Origin: Paracoccaceae bacterium | Lineage (GTDB): Bacteria > Pseudomonadota > Alphaproteobacteria > Rhodobacterales > Rhodobacteraceae | Assembly: GCA_030697175.1 (NCBI GenBank) | Contig: JAUYQR010000020.1 | Span: forward strand, 62,001 to 126,000 | Direction of reading: 5' to 3' | DNA length: 64,000 nt | In this document: one piece after another, positions 1-64,000 of the stretch | Layout: every line of letters starts with the position of its first letter | Position numbering within the stretch: position 1 is the stretch's first letter | Made by a program: the position numbers and the translations under genes | Notes under the pieces: model-generated | Seen by the model: the letters and a program-made list of their open reading frames with translations, nothing else | The model's database searches: none | What the model was told of the DNA's origin: nothing

Positions 1-1
1 C

Positions 2-2353
2 GCCGAGGGGTTCCTGCGGATCGCAATCGACAACATGGCCAACGCGATCAAGAAGATAAGCGTGCAGCGTGGCCATGACGTGACGGGCTATACGCTCAAC
101 TGCTTTGGCGGGGCGGGTGGTCAGCACGCCTGCGGTGTCGCCGATGCGCTTGGCATGCAGAAGGTTTTCATCCATCCGTTCGCGGGTGTGTTGTCCGCGT
201 TCGGGATGGGCCTGGCTGACCTCAGGGTGCATCGCCAGACCCAGTTCGACCGGCCCCTGCTGGCAGCAGACGAGGCCGCCAGCATCCTGACCGCGTTGGA
301 GGCCGAGGCGCGGGATGAGCTTTTGGCGCAGGGCGTGGCCGGTGCCCGCATGTTGACGCGCGCCCACCTGCGCTATGACGGTTCCCATCAGGCGCTGGAA
401 GTTCCGTTCGGGTCACAAGAGGCAATGACCGCAGCTTTTGCCGCCGCGCATCAGGCGCGCTTTGGTTTCACCTCGCCCGAACGCGCGATCTTGTTTGAAA
501 GCCTTTCGGTCGAGGCGATCGGCGGTGGCTCGGACATGCCGCGGCAGTCGGTCGGGCGGGCCGCGCCAGAACCGGTGAATCACCTCAGGGTCTGGACCGG
601 CGGAGCCTGGACGAGCGTGCCACTCTTTGACCGGCAAGACTGCGGAACCGACACCCGTATCGAGGGGCCAGCGGTGATCCGCGAAGCGACCGGCACCATT
701 GTGCTTGAACCGGGCTGGACTGGCCAGGTCGATCCGGATGGCAATCTGATGCTGACGCGAACCGAAGCGGTCACCCGCACGCCTGCGTCGGGAACCACGG
801 CCGAACCGGTGCTGCTGGAGGTTTTCAACAACCTCTTCATGTCGGTTGCCGACCAGATGGGGGCCACCCTTGCCAATACGGCCTGGTCGGTCAACATCAA
901 GGAACGTCTGGATTTTTCCTGCGCGATCTTTGACGCGAATGGTGATCTGGTGGCGAATGCGCCGCATGTGCCGGTGCACCTTGGCTCGATGAGCCATGCA
1001 ATCAAGGTGGTGATGGCGGCGGTTGCAGATCATGCGCGGCCCGGCGATGCGTGGATGCTGAATTCGCCCTACAACGGCGGCACGCACCTGCCAGACGTCA
1101 CCGTGATCACCCCGGTTTTTGTCGGTGGCAGACCGGCTTTCTGGCTAGGTTCGCGCGGGCATCACGCCGATATCGGCGGCCGGACGCCCGGATCGTCACC
1201 GCCTGATAGCCGCCATATCGAGGAAGAAGGTGTGCTGATCGACCTATTCCCGCTGGTAGCGCAAGGCCGCCTGCGAGAGACCGAAACCCGCGCGCTGCTG
1301 ACATCGGGGCGTTATCCGTGCCGCGCGGTCGACCAGAACATTGCCGACCTCAAGGCTCAAGTCGCCGCCAACGAAACCGGGCGACGCGAACTGCTGCGCG
1401 TGGTGGATGCCTACGGGGCGGACGTTGTTGCCGCCTACATGGGCCACGTCCAACGCAACGCGGAGGCTTGCGTGCGCGCAGTGATCGACACCCTGCGTGA
1501 CGGATCGTTCACCTATCCGATGGATATCGGTTCCGAAATCAAGGTGCGCGTTTCGGTCGACCGCAAGGCGCGGCGTGCCGTCGTGGATTTCACCGGCACC
1601 AGCGCCCAGCAATCAGGCAACTACAACGCACCGAAGGCGGTGACGCGGGCGGTGGTGCTCTATGTGTTCCGCACGCTGGTGGGCAAGGCGATCCCGTTGA
1701 ACGAAGGCTGCCTTGCGCCGCTGGACATCATCGTTCCCGAAGGGTCGATGCTGAACCCGCGGGCACCTGCTGCCGTGATCGCGGGCAATACCGAGGTCAG
1801 TCAGGCCGCCTGCAACGCGCTTTATGGTGCCTTGGGCGTGATGGCGGGCAGTCAGGGCACGATGAACAATTTCGTCTGGGGCAACGCGACGTTCCAGAAT
1901 TACGAGACGATTGCCGGTGGCACCGGGGCCGGGCCGGGATTTCCGGGCTGTGATGCTGTGCAAAGCCATATGACCAACACCCGGATGACAGACCCGGAGA
2001 TCCTGGAAAAACGGTTTCCGGTGCGTCTGGAAGTCTTTGGTATTCGCGAAGGATCGGGTGGCAAGGGGCGCTGGCCCGGGGGCAATGGCGCGATCCGGCG
2101 GTTGCGGTTTCTGGCGCCTGTGACCGTAACCACCCTTTGCGGCAGCAGGATCATCCCGCCGTTCGGCGGTGATGGAGGCGGGCCGGGGGCGGTGGGCGAA
2201 AACCGGGTGATCTGGCCGGATGGTCGGGTGGAGGTGCTGCGTGGCAACGACGAACGCGACCTGCCCGCTGGAGCGGAGTTCGAGATGCTGACGCCCGGTG
2301 GCGGCGGCTGGGGCTGTCAAGGCCTGCTGCCGCCAGTGGCCTCGGTCACCTGA
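2..2353 (+). CDS. Hydantoinase/oxoprolinase HyuA-HyuB fusion (5' end outside the window)
   Basis: This is the 3' part of a large ATP-dependent hydrolase that opens hydantoin or 5-oxoproline rings in the cytoplasm. The frame is open from base 2, so the gene starts upstream. About the first 250 codons seen are the end of a HyuA domain (motif FGGAGGQHA). From roughly codon 275 a complete HyuB domain follows, starting near EVFNNLFMSVADQMG and ending with the family's glycine-rich PGGGGWG tail. The natural HyuA-HyuB fusion is the eukaryotic-type 5-oxoprolinase layout and also occurs in bacterial N-methylhydantoinases; the substrate cannot be told from sequence. Its 3' end overlaps the convergent bhcR gene by 37 bp. 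Confidence 0.9.
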   Translation, partial: AEGFLRIAIDNMANAIKKISVQRGHDVTGYTLNCFGGAGGQHACGVADALGMQKVFIHPFAGVLSAFGMGLADLRVHRQTQFDRPLLAADEAASILTALEAEARDELLAQGVAGARMLTRAHLRYDGSHQALEVPFGSQEAMTAAFAAAHQARFGFTSPERAILFESLSVEAIGGGSDMPRQSVGRAAPEPVNHLRVWTGGAWTSVPLFDRQDCGTDTRIEGPAVIREATGTIVLEPGWTGQVDPDGNLMLTRTEAVTRTPASGTTAEPVLLEVFNNLFMSVADQMGATLANTAWSVNIKERLDFSCAIFDANGDLVANAPHVPVHLGSMSHAIKVVMAAVADHARPGDAWMLNSPYNGGTHLPDVTVITPVFVGGRPAFWLGSRGHHADIGGRTPGSSPPDSRHIEEEGVLIDLFPLVAQGRLRETETRALLTSGRYPCRAVDQNIADLKAQVAANETGRRELLRVVDAYGADVVAAYMGHVQRNAEACVRAVIDTLRDGSFTYPMDIGSEIKVRVSVDRKARRAVVDFTGTSAQQSGNYNAPKAVTRAVVLYVFRTLVGKAIPLNEGCLAPLDIIVPEGSMLNPRAPAAVIAGNTEVSQAACNALYGALGVMAGSQGTMNNFVWGNATFQNYETIAGGTGAGPGFPGCDAVQSHMTNTRMTDPEILEKRFPVRLEVFGIREGSGGKGRWPGGNGAIRRLRFLAPVTVTTLCGSRIIPPFGGDGGGPGAVGENRVIWPDGRVEVLRGNDERDLPAGAEFEMLTPGGGGWGCQGLLPPVASVT

Positions 2354-3126
2354 TCCGCGGCGGCGCGGACCAGCGCACCGATGCGGGTGGCGTCGGACAG
2401 GCCCATGCGGAAGGCGGGGCCGGACACCGACAGACCCGCCACCGGCTCGCCGTAAGCGTTGAAGATCGGGGCCGCGACGCAGCGCATGCCTTCGGCGCGT
2501 TCCTGATCGTCGATGGCAAACCCGCGCTCGCGGGTGCGGGCAAGGTCGCGCAGAAGCGCGGTTTCGCTTGTCAATGTCAGGCTGGTGAACTTGGGCAAGC
2601 CCTGGCGCGCGATGATTTCTTTTGCGCGGCCTTCCGGATACCACGCCAAAAGCGCCTTGCCGATGCCGGAGGAATGCATCGGCCCCTTGGTGCCGGGGGG
2701 AAAGAAGGCGCGGATCGCTTCGTGCGTTTCGACCTGCGCCAGAAACAGCACCTCGCCACGCACCTCCATGCCAAGGTTTGCGGTCTCGCCGGTGTCGCGC
2801 ATAAGCTGGTCCATCGGCTGGCGGGCGCGTTCGACCACCTTGGTGCGGCGCAGGAAGGCAGTGCCCACGCGAAACGCGCCGGCACCGATGTGCCAGACCT
2901 GCCCCGGCTCCTCCACCTCGACCATCCCGTGGCTTTGCAAGGTGACAAGCGCGCGGAACACGGTGGCGACGGCTTGGCCGGTTTCTTCGGCCAATTCGCT
3001 GAGTGTGCGGCCCGGCCCTTGGGAGAGGTGTTCCAAAAGCCCAAGCGCACGGTCCAGCGCCTGCACGGTGTTCTGGTCGGTCTTGTCGTTGAACGCCTTG
3101 GGCCGACCGCGCGGTTTGACCGGCAT
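2317..3126 (-). CDS. bhcR: IclR-family regulator of the beta-hydroxyaspartate cycle (BhcR)
   Basis: This is an IclR-type transcription factor, read divergently from bhcABCD, and by family knowledge the glyoxylate-responsive regulator of that operon. The N-terminal winged helix spans about residues 20-80 (ALDRALGLLEHLSQ, then TVFRALVTL); the C-terminal effector domain includes GKALLAWYPEG and the typical DDQERAEGMRCVAAPIFN. An ATG at 3126 with GAGG upstream is preferred over the GTG at 3138. The assignment to BhcR rests mainly on its position facing bhcA; the fold itself only says IclR. Length (269 aa) is normal. Confidence 0.85.
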   Translation of the reverse strand: MPVKPRGRPKAFNDKTDQNTVQALDRALGLLEHLSQGPGRTLSELAEETGQAVATVFRALVTLQSHGMVEVEEPGQVWHIGAGAFRVGTAFLRRTKVVERARQPMDQLMRDTGETANLGMEVRGEVLFLAQVETHEAIRAFFPPGTKGPMHSSGIGKALLAWYPEGRAKEIIARQGLPKFTSLTLTSETALLRDLARTRERGFAIDDQERAEGMRCVAAPIFNAYGEPVAGLSVSGPAFRMGLSDATRIGALVRAAADQVTEATGGSRP

Positions 3127-3220
3127 CTTTCGCCTCACGCTACGGGCCAGAGCCTAACTGAAAAACGGCTAGCATCTGTTATGTCGGAGAAATATCACAG
3201 CCCGATCAGAATGAAAAACA

Positions 3221-3261
3221 TTTTCGAAAAAATAGGAGACGTCGACGACGTGGCTTAGAAT
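3221..3261 (+). promoter_or_regulatory. Candidate bhcR-bhcA operator and bhcA promoter
   Basis: The 162-bp spacer between the divergent bhcR and bhcA starts holds two symmetric sites. One is TTTTCGAAAA at 3221-3230, a perfect 10-bp palindrome. The other is ACGTCG-A-CGACGT at 3239-3251, a perfect inverted repeat with one central base. A TAGAAT sequence at 3256-3261 is a plausible -10 box about 28 bp before the bhcA start codon, so a protein on the 13-bp site would cover the promoter. That BhcR binds here is inference; the symmetry is seen directly. Confidence 0.45.
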
Positions 3262-3288
3262 GAAGCTGTCGCGAAGTGGAGAACCGCC

Positions 3289-4473
3289 ATGTCCTACCAG
3301 AATCCTGTTTTTATCCCAGGCCCCACGAACATTCCCGAGAGTGTCCGCAAGGCCTGCGATATGCCGACGATCGACCACCGCTCGCCCGCATTTGCCCGGG
3401 TGTTCAAGCCGGCAGTTGCGGGTGTGAAAAAGGTGCTGGGCATGGCCGAGGGCGAAGTGATCATCCTGCCGTCGACCGGCACGGGCGGCTGGGAGGCGGC
3501 GATCACCAACACGCTGTCGCCGGGCGACACGGTGCTTGCGGCCCGGTTCGGGATGTTTTCGCACCGCTGGATCGACATGTGCCAGCGGCACGGGCTGAAC
3601 GTTCATGTCATCGAGACGCCGTGGGGTAAGGGCGCGCCTTTGGGGGACATCGCGGCGGCGCTGAAGGCAGACACGGGCCACCGGATCAAGGCGGTGCTGG
3701 CCACACACAATGAGACCGCAACGGGGGTTAAGTCGGACATCGGCGGCATCCGGGCGGCGATGGGCGATCACTCGGCGCTGCTGTTCGTGGACGGGGTTTC
3801 TTCCATCGGGTCGATGCCGTTCGACATGGCCGGGTGGGGCGTGGATATCGCGGTGGCGGGCAGTCAGAAGGGCTTCATGCTGCCCGCGGGGCTTGCGATC
3901 CTTGGGGTCAGCCCGAAGGCGATTGCGGCCATGGAGACCGCAAAGCTGCCGAGAACATTCTTTGATTTCAGGGACATGCTGAAATCCTACGCCACGGGTG
4001 GCTTTCCCTACACGCCGCCGGTGGGGCTGATCAACGGGTTGGCCCATGCCGTGCAACTGCTGGACGATGAGGGGCTGGAGGCCGTTTACGCCCGCCACGC
4101 CCGCATTGCCGAAGGCGTGCGCCGGGCGATTGCGGCCTGGGGCATGGTGCCCTGCGCGGTGTCGCCGGACCTGTATTCAGACACCGTGACGGCGGTTGTG
4201 GTGCCTGCGGGATGCAACGGCACCGATCTGGTGCAGCTTGCGGCCTCGAAATACGGCGTCGCGTTTGGCGTGGGCCTGGGCGAGGTTGCGGGCAAGGTGT
4301 TCCGCATCGGCCATCTTGGCAGCCTGACGGATGTGATGATGCTGTCGGGTCTGGCGACGGCCGAGATGTGCATGGCCGACCTCGGCTGGCCGATTACCCT
4401 CGGCTCAGGTGTGGCCGCAGCGCAGGAGTATTACCGCAACGGGGCGAAGGAGGCGGCGAAGGCCGCAGCGTAA
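3289..4473 (+). CDS. bhcA: Aspartate--glyoxylate aminotransferase (BhcA)
   Basis: This is a class V PLP-dependent aminotransferase of 394 aa. In the beta-hydroxyaspartate cycle it transfers the amino group of aspartate to glyoxylate, giving glycine and oxaloacetate. The N-terminus (FIPGPTNIPESV) is typical of serine-glyoxylate/alanine-glyoxylate aminotransferases. The PLP-binding lysine is K194 in SQKGFMLP. A GGAG sequence lies just before the ATG. Alone it could be called serine-glyoxylate aminotransferase; the following dehydratase, aldolase and reductase fix the role. First gene of bhcABCD, with bhcB starting 1 bp after its stop. Confidence 0.92.
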   Translation: MSYQNPVFIPGPTNIPESVRKACDMPTIDHRSPAFARVFKPAVAGVKKVLGMAEGEVIILPSTGTGGWEAAITNTLSPGDTVLAARFGMFSHRWIDMCQRHGLNVHVIETPWGKGAPLGDIAAALKADTGHRIKAVLATHNETATGVKSDIGGIRAAMGDHSALLFVDGVSSIGSMPFDMAGWGVDIAVAGSQKGFMLPAGLAILGVSPKAIAAMETAKLPRTFFDFRDMLKSYATGGFPYTPPVGLINGLAHAVQLLDDEGLEAVYARHARIAEGVRRAIAAWGMVPCAVSPDLYSDTVTAVVVPAGCNGTDLVQLAASKYGVAFGVGLGEVAGKVFRIGHLGSLTDVMMLSGLATAEMCMADLGWPITLGSGVAAAQEYYRNGAKEAAKAAA

Positions 4474-4474
4474 G

Positions 4475-5446
4475 ATGAACGGTATGGCACCTTTGGTTAT
4501 TCCAGCTTTCGCCGACGTGATCGCGGCACATGATCGCATCCGGCCCCACATTCATCGCACCCCTGTGTTAACGTCGACTTACTTCAACGAGCTGACCGGG
4601 GCGGAGCTGTTCTTCAAGTGCGAGAACTTCCAGAAGGCGGGCGCGTTCAAGGTGCGCGGCGCGTCGAACGCGGTGTTCGGCTTGCGCGACGACCAACTGG
4701 CAAAAGGCGTGGCGACCCATTCCAGCGGCAACCATGCGCTGAGCCTGTCCTATGCGGCGGGTCGGCGGGGGATTCCCTGCAATGTGGTGATGCCGCGCAC
4801 CGCGCCGCAAGCCAAGAAGGATGCGGTGCGGGGCTATGGCGGGGTGATCGTGGAGTGTGAGCCCTCCACCTCCAGCCGGGAGGAGGCGTTTGCCGAAGTG
4901 CAGGCCCGGACGGGGGCGGATTTCGTGCATCCCTACAACGATCCGCGGGTGATCGCCGGGCAGGCGACCTGTTCGCGCGAGTTGATGGAGCAGGTGCCGG
5001 GGCTGGATGCGATCATCGCGCCCATCGGTGGAGGCGGCATGATTTCAGGCACTTGCCTGACGGTGTCCTCGACCGCGCCGGGGGTCGATGTCTATGCGGC
5101 GGAACCGAAGAACGCGGACGATGCCTTCCGCAGCTTCAAGGCCGGGCACATCATCGCCGACGACGCGCCCGACACGGTGGCGGATGGGTTGAAGGTGCCG
5201 CTGAAGGACCTGACCTGGCACTTTGTCAGCCACTACGTGAAAGACGTTTTCACCGCGACCGAAGACGAGATCATTGGCGCGATGAAGCTGACCTGGAAGC
5301 GGATGAAGATCATCATCGAGGCCAGCTGCGCCGTGCCGCTGGCGACCATTCTGGCCAACCCGGAGGTCTTTCGTGGCCGCCGCGTGGGGGTCATCATCAC
5401 CGGCGGAAACGTCGATCTGGACACTTTGCCTTGGATGAAAGGGTAA
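4475..5446 (+). CDS. bhcB: Beta-hydroxyaspartate dehydratase (BhcB)
   Basis: This fold-type II PLP enzyme (threonine/serine dehydratase family, 323 aa) removes water from beta-hydroxyaspartate to give iminosuccinate. The PLP lysine lies in GAFKVRGA near residue 57, and the glycine-rich phosphate loop is PIGGGGMISG. The ATG at 4475 follows the bhcA stop by 1 bp, with AGGAGG about 20 bp upstream inside bhcA; a second ATG at 4484 is also possible. Without its neighbours it would be annotated threonine dehydratase or threo-3-hydroxyaspartate ammonia-lyase. Confidence 0.9.
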   Translation: MNGMAPLVIPAFADVIAAHDRIRPHIHRTPVLTSTYFNELTGAELFFKCENFQKAGAFKVRGASNAVFGLRDDQLAKGVATHSSGNHALSLSYAAGRRGIPCNVVMPRTAPQAKKDAVRGYGGVIVECEPSTSSREEAFAEVQARTGADFVHPYNDPRVIAGQATCSRELMEQVPGLDAIIAPIGGGGMISGTCLTVSSTAPGVDVYAAEPKNADDAFRSFKAGHIIADDAPDTVADGLKVPLKDLTWHFVSHYVKDVFTATEDEIIGAMKLTWKRMKIIIEASCAVPLATILANPEVFRGRRVGVIITGGNVDLDTLPWMKG

Positions 5447-5450
5447 CGAC

Positions 5451-6614
5451 ATGAACAGCCATTCGAACTTTGCGGGTCTTGAGGTCGGCTATGACATCCC
5501 CGCCCTGCCGGGGATGAACGAGGCAGATATCCAGACGCCGTGCCTGGTGCTGGATCTGGACGCGCTGGAGCGTAACATCAAGAAAATGGGCGATTATGCG
5601 CGCGCCCACGGGATGCGGCACCGGGTGCATGGCAAGATGCACAAGTCGGTGGATGTGGCCAGACTGCAGGAAGAACTGGGTGGTTCGGTGGGTGTGTGTT
5701 GCCAGAAGGTAAGCGAGGCCGAGGTGTTCGCGCGGGGCGGGATCAGGGATGTGCTGGTCAGCAACCAGGTGCGCGATCTGGCCAAGATCGACCGGCTGGC
5801 GCGGTTGCCGAAGCTGGGGGCGCGGACGATCTGCTGCGTGGACATGCTGGACAACGTGGCGGACCTGTCGGCAGCCGCCGTGCGGCATGGCACCATGATC
5901 GAGTGTCTGGTGGAGATCGACTGCGGCGCGGGGCGCTGCGGGGTGAAGACGACGCCGGAGGTTGTGGCGCTGGCGAAGGCGATTGGCGCCGCGCCGGGGC
6001 TGAAGTTCGCGGGCATTCAAGCCTATCAGGGCGCGATGCAGCATATGGACAGCTATGCCGACCGGAAGGCGAAAATCGACCTTGCGGTGGCTCAGGTAAA
6101 GGACGCGGTGGAGGCGCTGAAGGCTGAAGGTATCGCCTGCGACATCGTTGGCGGCGGCGGCACGGGGAGCTACTATTTCGAGAGCAATTCTGGCGTTTAC
6201 AATGAGTTGCAGTGCGGCAGCTATGCGTTCATGGATGCCGACTATGGCCGGATTCTGGACGAGAACGGCAAGCGGATCGACCAGGGGGAGTGGGAAAATG
6301 CGCTGTTTATCCTGACCTCGGTGATGAGCCATGCCAAGGCCGACAAGGCGATTGTCGATGCCGGGTTGAAGGCGCAATCGGTGGATTCCGGGTTGCCGGT
6401 GATCTTTGGGCGGACGGATGTGAAATACGTGAAATGCTCGGACGAACATGGGGTGGTGGACGATCCGCTGGGTGTTCTGAAGGTCAACGACAAGCTGAAA
6501 CTGGTGCCGGGACACTGTGATCCGACATGCAATGTGCATGACTGGTATGTCGGTGTGCGGGGCGGCAAGGTCGAGGTGGTGTGGCCGGTTTCGGCACGTG
6601 GCAAGGCGTATTGA
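5451..6614 (+). CDS. bhcC: Beta-hydroxyaspartate aldolase (BhcC)
   Basis: This fold-type III PLP enzyme of the D-threonine aldolase family (387 aa) condenses glycine and glyoxylate into beta-hydroxyaspartate, the first carbon-carbon bond-forming step of the cycle. The PLP lysine should be K62 in RVHGKMHKS, matching the family's HAKTHK motif. The alanine-racemase-like barrel is followed by a C-terminal domain containing PGHCDPTCN, where the family binds its divalent metal. It starts 4 bp after bhcB with AAAGGG upstream. In other contexts the same family is called 3-hydroxy-D-aspartate aldolase. Confidence 0.92.
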   Translation: MNSHSNFAGLEVGYDIPALPGMNEADIQTPCLVLDLDALERNIKKMGDYARAHGMRHRVHGKMHKSVDVARLQEELGGSVGVCCQKVSEAEVFARGGIRDVLVSNQVRDLAKIDRLARLPKLGARTICCVDMLDNVADLSAAAVRHGTMIECLVEIDCGAGRCGVKTTPEVVALAKAIGAAPGLKFAGIQAYQGAMQHMDSYADRKAKIDLAVAQVKDAVEALKAEGIACDIVGGGGTGSYYFESNSGVYNELQCGSYAFMDADYGRILDENGKRIDQGEWENALFILTSVMSHAKADKAIVDAGLKAQSVDSGLPVIFGRTDVKYVKCSDEHGVVDDPLGVLKVNDKLKLVPGHCDPTCNVHDWYVGVRGGKVEVVWPVSARGKAY

Positions 6615-6617
6615 CGC

Positions 6618-6661
6618 TGTCTGCAAAGCGTCTGGCAAGTGTATGGCAGGCGTCTGGCAAA
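6618..6661 (+). repeat. Four 11-bp direct repeats in the bhcC-bhcD spacer
   Basis: Four back-to-back 11-mers follow the bhcC stop: TGTCTGCAAAG, CGTCTGGCAAG, TGTATGGCAGG and CGTCTGGCAAA (consensus YGTCTGGCAAR). The period is close to one DNA helical turn. A further exact CGTCTGGCAAA stands alone after glcF at 42830-42840. This may be a protein-binding array or the remnant of a tandem duplication; sequence alone does not decide. Confidence 0.5.
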
Positions 6662-6668
6662 CTGACCT

Positions 6669-6710
6669 GCCGGGAGCCTCCGGCGGGGATACTTTTGAAC
6701 AGAAGAAAGC
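6669..6710 (+). repeat. Recurrent intergenic element, copy 1 (bhcC-bhcD)
   Basis: A GC hairpin (GCCGG pairing with CCGGC, 6669-6684) is followed by GGGGATACTTTT and a purine-rich GAACAGAAGAAAG tail that runs into the bhcD leader. Four further copies occur in the window (10586, 15650, 20095 and 40381). The hairpin plus T-run resembles an intrinsic terminator, yet this copy sits inside what should be one operon, where it could trim expression of bhcD. Confidence 0.5.
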
Positions 6711-6719
6711 GGTAGTGGG

Positions 6720-7679
6720 ATGCTGATCATACCCGAAGGGCTGATTGCGGGGCTGGTTTCGCCTGATGATGCCTTTGCGGCGGTGGAGGCGACGTTTGCG
6801 GCGATGGCGCGGGGGGAGGCGTACAACTTTCCGGTGGTGCGCGAGGCGCTGGGCGAGGGGCGGCAGTATGGCTTCAAGTCGGGCCTGGACCGGGCGGGGG
6901 GCAGCCTCGGCGTGAAGGCGGGGGGGTATTTTCCGGGCAATGCGGCACGCGGGATCATCAACCACCAGTCGACGGTGTTCCTGTTCGACCCGGAGAAGGG
7001 GCGGCCGACGGCGATGGTCGGGGGTGGGCTGTTGACCGCGCTGCGCACGGCGGCGGCGGCGGCGATTTCCATCGACCGGCTGGCGCGGAACGATGCGCGG
7101 GTCCTGGGCATGGTTGGCGCGGGGCATCAGGCGGGGTTTCAGTTGCGGGCGGCGGCGCGGGTGCGGCAGTTCGACAAGGTGATCGCGTGGAACCTGCACC
7201 CCGACATGCTGCCGAAACTGGGGGCGATTGCGGCGGAGCTTGGCTTGCCGTTCGAGGCGGTGCCTTTGGAGCGGATGGTGGAAGCGGATGTGATCATCAC
7301 CATCACCTCAAGCCCGGTGGCGAGTTTGATGAGCGCCCATGTCGCGGACGGCACGCATCTGGCCTGCATGGGGACCGATACCGTTGGCAAGCAGGAGGTG
7401 GAGCCGGCGCTGCTCGGTCGCGCCTCGGTCTTTGCCGACGAGATCGCGCAGTCGGTCAGTCTGGGTGAGGCGCAGCACGCGGTGGCGGCGGGGCTGCTGG
7501 ATGCGACCGCGATCACGCCCTTGGGCGAGGTGCTGACCGGGGCGCATCCGGGGCGGATGTCTGACGCGGAAATCACGCTGTTCGATGGCACCGGGGTCGG
7601 GTTGCAGGATCTTGCGGTGGCAGGGGTGGCCGTGAAGCGCGCCGAGGAGCGTGGGCAGGGCATCCGCGTCGAGGTCTAA
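6720..7679 (+). CDS. bhcD: Iminosuccinate reductase (BhcD)
   Basis: This NAD(P)-dependent reductase of the ornithine cyclodeaminase/mu-crystallin family (319 aa) reduces iminosuccinate to aspartate and so regenerates the amino donor for BhcA. The Rossmann motif is GMVGAGHQAGFQ around residue 122. The C-terminal region has the family sequence ITLFDGTGVGLQDLAVA. Family membership alone would suggest ornithine cyclodeaminase or alanine dehydrogenase; being the fourth gene after bhcABC makes the reductase role very likely. It lies 105 bp after bhcC, beyond a direct-repeat array and a terminator-like hairpin. Confidence 0.9.
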   Translation: MLIIPEGLIAGLVSPDDAFAAVEATFAAMARGEAYNFPVVREALGEGRQYGFKSGLDRAGGSLGVKAGGYFPGNAARGIINHQSTVFLFDPEKGRPTAMVGGGLLTALRTAAAAAISIDRLARNDARVLGMVGAGHQAGFQLRAAARVRQFDKVIAWNLHPDMLPKLGAIAAELGLPFEAVPLERMVEADVIITITSSPVASLMSAHVADGTHLACMGTDTVGKQEVEPALLGRASVFADEIAQSVSLGEAQHAVAAGLLDATAITPLGEVLTGAHPGRMSDAEITLFDGTGVGLQDLAVAGVAVKRAEERGQGIRVEV

Positions 7680-7773
7680 GGGCTTGTAACGGGCACAAGA
7701 TTTAGCGCGGCGCGCTGTTGAATGCGGGCTCGGGTCATGGTCTGACTTGGCGCGAGGATCGGGGGGCCAGGCG

Positions 7774-8742
7774 ATGCGCGTCTTTATCAACGGGTTCGGG
7801 CGGATCGGGCGGTCGGTGCTGCGGGCCTGGGCCAAGGGGGCGGCGCCGGGGGTCGATGTCGTCGGGATCAACGATATCGCTGCGGCCGAGATGTGCGCCT
7901 ATCTTTTTGAATATGACAGCGTGTTCGGGCCTTGGCCGGGACAGGTGGCGCTGACCGATGGCGCGCTGGTGGTGAATGGCCGGGCCATTCCGCTGCACCG
8001 GACGGCGGATATCTCTGGCCTCGATCTGAGGGTCGTCGATGTGGTGATGGAATGCACCGGGCGCGCGGACCGGCGCGAGGTGGCAGAGCGCGGGCTGATC
8101 GCCGGGGCGCGGCGGGTGCTGATTTCCGGGCCCTCGTCGGCGGCAGATGTGACGGTGGTGCTGGGGGCGAACGAGGCGGCGCTGGAGGGCCAGCGGATCG
8201 TGTCGAACGCATCCTGCACGACGAACGCGCTGGCGCCGCTGGTGCGGCTTTTGCATGAGGGGTGGGGCGTGGTGACGGGGTCGATGACCACGATCCACTG
8301 CTATACCGGGTCGCAGCCCACGGTCGATGCGCCGGCGGCGGAGTTTGCGCGAAGCCGGGCGGCGGCCTTGTCGATGGTGCCGACGACGACCTCGGCGCAG
8401 CGCTTGCTGGACGTGGTGCTGCCGGAGATCGCGGGGCGGATCTGCGGGTCGGCGGTGCGGGTGCCGGTGGCCTCGGTGTCTTGCGTGGATTTGACGGTCG
8501 TCACCGAGCGGGAGGCCTCGGTCGAGGCGTTGAACGTGGCGTTTCGGACGGCGGGCGGGGTAATCGGGGCCACCGACAAGGCGCTGGTGTCGACCGATTT
8601 GCGGGCGCGGGGCGAGAGCATCGTGATGGCTTGCCCCGAGACGCGGGTGATGCCGGCGCGGCTGATCCGGGTGTTCGGCTGGTATGACAACGAATGGGGC
8701 TTTTCCAACCGGATGCTGGATGTGGCGCGCCTGATGGGCTGA
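7774..8742 (+). CDS. Glyceraldehyde-3-phosphate dehydrogenase family protein
   Basis: This is an NAD-dependent aldehyde-phosphate dehydrogenase of 322 aa. It shows the Rossmann start INGFGRIGRSV, the catalytic cysteine in NASCTTNA and the C-terminal WYDNEWGFSNRM. It departs from standard glycolytic GAPDH in several places, for example HCYTGSQPTVDAP where most have HSYTGDQ, so an anaplerotic or gluconeogenic GapB-type role, or erythrose-4-phosphate dehydrogenase, cannot be excluded. The ATG at 7774 after a GGGGGG stretch gives the expected N-terminus. It lies 94 bp after bhcD in the same direction and converges on an ABC permease with only 4 bp between stops. Confidence 0.85.
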   Translation: MRVFINGFGRIGRSVLRAWAKGAAPGVDVVGINDIAAAEMCAYLFEYDSVFGPWPGQVALTDGALVVNGRAIPLHRTADISGLDLRVVDVVMECTGRADRREVAERGLIAGARRVLISGPSSAADVTVVLGANEAALEGQRIVSNASCTTNALAPLVRLLHEGWGVVTGSMTTIHCYTGSQPTVDAPAAEFARSRAAALSMVPTTTSAQRLLDVVLPEIAGRICGSAVRVPVASVSCVDLTVVTEREASVEALNVAFRTAGGVIGATDKALVSTDLRARGESIVMACPETRVMPARLIRVFGWYDNEWGFSNRMLDVARLMG

Positions 8743-8746
8743 CGCG

Positions 8747-9532
8747 TCAGGTGCGGATCACGAAGCCGCGGGCGATGTGGTTGCGCACGAACCAGATCAT
8801 CGCAAGGCCGGGGATCAGCGAGAACACGGTCATCGCCATGACGAGGCCGATGTCGGTGCGGAAGGTGAAAAGCGCGTTGATTGCCATGGTGATCGGTTTG
8901 CCGCCGGTCACGGTGAGGATGCGGGCGAACACCACCTCGACCCAGGAAAAGATGAAGCAGAAGAAGGCGGTCACGCCGATGCCGGGGGCGATGGCCGGGA
9001 TCAGGTGGCGGACGAAATAGGACGGCAGGGAGTGGCCGTCGAGAAACGCGGTTTCGTCATACTCTCGGGGGACGGCGGAGATGAAGCTTTCGAGAATCCA
9101 GATCGCGATGGGCAGGTTGAAGAGGCAATGGACGAGCGCGATGCCGACGGGAGAGTTCACGAGGCCGGCCTGGGCGAAGAGGATGAAGATCGGGAGAGAC
9201 AGGACGACCGGGGGCGTCACCCGGAAAGCGAGGAGGAGGAAGAGGACGTGCCGGTCGCCGGTGAAGCGGAAGCGGGAAAAGGCGTAGGCGGCGGGCAGGC
9301 CAGCGGCAAGGCAGAGGGCGACGTTGAGGAGGACGTAGACGAGGGAGTTGGTGATCGAGGCGGTCAGCGCCGGGGTGGCGAAGATGTTGCGGTAGTTGAC
9401 GAGGCTCCAGTCGCCGACGGTGACGCCGGGGTGGTCGAGCGTGGCGGTGAAGCTGAGGATCACGGTCTGCGCGAAGGGCAAAAGGATGAAGCCCGCGAGG
9501 GCCGCGATGGCGAGGATGCGGACAAGGATCAT
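8747..9532 (-). CDS. Carbohydrate/polyol ABC transporter permease (MalG-type)
   Basis: This is an inner-membrane permease of 261 aa with about six hydrophobic helices. The EAA coupling loop, which contacts the ATPase, is REYDETAFLDGHS near residue 155. It matches the second permease of MalFG/UgpAE/GlpPQ-type sugar or glycerol importers; the C-terminal FVRNHIARGF resembles GlpQ-like proteins. Its ATG overlaps the stop of the upstream permease (ATGA), so the two are translationally coupled. No ATPase or binding-protein gene is near it. Confidence 0.85.
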   Translation of the reverse strand: MILVRILAIAALAGFILLPFAQTVILSFTATLDHPGVTVGDWSLVNYRNIFATPALTASITNSLVYVLLNVALCLAAGLPAAYAFSRFRFTGDRHVLFLLLAFRVTPPVVLSLPIFILFAQAGLVNSPVGIALVHCLFNLPIAIWILESFISAVPREYDETAFLDGHSLPSYFVRHLIPAIAPGIGVTAFFCFIFSWVEVVFARILTVTGGKPITMAINALFTFRTDIGLVMAMTVFSLIPGLAMIWFVRNHIARGFVIRT

Positions 9533-10401
9533 GCGGTGGCACCGGGGTCGCGGGCGCGGTGGCGGGTGATGCTGAGGAAGGCCCAGACCACGGTGATGAC
9601 GATCACGAAGTAGACGATCGAGCGGGCGGCGGCGGCGCCGTAGGTGAAGCCCTTGATCTCTTCGCCCAGTTCGAGGGCGAGAAAGGTGGTGGCGCCGTCC
9701 GGGCCGCCGGCGTTGATCGTGAAAGCCTCGGTATAGATCATCAGGCTGTCGACGAAGCGCAGGAGGAACACGATGCCGAGCGCGCCGGCGATGCGCGGCA
9801 GTTCGATGTGGCGGAAGACGGCGAGGCGGGAGGCACCGTCGATCGCGGCGGCCTGGTAGTAGGGGCGCGGGATGCCGGAGAGGGCGGCGGTGGCGAGGAT
9901 CACGACGAGACCTGTCCAGTGCCAGGTGTCCATCACGACGAGGAGCGCCCAGGTGTGGAGCGCGGTGAACTTGTGGTCGAAGTCGATGCCGAGGGCGGCC
10001 ATCGCGCGGCCGAGGGGGCCGGTGTCGGGGTGGATCAGGCTGAGCCACATCATCGGGATCATGTTCCACGGCACCACGAGGGGGACGGCGACGAGGAGGA
10101 GGATGGCGGTGCCGGCGCGGCCCGATCCGACGACGAGGACGGCGATGGCGATGCCGAGGGGGATCTGCACGGCGAGGACGGTGGCGGAGAAGAGAAGGCT
10201 GCGGGCGAGGCTGGCGTGAAAGCGCGGCGAGGCGACGAGGTCGGCATACCATTCGGTGCCGATCCAGTAGGCCTGGTCGAGCGAGAAGATGTCGTGGAAG
10301 GAGAAGTTCAGCACCGAGACGAGGGGGATCAGGCCGACGAAGGCCATGACCGCACCGGCGGGAACGAGAAGGAGCCAGGCCCGGTTGTCGAGGGGCTTCA
10401 T
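9529..10401 (-). CDS. Carbohydrate/polyol ABC transporter permease (MalF-type)
   Basis: This 290-aa multi-span membrane protein is the partner permease of the next gene. An EAA-like loop (YYQAAAIDGASRLAVFRHIELP) lies at about residues 195-216; the segment FLLRFVDSLMIYTEAF then resembles GlpP-like glycerol permeases. The start at 10401 (MKPLDNRAW) puts the first membrane helix near the N-terminus; an upstream ATG at 10515 would add a proline-rich leader with no support. It is the first gene of a two-gene minus-strand operon. The substrate is unknown. Confidence 0.82.
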   Translation of the reverse strand: MKPLDNRAWLLLVPAGAVMAFVGLIPLVSVLNFSFHDIFSLDQAYWIGTEWYADLVASPRFHASLARSLLFSATVLAVQIPLGIAIAVLVVGSGRAGTAILLLVAVPLVVPWNMIPMMWLSLIHPDTGPLGRAMAALGIDFDHKFTALHTWALLVVMDTWHWTGLVVILATAALSGIPRPYYQAAAIDGASRLAVFRHIELPRIAGALGIVFLLRFVDSLMIYTEAFTINAGGPDGATTFLALELGEEIKGFTYGAAAARSIVYFVIVITVVWAFLSITRHRARDPGATA

Positions 10402-10839
10402 GGCGAGGGGAACGGGGCTGTCATGGGGCGCAGTGTTGGGGGTTTCAAGGGCGCTGGCAAGGGGTGGGGCGGGCGTGTCCCACGGTGGGACATCTTGCAA
10501 GGTCAGCAAGATCATGGCGTTGCGGGCTGCGGTAAGGTGTTGTTAGCCAATTTCGTGGCGGTGGGGCGGGTGGCAGGGTGCGGGACTGGAGGGTTTCACA
10601 CCCTCCAGACCTCCCGTGGGATATTTGGGCAAAGGGGAAGTCCGGGGGGGGTGTGGCCCCGGGTTTGGGCAGGGGCGCTTGATGGCGGATCAAGGCGGAG
10701 GCGGGGCCGACGCAAAGGCGAGCAGACCGGGGGTGGTTGTGGTGCCGGCTGGCCGGTGCCGATACCGGTCTGCGTGTGACGACAGCCACAGTGCCGCGTG
10801 CCTTTTCGGAGCATGTCAGCGCCACGGAGCGGCGGATTT
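10402..10839 (-). other. Noncoding stretch between permease and channel genes
   Basis: This 438-bp spacer lies between two minus-strand genes. I see no convincing gene: the open frames are GC-driven shadows without recognisable proteins. It contains copy 2 of the recurrent hairpin/GGATATTT element at 10586-10640. It presumably also carries the promoter of the permease pair, but I cannot point to clear -35/-10 boxes. Confidence 0.6.
10586..10640 (+). repeat. Recurrent intergenic element, copy 2
   Basis: A perfect 9-bp hairpin (CTGGAGGGT at 10586-10594 pairing with ACCCTCCAG at 10600-10608) is followed by GTGGGATATTTGGGCAAAG and GGAAG. It lies between two minus-strand genes, so relative to transcription it is reversed compared with copies 1, 4 and 5. 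Its loop, TTCAC, is identical to that of copy 3. Confidence 0.5.
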
Positions 10840-11631
10840 TCAGACGGCGCCGTCATCCTCGATGTTGAGGATGGTGCCGCAGGCCTTGCAATGCACGGCG
10901 TCGTGGTCGTGGCGGCGCAGGCCGCAGGTCGGGCATTTGTGGTCGACCTTGCTTGGGCGCAGCATCACCTGGATCAGGCGCAGGAAGAGAGAGATGCCGA
11001 AGATCATGATGATCACGGCCAGAAGCTTGCCGGTTTCGCCGGTGAGGGTCACGTCGCCGAAGCCCGTGGTCGAGAGGGTGGTGACGGTGAAGTAGAGCGC
11101 ATCGAGGTAGGTGGCGATCTTCGGGTTCACCGGGCTTTGCAGTTCGTAGACGAGCGCCGTCATCAGGAAGACGAAGATCACGAGGTTGATCGCAGCGCGG
11201 ACGGTGCCTTCGTTTGCGCGAAAGAACGGCCAGTCCTGGCGCAGTTGGCGCAGCGTCTGCGGCGAGTGGAGCGTGCGGTAGAGGCGCAGGACGCGAAGGA
11301 AGGCGAGGCCTTCGCCGTAAAGCGGGGCGAGGAGCGACACGACAACGGCGATGTCGGCGAGGCCATAGGGGTGGACAAGGTCGCGGAGCGGGCGGGGCGA
11401 GATCCAGAGCCGGGCGGCGACATCGGCAAGGTAGATCACGCCGATCACCGCGTCGATCGTTTCGGTGTGGGTGCTGCGGGCGATGAACGAGGTGGTGATG
11501 AGGAAGGCGATGGTCAGGAGGTCGAAGGCGAGGAGGCCGTAGCGGAACCGGTCGGCGGCGTCGGTCTGGCCTTCGTAGAGGGTGCGCAGGCGGGTGCGGA
11601 GGGACATGCGGACCTGTGGTTCGTTCGCCAT
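10840..11631 (-). CDS. Voltage-gated-type potassium channel with C-terminal zinc ribbon
   Basis: This is a membrane ion channel of 263 aa. Four S1-S4-like helices include the arginine-rich FLRVLRLYRTLHSP. They are followed by a pore loop with the K+ selectivity filter TLSTTGFGDVT and a final S6-like helix. The last 35 residues form a small zinc ribbon, CPTCG then CKACG, with histidines between. Prokaryotic Kv-like channels usually lack this cytoplasmic ribbon. The ATG at 11631 (MANEPQ) is preferred; MSLRTRL at 11607 is an alternative. It stands alone on the minus strand. Confidence 0.85.
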   Translation of the reverse strand: MANEPQVRMSLRTRLRTLYEGQTDAADRFRYGLLAFDLLTIAFLITTSFIARSTHTETIDAVIGVIYLADVAARLWISPRPLRDLVHPYGLADIAVVVSLLAPLYGEGLAFLRVLRLYRTLHSPQTLRQLRQDWPFFRANEGTVRAAINLVIFVFLMTALVYELQSPVNPKIATYLDALYFTVTTLSTTGFGDVTLTGETGKLLAVIIMIFGISLFLRLIQVMLRPSKVDHKCPTCGLRRHDHDAVHCKACGTILNIEDDGAV

Positions 11632-11863
11632 GGTTTTGGGGCTGCAAAACGCCGCGGTCAAGTCTGCGATGAAAGCGCGCCTTGTCGTTTGGAGAATGAT
11701 TCGTCTGATTGGGGAGCCGCCGATATCAAGCCAAGCGGCGGAGCGTTCGGCGCGCCTTCGATTGACAGCATCGGGCAAGAGGCTTGACCGGTTGAATTCG
11801 GCATGGTTCGGTTTTTATCGACAACGAGACGGTTCGATTTTCAGTTTTGAAAGGGTCACGATC

Positions 11864-12229
11864 ATGGCGAATTACGAGCGGACTTACGGAACGGCGCGGA
11901 CGATTTACACGCTGCTGGAGGCCATCAGTTGGGTTGTTGCGATTGGTGGCATTGTGGTGTGTATCGTCGGGATCAGTGCGCTTGGGTCGGTCAGGAGCGA
12001 AATGGAAGCGATTGGGGCGTTTGTGGGCATCATCGCCGGCGTTCTGTTTGCCCTGATTGGCTTGATTTCCGTGGCATTCGTCCAGACCGGACGTGCAACG
12101 GTGGATCAGGCAGAAATGTCACGAGATATGCTGGGTTTGATGCGGCGGGAAAGTTCAAGGGCTTCGAGCAGCAATTCGGTATCCTCGGCCAGCGCAACGG
12201 ATGCAAACGGAAGCCTGATAAAATCCTGA
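11864..12229 (+). CDS. Hypothetical small membrane protein
   Basis: I do not recognise a family for this 121-aa protein. It has two predicted membrane helices (roughly residues 15-40 and 48-75) with a short loop, then a serine-rich C-terminal tail (SSRASSSNSVSSASATD) likely exposed to the cytoplasm. The ATG at 11864 has AAAGGG about 12 bp upstream. The DNA is less GC-biased than its neighbours, which may mean recent acquisition. A 36-codon ORF begins directly at its stop codon. Confidence 0.6.
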   Translation: MANYERTYGTARTIYTLLEAISWVVAIGGIVVCIVGISALGSVRSEMEAIGAFVGIIAGVLFALIGLISVAFVQTGRATVDQAEMSRDMLGLMRRESSRASSSNSVSSASATDANGSLIKS

Positions 12230-12340
12230 ATGGACTATCAAATCCTGAAACATGAGGACGGCGTTTCAGTTTCAGGAAGCGTTTTCGGCAATGTCCTGGA
12301 AGCGGAAAAGTTCATCGAGGGCATGCGAGGCATGAGATAG
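12230..12340 (+). CDS. Possible 36-aa small protein
   Basis: An ATG at 12230 follows the TGA of the previous gene with no gap and opens a 36-codon frame beginning MDYQILKHEDG and ending FIEGMRGMR. It is hydrophilic with no membrane segment. Direct abutment suggests translational coupling, but the ORF is short and has no recognised relatives, so it may be chance. Confidence 0.3.
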   Translation: MDYQILKHEDGVSVSGSVFGNVLEAEKFIEGMRGMR

Positions 12341-12384
12341 GGGTCGGATGGTCCCAAAACGGGTAGTCGGGCTTTCATTCTGCC

Positions 12385-13605
12385 TTACGACGTTTCGTCT
12401 TTGCCGGGGATCAGGCCGTAGCGCGCGGCGACGCGCCAGACATGGGCGGGGACCATGTTCTTGATCCGGGCGGGATGGGCGCGGCGAAGGTGGAGGATGG
12501 TTTCGATGGCCTTCATTTCCACCCGCGTGCGGGCAAATTCGAGGCCCCTGGGGCCGGTCAGGCGTTGCAGGCGGCCGACGAGGGGGCGGAGCCAGTTCGG
12601 CATCCGGCGCAGCGGCAGGCCACCGGCGGCGCGAGCGGTGTTTTCCATGAAGCCGCGCACCGCCCCTTCGCGCTTGCCGGAAGAGGTGAGGGGCCGGGTG
12701 GTGAGGCGGGGTTCGATGAGTTTGAGGAGGCCCGCGCCGCGCTGGTTTCGGGTGATGAGCCATTGGTCGCCATCGCCGCCCATGTAGCCCACGGTGATGT
12801 CGGCGAGGCGGTTGGTGTAATCGACGCAGGTCTTGCAGGTGAGGGGGAAGAAATCGGGGGGAAGCTGGCTGATCGGCAGTTGCAGGAAGGGGATCAGTCT
12901 CGTCGGGCGGCCGTCGGTGAAGCGGAGTTCGACGCGGTAGTCGGTGCGAAATTCGAGGTAGGAGATGGTGTCGGGTGCCGCGTCGAGAAGGGTGAGGAAG
13001 GTGTGGAAGTTTTCGGTGGTGGTGTTGTCGGAGCAGGGGGTGCCGATGACGTGGATGGCGTCGAAGCCGAGGGTCTTTTCGAGGGCGCGCAGGGCGTAGA
13101 CCTGGCAGGGGATACCGATGAAGGCGATGCGTTTGTGGCCGGCAGCGCGGGCGGGTTCCAGAAGGGCCACGGTCGGAGCGTAGCCCATGCGCATGCCCCG
13201 CGCCTCGGCCATCGCGGCGGGTTCGGTGATGATGACGGGGACGGGTTTCCATGTGTCCGCCGGGTCTGGGGCGACGGTGAGGACGGCGTCGACGGCACCG
13301 GTTTCCAGAAGGGCGGCGGCGAGGGTGGTGGTGATGCCGGTCCATTGCGCGCCGGGGGCCGGGGGGGAAAGCCGGGCGCGCTGCATGGTGAGGGTGACGC
13401 CGAAGAACGCCTCGTCGCCCAAGGTGGGGTCGGCCTCGCGGCCGTGGGCGCTGCGTTCGAGGGCGGGGTAGTCGGGGGCGATGAACTGGCAGGCGCGACC
13501 GCAGGCGCGGGCGTCGGCCATGCGCGAGACGCCGCAATCGGTGCAGAGGCCGGGGCGGGGGGCGCCGGAAAGTTCAGGCGCGGAAAGGCCGGTTCGGGCG
13601 AGCAT
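12385..13605 (-). CDS. bciB: Coenzyme F420 hydrogenase beta-subunit family protein, BciB-like (8-vinyl reductase type)
   Basis: This 406-aa iron-sulfur flavoprotein resembles ferredoxin-dependent divinyl (proto)chlorophyllide 8-vinyl reductase, a step of bacteriochlorophyll synthesis. Matches to that subfamily include GAQWTGI, IGIPCQVYALRALE, the TPCSDN region and CKTCVDYTNRLADITVGYMG. Cluster ligands are probably the N-terminal cysteines (CTDCG, then C-x3-C) and CKTC. ATG at 13605 with AGG five bases upstream is preferred over a GTG at 13611. No other photosynthesis gene is in the window, so it could instead be another FrhB-type reductase. Confidence 0.7.
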   Translation of the reverse strand: MLARTGLSAPELSGAPRPGLCTDCGVSRMADARACGRACQFIAPDYPALERSAHGREADPTLGDEAFFGVTLTMQRARLSPPAPGAQWTGITTTLAAALLETGAVDAVLTVAPDPADTWKPVPVIITEPAAMAEARGMRMGYAPTVALLEPARAAGHKRIAFIGIPCQVYALRALEKTLGFDAIHVIGTPCSDNTTTENFHTFLTLLDAAPDTISYLEFRTDYRVELRFTDGRPTRLIPFLQLPISQLPPDFFPLTCKTCVDYTNRLADITVGYMGGDGDQWLITRNQRGAGLLKLIEPRLTTRPLTSSGKREGAVRGFMENTARAAGGLPLRRMPNWLRPLVGRLQRLTGPRGLEFARTRVEMKAIETILHLRRAHPARIKNMVPAHVWRVAARYGLIPGKDETS

Positions 13606-13811
13606 GGGCACCTGGCGGGAACGGTCATGTTGTCAGGCGAGACTGACAGTTGCGGCGAAATCGCGCCAGAGTTTTGCGCCTTGGGGGATTGTTTTGCCGC
13701 AGGCCTTGTATTTTCGGCGAAAAAGGTGCATGTGGCCTTTGCGAACACTTTCTATCGACCTCTGTTTCCTTCGCGGCTTCAGACTACTCGATCTTGAGGG
13801 GACTTAGCCGG

Positions 13812-13833
13812 GCCACCGCATGCTGCGGGTGGC
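13812..13833 (+). promoter_or_regulatory. Hairpin in the 5' leader of the cold-shock gene
   Basis: GCCACC-GCA (13812-13820) pairs with TGCGGGTGGC (13824-13833) around a 3-base loop, with one bulged G. It ends about 8 bp before the strong AGAAGGAGA ribosome-binding site. Long structured leaders are known to control cold-shock mRNAs; that this one does so is inference. Confidence 0.35.
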
Positions 13834-13855
13834 GATACTAGAAGGAGACATCACG

Positions 13856-14062
13856 ATGGCCAAAGGCACCGTGAAATGGTTCAACGCCACCAAAGGTTTC
13901 GGCTTTATCGCTCCGGAATCGGGCGGCAAGGACGTGTTCGTCCACGTCACCGCTCTTGAGCGCGCTGGCATCCGTCAGCTGAACGACGGCCAGGCCGTGA
14001 CGTTCGACATCGAATCCGGCCGTGACGGCCGCGAATCGGCTGTGAACCTCGCTCTGGCGTAA
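13856..14062 (+). CDS. Cold-shock protein (CspA family)
   Basis: This 68-aa cold-shock-domain protein binds single-stranded RNA and DNA and acts as an RNA chaperone. Both RNA-binding motifs are present: KGFGFI (RNP1, about residues 13-18) and VFVHV (RNP2, about 28-32). The ATG at 13856 has an excellent AAGGAGA site. It is a stand-alone gene with a structured leader and its own intrinsic terminator. Confidence 0.95.
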
Positions 14063-14088
14063 GCCTTTCCAGCGATCTGAGATTTGAA

Positions 14089-14118
14089 ACGGGGGTAGCG
14101 CAAGCTGCCCCCGTTTTG
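14089..14118 (+). terminator. Rho-independent terminator of the csp gene
   Basis: An 11-bp stem (ACGGGGGTAGC at 14089-14099 with GCTGCCCCCGT at 14104-14114, one G-T wobble) has a GCAA tetraloop and is followed by TTTT. It starts 27 bp after the stop codon. Confidence 0.85.
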
Positions 14119-14193
14119 CATTTGGCGGTTGGTGGTCGGGCCCACCGCACCCCCAGCCCCTCCCCACGAGGGCGAGGCGGTTGGCGGGTGGTC

Positions 14194-14989
14194 GGCGGCC
14201 ATTGCCGCGCCCTTGGCGCCGTTGAAGAGGGCGTTGAGGAGAACGGCGGCGACCGAGGCGAAGAGGATGCCGTGTTCGACCAGGGGGTGGATGTCATGGG
14301 GCATCCACTGTTTGAAGTTCTGGGCGATGAGCGGGATCATCCCGAAGCCGAGCGGGACCGCGACGGTGAAGCGGTTGTTGCGGTTGGCGGCGAAGTTGAC
14401 GCCGGCGAGGTTGCGGATGACGGTGGCGGCGACCCTGCCGAACATCACGAGGCCGGCGCCGCCGAGAACCATCGGCGGCACGGATTCAACCTGTGCGCCC
14501 ATCTTTCGCACAAGGCCGAGGACGATCAGGATCAGACCGACCGCAAAGCAGACGAAGCGGCTGTTGATGCCGGTGACCCCGACGCGGCCGACGTTCCGGC
14601 TGAACGAGGTGTAGGGGAAGGTGTTGAAGATGCCGCCGATCAGGGTGCCGAGGCCGTCGGTGCGGAGGCCTGCGGAAAGCATCGGCTGGGTGACGGGCTT
14701 GCCGGTCATGTCGCCGAGGGTGAGAAACATGCCTGTCGATTCGATCATCACGCGGGGCATCACGCGGGGCATCACGCGGGGCATCACGCGGGGCATCACG
14801 CGGGGCATCACGCGGGGCATCACGAGGTCGAAGGTGGGGCATCACGCGGGGCATCACGAGGTCGAAGGTGGGGGTGCCGAACTGGAAGGACGGGATCAGG
14901 CCGAACCACGACGCCCAGGCCACCATGGCGAAAAAGATGGCACCGATGGCGACGCCGCCGCCGATGACGATGCCGAGGAGGAGTGGGTG
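14194..14989 (-). pseudogene. Broken NCS2 purine (urate/xanthine) permease
   Basis: The remnant belongs to nucleobase:cation symporter-2 membrane transporters (normally about 450 aa). The first part reads LLGIVIGGGVAIGAIFFAMVA, then FQFGTPTFDLV; the second, in another frame, reads MIESTGMFLTLGDMTGKPVT to AAVLLNALFNGAKG. The N-terminal ~200 residues are absent (a stop lies at 14990-14992). The helix normally between TPTF and MIESTG is replaced by a 12-bp/22-bp repeat array that shifts the frame. The normal stop is also lost: the frame stays open to 13975, across csp in antisense. Its place beside allA/allE/puuE suggests it once imported urate or xanthine. An assembly error in the repeat could exaggerate the damage. 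Confidence 0.75.
14746..14873. repeat. 12-bp and 22-bp tandem repeat array inside the permease remnant
   Basis: Six copies of CATCACGCGGGG run from 14746 to 14817. Then come a 22-mer (CATCACGAGGTCGAAGGTGG plus GG), a seventh 12-mer at 14840 and a second 22-mer at 14852-14873. On the minus strand the 12-mer encodes repeats of MPRV. The 12-mer keeps the frame but the 22-mer does not, so copy number of the larger unit decides whether the frame is intact. Confidence 0.9.
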
Positions 14990-15066
14990 TCACGGATGTG
15001 TTTCCTTGTCCCTCGGGGGCCTTTATGGTCGCGCCGTCCTTGCGCTGCCCCAAGGTTGCGCGCCGG

Positions 15067-15543
15067 TCAGGGCGCAAGCACCGTCCACGGTTGGGCGTAA
15101 CGGTATTCTTCGAGGTTTGGCGTCGGGCCAATGCGGTCTACCACCGCAAAGAGGCCGGGCGCGGCGAGCGGGGTCAAGACGCCGTGCCATGTGCCGCGAT
15201 GCAGGTTTATCCCTTGCGCACCATTGGTCAGAAACGCGCGGGGGGCTGCCTGCGGACCGGGCGCCACGATGACCAGGAAAGGGTCGGCGGTCATCGGGAG
15301 GAAGGCCTGGCTGCCCTCGGGGTGACGTTCGATGAGGTCGAAGGTGTAGGGCAGCGCGCGGGGGGCGGCGCGGAAGATCGAAATGCCGGCGCGGCCCGGT
15401 TCGGGGCCGAAATCGAGGGTGGCGCGGTCGTGGTGGCGGCGGCAGAGGCCCGCATTGATCAGGCGGTGGTCGCCGGTGGTGTCGAGGACGTCGCCGAAGG
15501 GGGCGAAGGCTTCGGCGGTGAGGGGTTCGGGGTGGAGGTTCAT
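15067..15543 (-). CDS. allA: Ureidoglycolate lyase (AllA)
   Basis: This 158-aa enzyme splits ureidoglycolate into glyoxylate and urea, the last step of allantoin breakdown. It is a full-length AllA: it shows the cupin-like core with FLPMTADPFLVIVAP and the conserved GTWHGVLTPL near residue 115. It is the last gene of the minus-strand set puuE-allE-allA. Its product, glyoxylate, is the substrate of the bhc pathway about 8 kb away. Confidence 0.92.
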   Translation of the reverse strand: MNLHPEPLTAEAFAPFGDVLDTTGDHRLINAGLCRRHHDRATLDFGPEPGRAGISIFRAAPRALPYTFDLIERHPEGSQAFLPMTADPFLVIVAPGPQAAPRAFLTNGAQGINLHRGTWHGVLTPLAAPGLFAVVDRIGPTPNLEEYRYAQPWTVLAP

Positions 15544-15570
15544 GCCGCTGCGCCTTTGGCTGGCGGCGTA

Positions 15571-15670
15571 GCGAGGGGGGGCGCGGCCCTCGCGCTAAGC
15601 TGGCAAGGAGCGAGGGGGGGCGCGGCCCTCGCGCTCCGCTGGCAAGAAGCGAGGGGTTTCACACCCCTCG
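15571..15670. repeat. 39-bp tandem repeat in the allE-allA spacer
   Basis: Two full copies of a 39-bp unit beginning GCGAGGGGGGGCGCGGCCCT start at 15571 and 15610. A partial third copy starts at 15649 and runs into copy 3 of the recurrent element. Each unit contains a CGCGAGGG-type self-complementary stem. No coding function is apparent. Confidence 0.75.
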
Positions 15671-15703
15671 CGCTCCCCGTGGGATATTTTTGCAGAGAGG
15701 AAG
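15650..15703 (+). repeat. Recurrent intergenic element, copy 3
   Basis: An 8-bp stem (CGAGGGGT at 15650-15657 with ACCCCTCG at 15663-15670, loop TTCAC) is followed by GTGGGATATTTTTGCAGAG and AGGAAG at the end. It lies between two minus-strand genes in the opposite orientation to their transcription, like copy 2. Confidence 0.55.
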
Positions 15704-15727
15704 ATGGGGGCGCGAACCAATTGGGGG

Positions 15728-16573
15728 TCATCGGGGGGGACCGAAGGCGCCCGGGCCGCGCAGGCGTGCGTGGCGGTTGACGTCCTTGTAGAGGAGATAG
15801 CGGAAGGGCCCTGGGCCGGCGGCGATGCAGGCTTGCGGGCAGTAGGCGCGCAGCCACATGAAATCGCCGGCCTCGACCTCGACCCAGTCCTGGTTGAGTT
15901 TGTAGGCGGCGCGGCCTTCAAGGACGAAAAGGCCGTGTTCCATGACATGGGTTTCTTCGAACGGGATGCGGGCGCCGGGTTGCAGGGTGACGATGTTGAC
16001 GTGGGCGTCGTGGCGCAGATCCGTCGGGTCGGCGAAACGGGTGGTGGCCCAGGCGCCGCCCGTGTCGGGCATGGCGATGGGGGGGAGGTCGCGTTCGTTG
16101 ATGACGATGCGGTCGGGGAGCGGCACGCCGGGGGCGGGTTCGTAAAGCTTGCGCAGCCAGTGGAAGCGGGCGGGGGTGGCACCTTCGGCGTGGAGCGCCC
16201 ATGGCGTGCCCGCGGGGATGTAGGCGTAGGCGCCTGCGTCCATTTCATAGCCATCGCCGCCGATCGTCAGGGTGGCGAGGCCGTCGGTGAAGAAGAGCCA
16301 GTGTTCGGCGCCGGGTTCCGCGTCGGGTGTGTCGGAGCCGCCGCCGGGGGCGACTTCCATCACATATTGGCTGAAGGTTTCGGAAAAACCGGTGAGGGGG
16401 CGGGCGATGAGCCAGAGTTTGGTCTTGGTCCAGCCCGGAAGGTAGCTGGTGACGATGTCGGAAAAGCAGCCTTTGGGGATGAAGGCGTAGGCGGTGGTGA
16501 AGACGGCGCGGGCGGTCATCAGTTGCGTCTGGGGCGGCAGGCCGCCTGTCGGGTAATGGTAGGCGGAGGTCAT
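15728..16573 (-). CDS. allE: (S)-ureidoglycine aminohydrolase (AllE)
   Basis: This two-cupin enzyme (281 aa) releases ammonia from ureidoglycine to give ureidoglycolate. The N-terminal cupin has AGTPWALHAEG. The C-terminal cupin carries the metal-binding set FEETHVMEHGLFVLEG, with His and Glu ligands, and GDFMWLRAYCPQ. It overlaps the stop of the puuE fusion (ATGA) and precedes allA, so the three form one operon. Confidence 0.9.
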   Translation of the reverse strand: MTSAYHYPTGGLPPQTQLMTARAVFTTAYAFIPKGCFSDIVTSYLPGWTKTKLWLIARPLTGFSETFSQYVMEVAPGGGSDTPDAEPGAEHWLFFTDGLATLTIGGDGYEMDAGAYAYIPAGTPWALHAEGATPARFHWLRKLYEPAPGVPLPDRIVINERDLPPIAMPDTGGAWATTRFADPTDLRHDAHVNIVTLQPGARIPFEETHVMEHGLFVLEGRAAYKLNQDWVEVEAGDFMWLRAYCPQACIAAGPGPFRYLLYKDVNRHARLRGPGAFGPPR

Positions 16574-17985
16574 GGCAGTTGATCCTTCAGGCGCAGGGTG
16601 GCGATGCGTTCCACTTGAGCGCAGGCGGTGGTGAATTCGGTGGCGGTGTCGTTGGCGAGGCGGGTCTGGAAGGCCGCGAGGATCGAGGCCCTGGTGTTGT
16701 CGCGCACGGCGATGATGAAGGGAAAGCCGTGTTTGGCGGTGTAGGCCGCGTTGAGGCGCTGAAACTCGGCGCGCTCGGCATCGGTCAGGGCGTCGAGGGC
16801 GGCGCTGGCCTGTTCGGCGGTGCTTTCCGGGGTGAGGCGCCTGGCGGTGGCGAGTTTGCCGGCGAGGTCGGGGTGGGCCTTGAGGACGGCGAGGCGTTCG
16901 TCGGGCGAGGCGCTGCGGAAGACGCGGGCGAGGGCGTTTGCGAGGCCCGTGGCGCTGTCGTGCGCGGGGCCAAGTTCGAGGGCGTGGCCACGGGTGGCGA
17001 CCCAGGGGGAGTGTTCGTAGATGCCGCCGAAGCGTTCGGTGAAACGATCAAGGCTCATCGCGCTGGGGCGTTCGATGCGGCGGTGGGGATGGGTGGCGGA
17101 CCAGTGGGCGGCGATGTCGCGGCGGGCGGCGAACCAGGCGCCGCCTTTGGCCTGCACATGGTCGAGGAAGCGGATGAGGCCAGCGATCTTGCCGGGGCGG
17201 CCGATCAGGCGACAGTGGAGGCCGATGGAGAACATCTTGGGGCGGCCGGCGCTGCCTTCGGCATGGAGCGTGTCGTAGGTGTCGCGCAGGTATTGGAAGA
17301 ACTGTTCGCCGGTGATGTAGCCCGGTGCTGTGGCGAAGCGCATGTCGTTGGCCTCGAGGGTGTAGGGCAGGATCAACTGGTCGCGGTCGCCGATCTCCAT
17401 CCACCAGGGCAGATCGTCGTCGTAGGTGTCGGAGATCCAGGTGAACTGGCCCGTCTCGGCGGTGAGGCGGACGGTGTTGAGCGAGGAGCGGCCGGTATAC
17501 CAGCCGCGCGGGGCTTCGCCGGTGAGCTCGGTGTGCAGGCGGATCGACTCGGCGATCTGGGCGCGTTCCAACTCTTCGGGCATGTCGCGGTGGTCGATCC
17601 ACTTCAGGCCGTGGCTGGCGACCTCCCACCCGGCGTCCTGCATGGCGGCAAGCTGTTCGGGGTTGCGGGCGAGGGCGGAGGTGACGCCGTAGACGGTGAC
17701 CGGAAGCTGGCGTTCGGTGAACAGGCGGTGCAGCCGCCAGAAGCCGGCGCGGGCGCCGTAGTCGTAGAGCGATTCCATGTTCCAGTGGCGCTGGCCGGGC
17801 CAGGGTTGCGCGCCGGCGATGTCGGAGAGGAACGCCTCGGACTGGCCGTCGCCGTGCAGGATGTTGTTCTCGCCACCCTCTTCGTAATTCAGCACGAGGC
17901 TGATCGCGACCTTGGCGCCGCCGGGCCACTGGGCATCGGGCGGGTTGGGGCCGTAGCCGCGAAAATCACGGGGGTAGCGGTTCAT
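16570..17985 (-). CDS. puuE: Allantoinase PuuE fused to OHCU decarboxylase
   Basis: This is a two-domain enzyme of 471 aa. Residues 1-310 are a cofactor-independent allantoinase of the polysaccharide-deacetylase fold (NYEEGGE, DRDQLILPYTLEANDMRF), which opens allantoin to allantoate. Residues about 315-471 are 2-oxo-4-hydroxy-4-carboxy-5-ureidoimidazoline decarboxylase, with the active-site segments HPDLAGKLA and LTPESTAEQ and the C-terminal HGFPFIIAVRDNTR. One chain thus covers two consecutive steps after HIU hydrolase. It is the first gene of the operon, divergent from uraH across a 151-bp spacer that should hold both promoters. Confidence 0.93.
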   Translation of the reverse strand: MNRYPRDFRGYGPNPPDAQWPGGAKVAISLVLNYEEGGENNILHGDGQSEAFLSDIAGAQPWPGQRHWNMESLYDYGARAGFWRLHRLFTERQLPVTVYGVTSALARNPEQLAAMQDAGWEVASHGLKWIDHRDMPEELERAQIAESIRLHTELTGEAPRGWYTGRSSLNTVRLTAETGQFTWISDTYDDDLPWWMEIGDRDQLILPYTLEANDMRFATAPGYITGEQFFQYLRDTYDTLHAEGSAGRPKMFSIGLHCRLIGRPGKIAGLIRFLDHVQAKGGAWFAARRDIAAHWSATHPHRRIERPSAMSLDRFTERFGGIYEHSPWVATRGHALELGPAHDSATGLANALARVFRSASPDERLAVLKAHPDLAGKLATARRLTPESTAEQASAALDALTDAERAEFQRLNAAYTAKHGFPFIIAVRDNTRASILAAFQTRLANDTATEFTTACAQVERIATLRLKDQLP

Positions 17986-18136
17986 GGCGGTCTCCTGTCG
18001 CGTTATTCGAGCCTAGGGCATGATGAGCGGGCGGTTTATCAAGATTTGGCTGAAGGTGCTATGACGGGGCTGACTGGTCGCTTGTTGCGCGGATTCGTGG
18101 CTTAGTGCCGACAAAGACCCCGGACGGAGGCGTGAG

Positions 18137-18490
18137 ATGGGACGTTTGACGACGCATGTGCTGGATACCGCGCGGGGCAAGCCTGCGGCAGGGGTGAAGA
18201 TCACCTTGTATCGGATCAGCGGGCAGAGCCACCGGAAGATCGCCGAGACGGTAACGAACGGCGACGGGCGGACGGATGCGCCGATGCTGGAGGGGGCGGC
18301 GCTGACCGCTGGCCGCTATGAGCTGGTGTTCGCGGCGGGGGCTTACTTGCGCGACACGGGGCAGGCGGCGGGCGAGGTGCTGTTTCTGGACGAGATCCCG
18401 ATCCGGTTCGGGGTGGCGGATGCGGCGCAGCATTATCATGTGCCGCTGCTGATTTCGGGCCATGCCTATTCGACCTACCGGGGGTCGTGA
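18137..18490 (+). CDS. uraH: 5-hydroxyisourate hydrolase (HIUH, transthyretin-like)
   Basis: This 117-aa enzyme hydrolyses 5-hydroxyisourate to OHCU, directly after urate oxidation. It starts with the family motif [12 protein letters not shown] and ends with the diagnostic YRGS tetrapeptide, which separates HIUH from transthyretin. It is divergent from the puuE operon and full length, with GGAGGCG before the ATG. Confidence 0.95.
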
Positions 18491-18578
18491 CGACACGAAA
18501 AGGTCACGATTCCAGCCCTTGCGGTGGAGCAGAGAACGGAGTTTTCTAAAGCCGGTTTTAAACGGTCAGGAGAGCCGC

Positions 18579-20087
18579 ATGTTTCGGATGACGACGTATT
18601 TGACTGCCCCGGCACTGGTGATGCTGATGGGCGGGACGGCCGAGGCGGCGTTGACCGCAGATCAGGTCTGGCAATCATGGAAGAATGCGGGCGCGCTGGC
18701 GGGCCTGACGGTATCGGCCGCGACCGAGAACAGCGATGGCGGGGTGCTGACGCTGAACGGGGTGAAGATTGCGCCCGAGGGCAGTGCGGGGCTGACGATT
18801 TCGGACATGGTCATGACCGAGCAATCGGACGGGTCGGTGCTGATCGCGCCGGGGGCTGACATCGGGGCCGACACGACCGGCGAGGGCACGGCGGGATCGG
18901 TCAGGCTGACGCATGACGGGCTGGTGATGACCGCGCGCGAGGGCGAGGCGGGGGCGCTGGTCTATGACTATGCGGCGGCATCGCTGAACGTGGCGTTCAC
19001 GTCCAGCTATCCGGCGACGTCGTTTGACGGGACCGATGCGGGCGAGGCCACATCCAAAGGGACGGTGGGGTTCACCGATCTGGCGGGCAGCTACAGCGAC
19101 ACACCCGGCGCGAACCGCGCGTTCGGCCTTGCGCTGGCGGCGTCGAAGATTGCCTATGACATCAATTCGGGCGATCCGGGGTTGCAGATGACGACCGCCT
19201 CGATCAGCGAGACGACCGATGTGGCGATGAGTGCAGCGGTGACGCTGCCGACGACGATCTCGCTTCTGGCGATTGCCTCGTCAGCCGATTTCGGCAAGGC
19301 GCTGGAAGAGGGGTTGGCCGTCGCGTTCACGACCAAGCAGGGCGCATCGAGCGGCACGGCAAGCCACGAGGACCAGATCTTCCCGTATCAGATGACGTTC
19401 AACGCCGGACCGGGCGAGGGCACGGGCGAGTTCAACAAGGACCGGTTCAGCGTGCGGTCAACCGGGGAGGGGCTGGCGGTCGACCTGACGTCGAGCGCGG
19501 TTCCGGTGCCGGTCAAGGTAAACACCGGGCCGGTGGAGGTGGGCATGACCGCGCCGGTGATGGCGGCGGAGACGGCGGGGGATTACGGGCTGACGCTGAA
19601 GCTGAGTGGCGTGACGGTGAACGAGGAGACCTGGGCGCTGCTGGACCCCGGAGCCGCGTTGAAGCGCGACCCGGCTGACCTGTCGATCGACGTGGCGGGC
19701 AAGGCGAAGGTCGATTTCATCGCGCTGATGGCGGCGGAGGAGGCCGGGATGACCGAGGTCACGCCGCCCGCGCCGGAGACGCTGGATATCCGCGACCTGA
19801 CCCTGAAGATCGCCGGGGCGGCGTTCACCGGGGTGGGGGCGTTCACCTTTGACAATTCGGGTATCGCACCGATGCCGATCGGTGAGGCGAACGTGACGCT
19901 GACCGGGGGCAATGCGCTGATCGACGGGTTGATCGCGACCGGGATCATCACCGAGGAAGACGCGATGGGCGTGCGGATGATGATGGGCGGGTTCATGTCG
20001 CCGGGGGCGAACCCGGACGAGCTGACCTCGAAGATCGAGGCGAAGGCCGGGGGCGAGATCACCGTCAACGGGCAGCGCGTGCAGTAA
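18579..20087 (+). CDS. DUF2125 family protein, probably exported
   Basis: This 502-aa protein starts with a typical signal peptide (MFRMTTYLTAPALVMLMGGTAEAA). The rest is soluble and rich in beta-strand-like and threonine/glycine segments. It looks like the Rhodobacteraceae DUF2125 family of unknown function. The ATG at 18579 has a GGTCAGGAGAG site; an upstream in-frame ATG overlapping uraH lacks support. A hairpin and recurrent-element copy 4 follow the stop. It may be a periplasmic or outer-membrane-associated protein; no catalytic motif is visible. Confidence 0.75.
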   Translation: MFRMTTYLTAPALVMLMGGTAEAALTADQVWQSWKNAGALAGLTVSAATENSDGGVLTLNGVKIAPEGSAGLTISDMVMTEQSDGSVLIAPGADIGADTTGEGTAGSVRLTHDGLVMTAREGEAGALVYDYAAASLNVAFTSSYPATSFDGTDAGEATSKGTVGFTDLAGSYSDTPGANRAFGLALAASKIAYDINSGDPGLQMTTASISETTDVAMSAAVTLPTTISLLAIASSADFGKALEEGLAVAFTTKQGASSGTASHEDQIFPYQMTFNAGPGEGTGEFNKDRFSVRSTGEGLAVDLTSSAVPVPVKVNTGPVEVGMTAPVMAAETAGDYGLTLKLSGVTVNEETWALLDPGAALKRDPADLSIDVAGKAKVDFIALMAAEEAGMTEVTPPAPETLDIRDLTLKIAGAAFTGVGAFTFDNSGIAPMPIGEANVTLTGGNALIDGLIATGIITEEDAMGVRMMMGGFMSPGANPDELTSKIEAKAGGEITVNGQRVQ

Positions 20088-20094
20088 GGGTGGC

Positions 20095-20162
20095 AGGGGG
20101 CGTTCCGCCCCCTCGCCCGTGCCGGGCTCACCCCCTGAGGATATTTTCCGAACAGAAGAAGG
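20095..20162 (+). repeat. Recurrent intergenic element, copy 4, with terminator-like hairpin
   Basis: An 8-bp stem (AGGGGGCG at 20095-20102 with CGCCCCCT at 20106-20113) follows the DUF2125 stop by 7 bp. Then come CCCCTGAGGATATTTTCC and GAACAGAAGAAGG, the latter nearly identical to the tail of copy 1. The element sits between convergent genes and may end transcription in one or both directions. Confidence 0.55.
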
Positions 20163-20185
20163 TGGGGCGCGCTAGTCCCGCCTTT

Positions 20186-21106
20186 TCATGCGCCTTCGGT
20201 GGCGCGGCGCAGTTCGTCGCGGATGCGGGTGGCCATGTAATCGGTGAAGAGGCGGACTTTGGGGTCTTTCAGGCGGCGGTGCTGGCTGAGTGAGGAAAGC
20301 TGGGTCGGCAAGGGGGGCGTGGCGGTGGCGACGGGGACGAGGCGGCCTGCGCGCAGGTGGTCGGCAACCTCGAACAGCGGTTTCAGCACGATGCCGCGCC
20401 CGTCGAGCGCCCAGCCGGTGAGAACGTCGCCGTCGTCGGATTCAAAGGGGCCGGTGATTTCGAACCGGCGGGGGCCTTCGGGGGTGGCGAGCGCCCACTG
20501 GAATTCCTTGGCGCCAGGGAAGCGCAGGTTCAGGCAATCGTGCTTGTCGCGGACGAGGGCGGTGCCGTCTTCGGGCATGCCGCGCCGCGCGATGTAGGCG
20601 GGGGCGGCGCAGAGAAGGCGCGGGCAATCGGCGATGGTTTTCACCTTGAGGGTGCTGTCGTCGAGGAGGCCGAGGTGGAAGGCCACGTCGATGCCTTCGG
20701 CCACGACGTCGATGATGCGGTCGGACAGCCGCAGGCGGACGTCGATCAGGGGATAGTGGTCCTTGAAGGCGGGGACGTGGGGGGCGATGAAGCGGCGGCC
20801 GACGCCCAGCGGGGCGGCGACGAAGATGGTGCCGCGGGGGTTTTGCGTGACATCCATCACCGCGGCTTCGGCATCGTCGATCGCTTCGAGCACGCGGCGG
20901 GCGCCGTCGTAGAAGATCCGGCCGTTCTCGGTTGGTTGCAGCGAGCGGGTGGTGCGGTTGAAGAGCCGCACGCCGAGATGCTTTTCCAGTTCCGAGATGC
21001 GGGCGGAGGCGACGGCGGGGGAGGTGCGCTGATCGCGCGCGGCGGCGGACATGCTGCCCAGATCGTAGACGCGGACGAACATGCGGATGTTGTTCACGTA
21101 GGACAT
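20186..21106 (-). CDS. LysR-family transcriptional regulator
   Basis: This 306-aa regulator has the N-terminal LysR helix-turn-helix (residues about 5-65; GSMSAAARDQRTSPAVASARISELEK in outline) and a C-terminal periplasmic-binding-like effector domain beginning near GTIFVAAPLGVGRR. It is read divergently from puuD across 102 bp, the usual arrangement for a LysR protein and its target, so control of urate oxidation is the natural guess. The effector is not evident. Confidence 0.85.
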   Translation of the reverse strand: MSYVNNIRMFVRVYDLGSMSAAARDQRTSPAVASARISELEKHLGVRLFNRTTRSLQPTENGRIFYDGARRVLEAIDDAEAAVMDVTQNPRGTIFVAAPLGVGRRFIAPHVPAFKDHYPLIDVRLRLSDRIIDVVAEGIDVAFHLGLLDDSTLKVKTIADCPRLLCAAPAYIARRGMPEDGTALVRDKHDCLNLRFPGAKEFQWALATPEGPRRFEITGPFESDDGDVLTGWALDGRGIVLKPLFEVADHLRAGRLVPVATATPPLPTQLSSLSQHRRLKDPKVRLFTDYMATRIRDELRRATEGA

Positions 21107-21208
21107 GGGACGATTGTTCGTTGCGGTTTGAAAGTGATGCGGCGTTTAGATGGATTAACAGAAGAGTTCCCGGCAGTATAGCGTTTCAGGGCAAACGGGG
21201 GTGGCGCG

Positions 21209-22441
21209 ATGTATGACTGGGTTGTTCTGTGGGAATGGATCGAGATTGCGGCGCGCTGGACGCATGTGATCACGGCGATCGCGTGGATCGGATCTTCGTT
21301 CTATTTCATCGCGTTGGACCTTGGGCTGCGCAAGACGCCGTCGCTGCCGCCGCTTGCCTATGGCGAGGAATGGCAGGTGCATGGCGGGGGCTTTTACCAC
21401 ATCAACAAATACCTCGTGGCGCCGGAGATGATGCCGGAGCACCTGACGTGGTTCAAATGGGAGAGCTATGCGACCTGGCTTTCGGGGTTCGCGATGCTGG
21501 TGCTGGTTTACTATCTGGGTGCGGAGATGTTCCTGATCGACCCTTCGGTGATGGAACTGGCGGTCTGGCAGGCGGTGGCGATTTCACTGGCGTCGCTGGC
21601 CTTTGGCTGGGTGGCCTATACGACGCTGTGCAAGGTGTTCGTGAACGCGAACCAGACGGTGCTGATGGTGGCGCTGTTTGGGGTGCTGGTGGGGATGGCG
21701 TGGTTTTACACGCAGGTCTTTTCAGGGCGGGCGGCGCTTTTGCATCTGGGGGCGTTCACCGCGACGATCATGAGCGCAAACGTGTTCATGGTGATCATGC
21801 CGAACCAGCGGATCGTGGTGGCGGATCTGAAGGCGGGGCGGGTGCCTGACGCGAAGTACGGCAAGATCGCCAAGCAAAGAAGCACGCATAACAATTACCT
21901 GACGCTGCCGGTCGTGTTCCTGATGCTGTCGAACCACTATCCGCTTGTGTTCGCGACGGAATACAACTGGATCATTGCAAGCCTCGTGTTCCTGATGGGG
22001 GTCACGATCCGGCATTGGTTCAACACCAAGCACGCGCGCAAGGGCAATCCGCACTGGACCTGGGGGGTGACCGTGATCCTGTTCCTGATCATCGCGTGGC
22101 TGTCGACCGCGCCGATGCGGGTGGCGGCGGGGGAGGCCAGCTTGCGGGGCGAGGCGTTGCGGTTGGCGCGTGCTGAGGGGTTTGGCGAGGTGGTCGGCAT
22201 CGTGCAGGGGCGCTGTTCGATGTGCCATGCGGCCGAGCCGGGCTATGAGGGGGTCTACTGGCCGCCGAAGGGGGTGGTGCTGGAGACCGAGGCACAGATC
22301 GCGCATGAGGCGCGGCGGATCTATCTGCAGGCGGGGGTGACCCATGCGATGCCCCCGGCGAACCTGAGCTACATGGAGCCGGAGGAGCGGGCGGCGATCG
22401 TGCGCTGGTTCAGGGGTGTGGGGGTGGACGATCCGGTGTGA
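21209..22441 (+). CDS. puuD: Membrane-bound urate hydroxylase with cytochrome c domain (PuuD)
   Basis: This 410-aa inner-membrane enzyme oxidises urate to 5-hydroxyisourate. About eight membrane helices (residues 10-305) form the PuuD core, with histidines in the first helices (ARWTHVITAIAWIG). The C-terminal domain is a c-type cytochrome with heme site C336-x-x-C339-H340 (CSMCH) and a likely axial Met381 in HAMPP, passing electrons to the respiratory chain instead of making peroxide. It supplies the substrate for UraH. It stands alone and is divergent from the LysR gene. Confidence 0.93.
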   Translation: MYDWVVLWEWIEIAARWTHVITAIAWIGSSFYFIALDLGLRKTPSLPPLAYGEEWQVHGGGFYHINKYLVAPEMMPEHLTWFKWESYATWLSGFAMLVLVYYLGAEMFLIDPSVMELAVWQAVAISLASLAFGWVAYTTLCKVFVNANQTVLMVALFGVLVGMAWFYTQVFSGRAALLHLGAFTATIMSANVFMVIMPNQRIVVADLKAGRVPDAKYGKIAKQRSTHNNYLTLPVVFLMLSNHYPLVFATEYNWIIASLVFLMGVTIRHWFNTKHARKGNPHWTWGVTVILFLIIAWLSTAPMRVAAGEASLRGEALRLARAEGFGEVVGIVQGRCSMCHAAEPGYEGVYWPPKGVVLETEAQIAHEARRIYLQAGVTHAMPPANLSYMEPEERAAIVRWFRGVGVDDPV

Positions 22442-22444
22442 CGA

Positions 22445-22837
22445 TCAGGGTTCGCTGCGCGCGGGGTTTTCGCGGTTTCCCGGGTATGACTTGAGGCCCG
22501 GAAAGGGTGGTAGCCAGGCTTCGCGGCGGATGGTCCACAGTTCGTAGGTCGGGCGGAACCGGTTTGGTTCGTCGAAGGAGCCGAGGTTGATGCCGATCTC
22601 GTCGGCGATCCGGGCAAAGACCGGGGAGCCGCAGGCGGGGCAAAACGACCGGTCCTGAAAGCTGTGCCAGATACCGGTGATGGTCACCGCGTCGGCGGGG
22701 AAGATCGCCGAGGCGTGGAAGGGTGCGCCGTGGTTCTTGCGGCAGTCAAGGCAGTGGCAGATGCCGACGCGCCAGGGCGTTCCCGTTGCGGTGACACGGA
22801 GCGCGCCACAGAGGCAGCCGCCGGTGACGGTTTCCAT
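22445..22837 (-). CDS. GFA/CENP-V-type zinc protein
   Basis: This 130-aa protein belongs to the glutathione-dependent formaldehyde-activating (Gfa/CENP-V) fold. Zinc-binding cysteine sets are CLCG (residues 8-11), CHCLDC and CPACG. Most members have no proven enzyme activity and the specific role is unknown. The ATG at 22837 lies 1 bp after the stop of the sulfotransferase gene (TGAGATG), so the two are coupled. It converges on puuD with a 3-bp gap. Confidence 0.8.
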   Translation of the reverse strand: METVTGGCLCGALRVTATGTPWRVGICHCLDCRKNHGAPFHASAIFPADAVTITGIWHSFQDRSFCPACGSPVFARIADEIGINLGSFDEPNRFRPTYELWTIRREAWLPPFPGLKSYPGNRENPARSEP

Positions 22838-22838
22838 C

Positions 22839-23657
22839 TCAATCCCCCAGTTTGGCGTGAACCTCGTCGAGATCAACCGGGCCTTTCGGCAGCTTGTTCC
22901 CCGGATTGTCGAAATCGTAGCGGAAAAGCTGGAAGTCGCGTTTGTAGATTTCCCACATCAGGTGCATCGAGAGATCGTCGAAATACGCCTCGACCGGGTG
23001 GGCGCGGGCGGGGCCGTGGCCTTCGCTTTCATTGAAGCGGGGGATTGCCTTGAGATCGACGGGGTGCGTCACGGTGATGTTGTCGAGCACGGCTTGCATG
23101 CCGGTGTTGAAATCTTCGGTGAAGAAGATGTGATTGTAGCGCCCGCCGTTGACGATGAAGGTCGAGACGTGGCCCGCCATCGCGGACCAGTGGATGTCAG
23201 GCTCCATCGGTTTTTTGAAGCGGATGGTGTCGCGGGCGAACAAGAGGAAGCGGCGAAAGCTGGCGATCTGGTCGAAGTCCTGCTTGCCGTCCTCACCCCC
23301 GACCTCGATTCCGTATTTCTGCATGAGGAGCGGCACGAGGTTGCCACGGTAGCGTTTGCCATTCCTCTGGATGCCGCAGATCTTGTCGAAGAACGAGCTG
23401 AGGATGCGGGTGTAGGGATTGCGCACGCAGGTGAAGGCGTAGGATCGGTGGCCACGCACGTTGCGTTCGATCTTTTGCTGGCTGCCCTCCATCGCCCATT
23501 TGTGCATACCGGCAGTGGCGTCGTGGATGTCACCGTCGTAGAAGGAGCCGTGATCGGAGTAGAACATGATCTGGCCAATGGTCGAGCAGGCGCATTTCGG
23601 CACGACGCGGTAGACGACACTTTCGCTTTCCGTCATCCAGGTGCCGGGAAACCCCAT
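22839..23657 (-). CDS. Sulfotransferase family protein
   Basis: This 272-aa protein is a PAPS-dependent sulfotransferase of the carbohydrate (Sulfotransfer_2-like) type. The 5'-phosphosulfate loop is RVVPKCACSTIGQ near residue 20 and the 3'-phosphate site is CVRNPYTRILSSFFDK near residue 80. No signal peptide is seen, so it should act in the cytoplasm on a glycan precursor. It faces a GT14 glycosyltransferase gene across a 146-bp spacer of unusually low GC, suggesting a joint role in a sulfated surface glycan. Confidence 0.8.
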   Translation of the reverse strand: MGFPGTWMTESESVVYRVVPKCACSTIGQIMFYSDHGSFYDGDIHDATAGMHKWAMEGSQQKIERNVRGHRSYAFTCVRNPYTRILSSFFDKICGIQRNGKRYRGNLVPLLMQKYGIEVGGEDGKQDFDQIASFRRFLLFARDTIRFKKPMEPDIHWSAMAGHVSTFIVNGGRYNHIFFTEDFNTGMQAVLDNITVTHPVDLKAIPRFNESEGHGPARAHPVEAYFDDLSMHLMWEIYKRDFQLFRYDFDNPGNKLPKGPVDLDEVHAKLGD

Positions 23658-23803
23658 GCCAAAAACCCCTACAAGCCTGTATCCATGCGTTGCGCCGTTG
23701 AAACAGAATTACCCCGAAAAGCAAAGAAATTCTGTATTTTCAACGCAAGGTGGATCAGTTTAGTACAACAGTCCATGAGACTTTGGGGAAACCGCCGACC
23801 GGC

Positions 23804-25381
23804 ATGACGAAGATCGCCTATATCCTGCTGTGTCACAAAGACCCCGAGGGGATCATCGCGCAGGCTGTTCGCCTGACGGCGGCGGGTGACTTTGTTGCCA
23901 TTCATTTCGATGCGCGCGCCAGTGCACGCGACCATGACCGCATCCGTGCGGCGCTGTCGGGGAACCCTTCGGTCGCGTTTGCGCGGCGGCGGGTGAAGTG
24001 CGGCTGGGGCGAGTGGAGCCTTGTGGCGGCCACGCTGGAGGCGGTGCGGGCAGCGGTTGCGGCGTTTCCGCAGGCCACGCATTTCTACATGCTGTCGGGC
24101 GACTGCATGCCGATCAAGACGGCGGAATATGTGCGCGGATTTCTGGAGCGCGACGAGGCGGACTATATCGAAGCCTTTGATTTCTTTGACAGCGACTGGA
24201 TCAAGACAGGGATCAAGGAAGAACGGCTGATCTATCGCCACTGGTTCAACGAGCGCGGTCGCAAGGCGTGGTTCTACCGGTCGATGCAGTTGCAGGCGTC
24301 GCTGGGGTTGGCGCGCAAGGTGCCGGGGGATCTGCGCATCCAGATCGGCAGCCAGTGGTGGTGCCTGCGGCGGCGCACGGTGGAGGCGGTGCTGGCGTTT
24401 TGCGACAAGCGGCGCGACGTGGTGCGGTTTTTCGCGACGACGTGGATTCCGGACGAGACGTTCTTTCAGACCATCGTGCGGCATCTGGTGCCGGACCGCG
24501 AAATCCGGTCGCGCACGCTGACATTCCTGTTGTTCAGCGATTACGGGATGCCGGTGACGTTCTATGACGATCACCATGACATGCTGCTGACGCAGGATTT
24601 CCTGTTCGCGCGCAAGATCAGCGCCGATGCCAAGCGGCTGAAGCAGCGGTTGGGCGAGCTTTATGCCGAAACCGGGCTGACCTTTCGCACCTCGGGCGAG
24701 GGCAAGCGGCAGTTTCAGTTCCTGACCGGACGGGGCCGGATCGGCCGCCGCTTTGCGCCACGGTTCTGGGAGGCGGAAACCTCGATCGGGCGGGACCGCA
24801 CGCTGATGATGGTGACCTGCAAGAAATGGCATGTCGCCAAGCGGCTGGTCGACCGGGTGCGCAGCGTGACCAACCTGCCGGCGGTCGATTACCTGTTCAA
24901 CGAGGCAGACACCGCCTTGCCGGATCTGGGCGGCATCCAGACCACGCTGGAAAAGCGGTTGCGGCATCGACGGGCGCTGGTGCGGATGCTGTTCGACTAC
25001 TGGCAGACCGACCGGCTGGTCCTGTGCGTCGACCCGGCCAACACCGAGTTGATGCAGGATTTCCACAGCGACCGCGCCACGGTGCGTATCCTGGAGATCG
25101 AATGCGAGTTCACCGACGATTACCTGATCGGCCATGCGGCGCGGGTGGGGCTGGCAAGCGAGCGCACGCCGCGAGCCACCATCGACCGGCTGCTGCCGAC
25201 GATCCGGTATGACGTGAAGTTTGAAAGCGAGCGCATCCGCGACCTGAACCTGCCGGGATATGCGCGGATCAGGCAAGGCGCGAGCGTGGATGAAAACACC
25301 TTGCCGTTGGCCGAGTTTCTGGACATTGCGGTCGAGAAGGCGCGCGAGATCGCGGCGACCGATTACCTTTTCGTGGATTGA
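23804..25381 (+). CDS. GT14-type glycosyltransferase with DUF5928-like C-terminus
   Basis: This 525-aa protein has an N-terminal core-2/I-branching beta-1,6-N-acetylglucosaminyltransferase-like domain (residues about 1-290; IAYILLCHKDPE, FYMLSGDCMPI, GSQWWCLRRRTV, PDETFFQT). The C-terminal region (about 300-525) matches the Rhodobacteraceae DUF5928-type extension and contains MMVTCKKWHVAKRLVDRV. The ATG at 23804 (MTKIAY) removes an unsupported 18-residue leader. It is divergent from the sulfotransferase and followed 5 bp later by a HIT gene. Acceptor and sugar are unknown. Confidence 0.82.
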   Translation: MTKIAYILLCHKDPEGIIAQAVRLTAAGDFVAIHFDARASARDHDRIRAALSGNPSVAFARRRVKCGWGEWSLVAATLEAVRAAVAAFPQATHFYMLSGDCMPIKTAEYVRGFLERDEADYIEAFDFFDSDWIKTGIKEERLIYRHWFNERGRKAWFYRSMQLQASLGLARKVPGDLRIQIGSQWWCLRRRTVEAVLAFCDKRRDVVRFFATTWIPDETFFQTIVRHLVPDREIRSRTLTFLLFSDYGMPVTFYDDHHDMLLTQDFLFARKISADAKRLKQRLGELYAETGLTFRTSGEGKRQFQFLTGRGRIGRRFAPRFWEAETSIGRDRTLMMVTCKKWHVAKRLVDRVRSVTNLPAVDYLFNEADTALPDLGGIQTTLEKRLRHRRALVRMLFDYWQTDRLVLCVDPANTELMQDFHSDRATVRILEIECEFTDDYLIGHAARVGLASERTPRATIDRLLPTIRYDVKFESERIRDLNLPGYARIRQGASVDENTLPLAEFLDIAVEKAREIAATDYLFVD

Positions 25382-25386
25382 GACCG

Positions 25387-25758
25387 ATGGCATACACCTA
25401 TGATCCGACCAACATCTTCGCCCGCATCCTGCGCGGCGAAATCCCGAACAAGACGGTGATGGAGACGCCGCATACGCTGGTGTTCCACGACATCCACCCG
25501 CAGGCGCCGGTGCATGTGCTGGCGGTGCCGAAGGGGGCGTATGTGACGTTCGACCACTTCGCCGCCGAGGCATCGGCAGAGGAGATGGTGGATTTTCACC
25601 GCACGGTGGCGAAGGTTTGCGAGATACTGGGGCTGGCGGGGCCGGACGGCTACCGCGCGATCAGCAATGCGGGCGCGCACGGGATGCAGGAGGTGCCGCA
25701 TTACCACCTGCACATTCTGGGCGGGCGGGTGCTGGGCCGGCTGGTCGAGCGCGACTGA
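25387..25758 (+). CDS. HIT (histidine triad) family hydrolase
   Basis: This 123-aa nucleotide-binding hydrolase of the HINT branch ends in the signature HYHLHILGG, the HxHxH triad that carries the nucleophilic histidine. Such enzymes cleave nucleoside phosphoramidates or adenylylated compounds. The ATG at 25387 lies 5 bp after the GT14 stop, implying co-transcription. An upstream TTG at 25378 is less likely. Confidence 0.92.
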   Translation: MAYTYDPTNIFARILRGEIPNKTVMETPHTLVFHDIHPQAPVHVLAVPKGAYVTFDHFAAEASAEEMVDFHRTVAKVCEILGLAGPDGYRAISNAGAHGMQEVPHYHLHILGGRVLGRLVERD

Positions 25759-25827
25759 AGGCGCAAGGATCGGGTCGATCAGTCGGTCAAGGCGGGGCAT
25801 CTTCCGGGCAGTTGCACGGAGGATGAC

Positions 25828-26283
25828 ATGCGGTTTGTGGCGATCCCGACAGATGTGGTGGCAGCGTATCGGGCCGGTGCGCCCGATGCCAACGGGCAGG
25901 CGCCGGAGCGGCAGGTGGCGGTCGGGGCGGGCAATCCGTGCCGGCATTGTCTGAGGCTGATTGCGGAGGGGGCAGAGATGCTGGTGCTGGCGCACCGCCC
26001 GTTTCCCGCGCCGCAGCCCTATGCCGAGATCGGGCCGATTTTCCTCTGTGCTGCCGATTGCGAGGCCGGAGGAGGGGAGGCGGTGCCTGCGATACTGGCT
26101 TCGCCCGAGTATATCGTCAGGGGCTACGGTGCGGATGACCGGATCGTCTATGGCACTGGCGGAGTGGTGGCGACGGGAGCAATCGTGGCGCGGGCGGCGG
26201 CGCTGTTTGCCGACCCACGGGTGCGGTATCTGCATGTCCGGTCAGCCCGGAACACCTGCTATCAGTGCCGCATCGAGCGGTGA
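25828..26283 (+). CDS. DUF1203 family protein
   Basis: This 151-aa protein of unknown function matches DUF1203: it opens FVAIPTDVVAAYRAGAPDANG, has the cysteine pair CRHC near residue 38 and ends YLHVRSARNTCYQCRIER. The conserved cysteines suggest a metal site, unproven. GGAGGATGAC precedes the ATG. It follows the HIT gene by 69 bp in the same direction. Confidence 0.8.
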   Translation: MRFVAIPTDVVAAYRAGAPDANGQAPERQVAVGAGNPCRHCLRLIAEGAEMLVLAHRPFPAPQPYAEIGPIFLCAADCEAGGGEAVPAILASPEYIVRGYGADDRIVYGTGGVVATGAIVARAAALFADPRVRYLHVRSARNTCYQCRIER

Positions 26284-26337
26284 GCCCGCGGCGTGGCGTG
26301 GCCCCGCAAGAGGCTTGTCGCGGCCTTGGTGTGGGTC

Positions 26338-26490
26338 TCAGGGTTGGGTCTGGTGTTGCGCGGGCGCGCCGGGAAGAAGGGCTCCGGGAGCAATGATCAG
26401 GGCTGCCGCGCCAAGGTATGCCGCCACGAACAGTGCGAGGGCCGCGTAGCCGGGAACGCCGGGCGCGGGCTGGCGGAAGATGCGGTTCAT
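26338..26490 (-). CDS. Small single-span membrane protein (50 aa)
   Basis: A 50-codon frame starts at 26490 with AAAGGA eight bases upstream. The N-terminus MNRIFRQPAPGVPG is followed by one hydrophobic helix (YAALALFVAAYLGAAALII). Its ATG overlaps the stop of another tiny ORF (ATGA). Good start context plus coupling argue that it is real; the function is unknown. Confidence 0.55.
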   Translation of the reverse strand: MNRIFRQPAPGVPGYAALALFVAAYLGAAALIIAPGALLPGAPAQHQTQP

Positions 26491-26615
26491 GTCGCGATCC
26501 TTTCGGCGTGGTCGTTGTTCGAGCGGTCGAACATCCGGGCGTGCGGCTGGAAGTCAGCCCGGTGATGGTGCGGATGCACGCCATCGAAGCTGGGAACGAT
26601 CAGCGTCCTGGTCAT
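26487..26615 (-). CDS. Small histidine-rich protein (42 aa)
   Basis: A 42-codon frame starts at 26615 with CGGAGC upstream. It opens MTRTLIVPSFDGVHPHHH and contains six histidines, so metal binding is conceivable. It overlaps the following 50-aa membrane protein by ATGA, giving a two-gene mini-operon preceded by an AT-rich stretch (26640-26665) that could hold its promoter. No family is recognised. Confidence 0.5.
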   Translation of the reverse strand: MTRTLIVPSFDGVHPHHHRADFQPHARMFDRSNNDHAERIAT

Positions 26616-26754
26616 GGCAGTGCTCCGTCAGATTCGCTGTTTTCATAAATCTACCGGATTTGTCGTGATTGTCTGTTCCAAAGATCGGTGCGCAAAGAGA
26701 AGCGGGTTCTCCAAGGCGCCCTTGGTTGCGGGGTGACACCCTGCTGACGCGGCG

Positions 26755-29586
<2,832 letters not shown>

Positions 29587-29714
29587 GTCTGCTTCCCCGC
29601 TGTGACGGCCTGAGTAATGCCAGAAAGCGCGGCAATGGGCCACCCGGATTGGCGGGGTGGCAGCGGAGAAGGCGGAGTCGGGTTGGCCGTGGGCTGCTGG
29701 GGGAGGGGTGACGC

Positions 29715-29900
29715 CTAGTGGTCGTCGTGCGCGTGGTCGCGGTCGATGACGTAGCGTTTGTCGCAGTAGCCGCATTCGACGTAGCCGGTGTCGGCGGGGA
29801 TTGTCAGCCAGACGCGGGGATGGCCAAGCGCGCCCTCGCCACCGTCGCAGGCGACTTTCCAGGTGGTGACGGTCTGGGTTTCCGGCGCTTCGATTGGCAT
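29715..29900 (-). CDS. CHCC-type zinc-finger protein
   Basis: This 61-aa protein has the zf-CHCC pattern seen in the NDUFS6/complex I accessory subunit: C18, H27, C43 and C46 ([10 protein letters not shown]). The C-terminus is His/Asp-rich. In alphaproteobacteria such proteins are thought to relate to complex I or to be general zinc proteins; the role here is not shown. The ATG at 29900 gives the usual length. Confidence 0.88.
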
Positions 29901-29962
29901 TGTCGGGATCCTGCGGTTCGGGTCGCGGCTATTTAGCGGGTGAGGCGGGGGGGCGGCAAGCC

Positions 29963-30739
29963 TTAGTCGCCGATGAGCGCGCTGCGGGCCTTCATCGCGG
30001 TCAGCCAGCCGAGGCCCTGGGCGGTGCCTTTGGCAGGGCGGTATTCGGCGGAGACCCAGAGGTCTGGGGAGTTGGCGTCGATGTCGTCGCAGAGGTCGGG
30101 CAGGGAAAAGCCGCCGCCGCCGGGTTCGTTGCGGGCGGGGAAGCCTGCGATCTGGACGTGGTTGATGCGGTGGCGGTGAGTATCCCAGACGGCGTGGGCG
30201 TCGCCGTGCAGGCGGGCGGCGTGCCAGAGGTCGAACTGGATGCCGATGCGGGGCTGGCCGAGGTCGTCGATGATGCGGGCGGCCTGATCGTAATCGTTCA
30301 GGAAGTAGCCGGGCATGTCATCGGGGTTCAGCGGTTCCAGCGTCAGGGTCAGGCCCGGGGCTTCGGCGGCGGCCCAGGCGAGGTTTTCGGTGTAGCACTG
30401 TTCGGCCATCGGGCCTTTGGCGACGCCCGCCATCACATGCAGGCGCGCGGCCCCAAGGCGGGTGGCGTATTCGGCGGCGCGCAGGAAGCTGTCGCGGAAC
30501 TGAAGCTCCATCCCCGGCACGGCGGCGAAGCCACGGTCGCCCGAGGCCCAGTCGCCCGGGGGCGTGTTGATCAGGGCCACGGGCGCGCCGTTCAGTGCCT
30601 TTTCCCATTCGGTCATCGAGATGTCGTAGGGAAACAGCACTTCGACCCCGTCGAAACCGCAGCGCGCCGCCCAGTCGGGGCGATCGAGCATCGGCACTTC
30701 GGTAAACAGAAGCGTCAGGTTCGCGGCGAAACGGGGCAT
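29963..30739 (-). CDS. hyi: Hydroxypyruvate isomerase family protein
   Basis: This 258-aa TIM-barrel enzyme interconverts hydroxypyruvate and tartronate semialdehyde, a branch of glyoxylate metabolism. It begins [14 protein letters not shown] and has the catalytic glutamate regions [16 protein letters not shown] and WVSAEYRP with the metal-ligand segment [11 protein letters not shown]. Sugar isomerases of the OtnI type are close relatives, so the substrate is not certain. The start at 30739 avoids an unsupported upstream extension. It follows the DUF1285 gene by 16 bp. Confidence 0.85.
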
Positions 30740-30755
30740 TAGGGGCTGAGACTCG

Positions 30756-31334
30756 TTAGGGCAATTCGGAAGCTGGGATGACCGGGAAGAACTGACCTGC
30801 CGACCATAGACCAAACCACGGCTGCCCGCCATATTGCTCGTTCACGCCCAGATCAACCAGTCTGTAAAAGGATTTCCGGTCGATCAGCGCCTCCAGATTG
30901 CGGCGGATCAGGATGTAGGGGGCGGGTTCTCCGGTGGCGGGATCGCGGGTAACGCGGATCGGATGGTCGGGGCCGGCGGTGACTTCATCCTCGGTCTTGG
31001 TGAAGAAACGCAAGGTCTGGTTGCGGCCCTCGCCGGTGGCCTCGAAATCGGTGGCGAGAAGGGGGGCGTCGTCGACCTTGATGCCGACCTTTTCGACTGG
31101 CGTGACGAGGAAGTAGGCGTCGCCCTCGCGCTTCAGGATCGAGGAGAACAGCTTGACGAGGGGCGCGCGGCCGATGGGCGTGCCGAGGTAATACCAGGTG
31201 CCGTCGCGGGCGATGCGGATGTCGAGGTCGCCGCAGAACGGCGGGTTCCATTTGTCGACCGGGGGCGGACCCTTGGTGCCTGCGGCCTTTGCCGAGGCGG
31301 CGAGACTGTCGGCCGAGGGTGGTTTCACGATCAT
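30756..31334 (-). CDS. DUF1285 family protein
   Basis: This 192-aa conserved protein of unknown function has the DUF1285 core: CGDLDIRIARDGTWYYLGTPIGR, LVKLFSSILKREGD and the C-terminal LVDLGVNEQYGG. No signal peptide or catalytic signature is seen. It is divergent from the MoxR operon across 84 bp. Confidence 0.88.
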   Translation of the reverse strand: MIVKPPSADSLAASAKAAGTKGPPPVDKWNPPFCGDLDIRIARDGTWYYLGTPIGRAPLVKLFSSILKREGDAYFLVTPVEKVGIKVDDAPLLATDFEATGEGRNQTLRFFTKTEDEVTAGPDHPIRVTRDPATGEPAPYILIRRNLEALIDRKSFYRLVDLGVNEQYGGQPWFGLWSAGQFFPVIPASELP

Positions 31335-31418
31335 TTGTGCCAGTTTGCCTTTTGCCGTTTGTGCCGCAGGCTAAGTTTCGGTCTAATGCCTTCATATAAC
31401 CCCGGACGGAGCATTGTC

Positions 31419-32420
31419 ATGGCCGATACGAACGCGCTGGTTGCCGAGATCGAAGCACTGGGCGCAACACTTGGGCAGGCCAAGGCCTCGATCAACCAGC
31501 GGTTCATCGGGCAGGAAAAGGTCGTGGACCTTGTGCTGGCGTCGATGCTGTGCGGTGGTCACGCGCTCTTGGTGGGGTTGCCGGGCCTGGGCAAGACGCG
31601 GCTGGTGGACACGCTTGGCACAGTGATGGGGCTGAAGGCGAACCGGGTGCAGTTCACGCCTGACCTGATGCCGGCGGATATCCTTGGGTCGGAGGTGCTG
31701 GAGAGTGCCGAGGGCGGGCGGGCGTTCCGGTTCATCGAAGGGCCGATCTTCTGCCAGTTGCTGATGGCCGACGAGATCAACCGGGCGAGCCCACGGACGC
31801 AATCGGCGCTGTTGCAGGCGATGCAGGAAAAGGAAGTGACGATTGCCGGGCAGCATCGCCCCTTGGGCCGCCCGTTCCATGTGCTGGCGACGCAGAACCC
31901 GATCGAGCAGGAGGGAACCTATCCGTTGCCCGAAGCGCAGTTGGACCGGTTTCTGGTGCAGGTGGATGTGGAGTATCCGACGCGGGCGACAGAGCGGGAC
32001 ATCCTGATTGCCACCACGGGGGCGGAAGAGGCGGAGAGCCATCAGGTGTTCACCGCCGAGGGGTTGATTGCGGCGCAATCGGTGATCCGGCGGATGCCGG
32101 TGGGCGACAAGGTGGTGGAGGCGATCCTTGACCTGGTGCGCGCCTGCCGTCCCGGCGAGGCCGAGGGGCGTGATCTGGCCGACAGCCTGTCGTGGGGACC
32201 GGGGCCGCGGGCGGCGCAGGCCTTGATGCTGACGGTCAGGGCGCGGGCTTTGCTTGACGGGCGGTTGGCGCCTTCGGTGGCGGATGTGGCGGCCTTGTCG
32301 CAGGCGGTGCTGGTGCACCGGATGGCGCTGTCGTTTGCGGCGCGGGCGCGGGGCGAGACGCTGGCGGGTATCATCAACCGGGTGACGGGACGGGTTCTGG
32401 GGCTTGAGGCCGCCGCGTGA
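31419..32420 (+). CDS. MoxR-family AAA+ ATPase
   Basis: This 333-aa ATPase has Walker A GLPGLGKTRL (near residue 51), Walker B LLMADEINRA and sensor 1 ATQNPIEQEGTYPLPEAQLDRF. MoxR proteins act as chaperones that mature partner proteins with VWA domains, such as those encoded downstream. The ATG at 31419 has CGGAG upstream; the longer upstream frame is spurious. First gene of a four-gene operon with overlapping ends. Confidence 0.93.
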   Translation: MADTNALVAEIEALGATLGQAKASINQRFIGQEKVVDLVLASMLCGGHALLVGLPGLGKTRLVDTLGTVMGLKANRVQFTPDLMPADILGSEVLESAEGGRAFRFIEGPIFCQLLMADEINRASPRTQSALLQAMQEKEVTIAGQHRPLGRPFHVLATQNPIEQEGTYPLPEAQLDRFLVQVDVEYPTRATERDILIATTGAEEAESHQVFTAEGLIAAQSVIRRMPVGDKVVEAILDLVRACRPGEAEGRDLADSLSWGPGPRAAQALMLTVRARALLDGRLAPSVADVAALSQAVLVHRMALSFAARARGETLAGIINRVTGRVLGLEAAA

Positions 32421-33304
32421 GCGCAGGCGCCACCACCGCGAATGCCGACCTGCGGGCGCGGGCCGAGGCACTGGGGCAGGCGTTGCCGCCCCTGTTGGCC
32501 GAGGCCGAAATGCTGGCGGCAACGGTGATGCTGGGGGAGCATGGCCGCAGGCGGGCCGGTTTGGGCGACGAGTTCTGGCAATATCGTCCGGCGCATCAGG
32601 GCGATAGCGCGCGGATGATCGACTGGCGCCGCTCGGCCCGGTCGGACGCGCATTTCGTGCGGGAACGCGAATGGCAGGCGGCGCAGTCGGTGACGCTGTG
32701 GGTCGATCCGTCGAAGTCGATGAGTTTTACGGGCGACAAGGGCCGCGCGGCGAAGGGCGACCAGGCGAAGCTGTTGGCGTTGGCGCTGGCGGTTCTTCTG
32801 TTGCGCGGCGGCGAGCGGGTCGGGTTGGCGGGAATGGCGGCACCGCGGGCCGGGCGGTCGCAGATGCTGCGGCTGGCTGCGCGGTTGTCGGGGGCTGAGG
32901 ACGGCGAAGATTTCGGTGCGCCGGAAACCGAGGGCATGGTCAGCCACGGGCGGGCGGTGTTCCTGTCGGATTTCCTTGGCGATCTGGCGGCGGTCGAGGC
33001 GGGGTTGGCGCGGGCGGCGGACCGTGGGGTGAAGGGCGTGCTGATGCAGATCCTTGACCCTGCGGAGGAGGAGTTTCCGTTTGCGGGCCGCACGATCTTT
33101 GAATCGATGGGCGGGACAGTGCGGTTCGAGACGCAGCAGGCGGGCGATCTGCGCGCGCGGTATCTGGCGCGGCTGGCAGAGCGGAAGGATCGGCTGGCAA
33201 TGCTGGCGCGCGCCGTGGGTTGGCATTTCACCACGCATCACACCGGGCAACCGGCGCAATCGGCGCTGCTTTGGGCCTACGGCGCGTTGCAGGGGGGCCG
33301 CTGA
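32417..33304 (+). CDS. DUF58 family protein
   Basis: This 295-aa protein carries the DUF58 signature region, EFWQYRPAHQGDSARMIDWR, followed by a VWA-like fold (VTLWVDPSKSMSF, with the DxSxS metal-site pattern). DUF58 proteins are regular partners of MoxR ATPases. It begins with GTG overlapping the moxR stop (GTGA) and ends overlapping the next ATG by one base (TGATG). Confidence 0.9.
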   Translation: MSAGATTANADLRARAEALGQALPPLLAEAEMLAATVMLGEHGRRRAGLGDEFWQYRPAHQGDSARMIDWRRSARSDAHFVREREWQAAQSVTLWVDPSKSMSFTGDKGRAAKGDQAKLLALALAVLLLRGGERVGLAGMAAPRAGRSQMLRLAARLSGAEDGEDFGAPETEGMVSHGRAVFLSDFLGDLAAVEAGLARAADRGVKGVLMQILDPAEEEFPFAGRTIFESMGGTVRFETQQAGDLRARYLARLAERKDRLAMLARAVGWHFTTHHTGQPAQSALLWAYGALQGGR

Positions 33305-36084
33305 TGTTCATGATCGGCCCGGTCGGCTTTGCGGTGCCCTGGCTGTTGGCCGGGCTGATTGCGCTGCCGATCCTGTGGCTATTGCTGCGCGCGGTGCCGC
33401 CTGCGCCGATCCGGCGGCGGTTTCCGGGCGTGGCGCTGCTGCTGGGTCTGAAGGACGACGAGAACGAGGCGGACAAGACGCCGTGGTGGCTGCTCTTGTT
33501 GCGGATGCTGGCGGTGGCGGCGGCGATCGTGGGGTTTGCGGGGCCGGTGCTGAACCCCGATGTGCGGGTGGCGGCCGGTGGGCCGCTGCTGGTGCTGGTC
33601 GACGGGTCCTGGGCCGATGCGCGCGACTGGCCGCGCCGGATGGACCGGGCGGCGGCGCTGGTGGATGAGGCGGGACGCGAGGGGCGCACGGTGGCGGTGG
33701 TGCGCTTAAGCGATGCGCCGACCGAGGTGGAATTTCAGACGGCGGATGTCTGGGCGGGCCGGGTTGCGGGATTGCAGCCGCAGCCCTGGGCGCCTGCCGG
33801 GCTGGCGGAGTGGGCCGGGAATTTGCCGCAGGGCGGGTTTGAAAGCGTGTGGCTCTCGGACGGGCTGGCGCATGACGGGCGCGAGGGTTTGCTGGCGGAA
33901 CTGTCGGCGCGAGGGCCGGTGAGGGTGATTGAAAGCCCACGTCCGGTGCTGGCTCTGCATCCGGCGACATTCGAGGATGGCGCGGTGGCGGTGGCGGTCA
34001 GCCGGTTGCCAGCAGCGGATGCGGTGTCGGTTGACGTGGTGGCGCGGGGGCCTGACCCGGCGGGGATCGAACGGGAGTTGGCGCGGGCGGTGCTGCCGTT
34101 CGGTGCGGGCGAGGCGCGGGCCGAGGCCACCCTGAACCTGCCGCCGGAACTGCGCAACCGGATCACCCGGTTTGAAATCGAAGGCGTGCGGTCGGCGGGG
34201 GCGGTCAGCCTGACGGATGACAGCCTGAAGCGGCGCAAGGTGGCGATCATCGGGGCGGGGCCGGATCAGGAGGCGCTGCAACTGCTGTCGCCGACGCATT
34301 ACCTGCGGCAGGCGCTGGAGCCGGTGGCGGAACTGGTCGATGGCAGCCTGACGGATGTACTGCTGGCCAACCCGGATGTGGTGATCCTGGCCGATGTGGC
34401 GCGGCTGACGCAGGCCGAGACGGACGCGACGCTGGACTGGCTGGAGAAGGGTGGGCTGCTGCTGCGCTTTGCCGGGCCGCGGCTGGCTGCCAGCGATGTG
34501 AGCCGGATGACGGAAGATCCGCTGATGCCGGTGCGGCTGCGTGAGGGCGGGCGCACGGTGGGCGGGGCGATGAGCTGGGGCGAGCCGAAGGCGCTGGCGC
34601 CGTTCGTGGAAGGCTCGCCGTTCTTCGGGCTGCCGACGCCTTCGGATGTGACGGTGAAGGCGCAGGTTCTGGCGCAGCCCGACCCCGAGTTGAGCCAGCG
34701 CACGATTGCGGCGCTGGAGGATGGCACGCCCCTTGTCACGCGCAAGGTGGTGGGCGACGGGCAGGTGGTGCTGGTGCATGTGACGGCGAATGCGGAGTGG
34801 TCAACGCTGCCTTTGTCGGGGCTGTTCGTGTCGATGCTGGAACGGCTGGCGGTTTCGACCCGCCCGGCGACGCCGGAGGCGGCGGACCTTGCGGGGCAGG
34901 TCTGGGTGCCGGAGGTGGTGCTGGATGCCTATGGGCAGTTGTCCGATGCGGGTGAGGTGGCGGGGGTCGAGGGGGCTGATCTTGCAGCGGCGATTGCCAG
35001 CGGCCCGGCGGCGGCGTTTCCGCCGGGGCTTTATGCCGGGCCGGACCGGCGCGTGGCGCTGAACGTGATCGGGGCCGAGACCGAGTTGCGGGCGGCGGAG
35101 TGGCCAGCGGGGACCGTGATCGAGGGGCTGGAGGGGCAGACCGCGCAGTCGCTGAAGGCCGGGTTCCTGTCGGGTGCGCTGGGGTTGCTGCTGCTGGACA
35201 TTCTGGCCGCGCTTTGGGTGGCGGGGCGGTTGAGCGGGCTTGGGCGGCGGGCGGCGGTGCTGGCGGTGGCGGTGATGGTGGGCAGCCTTGCGCCGCAAGC
35301 GCGGGCGCAGGAGGCGGGCCCGGATGACGATTTCGCGCTGCGCGCCACGACCGAGGTGGTGCTGGCGCACGTCCTGACCGGCAATGCCGAGGTGGACGGG
35401 CTGGCCGAGGCGGGGCTGCGCGGGCTTGGCGACCGGCTGTGGGAACGCACGACGATCGAACCTGCGTTGCCGGTTGGGGTTGATCTGGAGCGGGACGAAC
35501 TGGCGTTCTTTCCGTTTCTGTACTGGCCGGTCGTGGCGGGGCAGGCAGCCCCTTCGGCTGCGGCCTATGACAAGCTGAACGACTATCTGCGGACCGGTGG
35601 GATGATCCTTTTTGACACGCGCGATGCGGACGTGGCGGGCTTTGGCGGCACGACGCCGGAGGGGCAGGCGTTGCAGACCATCGCGGCGGGGCTGGACATT
35701 CCGCCGCTGGAACAGATTCCGGGCGACCATGTGCTGACGCGCACCTTCTATCTGTTGCAGGAGTTTCCGGGCCGCCATGCGCAGGGGTCGCTCTGGGTGG
35801 AGGCGGCGCCTGCGGCGGCCGAGGAGGCGGCAGACGGGATGCCGTTTCGCAACCTGAACGATGGCGTGACGCCGGTGGTGATTGGCGGCAACGATTGGGC
35901 CGCTGCATGGGCCACCGACGATATGGGCGCGCCCTTGCTGCCGGTCGGTCGCGGGTTTGCCGGGGAGCGGCAGCGCGAGATGTCCTACCGCTTTGGCATC
36001 AACCTGATCATGCATGTGCTGACCGGGAATTATAAGTCGGATCAGGTGCATGTGCCGGCCTTGCTGGAAAGGCTGGGACAATGA
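33304..36084 (+). CDS. BatA-N/DUF4159 membrane protein
   Basis: This is a large membrane protein of 926 aa. The N-terminal aerotolerance-regulator (BatA-like) region has helices at about residues 8-28 and 64-82 (LLALLIAL-type segments around PWLLAGLIALPILWLLL). A long extracytoplasmic part follows. A further helix lies near residue 645 (LSGALGLLLLDILAALWVAG). The C-terminal DUF4159 domain includes YLRTGGMILFDTRDAD. It overlaps the next gene by ATGA. In other bacteria the MoxR/Bat set is linked to envelope stress; the role here is unknown. Confidence 0.85.
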   Translation: MFMIGPVGFAVPWLLAGLIALPILWLLLRAVPPAPIRRRFPGVALLLGLKDDENEADKTPWWLLLLRMLAVAAAIVGFAGPVLNPDVRVAAGGPLLVLVDGSWADARDWPRRMDRAAALVDEAGREGRTVAVVRLSDAPTEVEFQTADVWAGRVAGLQPQPWAPAGLAEWAGNLPQGGFESVWLSDGLAHDGREGLLAELSARGPVRVIESPRPVLALHPATFEDGAVAVAVSRLPAADAVSVDVVARGPDPAGIERELARAVLPFGAGEARAEATLNLPPELRNRITRFEIEGVRSAGAVSLTDDSLKRRKVAIIGAGPDQEALQLLSPTHYLRQALEPVAELVDGSLTDVLLANPDVVILADVARLTQAETDATLDWLEKGGLLLRFAGPRLAASDVSRMTEDPLMPVRLREGGRTVGGAMSWGEPKALAPFVEGSPFFGLPTPSDVTVKAQVLAQPDPELSQRTIAALEDGTPLVTRKVVGDGQVVLVHVTANAEWSTLPLSGLFVSMLERLAVSTRPATPEAADLAGQVWVPEVVLDAYGQLSDAGEVAGVEGADLAAAIASGPAAAFPPGLYAGPDRRVALNVIGAETELRAAEWPAGTVIEGLEGQTAQSLKAGFLSGALGLLLLDILAALWVAGRLSGLGRRAAVLAVAVMVGSLAPQARAQEAGPDDDFALRATTEVVLAHVLTGNAEVDGLAEAGLRGLGDRLWERTTIEPALPVGVDLERDELAFFPFLYWPVVAGQAAPSAAAYDKLNDYLRTGGMILFDTRDADVAGFGGTTPEGQALQTIAAGLDIPPLEQIPGDHVLTRTFYLLQEFPGRHAQGSLWVEAAPAAAEEAADGMPFRNLNDGVTPVVIGGNDWAAAWATDDMGAPLLPVGRGFAGERQREMSYRFGINLIMHVLTGNYKSDQVHVPALLERLGQ

Positions 36085-38153
36085 CGCAGACCTTGATCTT
36101 TGATCCGTTGGTGCCGTGGCTGGTGATAGCCAGCTTGGGCGCGCTGGCGGTGGCGCTGCTGGCGGTGGCGCTGTGGCGCGGGCTGACGGGGTGGTGGCTG
36201 CGCGGGCTGGCGCTGGGCGTGGTGCTGATGGCGCTGGCCAACCCGGCGTTGCAGGAGGAAGAGCGGTCGCCCCTGACCGACATCGTCATTCTTGTGGTCG
36301 ACGAAAGCGCCTCGCAGGGGTTGGGCGACCGGGCGGCGCAGACCGAGGCCGCGATTGCGCGGGTCGAGGCGGAGGTGGCGGCGTTGCCGAACACCGAGCT
36401 GCGCGTCCACCGGTTGGGTGACGGCGAGGACGATGCCGGGACACTGGCGATGACCGCGCTGGCCGAGGCCTTGGCCGAGGAGCCGCGCGCGCGGGTGGCG
36501 GGGGCAATCGTGATCACCGACGGGGTGGTGCATGACCTTGGGCTGGTGCCGAACCTGCCCGCGCCGTTGCAGGTGCTGCTGACGGGGGCCGAGACGGACT
36601 GGGATCGCCGGCTGGTGGTGGAGAACGCGCCCGCCTTCGCGATCATGGGCGAGGAATTCATGCTGACGCTCAAGATCGAGGATCTGGGGGCGGTGCCTGG
36701 GACTGTCGGGGCGGAGGCGGAGTTGACGATCACCGTCGATGCCGAGGAACCGGCGACCTACACCGTGCCGGTGGGCGAGGCGCTGGACCTGCCGGTGACG
36801 CTGCCGCATGGCGGGATGAACGTGTTGCAGTTTTCGGTCGCGGGTGCCGATGGCGAGTTGACCGACCGGAACAATGCCGCCGTGGTGCAGATCAACGGGG
36901 TGCGTGACCGGCTGCGGGTGCTGCTGGTATCGGGCGAGCCGCATGCGGGCGAGCGGGTCTGGCGCAACCTGCTGAAATCGGATGCCTCGGTGGATCTGGT
37001 GCATTTCACCATCCTGCGCCCGCCGGAAAAGCAGGACGGGATTCCGGTCGACGAGCTGAGCCTGATCGCGTTTCCGACGCGGGAATTGTTCATCGAGAAG
37101 ATCGACGAATTCGATCTGATCATCTTTGACCGCTACCGGATGCGGGGCATCCTGCCGATGTCCTACATCGAGAACGTGGTGCAGTATGTGAAGAACGGCG
37201 GCACGGTCCTGGTGGCCGCGGGGCCGGAGTTCGGGGCGGTGGACAGCCTCTACCGCTCGCCGATGGCGGAGATCCTGCCGGTGGAGCCGACGGCGCAGGT
37301 GATCGAGGAAGGGTTCCGCCCGAAGTTGACCGATCTTGGGCGGCGGCATCCGGTGACCGAGGGGCTGGAGGCGCTGGCACCGGAAGGCGGTTGGGGGCGC
37401 TGGTTCCGGCTGGTCGAGGTGGTGCAGACGGCGGGGCAGGTGTTGATGTCGGGGCCGGACGACCGGCCGCTGCTGGTGCTGAACCGGGTAGAGAAGGGGC
37501 GCGTGGCGGTGCTGGCATCGGACCACGCCTGGCTTTGGGGCCGGGGGTATGAGGGCGGCGGGCCGCAGTTGGAACTGCTGCGGCGGCTGGCGCACTGGAT
37601 GCTGAAGGAGCCGGAACTGGAGGAGGAGACGCTGACCGCCACCGCGGATGGACAAGAGTTGACCATCACCCGGCGAACCTTGGCCGAGGAGCCTCCGGGC
37701 GATCTGACGATCACCGCGCCAGACGGCACCGAGGTGGTGCTGCCAATGCCGGCCCTGGGGCCGGGCAAGTATGAGACGGTCTGGGACGCGCCGATGCTGG
37801 GGCTTTACCGGCTGGAGCAGGGGGATCTGACGCGGGTGATCGCGGTTGGACCTTCGTCGCCGCGCGAGTTCGTTGATACGATTGCGACCGGTGACCTGCT
37901 GGGGCCTTTGGCGGCACCGACAAAAGGCGGAGTGACGCGGATCGAGGATGGCTTGCCCGATATCCGCGAGGTGCGGGACGGGCGGCCTGCGGTGGGGCGT
38001 GGCTGGATCGGGATCACCCCGCGCGAGGCGTATCTGACGGCCGATGTGAACGTGGCCGCACTGTTGCCCGGCTGGGCCTATCTGCTGCTGGCGGCGGCGC
38101 TGGCGATTGCGGCCTGGCTGATCGAAGGCCGCAAGGGCGCGCGGCGGGCCTGA
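36081..38153 (+). CDS. Large membrane protein with VWA-like and glutamine-amidotransferase-like regions
   Basis: This 690-aa protein has two N-terminal helices (residues about 12-56) and one C-terminal helix (about 660-680). After the first helices comes VILVVDESASQ, a DxSxS pattern typical of VWA metal sites. The middle has a ThuA/class I amidotransferase-like segment (RVLLVSGEPHAGERVWRNLL, VVQYVKNGGTVLVAAGPEFG) without an obvious catalytic cysteine. Last gene of the moxR operon. It probably acts in the periplasm as the effector matured by MoxR, which is inference. Confidence 0.8.
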   Translation: MTQTLIFDPLVPWLVIASLGALAVALLAVALWRGLTGWWLRGLALGVVLMALANPALQEEERSPLTDIVILVVDESASQGLGDRAAQTEAAIARVEAEVAALPNTELRVHRLGDGEDDAGTLAMTALAEALAEEPRARVAGAIVITDGVVHDLGLVPNLPAPLQVLLTGAETDWDRRLVVENAPAFAIMGEEFMLTLKIEDLGAVPGTVGAEAELTITVDAEEPATYTVPVGEALDLPVTLPHGGMNVLQFSVAGADGELTDRNNAAVVQINGVRDRLRVLLVSGEPHAGERVWRNLLKSDASVDLVHFTILRPPEKQDGIPVDELSLIAFPTRELFIEKIDEFDLIIFDRYRMRGILPMSYIENVVQYVKNGGTVLVAAGPEFGAVDSLYRSPMAEILPVEPTAQVIEEGFRPKLTDLGRRHPVTEGLEALAPEGGWGRWFRLVEVVQTAGQVLMSGPDDRPLLVLNRVEKGRVAVLASDHAWLWGRGYEGGGPQLELLRRLAHWMLKEPELEEETLTATADGQELTITRRTLAEEPPGDLTITAPDGTEVVLPMPALGPGKYETVWDAPMLGLYRLEQGDLTRVIAVGPSSPREFVDTIATGDLLGPLAAPTKGGVTRIEDGLPDIREVRDGRPAVGRGWIGITPREAYLTADVNVAALLPGWAYLLLAAALAIAAWLIEGRKGARRA

Positions 38154-38852
38154 TCAATCCGGCGGGCGTTGCAGGATCACCGCGCGCGAATGGGAGGCGA
38201 ATTCGCGGCGCATCAGGACGGTGCCAGCGGCGAGAGTGGCGAGCGCAAGGCCAATGGGGCCGAGGAGCCAGCCAAGGGCCGCCAGCGCGAAGTAGATCGA
38301 GCGCAGGCCACGGTTGAAGCTGCGGGCGGCGGTGATGTTGATTTCGGCAGCCTGGGCCGCCCGGGCGTAGGCATGGGAATGGTCGGGGTCGTTCGGCACG
38401 GCGGCCATCATCACCGAGCAATAGCCAAAGAGCCGGTTCGACCAGACGAATTTCAAAAGCGCGTTCGACAGGAACGCCACGACGAGCAGAACCTTCAGCG
38501 GCACCGCGCTGGGGTTCGCCTCGACGCTGAGCGCGCCGGTCAGATCGGTGACGGAGCCGACATTGCCGATCATCGCCAGCCCGCCGCCGATGGCGATGAG
38601 CGAGGCCGAGGCGAAAAAGGCGGTGCCTTGGCGCAGGCTTTCGATCACGGTCGCATCGAAGATGCGGGGCTGGCGGGTGACGAAGGCGTGCATCCAGTCG
38701 CGGCGGTAATCCTCCATCAGGAGCGAGACGGAGGGGCGTGAGGCGGGCGGGTGTTCGCTGAGCCAGCCAGTGGCAAGCCATGTCAGCACAACAAAGGCGA
38801 GGGCCAGCGCGTCGTAAAGGGAGAACGGGCCTAGGTGGGCTATGATGTCCAT
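38154..38852 (-). CDS. DUF599 family membrane protein
   Basis: This 232-aa inner-membrane protein with about four helices matches DUF599: it opens MDIIAHLGPFSLYDALAL and has LLMEDYRRDWM near residue 44 and YFALAALGWLLGP near the end. The function is unknown. It converges on the MoxR operon with no gap (stops touch at 38153/38154) and is divergent from glcD. Confidence 0.88.
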   Translation of the reverse strand: MDIIAHLGPFSLYDALALAFVVLTWLATGWLSEHPPASRPSVSLLMEDYRRDWMHAFVTRQPRIFDATVIESLRQGTAFFASASLIAIGGGLAMIGNVGSVTDLTGALSVEANPSAVPLKVLLVVAFLSNALLKFVWSNRLFGYCSVMMAAVPNDPDHSHAYARAAQAAEINITAARSFNRGLRSIYFALAALGWLLGPIGLALATLAAGTVLMRREFASHSRAVILQRPPD

Positions 38853-38896
38853 GCGTCGCAGCCTAGGTCTGGTGATCGGGCTTGTCATCTTTCAAA

Positions 38897-38919
38897 ATTG
38901 GTTATATTTATTTACCAAT
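38897..38919 (+). promoter_or_regulatory. Candidate operator upstream of glcD
   Basis: ATTGGT (38897-38902) and ACCAAT (38914-38919) form a perfect inverted repeat around an AT-only 11-bp centre, in an otherwise GC-rich region 18-40 bp before glcD. TTGGT/ACCAA half-sites are known for FadR-subfamily GntR regulators such as PdhR, LldR and GlcC, although their usual spacing is shorter. The AT-rich centre could also contain the -10 box. No GntR gene is in the window. Confidence 0.4.
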
Positions 38920-38936
38920 CGTAGCGGGAGATGATC

Positions 38937-40370
38937 ATGGACATGCCGGTGCCGGACGCTGCCATCCTTGCGCGAAAGGGCCGGATCGTGGCGCGGTTGC
39001 GCGCGCTGTTGCCCGCCGATGCGGTGATCGACGATGCCGCCGAGGTGCGGGTTTATGAATGCGACGCGCTGAGCGCCTATCGCTGCCCACCGATGGCGGC
39101 GGTGCTGCCGCGCACGACGGCAGAGGTTTCGGCGGTGCTGCGCGTCTGCTGGGAAGAGGGCGTGCCGGTGGTGCCGCGGGGGTCTGGCACCTCGCTGGCC
39201 GGGGGGGCGCTGCCGACGGCGGATTGCGTGATCCTTGGCGTGGCGCGGATGAATGCGGTGCTGGAGGCGGATTACCAGAACCGCTTTGTGCGGGTGCAAT
39301 CCGGGCGGACGAACCTGAGCGTGACAGGCGCGGTCGAGGCCGAGGGGTTCTTTTATGCGCCCGATCCATCGAGCCAGTTGGCCTGCGCGATTGCCGGCAA
39401 TATCGCGATGAACTCGGGTGGGGCGCATTGCCTGAAGTATGGGGTGACGACGAACAACCTGCTGGGGGTGACGCTGGTTCAGATGGATGGCACGGTGCTG
39501 GAGATCGGCGGGCCTTGGGCGGATGCGGGGGGTCTTGACGTGCTGGGCGTCGTCTGCGGGTCGGAGGGGCAGCTCGGTGTGGTGACGGAAGCGACCTTGC
39601 GCATCCTGCCGAAGCCCGAGGGCGCACGGCCGGTGCTGATCGGGTTTGCGTCGAACGAGGTGGCCGGGGCTTGCGTTGCCGACATCATCAAGGCGGGCGT
39701 GCTGCCGGTGGCGATCGAGTTCATGGACCGGATGCTGATCAGGGTCTGCGAGGATTTCGCGCAGGCGGGGTATCCTGATTGCGAGGCGCTGCTCATCATC
39801 GAGGTCGAGGGGTCCGACGCCGAGATCGACGAGCAACTGGCGCTGATCACGGCGATTGCCGCGCGGCACGACCCGGTGGCGGTGATCGAGGCCGAGGACG
39901 AGGCGCAGGCCAGGCGGATATGGCTGGGGCGGAAATCGGCGTTCAGCGCGATCGGCAAGATTTCCGATTACATGTGTCTGGACGGCACGATCCCGGTGTC
40001 GAGCCTGCCCCATGTGTTGCGCCGGATTGGCGAGATGAGCGTGGAGTTCGGGCTGGCGGTGGGCAATGTGTTCCACGCCGGCGATGGCAACATGCACCCG
40101 TTGATCCTGTATGATGCGAACAAGCCCGGCGATCTGGAGACCTGCGAGCGGTTCGGGGCGGAGGTTCTGAAGCTGTGCGTCGAGGTGGGGGGCTGCCTGA
40201 CCGGCGAGCATGGCGTGGGGATCGAGAAGCGTGACCTGATGGGGGTGCAGTTCGCGCCCGAGGACATCGAGGCGCAGCTGAGGGTGAAGGATGTGTTCGA
40301 CCCGAAGTGGCTGCTCAATCCGGCGAAGGTGTTTCCGTTGGCCGTGACATCCGACCGACGCGCGGCGTGA
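38937..40370 (+). CDS. glcD: Glycolate oxidase FAD subunit GlcD
   Basis: This is the FAD-binding subunit (477 aa) of the membrane-associated glycolate dehydrogenase complex, which oxidises glycolate to glyoxylate. The FAD domain has VPVVPRGSGTSLAGGALP and GNIAMNSGGAHCLKYG; the C-terminal domain has GNVFHAGDGNMHPLILYD and GCLTGEHGVGIEKR. Of three closely spaced ATGs, 38937 is chosen because GGGAG lies six bases upstream. D-lactate dehydrogenases are similar, but the glcE and glcF that follow settle the call. Confidence 0.93.
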   Translation: MDMPVPDAAILARKGRIVARLRALLPADAVIDDAAEVRVYECDALSAYRCPPMAAVLPRTTAEVSAVLRVCWEEGVPVVPRGSGTSLAGGALPTADCVILGVARMNAVLEADYQNRFVRVQSGRTNLSVTGAVEAEGFFYAPDPSSQLACAIAGNIAMNSGGAHCLKYGVTTNNLLGVTLVQMDGTVLEIGGPWADAGGLDVLGVVCGSEGQLGVVTEATLRILPKPEGARPVLIGFASNEVAGACVADIIKAGVLPVAIEFMDRMLIRVCEDFAQAGYPDCEALLIIEVEGSDAEIDEQLALITAIAARHDPVAVIEAEDEAQARRIWLGRKSAFSAIGKISDYMCLDGTIPVSSLPHVLRRIGEMSVEFGLAVGNVFHAGDGNMHPLILYDANKPGDLETCERFGAEVLKLCVEVGGCLTGEHGVGIEKRDLMGVQFAPEDIEAQLRVKDVFDPKWLLNPAKVFPLAVTSDRRAA

Positions 40371-40380
40371 TGCGGCGGAC

Positions 40381-40427
40381 CGGGGGCCAGCCCCCGGGCC
40401 CCCGGAGTATTTTTGAAAAGAGCAAGA
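40381..40427 (+). repeat. Recurrent intergenic element, copy 5 (glcD-glcE)
   Basis: A hairpin (CGGGGGC with GCCCCCG, 40381-40396) is followed by CCGGAGTATTTTTGAAAAG and AGCAAG, which leads straight into the glcE ATG at 40430. As at bhcC-bhcD, the element lies within an operon, and its purine tail seems to serve as the ribosome-binding region of the next gene. Confidence 0.55.
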
Positions 40428-40429
40428 CC

Positions 40430-41518
40430 ATGCGGCCCACGACCGAGACGGAACTGGCTGGGATCGTGACCGCTGCGGCGGCGCCTTTACTGGTGCGCGG
40501 CGGCGGGACGCGGCGGATTGGCGAGGCGGCCGGGCAGGTTCTGGAGACGAGCGGGCTGACGGGCGTGGTGCTGTATGAGCCGGGGGCGCTGACGCTGGTG
40601 GCGAAGGCGGGCACGCCGGTGGCGGAGGTCGAGGCGGTGCTGACGGGGGAGCGGCAGCGGCTGGCCTTCGAGGTGCCGGATCTGCGCGGGCTGCTGGGTC
40701 GCGAGGGGGTGTCGACGATCGGCGGCGTGGTGGCGGCGAATGCGAGCGGTCCGCGGCGGGTGCAGGCGGGCGCGTGCCGCGACAGTCTGTTGGGCGTGCG
40801 GTTCGTCGATGGGACGGGAGCGGTCATCAAGAACGGGGGGCGGGTGATGAAGAATGTCACCGGCTATGATCTGGTGAAGCTGATGGCGGGGTCGCATGGC
40901 ACGTTGGGGGTGCTGACCGAGGCGAGCTTCAAGGTGCAGGCGGTGCCAGAGGCGGAGGCGACGCTGCGCTGCGAAGGCCTTGATGCGCGGCAGGCGGTCG
41001 CGGCGCTGGCGGTGGCGATGGGCTCGCCGTTCGACGTGTCGGGAGCGGCGTGGACGCCCGCGGATGGGGCTGTGGTTCGGGTGGAGGGGCTGGCTGGTTC
41101 GGTCGACTATCGGGCGGCGGAATTGCTGACGCGGCTGGGGGCGGGGTGGAGCCGCGTCGAAGGGGCCGGGCATTGGCGCGCGATCCGGGATGTGAGCGGC
41201 TTTGCCGGGCGCGAGGGGGCGGTCTGGCGGGTGTCGGTGAAGCCATCGGATGCGCCATTGGTGCTGGAGGCGTTGGCGCCTGTCGTGCGGGATATGGTGA
41301 TGGACTGGGCGGGTGGGCTGCTCTGGCTGCTGGTGGAGGATGGAACGCCCGGGGCGGTGGTGCGGGGCGCCTTGCCGGGGGGCCATGCCACGCGGGTGCG
41401 GGGCGCGGGCGAGGGTCCGGTGTTCCATCCCGAGGCCCCCGCCCTGGCGCGGGTGACGGCGGGCTTGCGGGCGAGGTTCGATCCGAAGGGCGTGTTCAAT
41501 CAGGGGATGATGGGCTGA
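40430..41518 (+). CDS. glcE: Glycolate oxidase FAD-binding subunit GlcE
   Basis: This 362-aa protein is a shortened relative of GlcD with the FAD-binding fold (LLVRGGGTRRIGEAAG, GVVAANASGPRRVQAG, GGRVMKNVTGYDLVKLMAGSHG in outline). It is required for glycolate oxidase activity. The ATG at 40430 lies just after the recurrent element; an upstream frame inside glcD is spurious. Its stop overlaps the glcF start (TGATG). Confidence 0.92.
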   Translation: MRPTTETELAGIVTAAAAPLLVRGGGTRRIGEAAGQVLETSGLTGVVLYEPGALTLVAKAGTPVAEVEAVLTGERQRLAFEVPDLRGLLGREGVSTIGGVVAANASGPRRVQAGACRDSLLGVRFVDGTGAVIKNGGRVMKNVTGYDLVKLMAGSHGTLGVLTEASFKVQAVPEAEATLRCEGLDARQAVAALAVAMGSPFDVSGAAWTPADGAVVRVEGLAGSVDYRAAELLTRLGAGWSRVEGAGHWRAIRDVSGFAGREGAVWRVSVKPSDAPLVLEALAPVVRDMVMDWAGGLLWLLVEDGTPGAVVRGALPGGHATRVRGAGEGPVFHPEAPALARVTAGLRARFDPKGVFNQGMMG

Positions 41519-42807
41519 TGCAGACGGTTTTCACCCCCGAACAGTTGCGCGAGCCTGCCATCGCCCGGTCGAACGAGATCTTGCGGACCTGTGTGCATTG
41601 CGGGTTCTGCACCGCGACCTGCCCGACATATCAGGTGCTTGGCGATGAGCTGGACAGCCCGAGGGGGCGGATCTACCTGATCAAGGACATGCTGGAGAAA
41701 GGGCGTCCGGCGGATGCGCAGACCGTCAAGCACATCGACCGCTGCCTGAGTTGCCTTGCCTGCATGACAACCTGCCCGTCGGGGGTGCATTACATGCATC
41801 TGGTGGATCATGCGCGCGAGTATATCGAGGCAACCTACAAGCGGCCACTGATGGACCGGGTGTTGCGGGCTGTGCTGGCGCGGGTGATCCCCTATCCGAC
41901 GCGGTTCAGGCTGGCGCTTCTGGGGGCGAAGATCGCCAAGCCGTTTGCGTTTCTGGTGCCGGACAGGCGGTTGAAGGCGATGCTGGCGATGGCGCCGACA
42001 CAGATCCCTCCGGTCAGCCGGAATGACGATGCGCAGGTGTTTCCGGCGCTGGGCGAGCGGCGGATGCGGGTGGCCTTGATGACGGGCTGCGCGCAGAAGG
42101 CGCTGAACACGGATATCAACGACGCCACGATCCGGTTGTTGCGGCGGCTTGGGTGCGAGGTGGTGGTGGCCAGGGGGCAGGGGTGCTGCGGGGCGCTGAC
42201 GCATCATATGGGCAAGGCCGAACTGGCGCATCGGTCGGCGGCGGCGAACATCCGGGCGTTCATGGCGGAGAGCGCGGCCGCAGGATTGGACGCCATTGTC
42301 ATCAACACCAGCGGGTGTGGCACGACGGTGAAGGACTATGGCCACATGTTCCGCAACGATGCCCTGGCGGCGGAAGCGGCGACCGTGGCCGGGTTGGCGA
42401 TGGATGTGAGCGAGGTGCTGGGGAAGCTGGGCTTGCCTGCCGGTGCGGCAAAGGGGTTGCGGGTGGCCTATCATGCGGCATGCAGTCTGCAGCATGGCCA
42501 GCAGATCAAGACCGCGCCGAAGGATTTGCTGAAACGCGTGGGCTTCGATGTGGTGGAGCCTGCGGACAGCCATCTTTGCTGCGGGTCGGCCGGCACCTAC
42601 AACCTGCTGCAGCCAGAGATTTCGGCGCAGCTGCGGGCGCGCAAGGTGCAGACGCTGGAAGCGCGGAAACCCGACGTCATCGCCGCCGGCAACATCGGCT
42701 GCATGATGCAGATCGGGGGCGCGACGGGTGTGCCGGTGGTGCATACGGTGGAGCTTCTGGATTGGGCCACAGGCGGGCCGACGCCGAGGGCGCTGACGAC
42801 TGCCTGA
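41518..42807 (+). CDS. glcF: Glycolate oxidase iron-sulfur subunit GlcF
   Basis: This 429-aa electron-transfer subunit has two [4Fe-4S] ferredoxin-type sites, C25-x2-C28-x2-C31-x3-C35 and C76-x2-C79-x2-C82-x3-C86. Two cysteine-rich CCG domains (GQGCCGALTHH and HLCCGSAGTYN) lie in the C-terminal half. It passes electrons from GlcDE to the quinone pool. A CGTCTGGCAAA sequence identical to a repeat near bhcD lies 22 bp after its stop. Confidence 0.94.
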   Translation: MQTVFTPEQLREPAIARSNEILRTCVHCGFCTATCPTYQVLGDELDSPRGRIYLIKDMLEKGRPADAQTVKHIDRCLSCLACMTTCPSGVHYMHLVDHAREYIEATYKRPLMDRVLRAVLARVIPYPTRFRLALLGAKIAKPFAFLVPDRRLKAMLAMAPTQIPPVSRNDDAQVFPALGERRMRVALMTGCAQKALNTDINDATIRLLRRLGCEVVVARGQGCCGALTHHMGKAELAHRSAAANIRAFMAESAAAGLDAIVINTSGCGTTVKDYGHMFRNDALAAEAATVAGLAMDVSEVLGKLGLPAGAAKGLRVAYHAACSLQHGQQIKTAPKDLLKRVGFDVVEPADSHLCCGSAGTYNLLQPEISAQLRARKVQTLEARKPDVIAAGNIGCMMQIGGATGVPVVHTVELLDWATGGPTPRALTTA

Positions 42808-42885
42808 GCGGCGAAAACCGCGCTTGCGGCGTCTGGCAAAACCGCTCAAGTTGAGAGGGGCACCTTCATCGCCGCGAGGAAATTG

Positions 42886-43689
42886 ATGCTCCGACTGGCT
42901 ATTGTCCTGCTGTTTGCCGCCCTTCCGCAGGCCACTGTTGCGCAGGACGCGACAATGTTCGGAATGCAGACGGCGGATGATTCGCGCGGCTGGGATGCGG
43001 TGGGAAAACTGATCCTTGGCGACCGCGGGTTCTGCACCGGGACACTGATCGAACCGAAGCTGGTGCTGACCGCGGCGCATTGCCTTTTCGACAAGGAAAC
43101 CGGCGCGCCGATGCGGCCGGAGGACATCCAGTTCTATGCCGGCTGGCGCAACGGGCGGGCCGTGGCCTACCGCAGCGTGCGGCGGGCGGTGGCGCATCCG
43201 GACTACAGCTATGATGACGCGGACAAGCTGGAGCGGGTCAGTTCGGATCTGGCGCTGCTGGAGTTGAACCAGGCGATCCGGCTGCCGTCGCTGGTGCCGT
43301 TCGAGACGGATGTGGCCCCGGTTGAAGGCGACCACGTCGGCGTGGTGTCCTATGCGCAGGACCGGTCGGAGGTGCCGACATTTCAGGAAGTGTGCGAAGT
43401 GCTGGCCGAACGTGCAACGACGCTGATCCTGTCGTGCAACGTCGATTTCGGATCGTCTGGCGCGCCGGTGTTCGCCATTCATGACGGGGTGGCAAAGGTG
43501 GTTTCGGTGATCTCGGCCAAGGCCGAGATCGAGGGTCGGAAGGTTGCGCTGGCGGTTGCGCTGGCGGCGCCGTTGCGGGTGTTGCGGGCAGCGCTGGCGG
43601 CCAGCCACGCCGACCCGCGGCCAGGAATTGCGGGTGTCCAAGTCCTTTCGGGCGGGGACGAAGGCGGGGCGAAGTTCGTAAAGCCATGA
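42886..43689 (+). CDS. Exported trypsin-like serine protease (first of a tandem pair)
   Basis: This 267-aa S1-family protease has a signal peptide (cleavage near ATVAQ-D). The catalytic triad is H65 (LTAAHC), D121 (SSDLALLEL) and S191 in GSSGAPV, where the usual GDSG aspartate is serine. It ends in AKFVKP. The ATG at 42886 follows GAGGA by five bases. Its ATGA overlap with the second protease implies coupled expression. The C-terminal VKP tail shared by both may be a processing or export feature; that is speculative. Confidence 0.85.
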   Translation: MLRLAIVLLFAALPQATVAQDATMFGMQTADDSRGWDAVGKLILGDRGFCTGTLIEPKLVLTAAHCLFDKETGAPMRPEDIQFYAGWRNGRAVAYRSVRRAVAHPDYSYDDADKLERVSSDLALLELNQAIRLPSLVPFETDVAPVEGDHVGVVSYAQDRSEVPTFQEVCEVLAERATTLILSCNVDFGSSGAPVFAIHDGVAKVVSVISAKAEIEGRKVALAVALAAPLRVLRAALAASHADPRPGIAGVQVLSGGDEGGAKFVKP

Positions 43690-44504
43690 GACAGATTACA
43701 GCCTTGTTGGCGATGCTGGTGGCAGTGTCATGCCCCGCCGCGGCGCAGGATCAGACCGGACTTGACCGGTTGACGCGGCGTGACCAGCTTTTGGGCTGGG
43801 AAGCGGTCGGGCGCGTCGACATTGCAGGTGGCGGGTTCTGCACCGGAGCGTTGATCGCGACGGACCTTGTGCTGACTGCCGGGCATTGCGTGCTGGAGCG
43901 CGATGGCACCCCGATCGCGGCAGAACGGCTTACGTTCCGCGCCGGGCTGACGGACGGGGCGGCGCTGGCGGACTCTGCTGTGGCGCGCACTGTGGTGCCG
44001 GAAGGCTATACCGGGGTGGGACCGTTGCCGCCCGAGGAGATGCGCCGTGACGTGGCGCTGTTGCAGCTTGCCGAGCCGATTCCGGCGGCGCTGGCGGCAC
44101 CCTTCCTGGTGCAAAGCCCCGGAGAAGGCGCCGAGGTCAGCGTGGTGTCCTATGCCGAGGGGCGCGAGGATGCACTGTCGTGGCAACGCGTCTGTTCGGT
44201 GCTTGGCAAGCGTGAAGGGCTGATCGCGCTGGATTGCGACGTCAGTTTCGGGTCTTCGGGGGCGCCGGTGCTGGACCGTTCGATGGGACGGGCGCGGATC
44301 GTGTCGATCATATCCTCGGGGTCGGCCGAGGGCGGGCCGAAGATGGCTATCGGCATGGAATTGCCGGGCGTGGTGAGTGAGCTGAAGGCCATGCTGCGGG
44401 ACGGCAAAGTGTTGAGCGATGCGCAGACGGCGGCGCCTGCCGTGCGAAAGCTGGGTGGCGACGGCGAGGATCGTGACATCGGGGCACGGTTCGTGAAGCC
44501 CTGA
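43686..44504 (+). CDS. Exported trypsin-like serine protease (second of a tandem pair)
   Basis: This 272-aa S1-family protease has a signal peptide (cleavage near AAAQ-D). The triad is H67 (LTAGHC), D122 (RRDVALLQL) and S191 (GSSGAPV). It shares with its neighbour the layout GFCTG...L-T-A-x-HC, VVSYA, CxVxFGSSGAPV and the ending ARFVKP, so it is a diverged tandem duplicate. It starts in the ATGA overlap of the first gene. Confidence 0.85.
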   Translation: MRQITALLAMLVAVSCPAAAQDQTGLDRLTRRDQLLGWEAVGRVDIAGGGFCTGALIATDLVLTAGHCVLERDGTPIAAERLTFRAGLTDGAALADSAVARTVVPEGYTGVGPLPPEEMRRDVALLQLAEPIPAALAAPFLVQSPGEGAEVSVVSYAEGREDALSWQRVCSVLGKREGLIALDCDVSFGSSGAPVLDRSMGRARIVSIISSGSAEGGPKMAIGMELPGVVSELKAMLRDGKVLSDAQTAAPAVRKLGGDGEDRDIGARFVKP

Positions 44505-44521
44505 GACCAGCGGTCCGGGGT

Positions 44522-44550
44522 CTTGAAACCCGAATTTCGATTGCCTACCT
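44522..44550 (+). promoter_or_regulatory. Candidate sigma-32 promoter of hsp20
   Basis: CTTGAA at 44522-44527 matches the heat-shock -35 consensus. After 16 bp, CCTACCT at 44544-44550 is a possible -10. It lies about 90 bp before the hsp20 start and after the protease stop, the right place for heat control. Confidence 0.4.
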
Positions 44551-44641
44551 GAGGGTCATCCGGGTGCCATGACGGGCCCGGTAACACTTGCCCGGCCCCG
44601 TTCAGGGGCGGGCATTGAGCATCGCTTTTTGGAGGATGACC

Positions 44642-45112
44642 ATGCGCAGCTATGACTTCGCACCGCTGTACCGTGCCACTGTCGGGTTCGATCGGATCGC
44701 TGATCTGATGGACCGTGTCTTGTCGAGCGACGTGTCGCAACCGACCTATCCACCTTACAACATTGAAAAAACCGCAGATGATGCGTACCGCATCTCGATT
44801 GCCGTGGCCGGGTTTGCGCCCGAAGACCTGTCGGTCGAGGTTCGTGACGGCGCGCTGCATGTGACGGCCCGCAAGACCGCCGAAGAGGCTGAGCGCAGCT
44901 TCCTGCATCGCGGTATTGCCACCCGCGCCTTTGACCGACGCTTTGCGCTGGCCGACCATGTGCGCGTGACCGGAGCCGTGATTGAGCACGGGATGCTGCA
45001 TGTCGATCTGGTGCGCGAGACGCCCGAGGCGCTGAAGCCGCGCCGGATCGAGATCGCCCGTGCGGGCGGTTCGACGCCGGTTCTGGAAGCGAAGGCCGAA
45101 ACGGTCAACTGA
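44642..45112 (+). CDS. Small heat-shock protein Hsp20 (IbpA-like)
   Basis: This 156-aa holdase chaperone has an alpha-crystallin domain at about residues 38-130 (YNIEKTADDAYRISIAVAGFAPEDLSVEV in outline), an IbpA-like N-terminus (FAPLYRATVGFDRIADLMD) and a C-terminal I-x-I motif (RIEIA) used in oligomer assembly. TTGGAGG precedes the ATG at 44642. It is a single gene with its own terminator. Confidence 0.93.
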   Translation: MRSYDFAPLYRATVGFDRIADLMDRVLSSDVSQPTYPPYNIEKTADDAYRISIAVAGFAPEDLSVEVRDGALHVTARKTAEEAERSFLHRGIATRAFDRRFALADHVRVTGAVIEHGMLHVDLVRETPEALKPRRIEIARAGGSTPVLEAKAETVN

Positions 45113-45130
45113 GTTTTCCGGTCGGAACGC

Positions 45131-45162
45131 AAGAAGGGCGCGCCGTGGGGTGCGCCCTTCTT
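45131..45162 (+). terminator. Bidirectional intrinsic terminator between hsp20 and the VWA gene
   Basis: A perfect 11-bp stem (AAGAAGGGCGC at 45131-45141 with GCGCCCTTCTT at 45152-45162) lies 19 bp after the hsp20 stop and 10 bp from the convergent VWA gene's stop. The A/T ends on both sides suit termination in either direction. Confidence 0.85.
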
Positions 45163-45171
45163 ATATGCGCT

Positions 45172-47141
<1,970 letters not shown>

Positions 47142-47145
<4 letters not shown>

Positions 47146-47684
47146 TTCGCGTCCTCCCTTGCCAATGCCCTGAGGCGTTTTTTCACTTCACTCATCCGCC
47201 AGGCGATGGTGCCTTCGGACAGGCCAAGCACCTGGCCTGCCTCGACTTGGGTCATCTCTTCGCCCAGAACGAGGGCCACGGTGTCGCGCAGTTCGGGTGT
47301 CAGGCGGGTCATCGCCTCGGTCAGCCAATCCATCGTGGCGGCTTGGGTTGCGATCTCGTCCTGGCGGGCAAGTTCCCAGTCACCCCAGCCGGCAGCGGCG
47401 CGGGTGCGGGTGGCCTGGCGGCGGCGCAGGTCGTGGGTGGCATTGACGACGACGCGGTAAAGCCAGGTGGTAAAGCGCGCCTCGCCGCGCCAGTGGCGCA
47501 GCTTTGCGGGCAAGGCGGCGCAGATGTCCTGCGCCAGATCCTCGGCCTCGGCGCGATTGCCGGTGAGGCGGAAGGCGAGGCCGAAGACCCTGTCGTAATG
47601 CCGCCCGATCAGGACGGCAAAGGCCGTGCGGTCGCCTTGGGCGGCAGCGGAGGCAAGGGTTTCGTCGGGCGTGTCCATCAGCAT
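47142..47684 (-). CDS. RNA polymerase ECF-type sigma factor
   Basis: This 180-aa sigma factor has region 2 (GRHYDRVFGLAFRLTGN to FTTWLYRVVVNATHDLRRR) and region 4 (LTPELRDTVALVLGEEMTQ, then LGLSEGTIAWRMSEVKKRLR with the helix-turn-helix). ATG at 47684 is chosen; a second ATG at 47678 is equally possible and neither has a strong ribosome site. Translationally coupled to the VWA membrane protein. Confidence 0.9.
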
Positions 47685-47795
47685 CACGTTAGGTGAGACG
47701 CGGGCCACGGGGCAATCCTTGGGAAGAAGGGGGGAAAATTGATTTGAGTGGAATGGGCTATGTGGAATCAGCGCGGCGGCAAAATGCAATGAATG

Positions 47796-47825
47796 CCTCC
47801 TCCCCGGCCGAAACGGGGGAGGAGG
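47796..47825 (-). terminator. Terminator-like hairpin after the peptidoglycan-binding gene
   Basis: A 10-bp stem, CCTCCTCCCC (47796-47805) with GGGGAGGAGG (47816-47825), lies 25 bp downstream of the stop of the gene ending at 47851. It lacks a good T-run on the minus strand, so termination is likely but not certain. Confidence 0.45.
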
Positions 47826-47850
47826 GTCGTCAGCCTGACCTTTGCGCGGA

Positions 47851-48351
47851 TCAGAAGATCAGGCCATCGTAGACCGCGTATGCGCTGCTGGTGTTGCGCA
47901 GGTTGGCCGTGACACCTTCGTCGCGGGCATAGGCGGTGATTGCGGTGTAGGTGGCGGGGCCGAACGCGCCGTCAAGCCCGCCACGGTAATACCCCCACGA
48001 CCGCAGCGCGCGCTGGATCGCCTGGCGCTCGGCGCGGGAGTAGCTGTTGAACGCTTGCGCGGCGGGCGTGCGGTAGATCGAGGTGGATGCCGAGTGGGTT
48101 GCGCGCGGTTCGACAAAGTAGGTGGGCGCGGCGTAGGTGGGCGCGGCGACCGCTGGCGCACGGCGATAGGCGCGGGCCTGGCGGTTTTGCTTCAGGAGTT
48201 CGTCGACAATCACGGCCGTCGCCACGCCAGCGACAAAGCCTTGCTCCCTGTCGCCCCAGGCATGGGCAGGGGCGGCGGGGACAGCGACGATGGAGAGCGC
48301 GGCAAGGGCGGCGATCATCGTTGATTTTGCGGTCATGACAGTGGGCAGCAT
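47851..48351 (-). CDS. Exported peptidoglycan-binding domain protein
   Basis: This 166-aa protein has a signal peptide (MIAALAALSIVAVPAAPAHA-W). The C-terminal peptidoglycan-binding type 1 motif reads AERQAIQRALRSWGYYRGGLDGAFG, followed by PATYTAITAYAR. The middle is low-complexity and rich in Ala, Pro and Tyr. The ATG at 48351 has AAAGGAAACGAC upstream. It should sit in the periplasm on cell wall; no catalytic domain is present. Confidence 0.82.
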   Translation of the reverse strand: MLPTVMTAKSTMIAALAALSIVAVPAAPAHAWGDREQGFVAGVATAVIVDELLKQNRQARAYRRAPAVAAPTYAAPTYFVEPRATHSASTSIYRTPAAQAFNSYSRAERQAIQRALRSWGYYRGGLDGAFGPATYTAITAYARDEGVTANLRNTSSAYAVYDGLIF

Positions 48352-48485
48352 GTCGTTTCCTTTCGGTTGGCCCTGCCGGGTTCGTTGGTTTGGCGGGGCG
48401 ATGGGAAACACATGGGCCGTCTTGCCACGCTAGGCAAAATCAGCGCGATGTTATGGGATAACGCGTTTTTGTTCAGTGGTTTAGG

Positions 48486-49607
48486 TCAGTCTGCCCAACC
48501 TGCCAGCAGTGCCGAAAGCCTGGATAAACCTTCGTTGAGGCGCGCCTCGGGGCCTCCGCCGACGCCAAGGCGGATGTGGCGGGGCAGGCTGTAGGCGCTG
48601 CCGGGCAGAAGGAAGGTTCGGTACGGCGCGGCAAGCAGGCGGCGGGCGAGGGATTCGCTGTCGATCCGGTCAAGGCGGGCAAGGCCGATCAGACCGGCTT
48701 GCGGTTTTTGCCACGACAGGCGGGGTTCGCTGGTCACGAACTGGTCAAGCTGGGCGAGGGTGGCGGTAGCCTCAGCGCGGGCGTTTGCCAGCGAGGCGGT
48801 CAGGCGCGCGGGTCGAAGGGCGATTTCGGCGATGTGTTCGCCGAGGGTGTTCATGATTTCGGACGCGTTTTCGCGCAGGATCATGGCGTCGCGGATCACG
48901 CCCGCGTCTTGCGCGATGATCCAGCCGGTCCGCAGCCCTTGCAGGCCAAGCGCCTTCGACACCGACCCGGTGGTGATGCCGCGCGGGGTGAGGCCGGCGA
49001 TGGAGGGCGGGCGCGGTGCAGACCATTCCAGGCCGGCGTAAACCTCATCCACGATCAGCCAGAGCCCGTGGGCTTCGGCGATGCGGGCGATGGACGCGAG
49101 GTCTTCGGGTGGGATCAGGGTGCCGGTCGGGTTGTTCGGGTTGGTCAGGAAGATGAGCCTGGTTGCGGGGGTGACGGCGGCGGCGATCGCGGCGGGGTCG
49201 AGGTGCCAGTGGTTCGCTTCGTCGCGTGCAACCTCGCGCAGGGTGGCGCCGATGGCGCTGGCCATGACGCCGACCTGCGGCCAGCCGGGGCTGTCGGTGA
49301 TGACCTCGTCACCGGCCGCAAGAAGTTGGCGAAAGAGAAGGTAGTTTGCCTCGGCCGCACCGGCGGTGATGAGGACACTGTCGGGATGCAGGGCCAAATT
49401 CGCCTGATCGAGGACGCGCCGGCGGAGGGCGGGAAGGCCAAGGAAACTCTGGCCGTTCCAGTCGAGCGAGAGGTCGGGGTCGAGGTCGGCGAGAAAATCC
49501 TTCAGGCGGGGAGATCGCGCGAGGGAAAAGCCGATGAAGCATTCGGGCGGCTCGGCGGCGGTGGTTTCCAGAAGGTAATCGAAGAGTTTGTGGATGGTGA
49601 CCTTCAT
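48486..49607 (-). CDS. PLP-dependent aminotransferase class I/II
   Basis: This 373-aa fold-type I aminotransferase has the NPNNPTGT loop, the aspartate of LIVDEVYAGLEW and the PLP lysine in GSVSKALGLQGLRTGW. Its N-terminus (KLFDYLLETTAAEPPECFIGFS) is unlike well-known aspartate or tyrosine aminotransferases, so the substrate is not assignable. The ATG at 49607 is preferred over a GC-rich leader. Last gene of a minus-strand operon yghU-SDR-aminotransferase (22 bp after the SDR stop). Confidence 0.85.
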   Translation of the reverse strand: MKVTIHKLFDYLLETTAAEPPECFIGFSLARSPRLKDFLADLDPDLSLDWNGQSFLGLPALRRRVLDQANLALHPDSVLITAGAAEANYLLFRQLLAAGDEVITDSPGWPQVGVMASAIGATLREVARDEANHWHLDPAAIAAAVTPATRLIFLTNPNNPTGTLIPPEDLASIARIAEAHGLWLIVDEVYAGLEWSAPRPPSIAGLTPRGITTGSVSKALGLQGLRTGWIIAQDAGVIRDAMILRENASEIMNTLGEHIAEIALRPARLTASLANARAEATATLAQLDQFVTSEPRLSWQKPQAGLIGLARLDRIDSESLARRLLAAPYRTFLLPGSAYSLPRHIRLGVGGGPEARLNEGLSRLSALLAGWAD

Positions 49608-49629
49608 GCGCGTCTTTCGAGCCCTGCTC

Positions 49630-50358
49630 TCACCGGACATCGCGCCCCTGGTTGAGGATGATGATGTTGCCGGAGGACACGTCGCCTGCGGGCGAGATGA
49701 GGAAGCCGACCCAAGCGGCGATTTCCGACGGTTGCATGGCGTGGCCGTGCGGCATCGCGCTTATGGCGCGGGCCAGCACATCCTTAGTCAGCACGTCGAA
49801 CAGCGGCGTTTCCGTCATTGCAGGGGCGATGGAATTGACCGCGATCTTGTCGCGGGCATAGCGACGGGCGAGGTCTTTGGTCAGCGTGTCCATCGCGGCC
49901 TTGGAGGCGCGGTAGTGCGGCGGGTCGAACACCTCGAAATTGTAGGCACCGTTGGAGGAGATGTTGACGATCTTGCGCACGCCTGGGCGGCCCAGCATCG
50001 CCTTGACCGCGCCCTGGCAGCAATGGAAGGCGGAGGAGAAGTTGATCGCCATCTGGCGGTCAAGTTCCTGCGCCGGAATGTCTGGAAAATCGGACATGAA
50101 GCAGGTGCCGGCGTTGTTCACCAGCGCGTCGAGACCGCCGTGGGCGGTGGTGACGCGGTCGAAGAGGTCGGCGATGGCGTCGGGATCGGTCAGATCCACC
50201 GCTTCGGGGGTGAAGCCGTCTCGGTCGGCGGCCATTGCCAGCAAGGACGGGCCGTCGATGTCGACGCCGATGACGAGGAGGCCGTCAGACAGCAGGCGGT
50301 CGGTGATGGCGCGGCCCATGCCGCCGGCGGCACCGGTGACGAGGGCGACGCGGGTCAT
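49630..50358 (-). CDS. Short-chain dehydrogenase/reductase
   Basis: This 242-aa classical SDR has the cofactor motif TGAAGGMG (residues about 8-15), an aspartate after strand 2 favouring NAD (IGVDIDG), the NNAG motif and catalytic Ser and Y-x3-K (NISSNGAY then HYRASKAA). The substrate is unknown. The start at 50358 overlaps the yghU stop (ATGA). Confidence 0.87.
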   Translation of the reverse strand: MTRVALVTGAAGGMGRAITDRLLSDGLLVIGVDIDGPSLLAMAADRDGFTPEAVDLTDPDAIADLFDRVTTAHGGLDALVNNAGTCFMSDFPDIPAQELDRQMAINFSSAFHCCQGAVKAMLGRPGVRKIVNISSNGAYNFEVFDPPHYRASKAAMDTLTKDLARRYARDKIAVNSIAPAMTETPLFDVLTKDVLARAISAMPHGHAMQPSEIAAWVGFLISPAGDVSSGNIIILNQGRDVR

Positions 50359-51203
50359 TTGCCCAAGCCGTCGAAATCGGCGGCGGAGTGGCGTTCGGGC
50401 ACTTGTTCGTTCGCCTCGCCCCAAGTGCGGTTGACGGCGCGGCCACGGATAACAGCGGGGCGGGCGTCGATCGTCTGCGCCCAGGCGAGGAGGTTCTTGT
50501 AGCTGGTCACGTCAAGGAATTCGGCGGCGTTGTAGGCGCGACCGAGGACGAGGTTGCCATACCAGGCCCAGATCGCGATGTCGGCGATGGAGTAGGCATC
50601 CCCCGCGATGAAGGGTCTTGCGGCAAGCTCGCGGTCAAGGACGTCAAGCTGGCGCTTGGTTTCCATTGCGAAGCGGTTGATCGGGTATTCCATCTTCGAT
50701 GGCGCGTAGGCGTAGAAATGACCAAAGCCGCCGCCAAGGTAGGGGGCGGAGCCCATCTGCCAGAACAGCCAAGACAGACATTCGGTGCGACCGGCGTGGC
50801 CTTGCGGGATCAGCGCGCCGAATTTCTCGGCGAGGTAGAGCAGGATGGCGCCGGATTCGAAGATGCGCTGCGGGGGCAAGACGGAGTGGTCCATCATCGC
50901 AGGGATCTTGGAATTCGGGTTCACGGCGACGAAGCCGGAACCGAACTGGTCGCCCTTGCTGATGTCGATCAGCCATGCGTCGTATTCGGCGCCGCTGTGG
51001 CCGAGGGCCAGAAGCTCCTCCAGCATCACGGTCACCTTCACGCCATTCGGCGTGGCGAGCGAATAAAGCTGCAAGGGGTGCTGGCCTACCGGCAACACCT
51101 TGTCATGCGTCGCGCCGGCGATGGGTCGGTTGATGTTGGCGAACTGGCCGCCGTTTTCCTTGTCCCATGTCCAGACCTTTGGGGGGACGTATTCGGTGGT
51201 CAT
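50355..51203 (-). CDS. yghU: Glutathione S-transferase family protein YghU
   Basis: This 282-aa member of the nu-class GST/disulfide-bond reductase group (YghU/YfcG) uses glutathione to reduce disulfides or peroxides. It has the long N-terminal arm WTWDKENGGQFANINRPIAG, the thioredoxin-like LYSLATPNGVKVTVMLEE with the Thr-Pro-Asn turn, and NSKIPAM. The family's fold is complete. First gene of a three-gene operon; the gene for glutathione's first synthesis step (gshA) is 6 kb away. Confidence 0.92.
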   Translation of the reverse strand: MTTEYVPPKVWTWDKENGGQFANINRPIAGATHDKVLPVGQHPLQLYSLATPNGVKVTVMLEELLALGHSGAEYDAWLIDISKGDQFGSGFVAVNPNSKIPAMMDHSVLPPQRIFESGAILLYLAEKFGALIPQGHAGRTECLSWLFWQMGSAPYLGGGFGHFYAYAPSKMEYPINRFAMETKRQLDVLDRELAARPFIAGDAYSIADIAIWAWYGNLVLGRAYNAAEFLDVTSYKNLLAWAQTIDARPAVIRGRAVNRTWGEANEQVPERHSAADFDGLGK

Positions 51204-51223
51204 GGTTCAAGCCCTCTCATGCG

Positions 51224-51248
51224 AAGGGGCGGCATTGGCCGCCCCTTT
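51224..51248 (-). terminator. Hairpin terminator after gabD
   Basis: A perfect 10-bp GC stem (AAGGGGCGGC with GCCGCCCCTT, 51224-51233 and 51238-51247) lies 23 bp beyond the gabD stop and 20 bp before the yghU start. The T-run is minimal. Confidence 0.55.
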
Positions 51249-51269
51249 CAGGATGTAGTCCGATCCTCG

Positions 51270-52748
51270 TCAGATCGAGAGGCAGATGTATTTCAGTTCC
51301 ATGTAATCGTCGATCCCGTGGCGCGAGCCTTCACGGCCAAGGCCGGATTGCTTGACGCCGCCGAAGGGCGCCATCTCGTTGGAGATGAGGCCGGTGTTCA
51401 CGCCGACCATGCCGTATTCCAGTGCTTCCTGCACACGGGTGATGCGACCGATGTCGCGGGCGTAGAAGTAGGAGGCGAGGCCGAAGATGGTGTCGTTGGC
51501 ACGAGCGATCACTTCCTCTTCGGTGTCGAACATGAACAGCGGGGCGAGGGGGCCGAAGGTTTCCTCGTTCGCGACCTTCATCTTGGGCGTGACGCCGGTG
51601 ACGACGGTCGGTTCAAAGAAGGTGCCGCCAAGCGCGTGTCGCTTGCCGCCGGTGACTACAGTGCCGCCGCCTGCGAGGACGTCGGCGATGTGTTCCTCGA
51701 CCTTTTCGACGGCGCTTTCGTTGATCAGCGGGCCGGTCGTGGTGCCAGCGGTCAGGCCGTCACCGATGTTCAGTTTCGCCACGGCTTTCGCCAGCTTTTC
51801 GGCAAAGGCGTCGTAGACCCCGGCCTGCACGTAGATGCGGTTGGCGCAGACACAGGTCTGGCCGTTGTTGCGGAACTTGGAGATCATCGCGCCTTCGACG
51901 GCGGCGTCGAGGTCGGCGTCGTCAAACACGATGAACGGGGCGTTGCCGCCAAGCTCCATCGAGCATTTCAGCACCTGATCGGCGGCTTGTTTCAGAAGGA
52001 TGCGGCCAACTTCGGTCGAGCCGGTGAAGGTCAGCTTGCGAACGAGCGGGTTCTCGCAGAATTCCTTGCCGATGTCGGAGGAGCGTTTCGAGGTGATGAC
52101 CGAAAAGAGGCCAGCCGGGACGCCGGCGCGTTCGGCCAGCACGGCAAGGGCAAGCGCTGACAGCGGAGTTTCGGCTGCGGGGCGGGCGACGAAGCCGCAG
52201 CCGGCGGCCAGCGCGGGGGCGACCTTGCGGGCGATCATCGCGTTGGGAAAATTCCACGGCGTGATGGAGGCGGCGACGCCGATCGGCTGCTTGATGACCT
52301 GAATGCGCTTGTCGCGCATGTGACCGGGGATGATTTCGCCGTAAGTGCGCTTGGCCTCTTCACCGTAAAACTCGATATAGGACGAGCCATAGGCGATTTC
52401 GCCCTTGGCTTCGGCGAGGGGTTTGCCCATTTCGGCGGTCAGGATCGCGGCGAGATCGTCTTGCGCAGCCATGCAAAGATCGAACCACTTGCGCATCACC
52501 TGTGCGCGTTCCTTGGCGGTGCGGGCGGCCCATTCGCGGTGGGCGGCATGGGCGGAAATGATGGCGCGGGCGGCTTCGGCGCGGCCAAGGTTCGGGACGT
52601 GGCAGATCACATCGCCACGGGCCGGGTTGGTGACCGCGAAGGTGCTGCCATCGGCGGCATCTATCCATTCGCCGGCGATGTAAGCCTTGGTCACCAGAAG
52701 CGAGGGGTCTTTCAAAAGCGAGGCGAGGTCGGTTACGGAATCGAGCAT
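51270..52748 (-). CDS. gabD: NAD(P)-dependent succinate-semialdehyde dehydrogenase (GabD-like)
   Basis: This 492-aa aldehyde dehydrogenase has the catalytic cysteine in NNGQTCVCANR, the general-base glutamate in MELGGNAPF and the cofactor segment FTGSTEVGR. Best overall match is GabD, which oxidises succinate semialdehyde to succinate in GABA breakdown. The cofactor-contacting KPA motif of most family members reads RPA here. ATG at 52748 follows GGAGG by six bases. No GABA aminotransferase is adjacent, so another semialdehyde is possible. Confidence 0.88.
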   Translation of the reverse strand: MLDSVTDLASLLKDPSLLVTKAYIAGEWIDAADGSTFAVTNPARGDVICHVPNLGRAEAARAIISAHAAHREWAARTAKERAQVMRKWFDLCMAAQDDLAAILTAEMGKPLAEAKGEIAYGSSYIEFYGEEAKRTYGEIIPGHMRDKRIQVIKQPIGVAASITPWNFPNAMIARKVAPALAAGCGFVARPAAETPLSALALAVLAERAGVPAGLFSVITSKRSSDIGKEFCENPLVRKLTFTGSTEVGRILLKQAADQVLKCSMELGGNAPFIVFDDADLDAAVEGAMISKFRNNGQTCVCANRIYVQAGVYDAFAEKLAKAVAKLNIGDGLTAGTTTGPLINESAVEKVEEHIADVLAGGGTVVTGGKRHALGGTFFEPTVVTGVTPKMKVANEETFGPLAPLFMFDTEEEVIARANDTIFGLASYFYARDIGRITRVQEALEYGMVGVNTGLISNEMAPFGGVKQSGLGREGSRHGIDDYMELKYICLSI

Positions 52749-52770
52749 GGGGGCCTCCATATGCGTTGGG

Positions 52771-52793
52771 AAAAGGGGTGCCACTTTGGCACC
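52771..52793 (-). terminator. Intrinsic terminator of the OmpA operon
   Basis: On the minus strand GGTGCCA-AAG-TGGCACC is followed by CCCCTTTT (52776-52771). It lies about 80 bp after the stop of the 109-aa gene and just before gabD. Confidence 0.6.
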
Positions 52794-52874
52794 GGATTGT
52801 CCAGTTCGCGCGGGCGGATCAGGCCAGGATTTGATCAAATGTATGGCGGTCTGGACCGGTTTTCCGCCAAGCGA

Positions 52875-53204
52875 TCAGCCGTTCGCCTGCATCCGTTCGA
52901 TGTAGGCGCGCATTTCCTCGGCCTCGTGGCGGGCGTCGCGAAGGCCGTCCATCGCGGCACGCAGTTCGGCTTCGGTCTGGTTGATGTGGGTCATCAGCTC
53001 GCCCTCGCGCTGTTCGAGGTAGACCAGCGCCTGATCGCGCAATTCCTCGGCCTCGTGGAGGGATTGGGCCAGCTTGTCCATTTCGGCCATGTCGCCGCCG
53101 GCAACGCGGGTGAAGCGGTGCAAGAGCCAATGGGTGAACCAGCCCATCGCGAAGGAAACCAGAAGGATGATGGCGGTCGCGATGACGAATTCGGTGCGGT
53201 TCAT
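52875..53204 (-). CDS. Membrane-anchored coiled-coil protein
   Basis: This 109-aa protein has one N-terminal helix (FVIATAIILLVSFAMGWFTHWLL) and a long charged, heptad-rich segment from about residue 38 to the end (DKLAQSLHEAEELRDQAL and onward) predicted as a coiled coil. The function is unknown. Its start overlaps the stop of the OmpA-family gene (ATGA), so the two probably work together in the envelope. Confidence 0.75.
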   Translation of the reverse strand: MNRTEFVIATAIILLVSFAMGWFTHWLLHRFTRVAGGDMAEMDKLAQSLHEAEELRDQALVYLEQREGELMTHINQTEAELRAAMDGLRDARHEAEEMRAYIERMQANG

Positions 53205-55201
53205 GGATCTTCCTGGGCCTCGGCATCAGCCGGGCGCGGCAGTGGTCGGATGGTCTTTTCGGTAGGTGCCACGGACGGACTGCTATCGCCAGAAAAATCG
53301 GGACCGCCTTCGGTGTCGGGCTGCGCCGGCGCGGCGGCGGGGGCGTCTGCCGACGCGGCGGCGGTGTGCGAGCCTTTCAGGACAAATTCGATCCGGCGAT
53401 TGGCTTCGCGCCCGGCTTCGGTGCTGTTGTCGGCGATCGGGTTGGTTTCGCCGTAGCCGACGGCGGTGATGCCCGACACATCAATGCGGCGGCCTTGCAG
53501 CGCGACCAGCACCGCCTCGGCGCGGGCCTGGCTGAGCGCCTGGTTGCCGCCTTCGGAGCCTTGCGCATCGGTGTAGCCGCCGATTTCCATCGTCATCGGC
53601 GGGCAGTTGACGAGGATTTCGGCAAGCGAATCCAGCACCGGGCGGGCTGTCGAGGCGATTTCGGCGGAGGCCGGGGTGAAGGTGATCTTGGTGCGGGCGA
53701 TCACCGCGTTCACATCGGCGGCGCATTCTTCGGGCGTCGGGATCGAGGCGATCGGATCAAGCGCCTCGTCGTAGCGGACGTTGACGCGGAAGGTCTGGCC
53801 CTGCCCGAGCTTGCCGGAGAGGATCTGGGTGATGCGCGAGCGCGCGCTTTGCGAGCCGGTGACGCCGGTCACCTCGACCAGATCGGAGCGGACCAGAAGG
53901 TTGCCGTTTTCAACCTGTGCCAGCGCCTCGAGCCCGGCCAGCACACGGACGGCCCAGCCGTCGGGCAGCGTTTCGTCAAGGCGGGTCGCGGTGTAGACGG
54001 CCTCGGCGCCAAAGGCCGCGCGGGCAAAGGCGTCGACGGCCTTTCGCTGCATTTCGTCGGTCAGGCGGCCGCGCAGTTCCACCTTGCCCGCGTCGGACAG
54101 GTTGGCGGTGAATTCGGCCGGGCCCTGGCTGGCGGATTCGGCCTTTTCCAGCGTGGAGGTCAGCGAGAACACGTCGGGCAGGCCGGTTTCCAGTTCGCCG
54201 ACGACACGGTCAAAGGTGGCCTGACTGACGCTGGTGCCGGCAAGGAGGGTGACATCGGCGTCTGAGAATGTGATCGACCCTTCGCCCAGAGTTGCGACGG
54301 CGGCGATGGCTTGCGTTACGGCGTCGGCCCAGCGCGGCGTCGGCACGCCAAGACCGATGGTGCAAAGGGGCGCGCCAGTGACACCTGCGGCGGTGGCGGC
54401 GGCAAGGATGGTGGTGCGGGCGCGTTCGGTATCGGCGGAGCAACTGTCGAAGCGCGCGCCGTCGGCGTCGATGATGAAGCGCAGGGTAAACGGGGTGATG
54501 ACCGGGCGCGGGGCGGTGATCTTCAGGACCAGCTCCACGCCCTCAGGTGCGATCGAGCGCAGGTCGGTTTCCAGACGGCGCTTTTCAGCCTCGCTGTCGG
54601 AAATGGCGGTGATTTCGACGCGGTCTGCGGCAACCGAGATCTTTGACCGTTCCAGCCGCTGCAGCGCCTCGATCCCGAAGCGCAGTGCGGTGTTCCAGGT
54701 TTCGGGTGCGGGGTAGGCGGCGGTTTCAAGCATGTTCACGATTTCGCTGCCGGGGGTCAACGCGGCGGCGTTGTCGGCAAGCTGCACCTCGCCGATGCCG
54801 CCTTCGCCCGCGTCTTCGGGCATCAGGCCGATCAGCTGGATGCCATCGTCATTGCGCAGCATTTCAACCGAAAAGCGGGGGGCGGCGATGGCCGATGCGG
54901 GCGTCACCTCCAGCGCGTCGCGGATGCGCGAGGCGTCGACGATGGACCCGACGATGTTCACGGCGCGGAAGCGGGCGGCCTCGTTCGGGGCGGTGCCGGT
55001 CAGGATGACTTGCAGGCCGTCCGTGTCGACGCTGATCCAGTCAAGGCGTTCCTCGGCAAGGCGCGTGCTGATCACATTGTCTGATCGCCTCTCGATCACG
55101 AGGGCGGCTGCAGCGGCAACACCGACCATGACCATTGCCGCCAGCACGAAGGCCAGTAGCGCAAGGGCAGTGGGGGAAAGGGCTTTCAGGCGACGTTGCA
55201 A
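53201..55201 (-). CDS. OmpA-family protein with BON-like repeats
   Basis: This 666-aa protein has an N-terminal membrane anchor (LALLAFVLAAMVMVGVAAAAALVI). Several BON-like segments follow (for example LDWISVDTDGLQVILTGTAPNEAARFRA in outline, and KVELRGRLTDEMQRKAVDAFA). The C-terminal OmpA peptidoglycan-binding domain has EIGGYTDAQGSEGGNQALSQARAEAV and GYGETNPIADN. No ATG precedes the anchor; translation appears to begin at TTG 55201. It likely spans the periplasm and ties to cell wall. Coupled to the coiled-coil protein. Confidence 0.85.
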   Translation of the reverse strand: MQRRLKALSPTALALLAFVLAAMVMVGVAAAAALVIERRSDNVISTRLAEERLDWISVDTDGLQVILTGTAPNEAARFRAVNIVGSIVDASRIRDALEVTPASAIAAPRFSVEMLRNDDGIQLIGLMPEDAGEGGIGEVQLADNAAALTPGSEIVNMLETAAYPAPETWNTALRFGIEALQRLERSKISVAADRVEITAISDSEAEKRRLETDLRSIAPEGVELVLKITAPRPVITPFTLRFIIDADGARFDSCSADTERARTTILAAATAAGVTGAPLCTIGLGVPTPRWADAVTQAIAAVATLGEGSITFSDADVTLLAGTSVSQATFDRVVGELETGLPDVFSLTSTLEKAESASQGPAEFTANLSDAGKVELRGRLTDEMQRKAVDAFARAAFGAEAVYTATRLDETLPDGWAVRVLAGLEALAQVENGNLLVRSDLVEVTGVTGSQSARSRITQILSGKLGQGQTFRVNVRYDEALDPIASIPTPEECAADVNAVIARTKITFTPASAEIASTARPVLDSLAEILVNCPPMTMEIGGYTDAQGSEGGNQALSQARAEAVLVALQGRRIDVSGITAVGYGETNPIADNSTEAGREANRRIEFVLKGSHTAAASADAPAAAPAQPDTEGGPDFSGDSSPSVAPTEKTIRPLPRPADAEAQEDP

Positions 55202-55275
55202 CGTGGTGACTTTTCCGAGACTCGGGGCGCTTGGTATCCCCGCTGCTTCCTAGGGGTTTGGCGCGGCGGGTTCAA

Positions 55276-56259
55276 TCAAAGCCAGGCGGCAGCGGCAAGA
55301 AACAGCACAGGCACCAGTCCGGCATCGCGATTGGCGCGGAACACCGACAGGCAGGAGGCCGGGTCGTCAGTGTCAAGCTGGCGCATCTGCCAGACCATGT
55401 GCCAGCCCATCGCCCAGACGCCGGCAAGGGCGATAACGAGCGGCAGCGCGCGCCCGGACGGTGCGAGTGCAAGGATCACGGCGAGGGCGAAGAGGGTGAT
55501 GGTAAGTGCGAAGAAGATCGCCAACCAGCGGCGGGTGTCGGTGCCGAACAGGCGCGCGGTAGATTTGACGCCGACAAGGGCATCATCCTCGCGGTCCTGA
55601 TGGGCGTAGATGGTGTCGTAATAAAGCGTCCAGGCAATGCCTGCCGCGTATAGCGCCACGGCAGCTGGCGGAACGGTGCCGGAATGGGCAGCCCAAGCCA
55701 GAAGGGCACCCCAGTTGAACGCAAGGCCGAGGAAAGCCTGCGGCCACCAAGTGAAGCGCTTGGCGAAGGGGTAGATCGCCACGAGGCCAAGCGAGGCGAT
55801 GCCAAGCGCGATGGCGAGGCCGTTGTAGGACAACAGGATCAGCGCGGCGAGAAGCGCCTGCACGACCATCCAGACCAGCGCCTGCCGCACCGTGACCTGA
55901 CCCGAGGGGATTGGCCGGCTGCGGGTGCGGGTGACAGCGGCGTCGATGTCGCGGTCGGTGATGTCGTTCCAGGTGCAGCCTGCACCGCGCATCAGGAACG
56001 CGCCGATCCCGCAGGACAGCGCCAGCCACGCGTCCCACGCGCGAAACCCGTCGATCCCGGCGGCAAGGGTGATTGCCCAGAGGCAGGGGATCAGCAAGAG
56101 CCAGGTGCCGATTGGCCGGTCGGCGCGGCTGAGGCGCAGGTAGGGGCGTGCGCCAAAGGGGGCGTAGCGATCCACCCAGTTGCCAGCGGGCGCGTCGGCG
56201 ACGGTGCCGATGATTTCTTCCAAGGGGGCGGCCTCTGGCGTTCGCGGCGGTTGGGGCAT
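55276..56259 (-). CDS. ubiA: 4-hydroxybenzoate polyprenyltransferase (UbiA)
   Basis: This 327-aa integral membrane prenyltransferase attaches the polyprenyl tail in ubiquinone synthesis. Both aspartate-rich motifs are present: NDITDRDID (near residue 98) and YDTIYAHQDREDD (near 218), with about eight helices. The N-terminus carries a longer soluble leader than E. coli UbiA. Its ATG is only 12 bp from the divergent rsmE ATG. Confidence 0.94.
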   Translation of the reverse strand: MPQPPRTPEAAPLEEIIGTVADAPAGNWVDRYAPFGARPYLRLSRADRPIGTWLLLIPCLWAITLAAGIDGFRAWDAWLALSCGIGAFLMRGAGCTWNDITDRDIDAAVTRTRSRPIPSGQVTVRQALVWMVVQALLAALILLSYNGLAIALGIASLGLVAIYPFAKRFTWWPQAFLGLAFNWGALLAWAAHSGTVPPAAVALYAAGIAWTLYYDTIYAHQDREDDALVGVKSTARLFGTDTRRWLAIFFALTITLFALAVILALAPSGRALPLVIALAGVWAMGWHMVWQMRQLDTDDPASCLSVFRANRDAGLVPVLFLAAAAWL

Positions 56260-56271
56260 AGGCTTGGGCTC

Positions 56272-56994
56272 ATGTCAGAGGCAAAGATCAGGCTTTATGT
56301 AGAGCAGCCCCTTGGTCCGGGGCAAGCGGTGCGGTTGTCGCCGGACCAGACGCATTACCTGACCGGGGTGATGCGGTTGGGCGTCGGCGCGGCGGTGCTT
56401 TTGTTCAACGGGCAGGACGGCGAATGGCGCGCGGCGCTGGCCGAGGTGGGCAAGCGGGGCGCTGTGGCGGTGTGCGAGGCGCCGACGCGGGAGCAGGTGA
56501 TGCCACCGGACCTGTGGCTGATGTTTGCGCCGATCAAGAAGGCACGGACCGATTTCATCGTGGAAAAGGCGGTGGAACTGGGCGTGCGTCGGATCATGCC
56601 GGTGCAGACGCGGCACACGAATTCCGAACGTATTCGGCAGGATCGGCTGCAGGCGCACGCGGTCGAGGCCGCCGAACAATGTGGCGCGACCTATGTGCCC
56701 GAGGTGGCCGAGTTGCAGCCTTTGGACCGCGTGCTGGCCGAGTTTCCGGCAGAGCGGACGCTGTTTTGGTGCGATGAGGCGGCGGCAGGCACGCCGCCGA
56801 TGGTTGGAGGCACGCCGGGGCGGGCGGCCATCCTGATCGGGCCGGAGGGTGGCTTTGCCGATGCCGAAGCCACCCGGTTGCGCGGGATGGAACGGGTGCG
56901 GGTGCTGAGCCTCGGGCCGCGCATCCTGCGGGCGGATACTGCGGCGGTCGCGGCGATCGCGCTGTGGCAGACAGCGCATGGAGACTGGCGGTGA
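56272..56994 (+). CDS. rsmE: 16S rRNA (uracil-1498-N3)-methyltransferase RsmE
   Basis: This 240-aa SPOUT-fold enzyme methylates U1498 of 16S rRNA using SAM. The deep-knot motifs are ILIGPEGGFADAEA and LSLGPRILRADTA; the N-terminal PUA-like domain begins KIRLYVEQPLG and contains HYLTGVMRL. The ATG at 56272 is the only start consistent with the family. Its end overlaps the next gene (GTGA). Confidence 0.94.
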   Translation: MSEAKIRLYVEQPLGPGQAVRLSPDQTHYLTGVMRLGVGAAVLLFNGQDGEWRAALAEVGKRGAVAVCEAPTREQVMPPDLWLMFAPIKKARTDFIVEKAVELGVRRIMPVQTRHTNSERIRQDRLQAHAVEAAEQCGATYVPEVAELQPLDRVLAEFPAERTLFWCDEAAAGTPPMVGGTPGRAAILIGPEGGFADAEATRLRGMERVRVLSLGPRILRADTAAVAAIALWQTAHGDWR

Positions 56995-57539
56995 GCTTCG
57001 TGCGCCAGGATGTGATCGACTTTGCCGTGCGCTGGCGCGAGGCGATCATTGGCGCTGCGGTGGCTGTCGCGGGGGGCTGGCTGGTCTGGCTGGGCGGCTA
57101 TCTTCTGGTGCCGCTTGGCGGGCTGCTTGTGGTTCTGGGGGCAAGCTGGGTGGTGCTGGCGGTCAGGCGGCTGCGCTTTGACCAGCCGGGCGACGCGCCG
57201 GGTGTGGTAGAGGTGCTGGAGGGGCAGATCAGCTATTTCGGCCCGACAGTGGGCGGATCGGTGGGTATTCCCGAACTGGTGGACATCCGGCTCTTGACGC
57301 TGCGGGGGCGTCGGGTGTGGCGGCTGAAGCAGGCCGACGGGCAGGCGATCCTGATCCCGGTCGAGGCCGCGGGCGCGGAGCGGCTGTTCGACGCGTTTGC
57401 CGCGTTGCCGGGAATGGACACCGCCGCGCTGGTGGCGGCGGTTCGGTCGGAACGACCGGGGACCGGCACCGCGCTGGCGCTTGACACCGAGGTGCGGCAG
57501 GTCTGGCGGCGATCCGAGCGCGGAGTTGTGGTGCGCTGA
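56991..57539 (+). CDS. Conserved hypothetical membrane protein
   Basis: This 182-aa protein starts with GTG in a GTGA overlap with rsmE. Two membrane helices (residues about 17-52) lead to a cytoplasmic domain beginning VVEVLEGQISYFGPTVGG, which looks like a PH-like or small beta domain. I recognise the pattern as a Rhodobacteraceae protein beside rsmE but no function. It probably shares the rsmE promoter. Confidence 0.75.
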   Translation: MSFVRQDVIDFAVRWREAIIGAAVAVAGGWLVWLGGYLLVPLGGLLVVLGASWVVLAVRRLRFDQPGDAPGVVEVLEGQISYFGPTVGGSVGIPELVDIRLLTLRGRRVWRLKQADGQAILIPVEAAGAERLFDAFAALPGMDTAALVAAVRSERPGTGTALALDTEVRQVWRRSERGVVVR

Positions 57540-57649
57540 CGCGCAGCTTTGACCGCTTCGCCGGGCCTTGACTTGGACGCGCGGGCGAGACAGGTCTTGC
57601 GGCCTGAACCAGCGAACCCCGCGACGCGCACGCACCCCGGAGCCTTTCC

Positions 57650-58996
57650 ATGTCGATACCTCAGTCCGGCGGTGGCCCGATCGAAAGTTTTGCCCAGTTG
57701 GCCGCTTACATGGCCTCGGGGTCGAAGCCGAAGGACCAGTGGCGCATCGGGACCGAGCATGAAAAATTCGGCTGGCTGACCGACACCCGCGCGCCGTTGC
57801 CCTATGCCGGGGCGCGGTCGATTTCGGTGCTGTTTGACGAATTGGCCACGCGCTACGGCTGGGAGCCGGTGCGCGAGGGCAACAACGTCATCGGGATGAC
57901 GCGGAACGGGGCCAACATCAGTCTGGAGCCGGGTGGGCAGTTCGAGCTGTCAGGTGCGCCGCTGGTTTCGATCCACGACATCGAGGCGGAAACGCGCGAG
58001 CATCTGGACGAGGTGAAATCCATCGCCGATCCCTTGGGCATCAAGTTCATGGGCATCGGGGCCGCGCCGGTCTGGAGCCATTCGGAGATGCCGGTGATGC
58101 CGAAGGGCCGCTACCGGCTGATGACCGATTACATGGGCCGCGTCGGCACGCATGGCACGCAGATGATGTACCGCACCTCGACGGTGCAGGTGAACCTCGA
58201 TTATGCGTCCGAGGCGGACATGGTGAAGAAGCTGCGCGTGGCGCTGGCGTTGCAGCCGGTGGCGACGGCGCTGTTCGCCAGCAGTCCGTTCTTTGATGGC
58301 AAGGTCAACGGCCACAAGAGCTGGCGCAGCCGGATCTGGCGGGGGTTGGACGACAGCCGGACCGGGATGCTGCCGTTCGCGTTCGAAGACGGCATGGGCT
58401 TTCAGCGCTATATCGACTGGGTCTTGGATGTGCCGATGTATTTCGTCTACCGCGACGGGAAATACATCAATGCGCTGGGCCAGTCGTTCCGCGATTTCCT
58501 TGCCGGCAAGCTGCCGGCCTTGCCCGGCGAAAAGCCGACGCTCAGCGATTTTGCCGATCACATGACGACCGTGTTCCCCGAAGCGCGGGTCAAGAAATAC
58601 ATCGAGATGCGGGGGGCCGATTGTGGCGATTTCGCCCATGTCGTCGGGCTGCCCGCGTTCTGGGTGGGGCTGATGTATGACCAGGGCGCGCTGGATGCGG
58701 CATGGGATCTGGTCAAGGGGCTGGATACCGAAACGCGCGAAGGGCTGCGCGTTGCGGCCTCGGTTGCGGGATTGCAGGGCGAGGCGGGTGGCGTGAAGCT
58801 TATTGATCTGGCGCGGGCGTCGGTGGCCTTGTCGCAGGCCGGGTTGGCCGCGCGGGGCTTGGGCGAGGAGCGGCATCTGGCGCCATTGGTCGAGCATGTG
58901 GCGACTGGTGAGGTGCAGGCCGACCGCTGGTTGCAGCTTTACCACGGCGCATGGGGCGGCGATCTGACGCCGATCTATGAGGCGTCGAGTTTCTGA
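57650..58996 (+). CDS. gshA: Glutamate--cysteine ligase (plant/alphaproteobacterial type)
   Basis: This 448-aa ATP-dependent ligase makes gamma-glutamylcysteine, the first step of glutathione synthesis. Subfamily marks are RIGTEHEKFGW, SLEPGGQFELSGAPL, RYRLMTDYMGRVGTHGTQMM and EMRGADCGD. This plant-like class is usual in alphaproteobacteria and differs from E. coli GshA. ATG at 57650 with a weak ribosome site. It converges on plsY with a 3-bp gap. Confidence 0.95.
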   Translation: MSIPQSGGGPIESFAQLAAYMASGSKPKDQWRIGTEHEKFGWLTDTRAPLPYAGARSISVLFDELATRYGWEPVREGNNVIGMTRNGANISLEPGGQFELSGAPLVSIHDIEAETREHLDEVKSIADPLGIKFMGIGAAPVWSHSEMPVMPKGRYRLMTDYMGRVGTHGTQMMYRTSTVQVNLDYASEADMVKKLRVALALQPVATALFASSPFFDGKVNGHKSWRSRIWRGLDDSRTGMLPFAFEDGMGFQRYIDWVLDVPMYFVYRDGKYINALGQSFRDFLAGKLPALPGEKPTLSDFADHMTTVFPEARVKKYIEMRGADCGDFAHVVGLPAFWVGLMYDQGALDAAWDLVKGLDTETREGLRVAASVAGLQGEAGGVKLIDLARASVALSQAGLAARGLGEERHLAPLVEHVATGEVQADRWLQLYHGAWGGDLTPIYEASSF

Positions 58997-58999
58997 GGT

Positions 59000-59614
59000 T
59001 CAGGCCTTCTTCTGGCCGAACTTCGGTTCGGTCCCCGCCTTGATCCGCTTCAGGTTTTCGGTGTGGCGGATGTAGACGAGGACGGTCAAAACGAAGGTCA
59101 AGGCCAGCAGCCATCCTTCGTTGAAGTAGATCAGCCAAATTGGCGTCAGGCCAGCCGCCAGCAGCGCGGCGATCGAAGACGTGCGGGTGATCAGGGCGGC
59201 AACGACCCAGGTGGCACAAGCGGCAAGCCCGACGGGCCACGCCAGCGCAAGGAGCGTGCCAAGGAATGTAGCCACCCCTTTGCCGCCCTTGAAGCGCAGC
59301 CATACCGGGTAAAGGTGGCCAACAAAGGCCGCCAGACCGGCAACCTGTGCCGCATCCTCGCCACCCACAAGAGCGCGCGCGACAAGGACCGCAACACCGC
59401 CCTTGGCTGCGTCGAGAAGCAGCGTGGCGAGTGCGGCACGCTTGTTGCCGGTGCGCAGCACGTTGGTGGCACCGATGTTGCCAGACCCGATCTGTCGAAG
59501 GTCGCCAAGGCCCAGTGCGCGGGTGATGACGATGCCGAACGGAACCGAGCCGAGGAGATAGGCGAAGAGCGCGGTGATCGCCAGCAGCATCGGGTCGGTG
59601 GTGATAGGGGGCAT
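59000..59614 (-). CDS. plsY: Glycerol-3-phosphate acyltransferase PlsY
   Basis: This 204-aa inner-membrane enzyme transfers the acyl group of acyl-phosphate to glycerol-3-phosphate, starting phospholipid synthesis. The three PlsY motifs are visible: SGNIGATNVLR (near residue 43), the FKGGKGVATFLG loop (near 108) and the C-terminal RHTENLKRIKAGTEPK. About five helices. It follows the pyrC-like gene by 3 bp. Confidence 0.95.
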   Translation of the reverse strand: MPPITTDPMLLAITALFAYLLGSVPFGIVITRALGLGDLRQIGSGNIGATNVLRTGNKRAALATLLLDAAKGGVAVLVARALVGGEDAAQVAGLAAFVGHLYPVWLRFKGGKGVATFLGTLLALAWPVGLAACATWVVAALITRTSSIAALLAAGLTPIWLIYFNEGWLLALTFVLTVLVYIRHTENLKRIKAGTEPKFGQKKA

Positions 59615-59617
59615 GGC

Positions 59618-60889
59618 TCAGCTTTCTGCGGCGTAGACCAGCGTCCCGCCGACGAAGGTTTTAAGCACTTTACCCTCCATCCGCGCGCCGTCAAACGGGG
59701 TGTTCTTGGATTTGGATCGTAGGCTGAAACGGTCCATCAAAAAGGGCGCGTCGGGATCGAAGAGCACAAGGTCCGCCGGTGCGCCGACCGACAGGCGGCC
59801 TTGCGGCAAGCCAAGGCGGCGCGCGGGATTGAGCGTCATGGCGCGGATCAGGGTCGGCAGGTCGATCGCCCCGGCATGATAGATCCGCATCGCCGCCGGC
59901 AGGAAGGTTTCGAGGGCGACGGCACCGGAGGCTGCTTCCTCGAAGGGCAGGCGTTTCGATTCCTCGTCTGCCGGGGTGTGCATCGACGAGATCACGTCGA
60001 TCAGGCCTGAGGTTACTGCCTCGACCATCGCGAGGCGGTCATCCTCGGACCGCAAGGGCGGGGTGAACTTGAAGAAGGTGCGGTAATCGCCGACATCCAG
60101 CTCGTTCAGCGTCAGGTGGTGGATCGAGGTGCCTGCCGTGACATCGAGCCCGGCGTCCTTGGCACGGGCCAGGGCGGGAAGGGCGCGGGCGGTGGTGATC
60201 TGGTCGGCGTGGTAGCGTGCGCCGGTCAGTTCAACGAGCGCGAGGTCGCGTTCAAGGCCCATGCGTTCGGCCATCGGCGACACGGCGGGGATGCCGCGCA
60301 GGCTTGCGAACTTGCCACTGGTGGCCGAGGCACCCGCCGACAGGTTGGGGTCCTGCGGGTGGCCGCCGATCAGCGCGCCAAGGCTGCGGGCGTAGGTCAT
60401 GGCACGGGACAGCGCCTTGGCATCGGTGCTGACGCGGGCCGCGTCGGTAAAGGCGATTGCCCCGGCGTCCAGCAGAAAGCCGATCTCGGTCATCTCGTGC
60501 CCGTCGCGGCCCTTTGTCAGGGCGGCCATGTGGCGGATGCGGACCGGGCTTTCGGCGGCGCGGCGGGTGACGAATTCCAGCGCTTCGGGCGTGTCGATGG
60601 CGGGGGTGGTGTCGGGGCGGGCGATGATCGTGGTCACGCCGCCCGCCGCCGCTGCCAGCCCGGCGGAGCGGAAGGATTCCTTGTGCCGTTCGCCCGGCTC
60701 GCCGATCTTGACGCCGATGTCGACGATGCCGGGGGCAAGGCACATGCCGCCACAGTCGATGATCCTTGCACCCTTCGGAGCAGGGGCATTGATCGCGCCA
60801 ATCACGCCCTTGGCGATGGTCAGGCTGCCGGGCGCGTCGGTCAGCGCCTCGGGGTCGATCAGGCGGGCGTTCGATAGATGGATGATCAC
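59618..60889 (-). CDS. Dihydroorotase-like protein lacking metal ligands (PyrX-type)
   Basis: This 423-aa protein has the amidohydrolase fold of class I dihydroorotase, but the metal-binding HxH reads G59-V-K61 (VDIGVKIGEPG). The REPG arginine is glycine, and the catalytic TDHAPH segment is SSMHTPA (301-307), so the aspartate is missing. The structural HHL (257-259) is kept. This is the pattern of non-catalytic PyrX proteins that support aspartate carbamoyltransferase assembly; activity as a dihydroorotase is unlikely. It starts with GTG and sits in the pyrB-to-plsY operon. Confidence 0.85.
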   Translation of the reverse strand: MIIHLSNARLIDPEALTDAPGSLTIAKGVIGAINAPAPKGARIIDCGGMCLAPGIVDIGVKIGEPGERHKESFRSAGLAAAAGGVTTIIARPDTTPAIDTPEALEFVTRRAAESPVRIRHMAALTKGRDGHEMTEIGFLLDAGAIAFTDAARVSTDAKALSRAMTYARSLGALIGGHPQDPNLSAGASATSGKFASLRGIPAVSPMAERMGLERDLALVELTGARYHADQITTARALPALARAKDAGLDVTAGTSIHHLTLNELDVGDYRTFFKFTPPLRSEDDRLAMVEAVTSGLIDVISSMHTPADEESKRLPFEEAASGAVALETFLPAAMRIYHAGAIDLPTLIRAMTLNPARRLGLPQGRLSVGAPADLVLFDPDAPFLMDRFSLRSKSKNTPFDGARMEGKVLKTFVGGTLVYAAES

Positions 60890-60959
60890 GTCTGCTTGCC
60901 CTCTGCCTGCCGTGCTTGGCGATTAGTCAAATCGTGCCGGTCTTGAAAGCCGAAAAGCA

Positions 60960-61409
60960 TCATGCCAGCCCCCCGGCTGCAATCAGGCGGGCGGCGGTGG
61001 CGGCCGGGTCGGCCTGATACTTGATCAGGTGCTTGTCGCCTGTCCGGGTGATGACCTGAACCGCGCCAAGAAATGGCCGCGCAGTCTGGATTTGCACCAG
61101 AGGGATCGCGCGGCTGGCGGGGCCAAGCAGGCGGCGGTCGGTCAGGCGCCAGACCTCGGCCATCGCTTCGGATTGCACGAAGGCGGCGCGGGCGGCGATG
61201 GCGATGACCGCGCCGATCGGCCCAATCACCGGGTAGGGATTGGCTTGCCACACAAGCACCGCGCCGGCGAGCGCGCCGAGGATCACCGCCATCACCAGAT
61301 GGCTGCGCCAGTAGACGGCGCGGTCGGGGCGAAATTCGGCAACGATCCGTTCCCCTTCGGCAAGGGGTAGCGGGTGGCCCATGATACTGTCGGGTTCGAT
61401 CCGGGCCAT
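60960..61409 (-). CDS. Hypothetical membrane protein, bacterial PH-like
   Basis: This 149-aa protein has two helices (VMAVILGALAGAVLVW and VIGPIGAVIAIAARAAF) followed by a domain reading WRLTDRRLLGPASRAIPLVQIQTARP, which resembles the photoreceptor/bPH-type domains of small membrane proteins. Start at 61409 is supported by a TGATG overlap with the preceding tiny gene. The function is unknown. It lies between pyrB and the pyrC-like gene. Confidence 0.7.
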   Translation of the reverse strand: MARIEPDSIMGHPLPLAEGERIVAEFRPDRAVYWRSHLVMAVILGALAGAVLVWQANPYPVIGPIGAVIAIAARAAFVQSEAMAEVWRLTDRRLLGPASRAIPLVQIQTARPFLGAVQVITRTGDKHLIKYQADPAATAARLIAAGGLA

Positions 61410-61528
61410 CAGGCGATCCAGACGAGGACGGTGGTGAAAAGGGCAAGGAACACGAGAACGGCGGTGGCAACCATGCCGCCGATGCGGGCGTCCGACTTCG
61501 GGGGTTTTCGGTTGGGGTCTTGGGTCAT
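61409..61528 (-). CDS. Small single-span membrane protein (39 aa)
   Basis: A 39-codon frame runs from 61528 to 61409. A hydrophilic start (MTQDPNRKPPKSDARIG) is followed by one helix (MVATAVLVFLALFTTVLVWIA). It overlaps the stop of the upstream gene (ATGA) and the start of the downstream one (TGATG). Such tight coupling on both sides makes it very likely real despite its size. The function is unknown. Confidence 0.7.
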   Translation of the reverse strand: MTQDPNRKPPKSDARIGGMVATAVLVFLALFTTVLVWIA

Positions 61529-62094
61529 GCGTCGGTCTCTCCCTGCAGATCGCGGATCATCGCGAAGACCTTCTCACCCTCGGCGATGTTTTCAAAGCCC
61601 GCCTTCGTGGTGCCAAGGTCGCCCTCGGAGTCGCGTTCGCGGCGGGAATGGACCCAGACCGTGCTGGCCCGCGTGCCGCGTTCCAGTTCCAGCGCGCTGG
61701 AGGGCAGGATCGGGTAGACCTTCAGGCTGGGGAACTGCCCCTGCCGGATCACATAGGCCGCACAGGTTGTCAGCGCATAGCGGGTATCGCGGGCGGCGGA
61801 GCGGGCCTCGAAGATCGGGCCGAGGACAAGAAAGCCGCCAAAGGCAGCGAAGGGAAGGCTGAACACGGTGGTGATCAGCGCGTTGCCCCCGTCCGGGACG
61901 GTCGCTGCCTGCGGAAAGAGGAGGAGGCTGTAGAGGAAGAGGGAAACGCCGCTGATCAGGAAGGGCAGCCCGAAGAGCATCATGAAGAACGTCACCCGCC
62001 GCCGGTGGAATCCGGGAACGGGGGCGCCCGCCCAAAGCAGGGTTTCATCGGGGCGGAGACGGAGGGGGGGACGGATCAAGGTGCTTCGGCTCAT
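61525..62094 (-). CDS. Hypothetical two-span membrane protein
   Basis: This 189-aa protein has the opening pattern RLRPDETLLWAGAPVPGF, then two helices (about residues 35-60 and 72-95), then RYALTTCAAYVIRQGQFPSLKVYPI. This layout (an 'E-x-L-L-W-x-G-x-P' lead, two helices, then a TNxR/TTxAAY strand) recurs in its neighbour 62174-62719. A cytoplasmic PH-like role is plausible but unproven. It overlaps the 39-aa gene by ATGA. Confidence 0.72.
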   Translation of the reverse strand: MSRSTLIRPPLRLRPDETLLWAGAPVPGFHRRRVTFFMMLFGLPFLISGVSLFLYSLLLFPQAATVPDGGNALITTVFSLPFAAFGGFLVLGPIFEARSAARDTRYALTTCAAYVIRQGQFPSLKVYPILPSSALELERGTRASTVWVHSRRERDSEGDLGTTKAGFENIAEGEKVFAMIRDLQGETDA

Positions 62095-62173
62095 GTGTCA
62101 GGGGGCTCGTTCGGGGCGGTGCGCATTGGGTTGCCTTGGTCATCCAGCGCAGCAAGGTTGCGAAGCGGACGTT

Positions 62174-62719
62174 TCACGATGCTCCTGGCTTGGCGCAACT
62201 TGCTTTGTCGGACAGCCTCTGGATCAAAGCCAGCGCTGCTCGCAATTCTCTTTTCGACCCTGCCTGAAGTATCAGATTCTGAGGGAGGGACTTATGGTGG
62301 ACGATGAGAAAGACCGCATGAATCCCTGCTTCGGCGTCTTTGACTGGGCATTGCAGAAACTTTGGCTGCCTGCGCCAGTGAGCTCTGTGGAGCGAAAGAA
62401 TCCGCTCGTTGGTGACTGCGCAGTCTAGTCGGCTTGTGATAAGCGCCAAGCCAAATGCCGCCGCCATGACCAGTATTGTCGGGGCCCAAATCATTGCAAC
62501 CAGTCCGGCCTTTCGGTCAGCTTCGGGACAAGGTTCGGTCACGCAGCTTGAACCGCCAGGTGCGCCGGCAATTTCTGTCAATGCCATCCACCTGGCGAGG
62601 AGCGCAAACGCGCAGATGCACGCGATGAACGACAGCAGCTTGAACGTCGAGGGCCGCCCCTCCCACAAGATTGCTTCTTCGAGGTCGAGCCTTGGCGACC
62701 AGTCGTAGTCTGCCCTCAC
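62174..62719 (-). CDS. Hypothetical two-span membrane protein
   Basis: This 181-aa protein shares its neighbour's layout: the lead [12 protein letters not shown], two helices (about residues 28-46 and 72-95) and [21 protein letters not shown] cysteine pair lies in the loop ([10 protein letters not shown]). It starts with GTG in a GTGA overlap with pyrB. Its DNA is visibly less GC-biased than the surrounding genes, which may mean it was acquired or is evolving fast. Confidence 0.65.
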
Positions 62720-63678
62720 GCCATCATCCCCACGATCTTGCGCCCCCGTTCGGCCCGGAGGTTCCGCGCCAGAAGGTCCATGCAGGCCATCCGCACGGCG
62801 ACGCCCATCTCCACCTGGTCCTGGATCACCGAGCGGTTGATGTCGTCGGCGAGGTCGCCGTCGATCTCCACGCCGCGGTTCATCGGGCCGGGGTGCATGA
62901 CGATTGCGTCGGGCTTGGCATGGGCCAGCTTTTCGGCGTCAAGCCCGTAGCGGTGATAGTATTCGCGGCTGGAGGGGATGAAGCCGCCGTCCATCCGTTC
63001 GTTCTGAAGCCGCAGCATCATCACCACGTCGGCGCCTTCCAGCCCCTTGCGCATGTCGTCAAACAACTCGCAGCCGAAATCCTCGACGCCTGGGGGCATC
63101 AGGGTCGGCGGCGCGATCAGGCGCAGGCGGTTTTCCATCTTGCCGAGCAGGATCAGGTTCGAGCGCGCCACGCGGCTGTGCGCGATGTCGCCGCAGATCG
63201 CCACGGTCAGGCGCTGGATGCGGCCCTTCGCGCGGCGGATGGTCAGGGCATCGAGCAGCGCCTGTGTCGGGTGTTCATGCCGTCCGTCGCCCGCGTTCAA
63301 AACAGCGCAATTCACCTTTGATGCCAGAAGGTTGACGGCGCCGGACGACCCGTGCCGCACCACCAGAAGGTCGGGATGCATGGCGTTCAGCGTCATCGCC
63401 GTGTCGATCAGCGTTTCACCCTTCTTCACCGAGGAGGAGGCGACCGACATGTTCATCACATCGGCCCCAAGCCGCTTCCCGGCCAGTTCGAAGCTGGCCT
63501 GCGTGCGGGTGGAGTTTTCAAAGAACATGTTGATTTGCGTCATGCCCGCAAGCACGTCGGATTGCTTGACGGTGCGACGGTTCAGGTCGACGTAGCGGTC
63601 GGCCAGATCAAGGACCGTGACGATTTCCTGCGGCGCCAGATGTTCGATGCCCAGAAGGTGGCGCGCGCGAAAGGTCAT
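62716..63678 (-). CDS. pyrB: Aspartate carbamoyltransferase catalytic subunit (PyrB)
   Basis: This 320-aa enzyme condenses carbamoyl phosphate and aspartate in pyrimidine synthesis. The carbamoyl-phosphate loop is [19 protein letters not shown] (near residue 52), and the C-terminal aspartate site includes [11 protein letters not shown]. It is the first gene of the minus-strand operon that includes four small membrane-protein genes, the PyrX-like gene and plsY. The ATG at 63678 has GGAGAAACCC upstream. Confidence 0.96.
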
Positions 63679-63792
63679 GGGTTTCTCCTGCCGGGATGGG
63701 GCGCTTATGCCAAAGCGGGGGGGGCGGGGCAATGCCACAGTTCGGCGCTGGCGGTTCTGGCGGCGCGGCTGACATGGCAATAGGGTGGTGGC

Positions 63793-64000
63793 ATGGGAAT
63801 CGGGGCCGATATCATCGCGGATGACTGGCACGCGGCGCTGGCGGCGCTGGCGTGGCAGGTTGATCTCGGGGCGACCGAGCCGTTGGGCGATGCGCCGGTG
63901 AACCGTTATGAGATGGTTGATCCGGTGCGGGCGGCCGTCCCGGTGGTACCTGCGGCCCCCGCCCAACTGGCGGTTGGTCAGGACCCGGTTGCGGTTGCGG
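63793..64000 (+). CDS. Uracil-DNA glycosylase, family 4-like (N-terminal fragment)
   Basis: The first 69 codons of a gene cut by the window end are visible. The start ([31 protein letters not shown]) matches the lead segment of alphaproteobacterial family 4 uracil-DNA glycosylases, which is followed by an Ala/Pro-rich linker as seen here. The catalytic domain and iron-sulfur cysteines lie outside, so the call is provisional. Confidence 0.55.

Follow-up and report, generated by a model that had tools for sequence, protein, structure and literature searches.

A probable NCS2 permease pseudogene with a tandem-repeat array beside the ureide genes of a Paracoccaceae bacterium

Is a permease gene that is interrupted by a perfect tandem-repeat array, next to the genes of ureide degradation, a switchable transporter, a fault of the assembly, or a gene in decay? 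The locus in question is a broken NCS2 xanthine/uracil-type permease on the minus strand, 14194–14989 of the 64-kb stretch of DNA that was analysed (the window). It is very probably the pseudogene of a purine (xanthine/urate-type) NCS2 permease, a member of the adjoining ureide operon, with a slippage array inside it; the putative substrate, xanthine or urate, is read from the neighbouring genes and the family names only. Pseudogene and array together look like ordinary gene decay, with no switch. Event order and array reality are taken from one assembly, the genus being represented by one genome.

The C-terminal remnant (14194–14748, minus strand) reads from MIESTG onwards, with 177 codons matched at 14218–14748. 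By sequence its ORF is homologous to NCS2 permeases (Pfam PF00860, E 7.1e-35), but the match covers only positions 219–382 of the 389 in the profile, short of the full length of a functional permease. NCBIfam pbuX and ncs2 matched likewise as fragments, under their full-length cut-offs, because the remnant is a fragment. The 177 codons are homologous to the NCS2/NAT nucleobase:cation symporters (TIGR00801, and the pbuX-type TIGR03173), whose relatives of solved structure include uracil permease, the uric acid-xanthine permease and SLC23A1. Upstream of the array is a short second remnant (14874–14985, minus strand; LLLGIVIGG...FGLIPSFQFGT), which matches residues 244–291 of an intact relative and lies in a frame other than that of the C-terminal part. 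The translation of this piece is LLLGIVIGG...FGLIPSFQFGTPTFDLVM, and the reading frame before the array (FGLIPSFQFGTPTFDLVMPRVM) differs from the frame after it (PRVM-MIESTGMF).

When residues 1–308 of an intact relative were searched against the whole genome, matches were limited to residues 244–291, at the remnant, and the permease N-terminus (~240 of ~490 codons) was found nowhere in the genome. The deletion junction was placed approximately at 14981–14986 by comparison of the leader, start and VLLG regions with those of six relatives. The permease leader is retained (14986–15066, minus strand) from the allA stop to the former start, and it resembles the allA-permease spacers of relatives. 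The helix directly before the conserved MIESTG motif is missing, the array being in its place with IES kept, so the remnant lacks the conserved helix that ends in IES. The permease stop is lost as well, and the ORF extends to 13975, antisense to a cold-shock gene. The first-pass annotation had described the loss of the N-terminal half, a central helix and the stop, and this description stands, with ~240 of ~490 codons as the half.

Intact copies were found in relatives. The C-terminal fragment was matched in 20 of the 61 genomes compared, window genome included, and the best four other genomes (G022, G028, G034 and G023) showed 66–84% identity and long open frames of 511–751 aa, with the 84% identity belonging to G022. 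The helix before IES was present in 84/84 permease loci examined (L003–L006 and L024–L103); the scan of genome contigs kept the best 80 of 572 loci and used six peptide patterns, one of them at the array edge, through which it was possibly biased towards intact copies. Among the 34 loci tested for synteny, many Rhodobacteraceae show puuE, the bicupin gene, allA and then the permease; in other loci, mostly outside Rhodobacteraceae, the permease was the only common feature in the stretch compared. Since relatives with the same gene order carry an intact permease after allA, the permease would be part of the ureide operon and would have been intact in the common ancestor of the syntenic relatives. 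The remnant sits beside the ureide genes in the same place as these intact copies, but it differs from them in its deletion, its frame change, the lost stop, the absent helix before MIESTG and changes at constrained residues.

The residue changes point to relaxed selection. In the alignment of the 177 codons, 130 columns were invariant in 12 relatives, hand-picked among the loci because of their synteny or closeness, and the window deviated at 16 of them; when each of the 12 was tested alike, 0–2 of 114–116 invariant columns were altered. Base changes restricted to the window at otherwise invariant permease sites numbered 6/121, 11/151 and 1/27 at codon positions 1, 2 and 3 (17/272 for positions 1 and 2 pooled), a distribution in which position 2 lacks its customary protection. 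The neighbouring genes served as controls, and here the earlier claim that the catabolic genes look intact was borne out by family matches and by conservation. The window altered 1/73 invariant residues in allA (other rows 0–3 of 72–75), 3/147 in the bicupin gene (0–13 of 144–157) and 14/278 in puuE (0–10 of 264–274). Among 11 rows, conservation of puuE was lowest in the window (5.0% changed vs 0–3.6% elsewhere), and selection could be relaxed on puuE and the pathway too; both of its domains score over NCBIfam cut-offs despite the raised change count. Overall, the remnant appears to evolve like a pseudogene, and the neighbouring catabolic genes look kept.

The array itself occupies 128 bp (14746–14873) and, when read on the minus strand, runs as 22-12-22-12x6 with every copy perfect. 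The first-pass annotation had likewise given seven 12-mers and two 22-mers in place of the helix. The seven exact 12-mers are CATCACGCGGGG (positions 14746, 14758, 14770, 14782, 14794, 14806 and 14840), in minus-strand reading CCCCGCGTGATG in seven identical copies. The 22-mer, in minus-strand reading CCCCACCTTCGACCTCGTGATG, is present in two exact copies (14818 and 14852) with zero mismatches. The array had the top TRF score (170) of the 48 TRF rows in the window, and at 67 bases the window's longest exact run of period 12 was far beyond chance expectation, as 20 first-order Markov sequences of 64 kb each gave 7–13 bases. A 283-aa antisense ORF (14116–14967, plus strand), in which the array is translated as (HHAG)n, was attributed to the GC richness of the DNA.

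Since the 22-mer equals the permease's own coding sequence (PTFDLVM; intact relatives have the same peptide here, with small changes), the array was most likely born of local slippage or tandem duplication, and probably not long ago. The intact gene offers suitable material: in 48/84 loci GTGATG occurs in at least two exact copies within the 60 bases before IES, and at a period of 12 the intact helices are modestly self-similar (0.60 vs 0.45–0.52 for the remaining multiples of 3 that were tested). In the window, the sequence past the array resumes at the last VM-IES. In the proposed course of events, selection on the permease would have ceased first, after which slippage, or unequal tandem duplication or recombination, between the GTGATG motifs of the helix would have removed the helix and seeded tandem copies. 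Multiplication of the 22-bp stretch that encodes PTFDLVM, and of its 12-bp derivative, would have followed; by our reconstruction, loss of 10 bp and one substitution may have turned the 22-mer into the 12-mer. The locus resembles a general class, pseudogenes with slipped-strand tandem arrays, in that an array from the host gene's own sequence lies within a decaying gene; it has no feature to set it apart, the mixed 12/22 unit being a detail. We rejected an origin of the array from mobile or viral DNA: the pattern had 0 matches among the viral contigs searched, the whole-genome search for the two-copy array pattern found no second site in the own genome, and the 22-mer is the gene's own.

Had the array existed throughout the decay of the remnant, about 8 differences would be expected among the copies at the per-base rate of the remnant (17/272), and 0 were observed (P about 0.0003, a rough value that assumes no homogenisation among copies). 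This makes the array, or at least the form it now has, probably younger than the decay. This bears on the earlier wording that the permease was broken by the array. The permease is indeed broken; that the array was the cause is unsupported, as the perfect copies suggest an array younger than the decay, and the gene besides carries a large deletion, has lost its stop and differs at 16 invariant residues.

Three other readings of the locus were weighed against gene decay, as well as a variant of one of them. Assemblies are known to be error-prone at tandem arrays and the present one is in 24 contigs, so the true permease might be intact, its repeats having been collapsed or joined by the assembler. 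We regard this as improbable: the deletion, the lost stop and the many scattered substitutions at conserved sites are all outside the array, the 177-codon open frame past the array and the pattern of substitutions are unlike an assembly fault, many common reads exceed the 128 bp of the array, and only one PF00860 locus is present in a genome whose completeness is estimated at 99.76%.

Still less probable is that the C-terminal part is expressed as a half-size membrane protein in a new role. A 282-aa open frame does start from a GTG in the array and the 177 permease codons contain no stop, but stop-free frames are common in the GC-rich DNA of the window, residues strongly constrained in relatives are freely altered, and the tail enters sequence antisense to the cold-shock gene. 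Every 12-mer of the array contains ATG/GTG start codons, and a live minisatellite that still changes, in which internal starts drive translation of a C-terminal membrane fragment so that this new small membrane protein is tuned by the copy number, is very improbable.

Equally slight are the chances of a phase-variable contingency locus, where the copy number of the array would shift the frame and turn the permease on or off. Phase-variable contingency genes carry coding tandem repeats, and the likeness is an in-gene repeat whose 22-bp unit is indivisible by 3; the frames that flank the array also differ. The difference is that no copy state here yields a full protein. The reading fails because no copy number supplies the missing half, the ~240 N-terminal codons being absent from the genome and at least one state with an intact ORF thus being out of reach; moreover, the helix before MIESTG is absent whatever the copy state, a reading begun in the region of the former start runs in a third frame, the stop is missing and 16 invariant residues are altered. 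The first-pass annotation had itself held that the missing N-terminus argues against a working phase switch, and the N-terminal query, with its matches limited to residues 244–291 genome-wide, agrees.

Gene decay being the preferred reading, the pathway that the permease would have served was considered. On the minus strand upstream of the remnant, intact genes were identified for ureidoglycolate lyase (allA, 15067–15543; PF04115 and conservation), (S)-ureidoglycine aminohydrolase (the bicupin, 15728–16573; NCBIfam NF008373/TIGR03214 over cut-off) and a puuE-uraD fusion of allantoinase and OHCU decarboxylase (16570–17985; TIGR03212 and TIGR03164 over cut-off). For allA some models score below cut-off; PRK13395 and PF04115 pass. 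On the plus strand follow uraH, hydroxyisourate hydrolase (18137–18490; TIGR02962), and a puuD-type urate oxidase (21209–22441; PF06181, E 3e-132).

It had been proposed that import must use another carrier or that urate comes from inside, and that another NCS2 gene be searched for. No second NCS2 (PF00860) gene was found in the genome, estimated as 99.76% complete, and the whole-genome search found no NCS1 (PF02133) gene. As a special puzzle, however, the missing importer is weak, because no NCS2 match exists in 16 of the 35 family genomes that have PuuD, and the window genome possesses a Bmp ABC importer beside its xanthine dehydrogenase genes. PF06181 was found in 35/37 family genomes (G000–G036, some of them incomplete); 18 of these 35 had NCS2 matches, 16 were without any, and 1 was the window genome with its remnant. 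Contig C20 of the own genome (L135:3257–13062) carries xdhA, xdhB and an XdhC-type gene, then an ABC ATPase, two permeases and a Bmp substrate-binding protein. The latter was matched at E<=1e-30 in 35/37 family genomes, including 15/16 of those without NCS2; the count includes G027, with a short high-identity stretch only, and G030, where the gene is split by a stop. The Bmp protein scored well under the cut-off of the NCBIfam B6-transporter model, and the substrate of the importer is a putative one, suggested by neighbours and family names only. Import of purines or nucleosides by the xdh-linked Bmp ABC system, or urate made internally, would be the plain explanation. The pathway may be retained because purines could enter as nucleosides or bases via other carriers, or arise inside, to be oxidised by xanthine dehydrogenase. 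PuuD of G009 (contig C3) and the Bmp protein of G030 (contig C95) each contain one in-frame TGA, possibly marking pseudogenes or sequencing errors.

The locus carries little weight beyond annotation. The remnant suggests that the ureide pathway of the family is independent of its linked NCS2 permease, and it offers a neat small case of a minisatellite with an origin traceable to the decaying gene's own coding sequence.

Further features were observed in the surrounding DNA. Complete beta-hydroxyaspartate cycle genes, bhcA-bhcB-bhcC-bhcD (3289–7679, plus strand), all score over NCBIfam cut-offs, and this glyoxylate-assimilation route lies ~7 kb from the ureide genes, which release glyoxylate. 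Between allA and the bicupin gene there is a 39-bp direct repeat of 2.2–2.7 copies (15570–15676). The 13-mer CCGTGGGATATTT occurs twice in the window (10614–10626 and 15677–15689; expected 0.05), outside the named genes, and perhaps belongs to a dispersed intergenic element.
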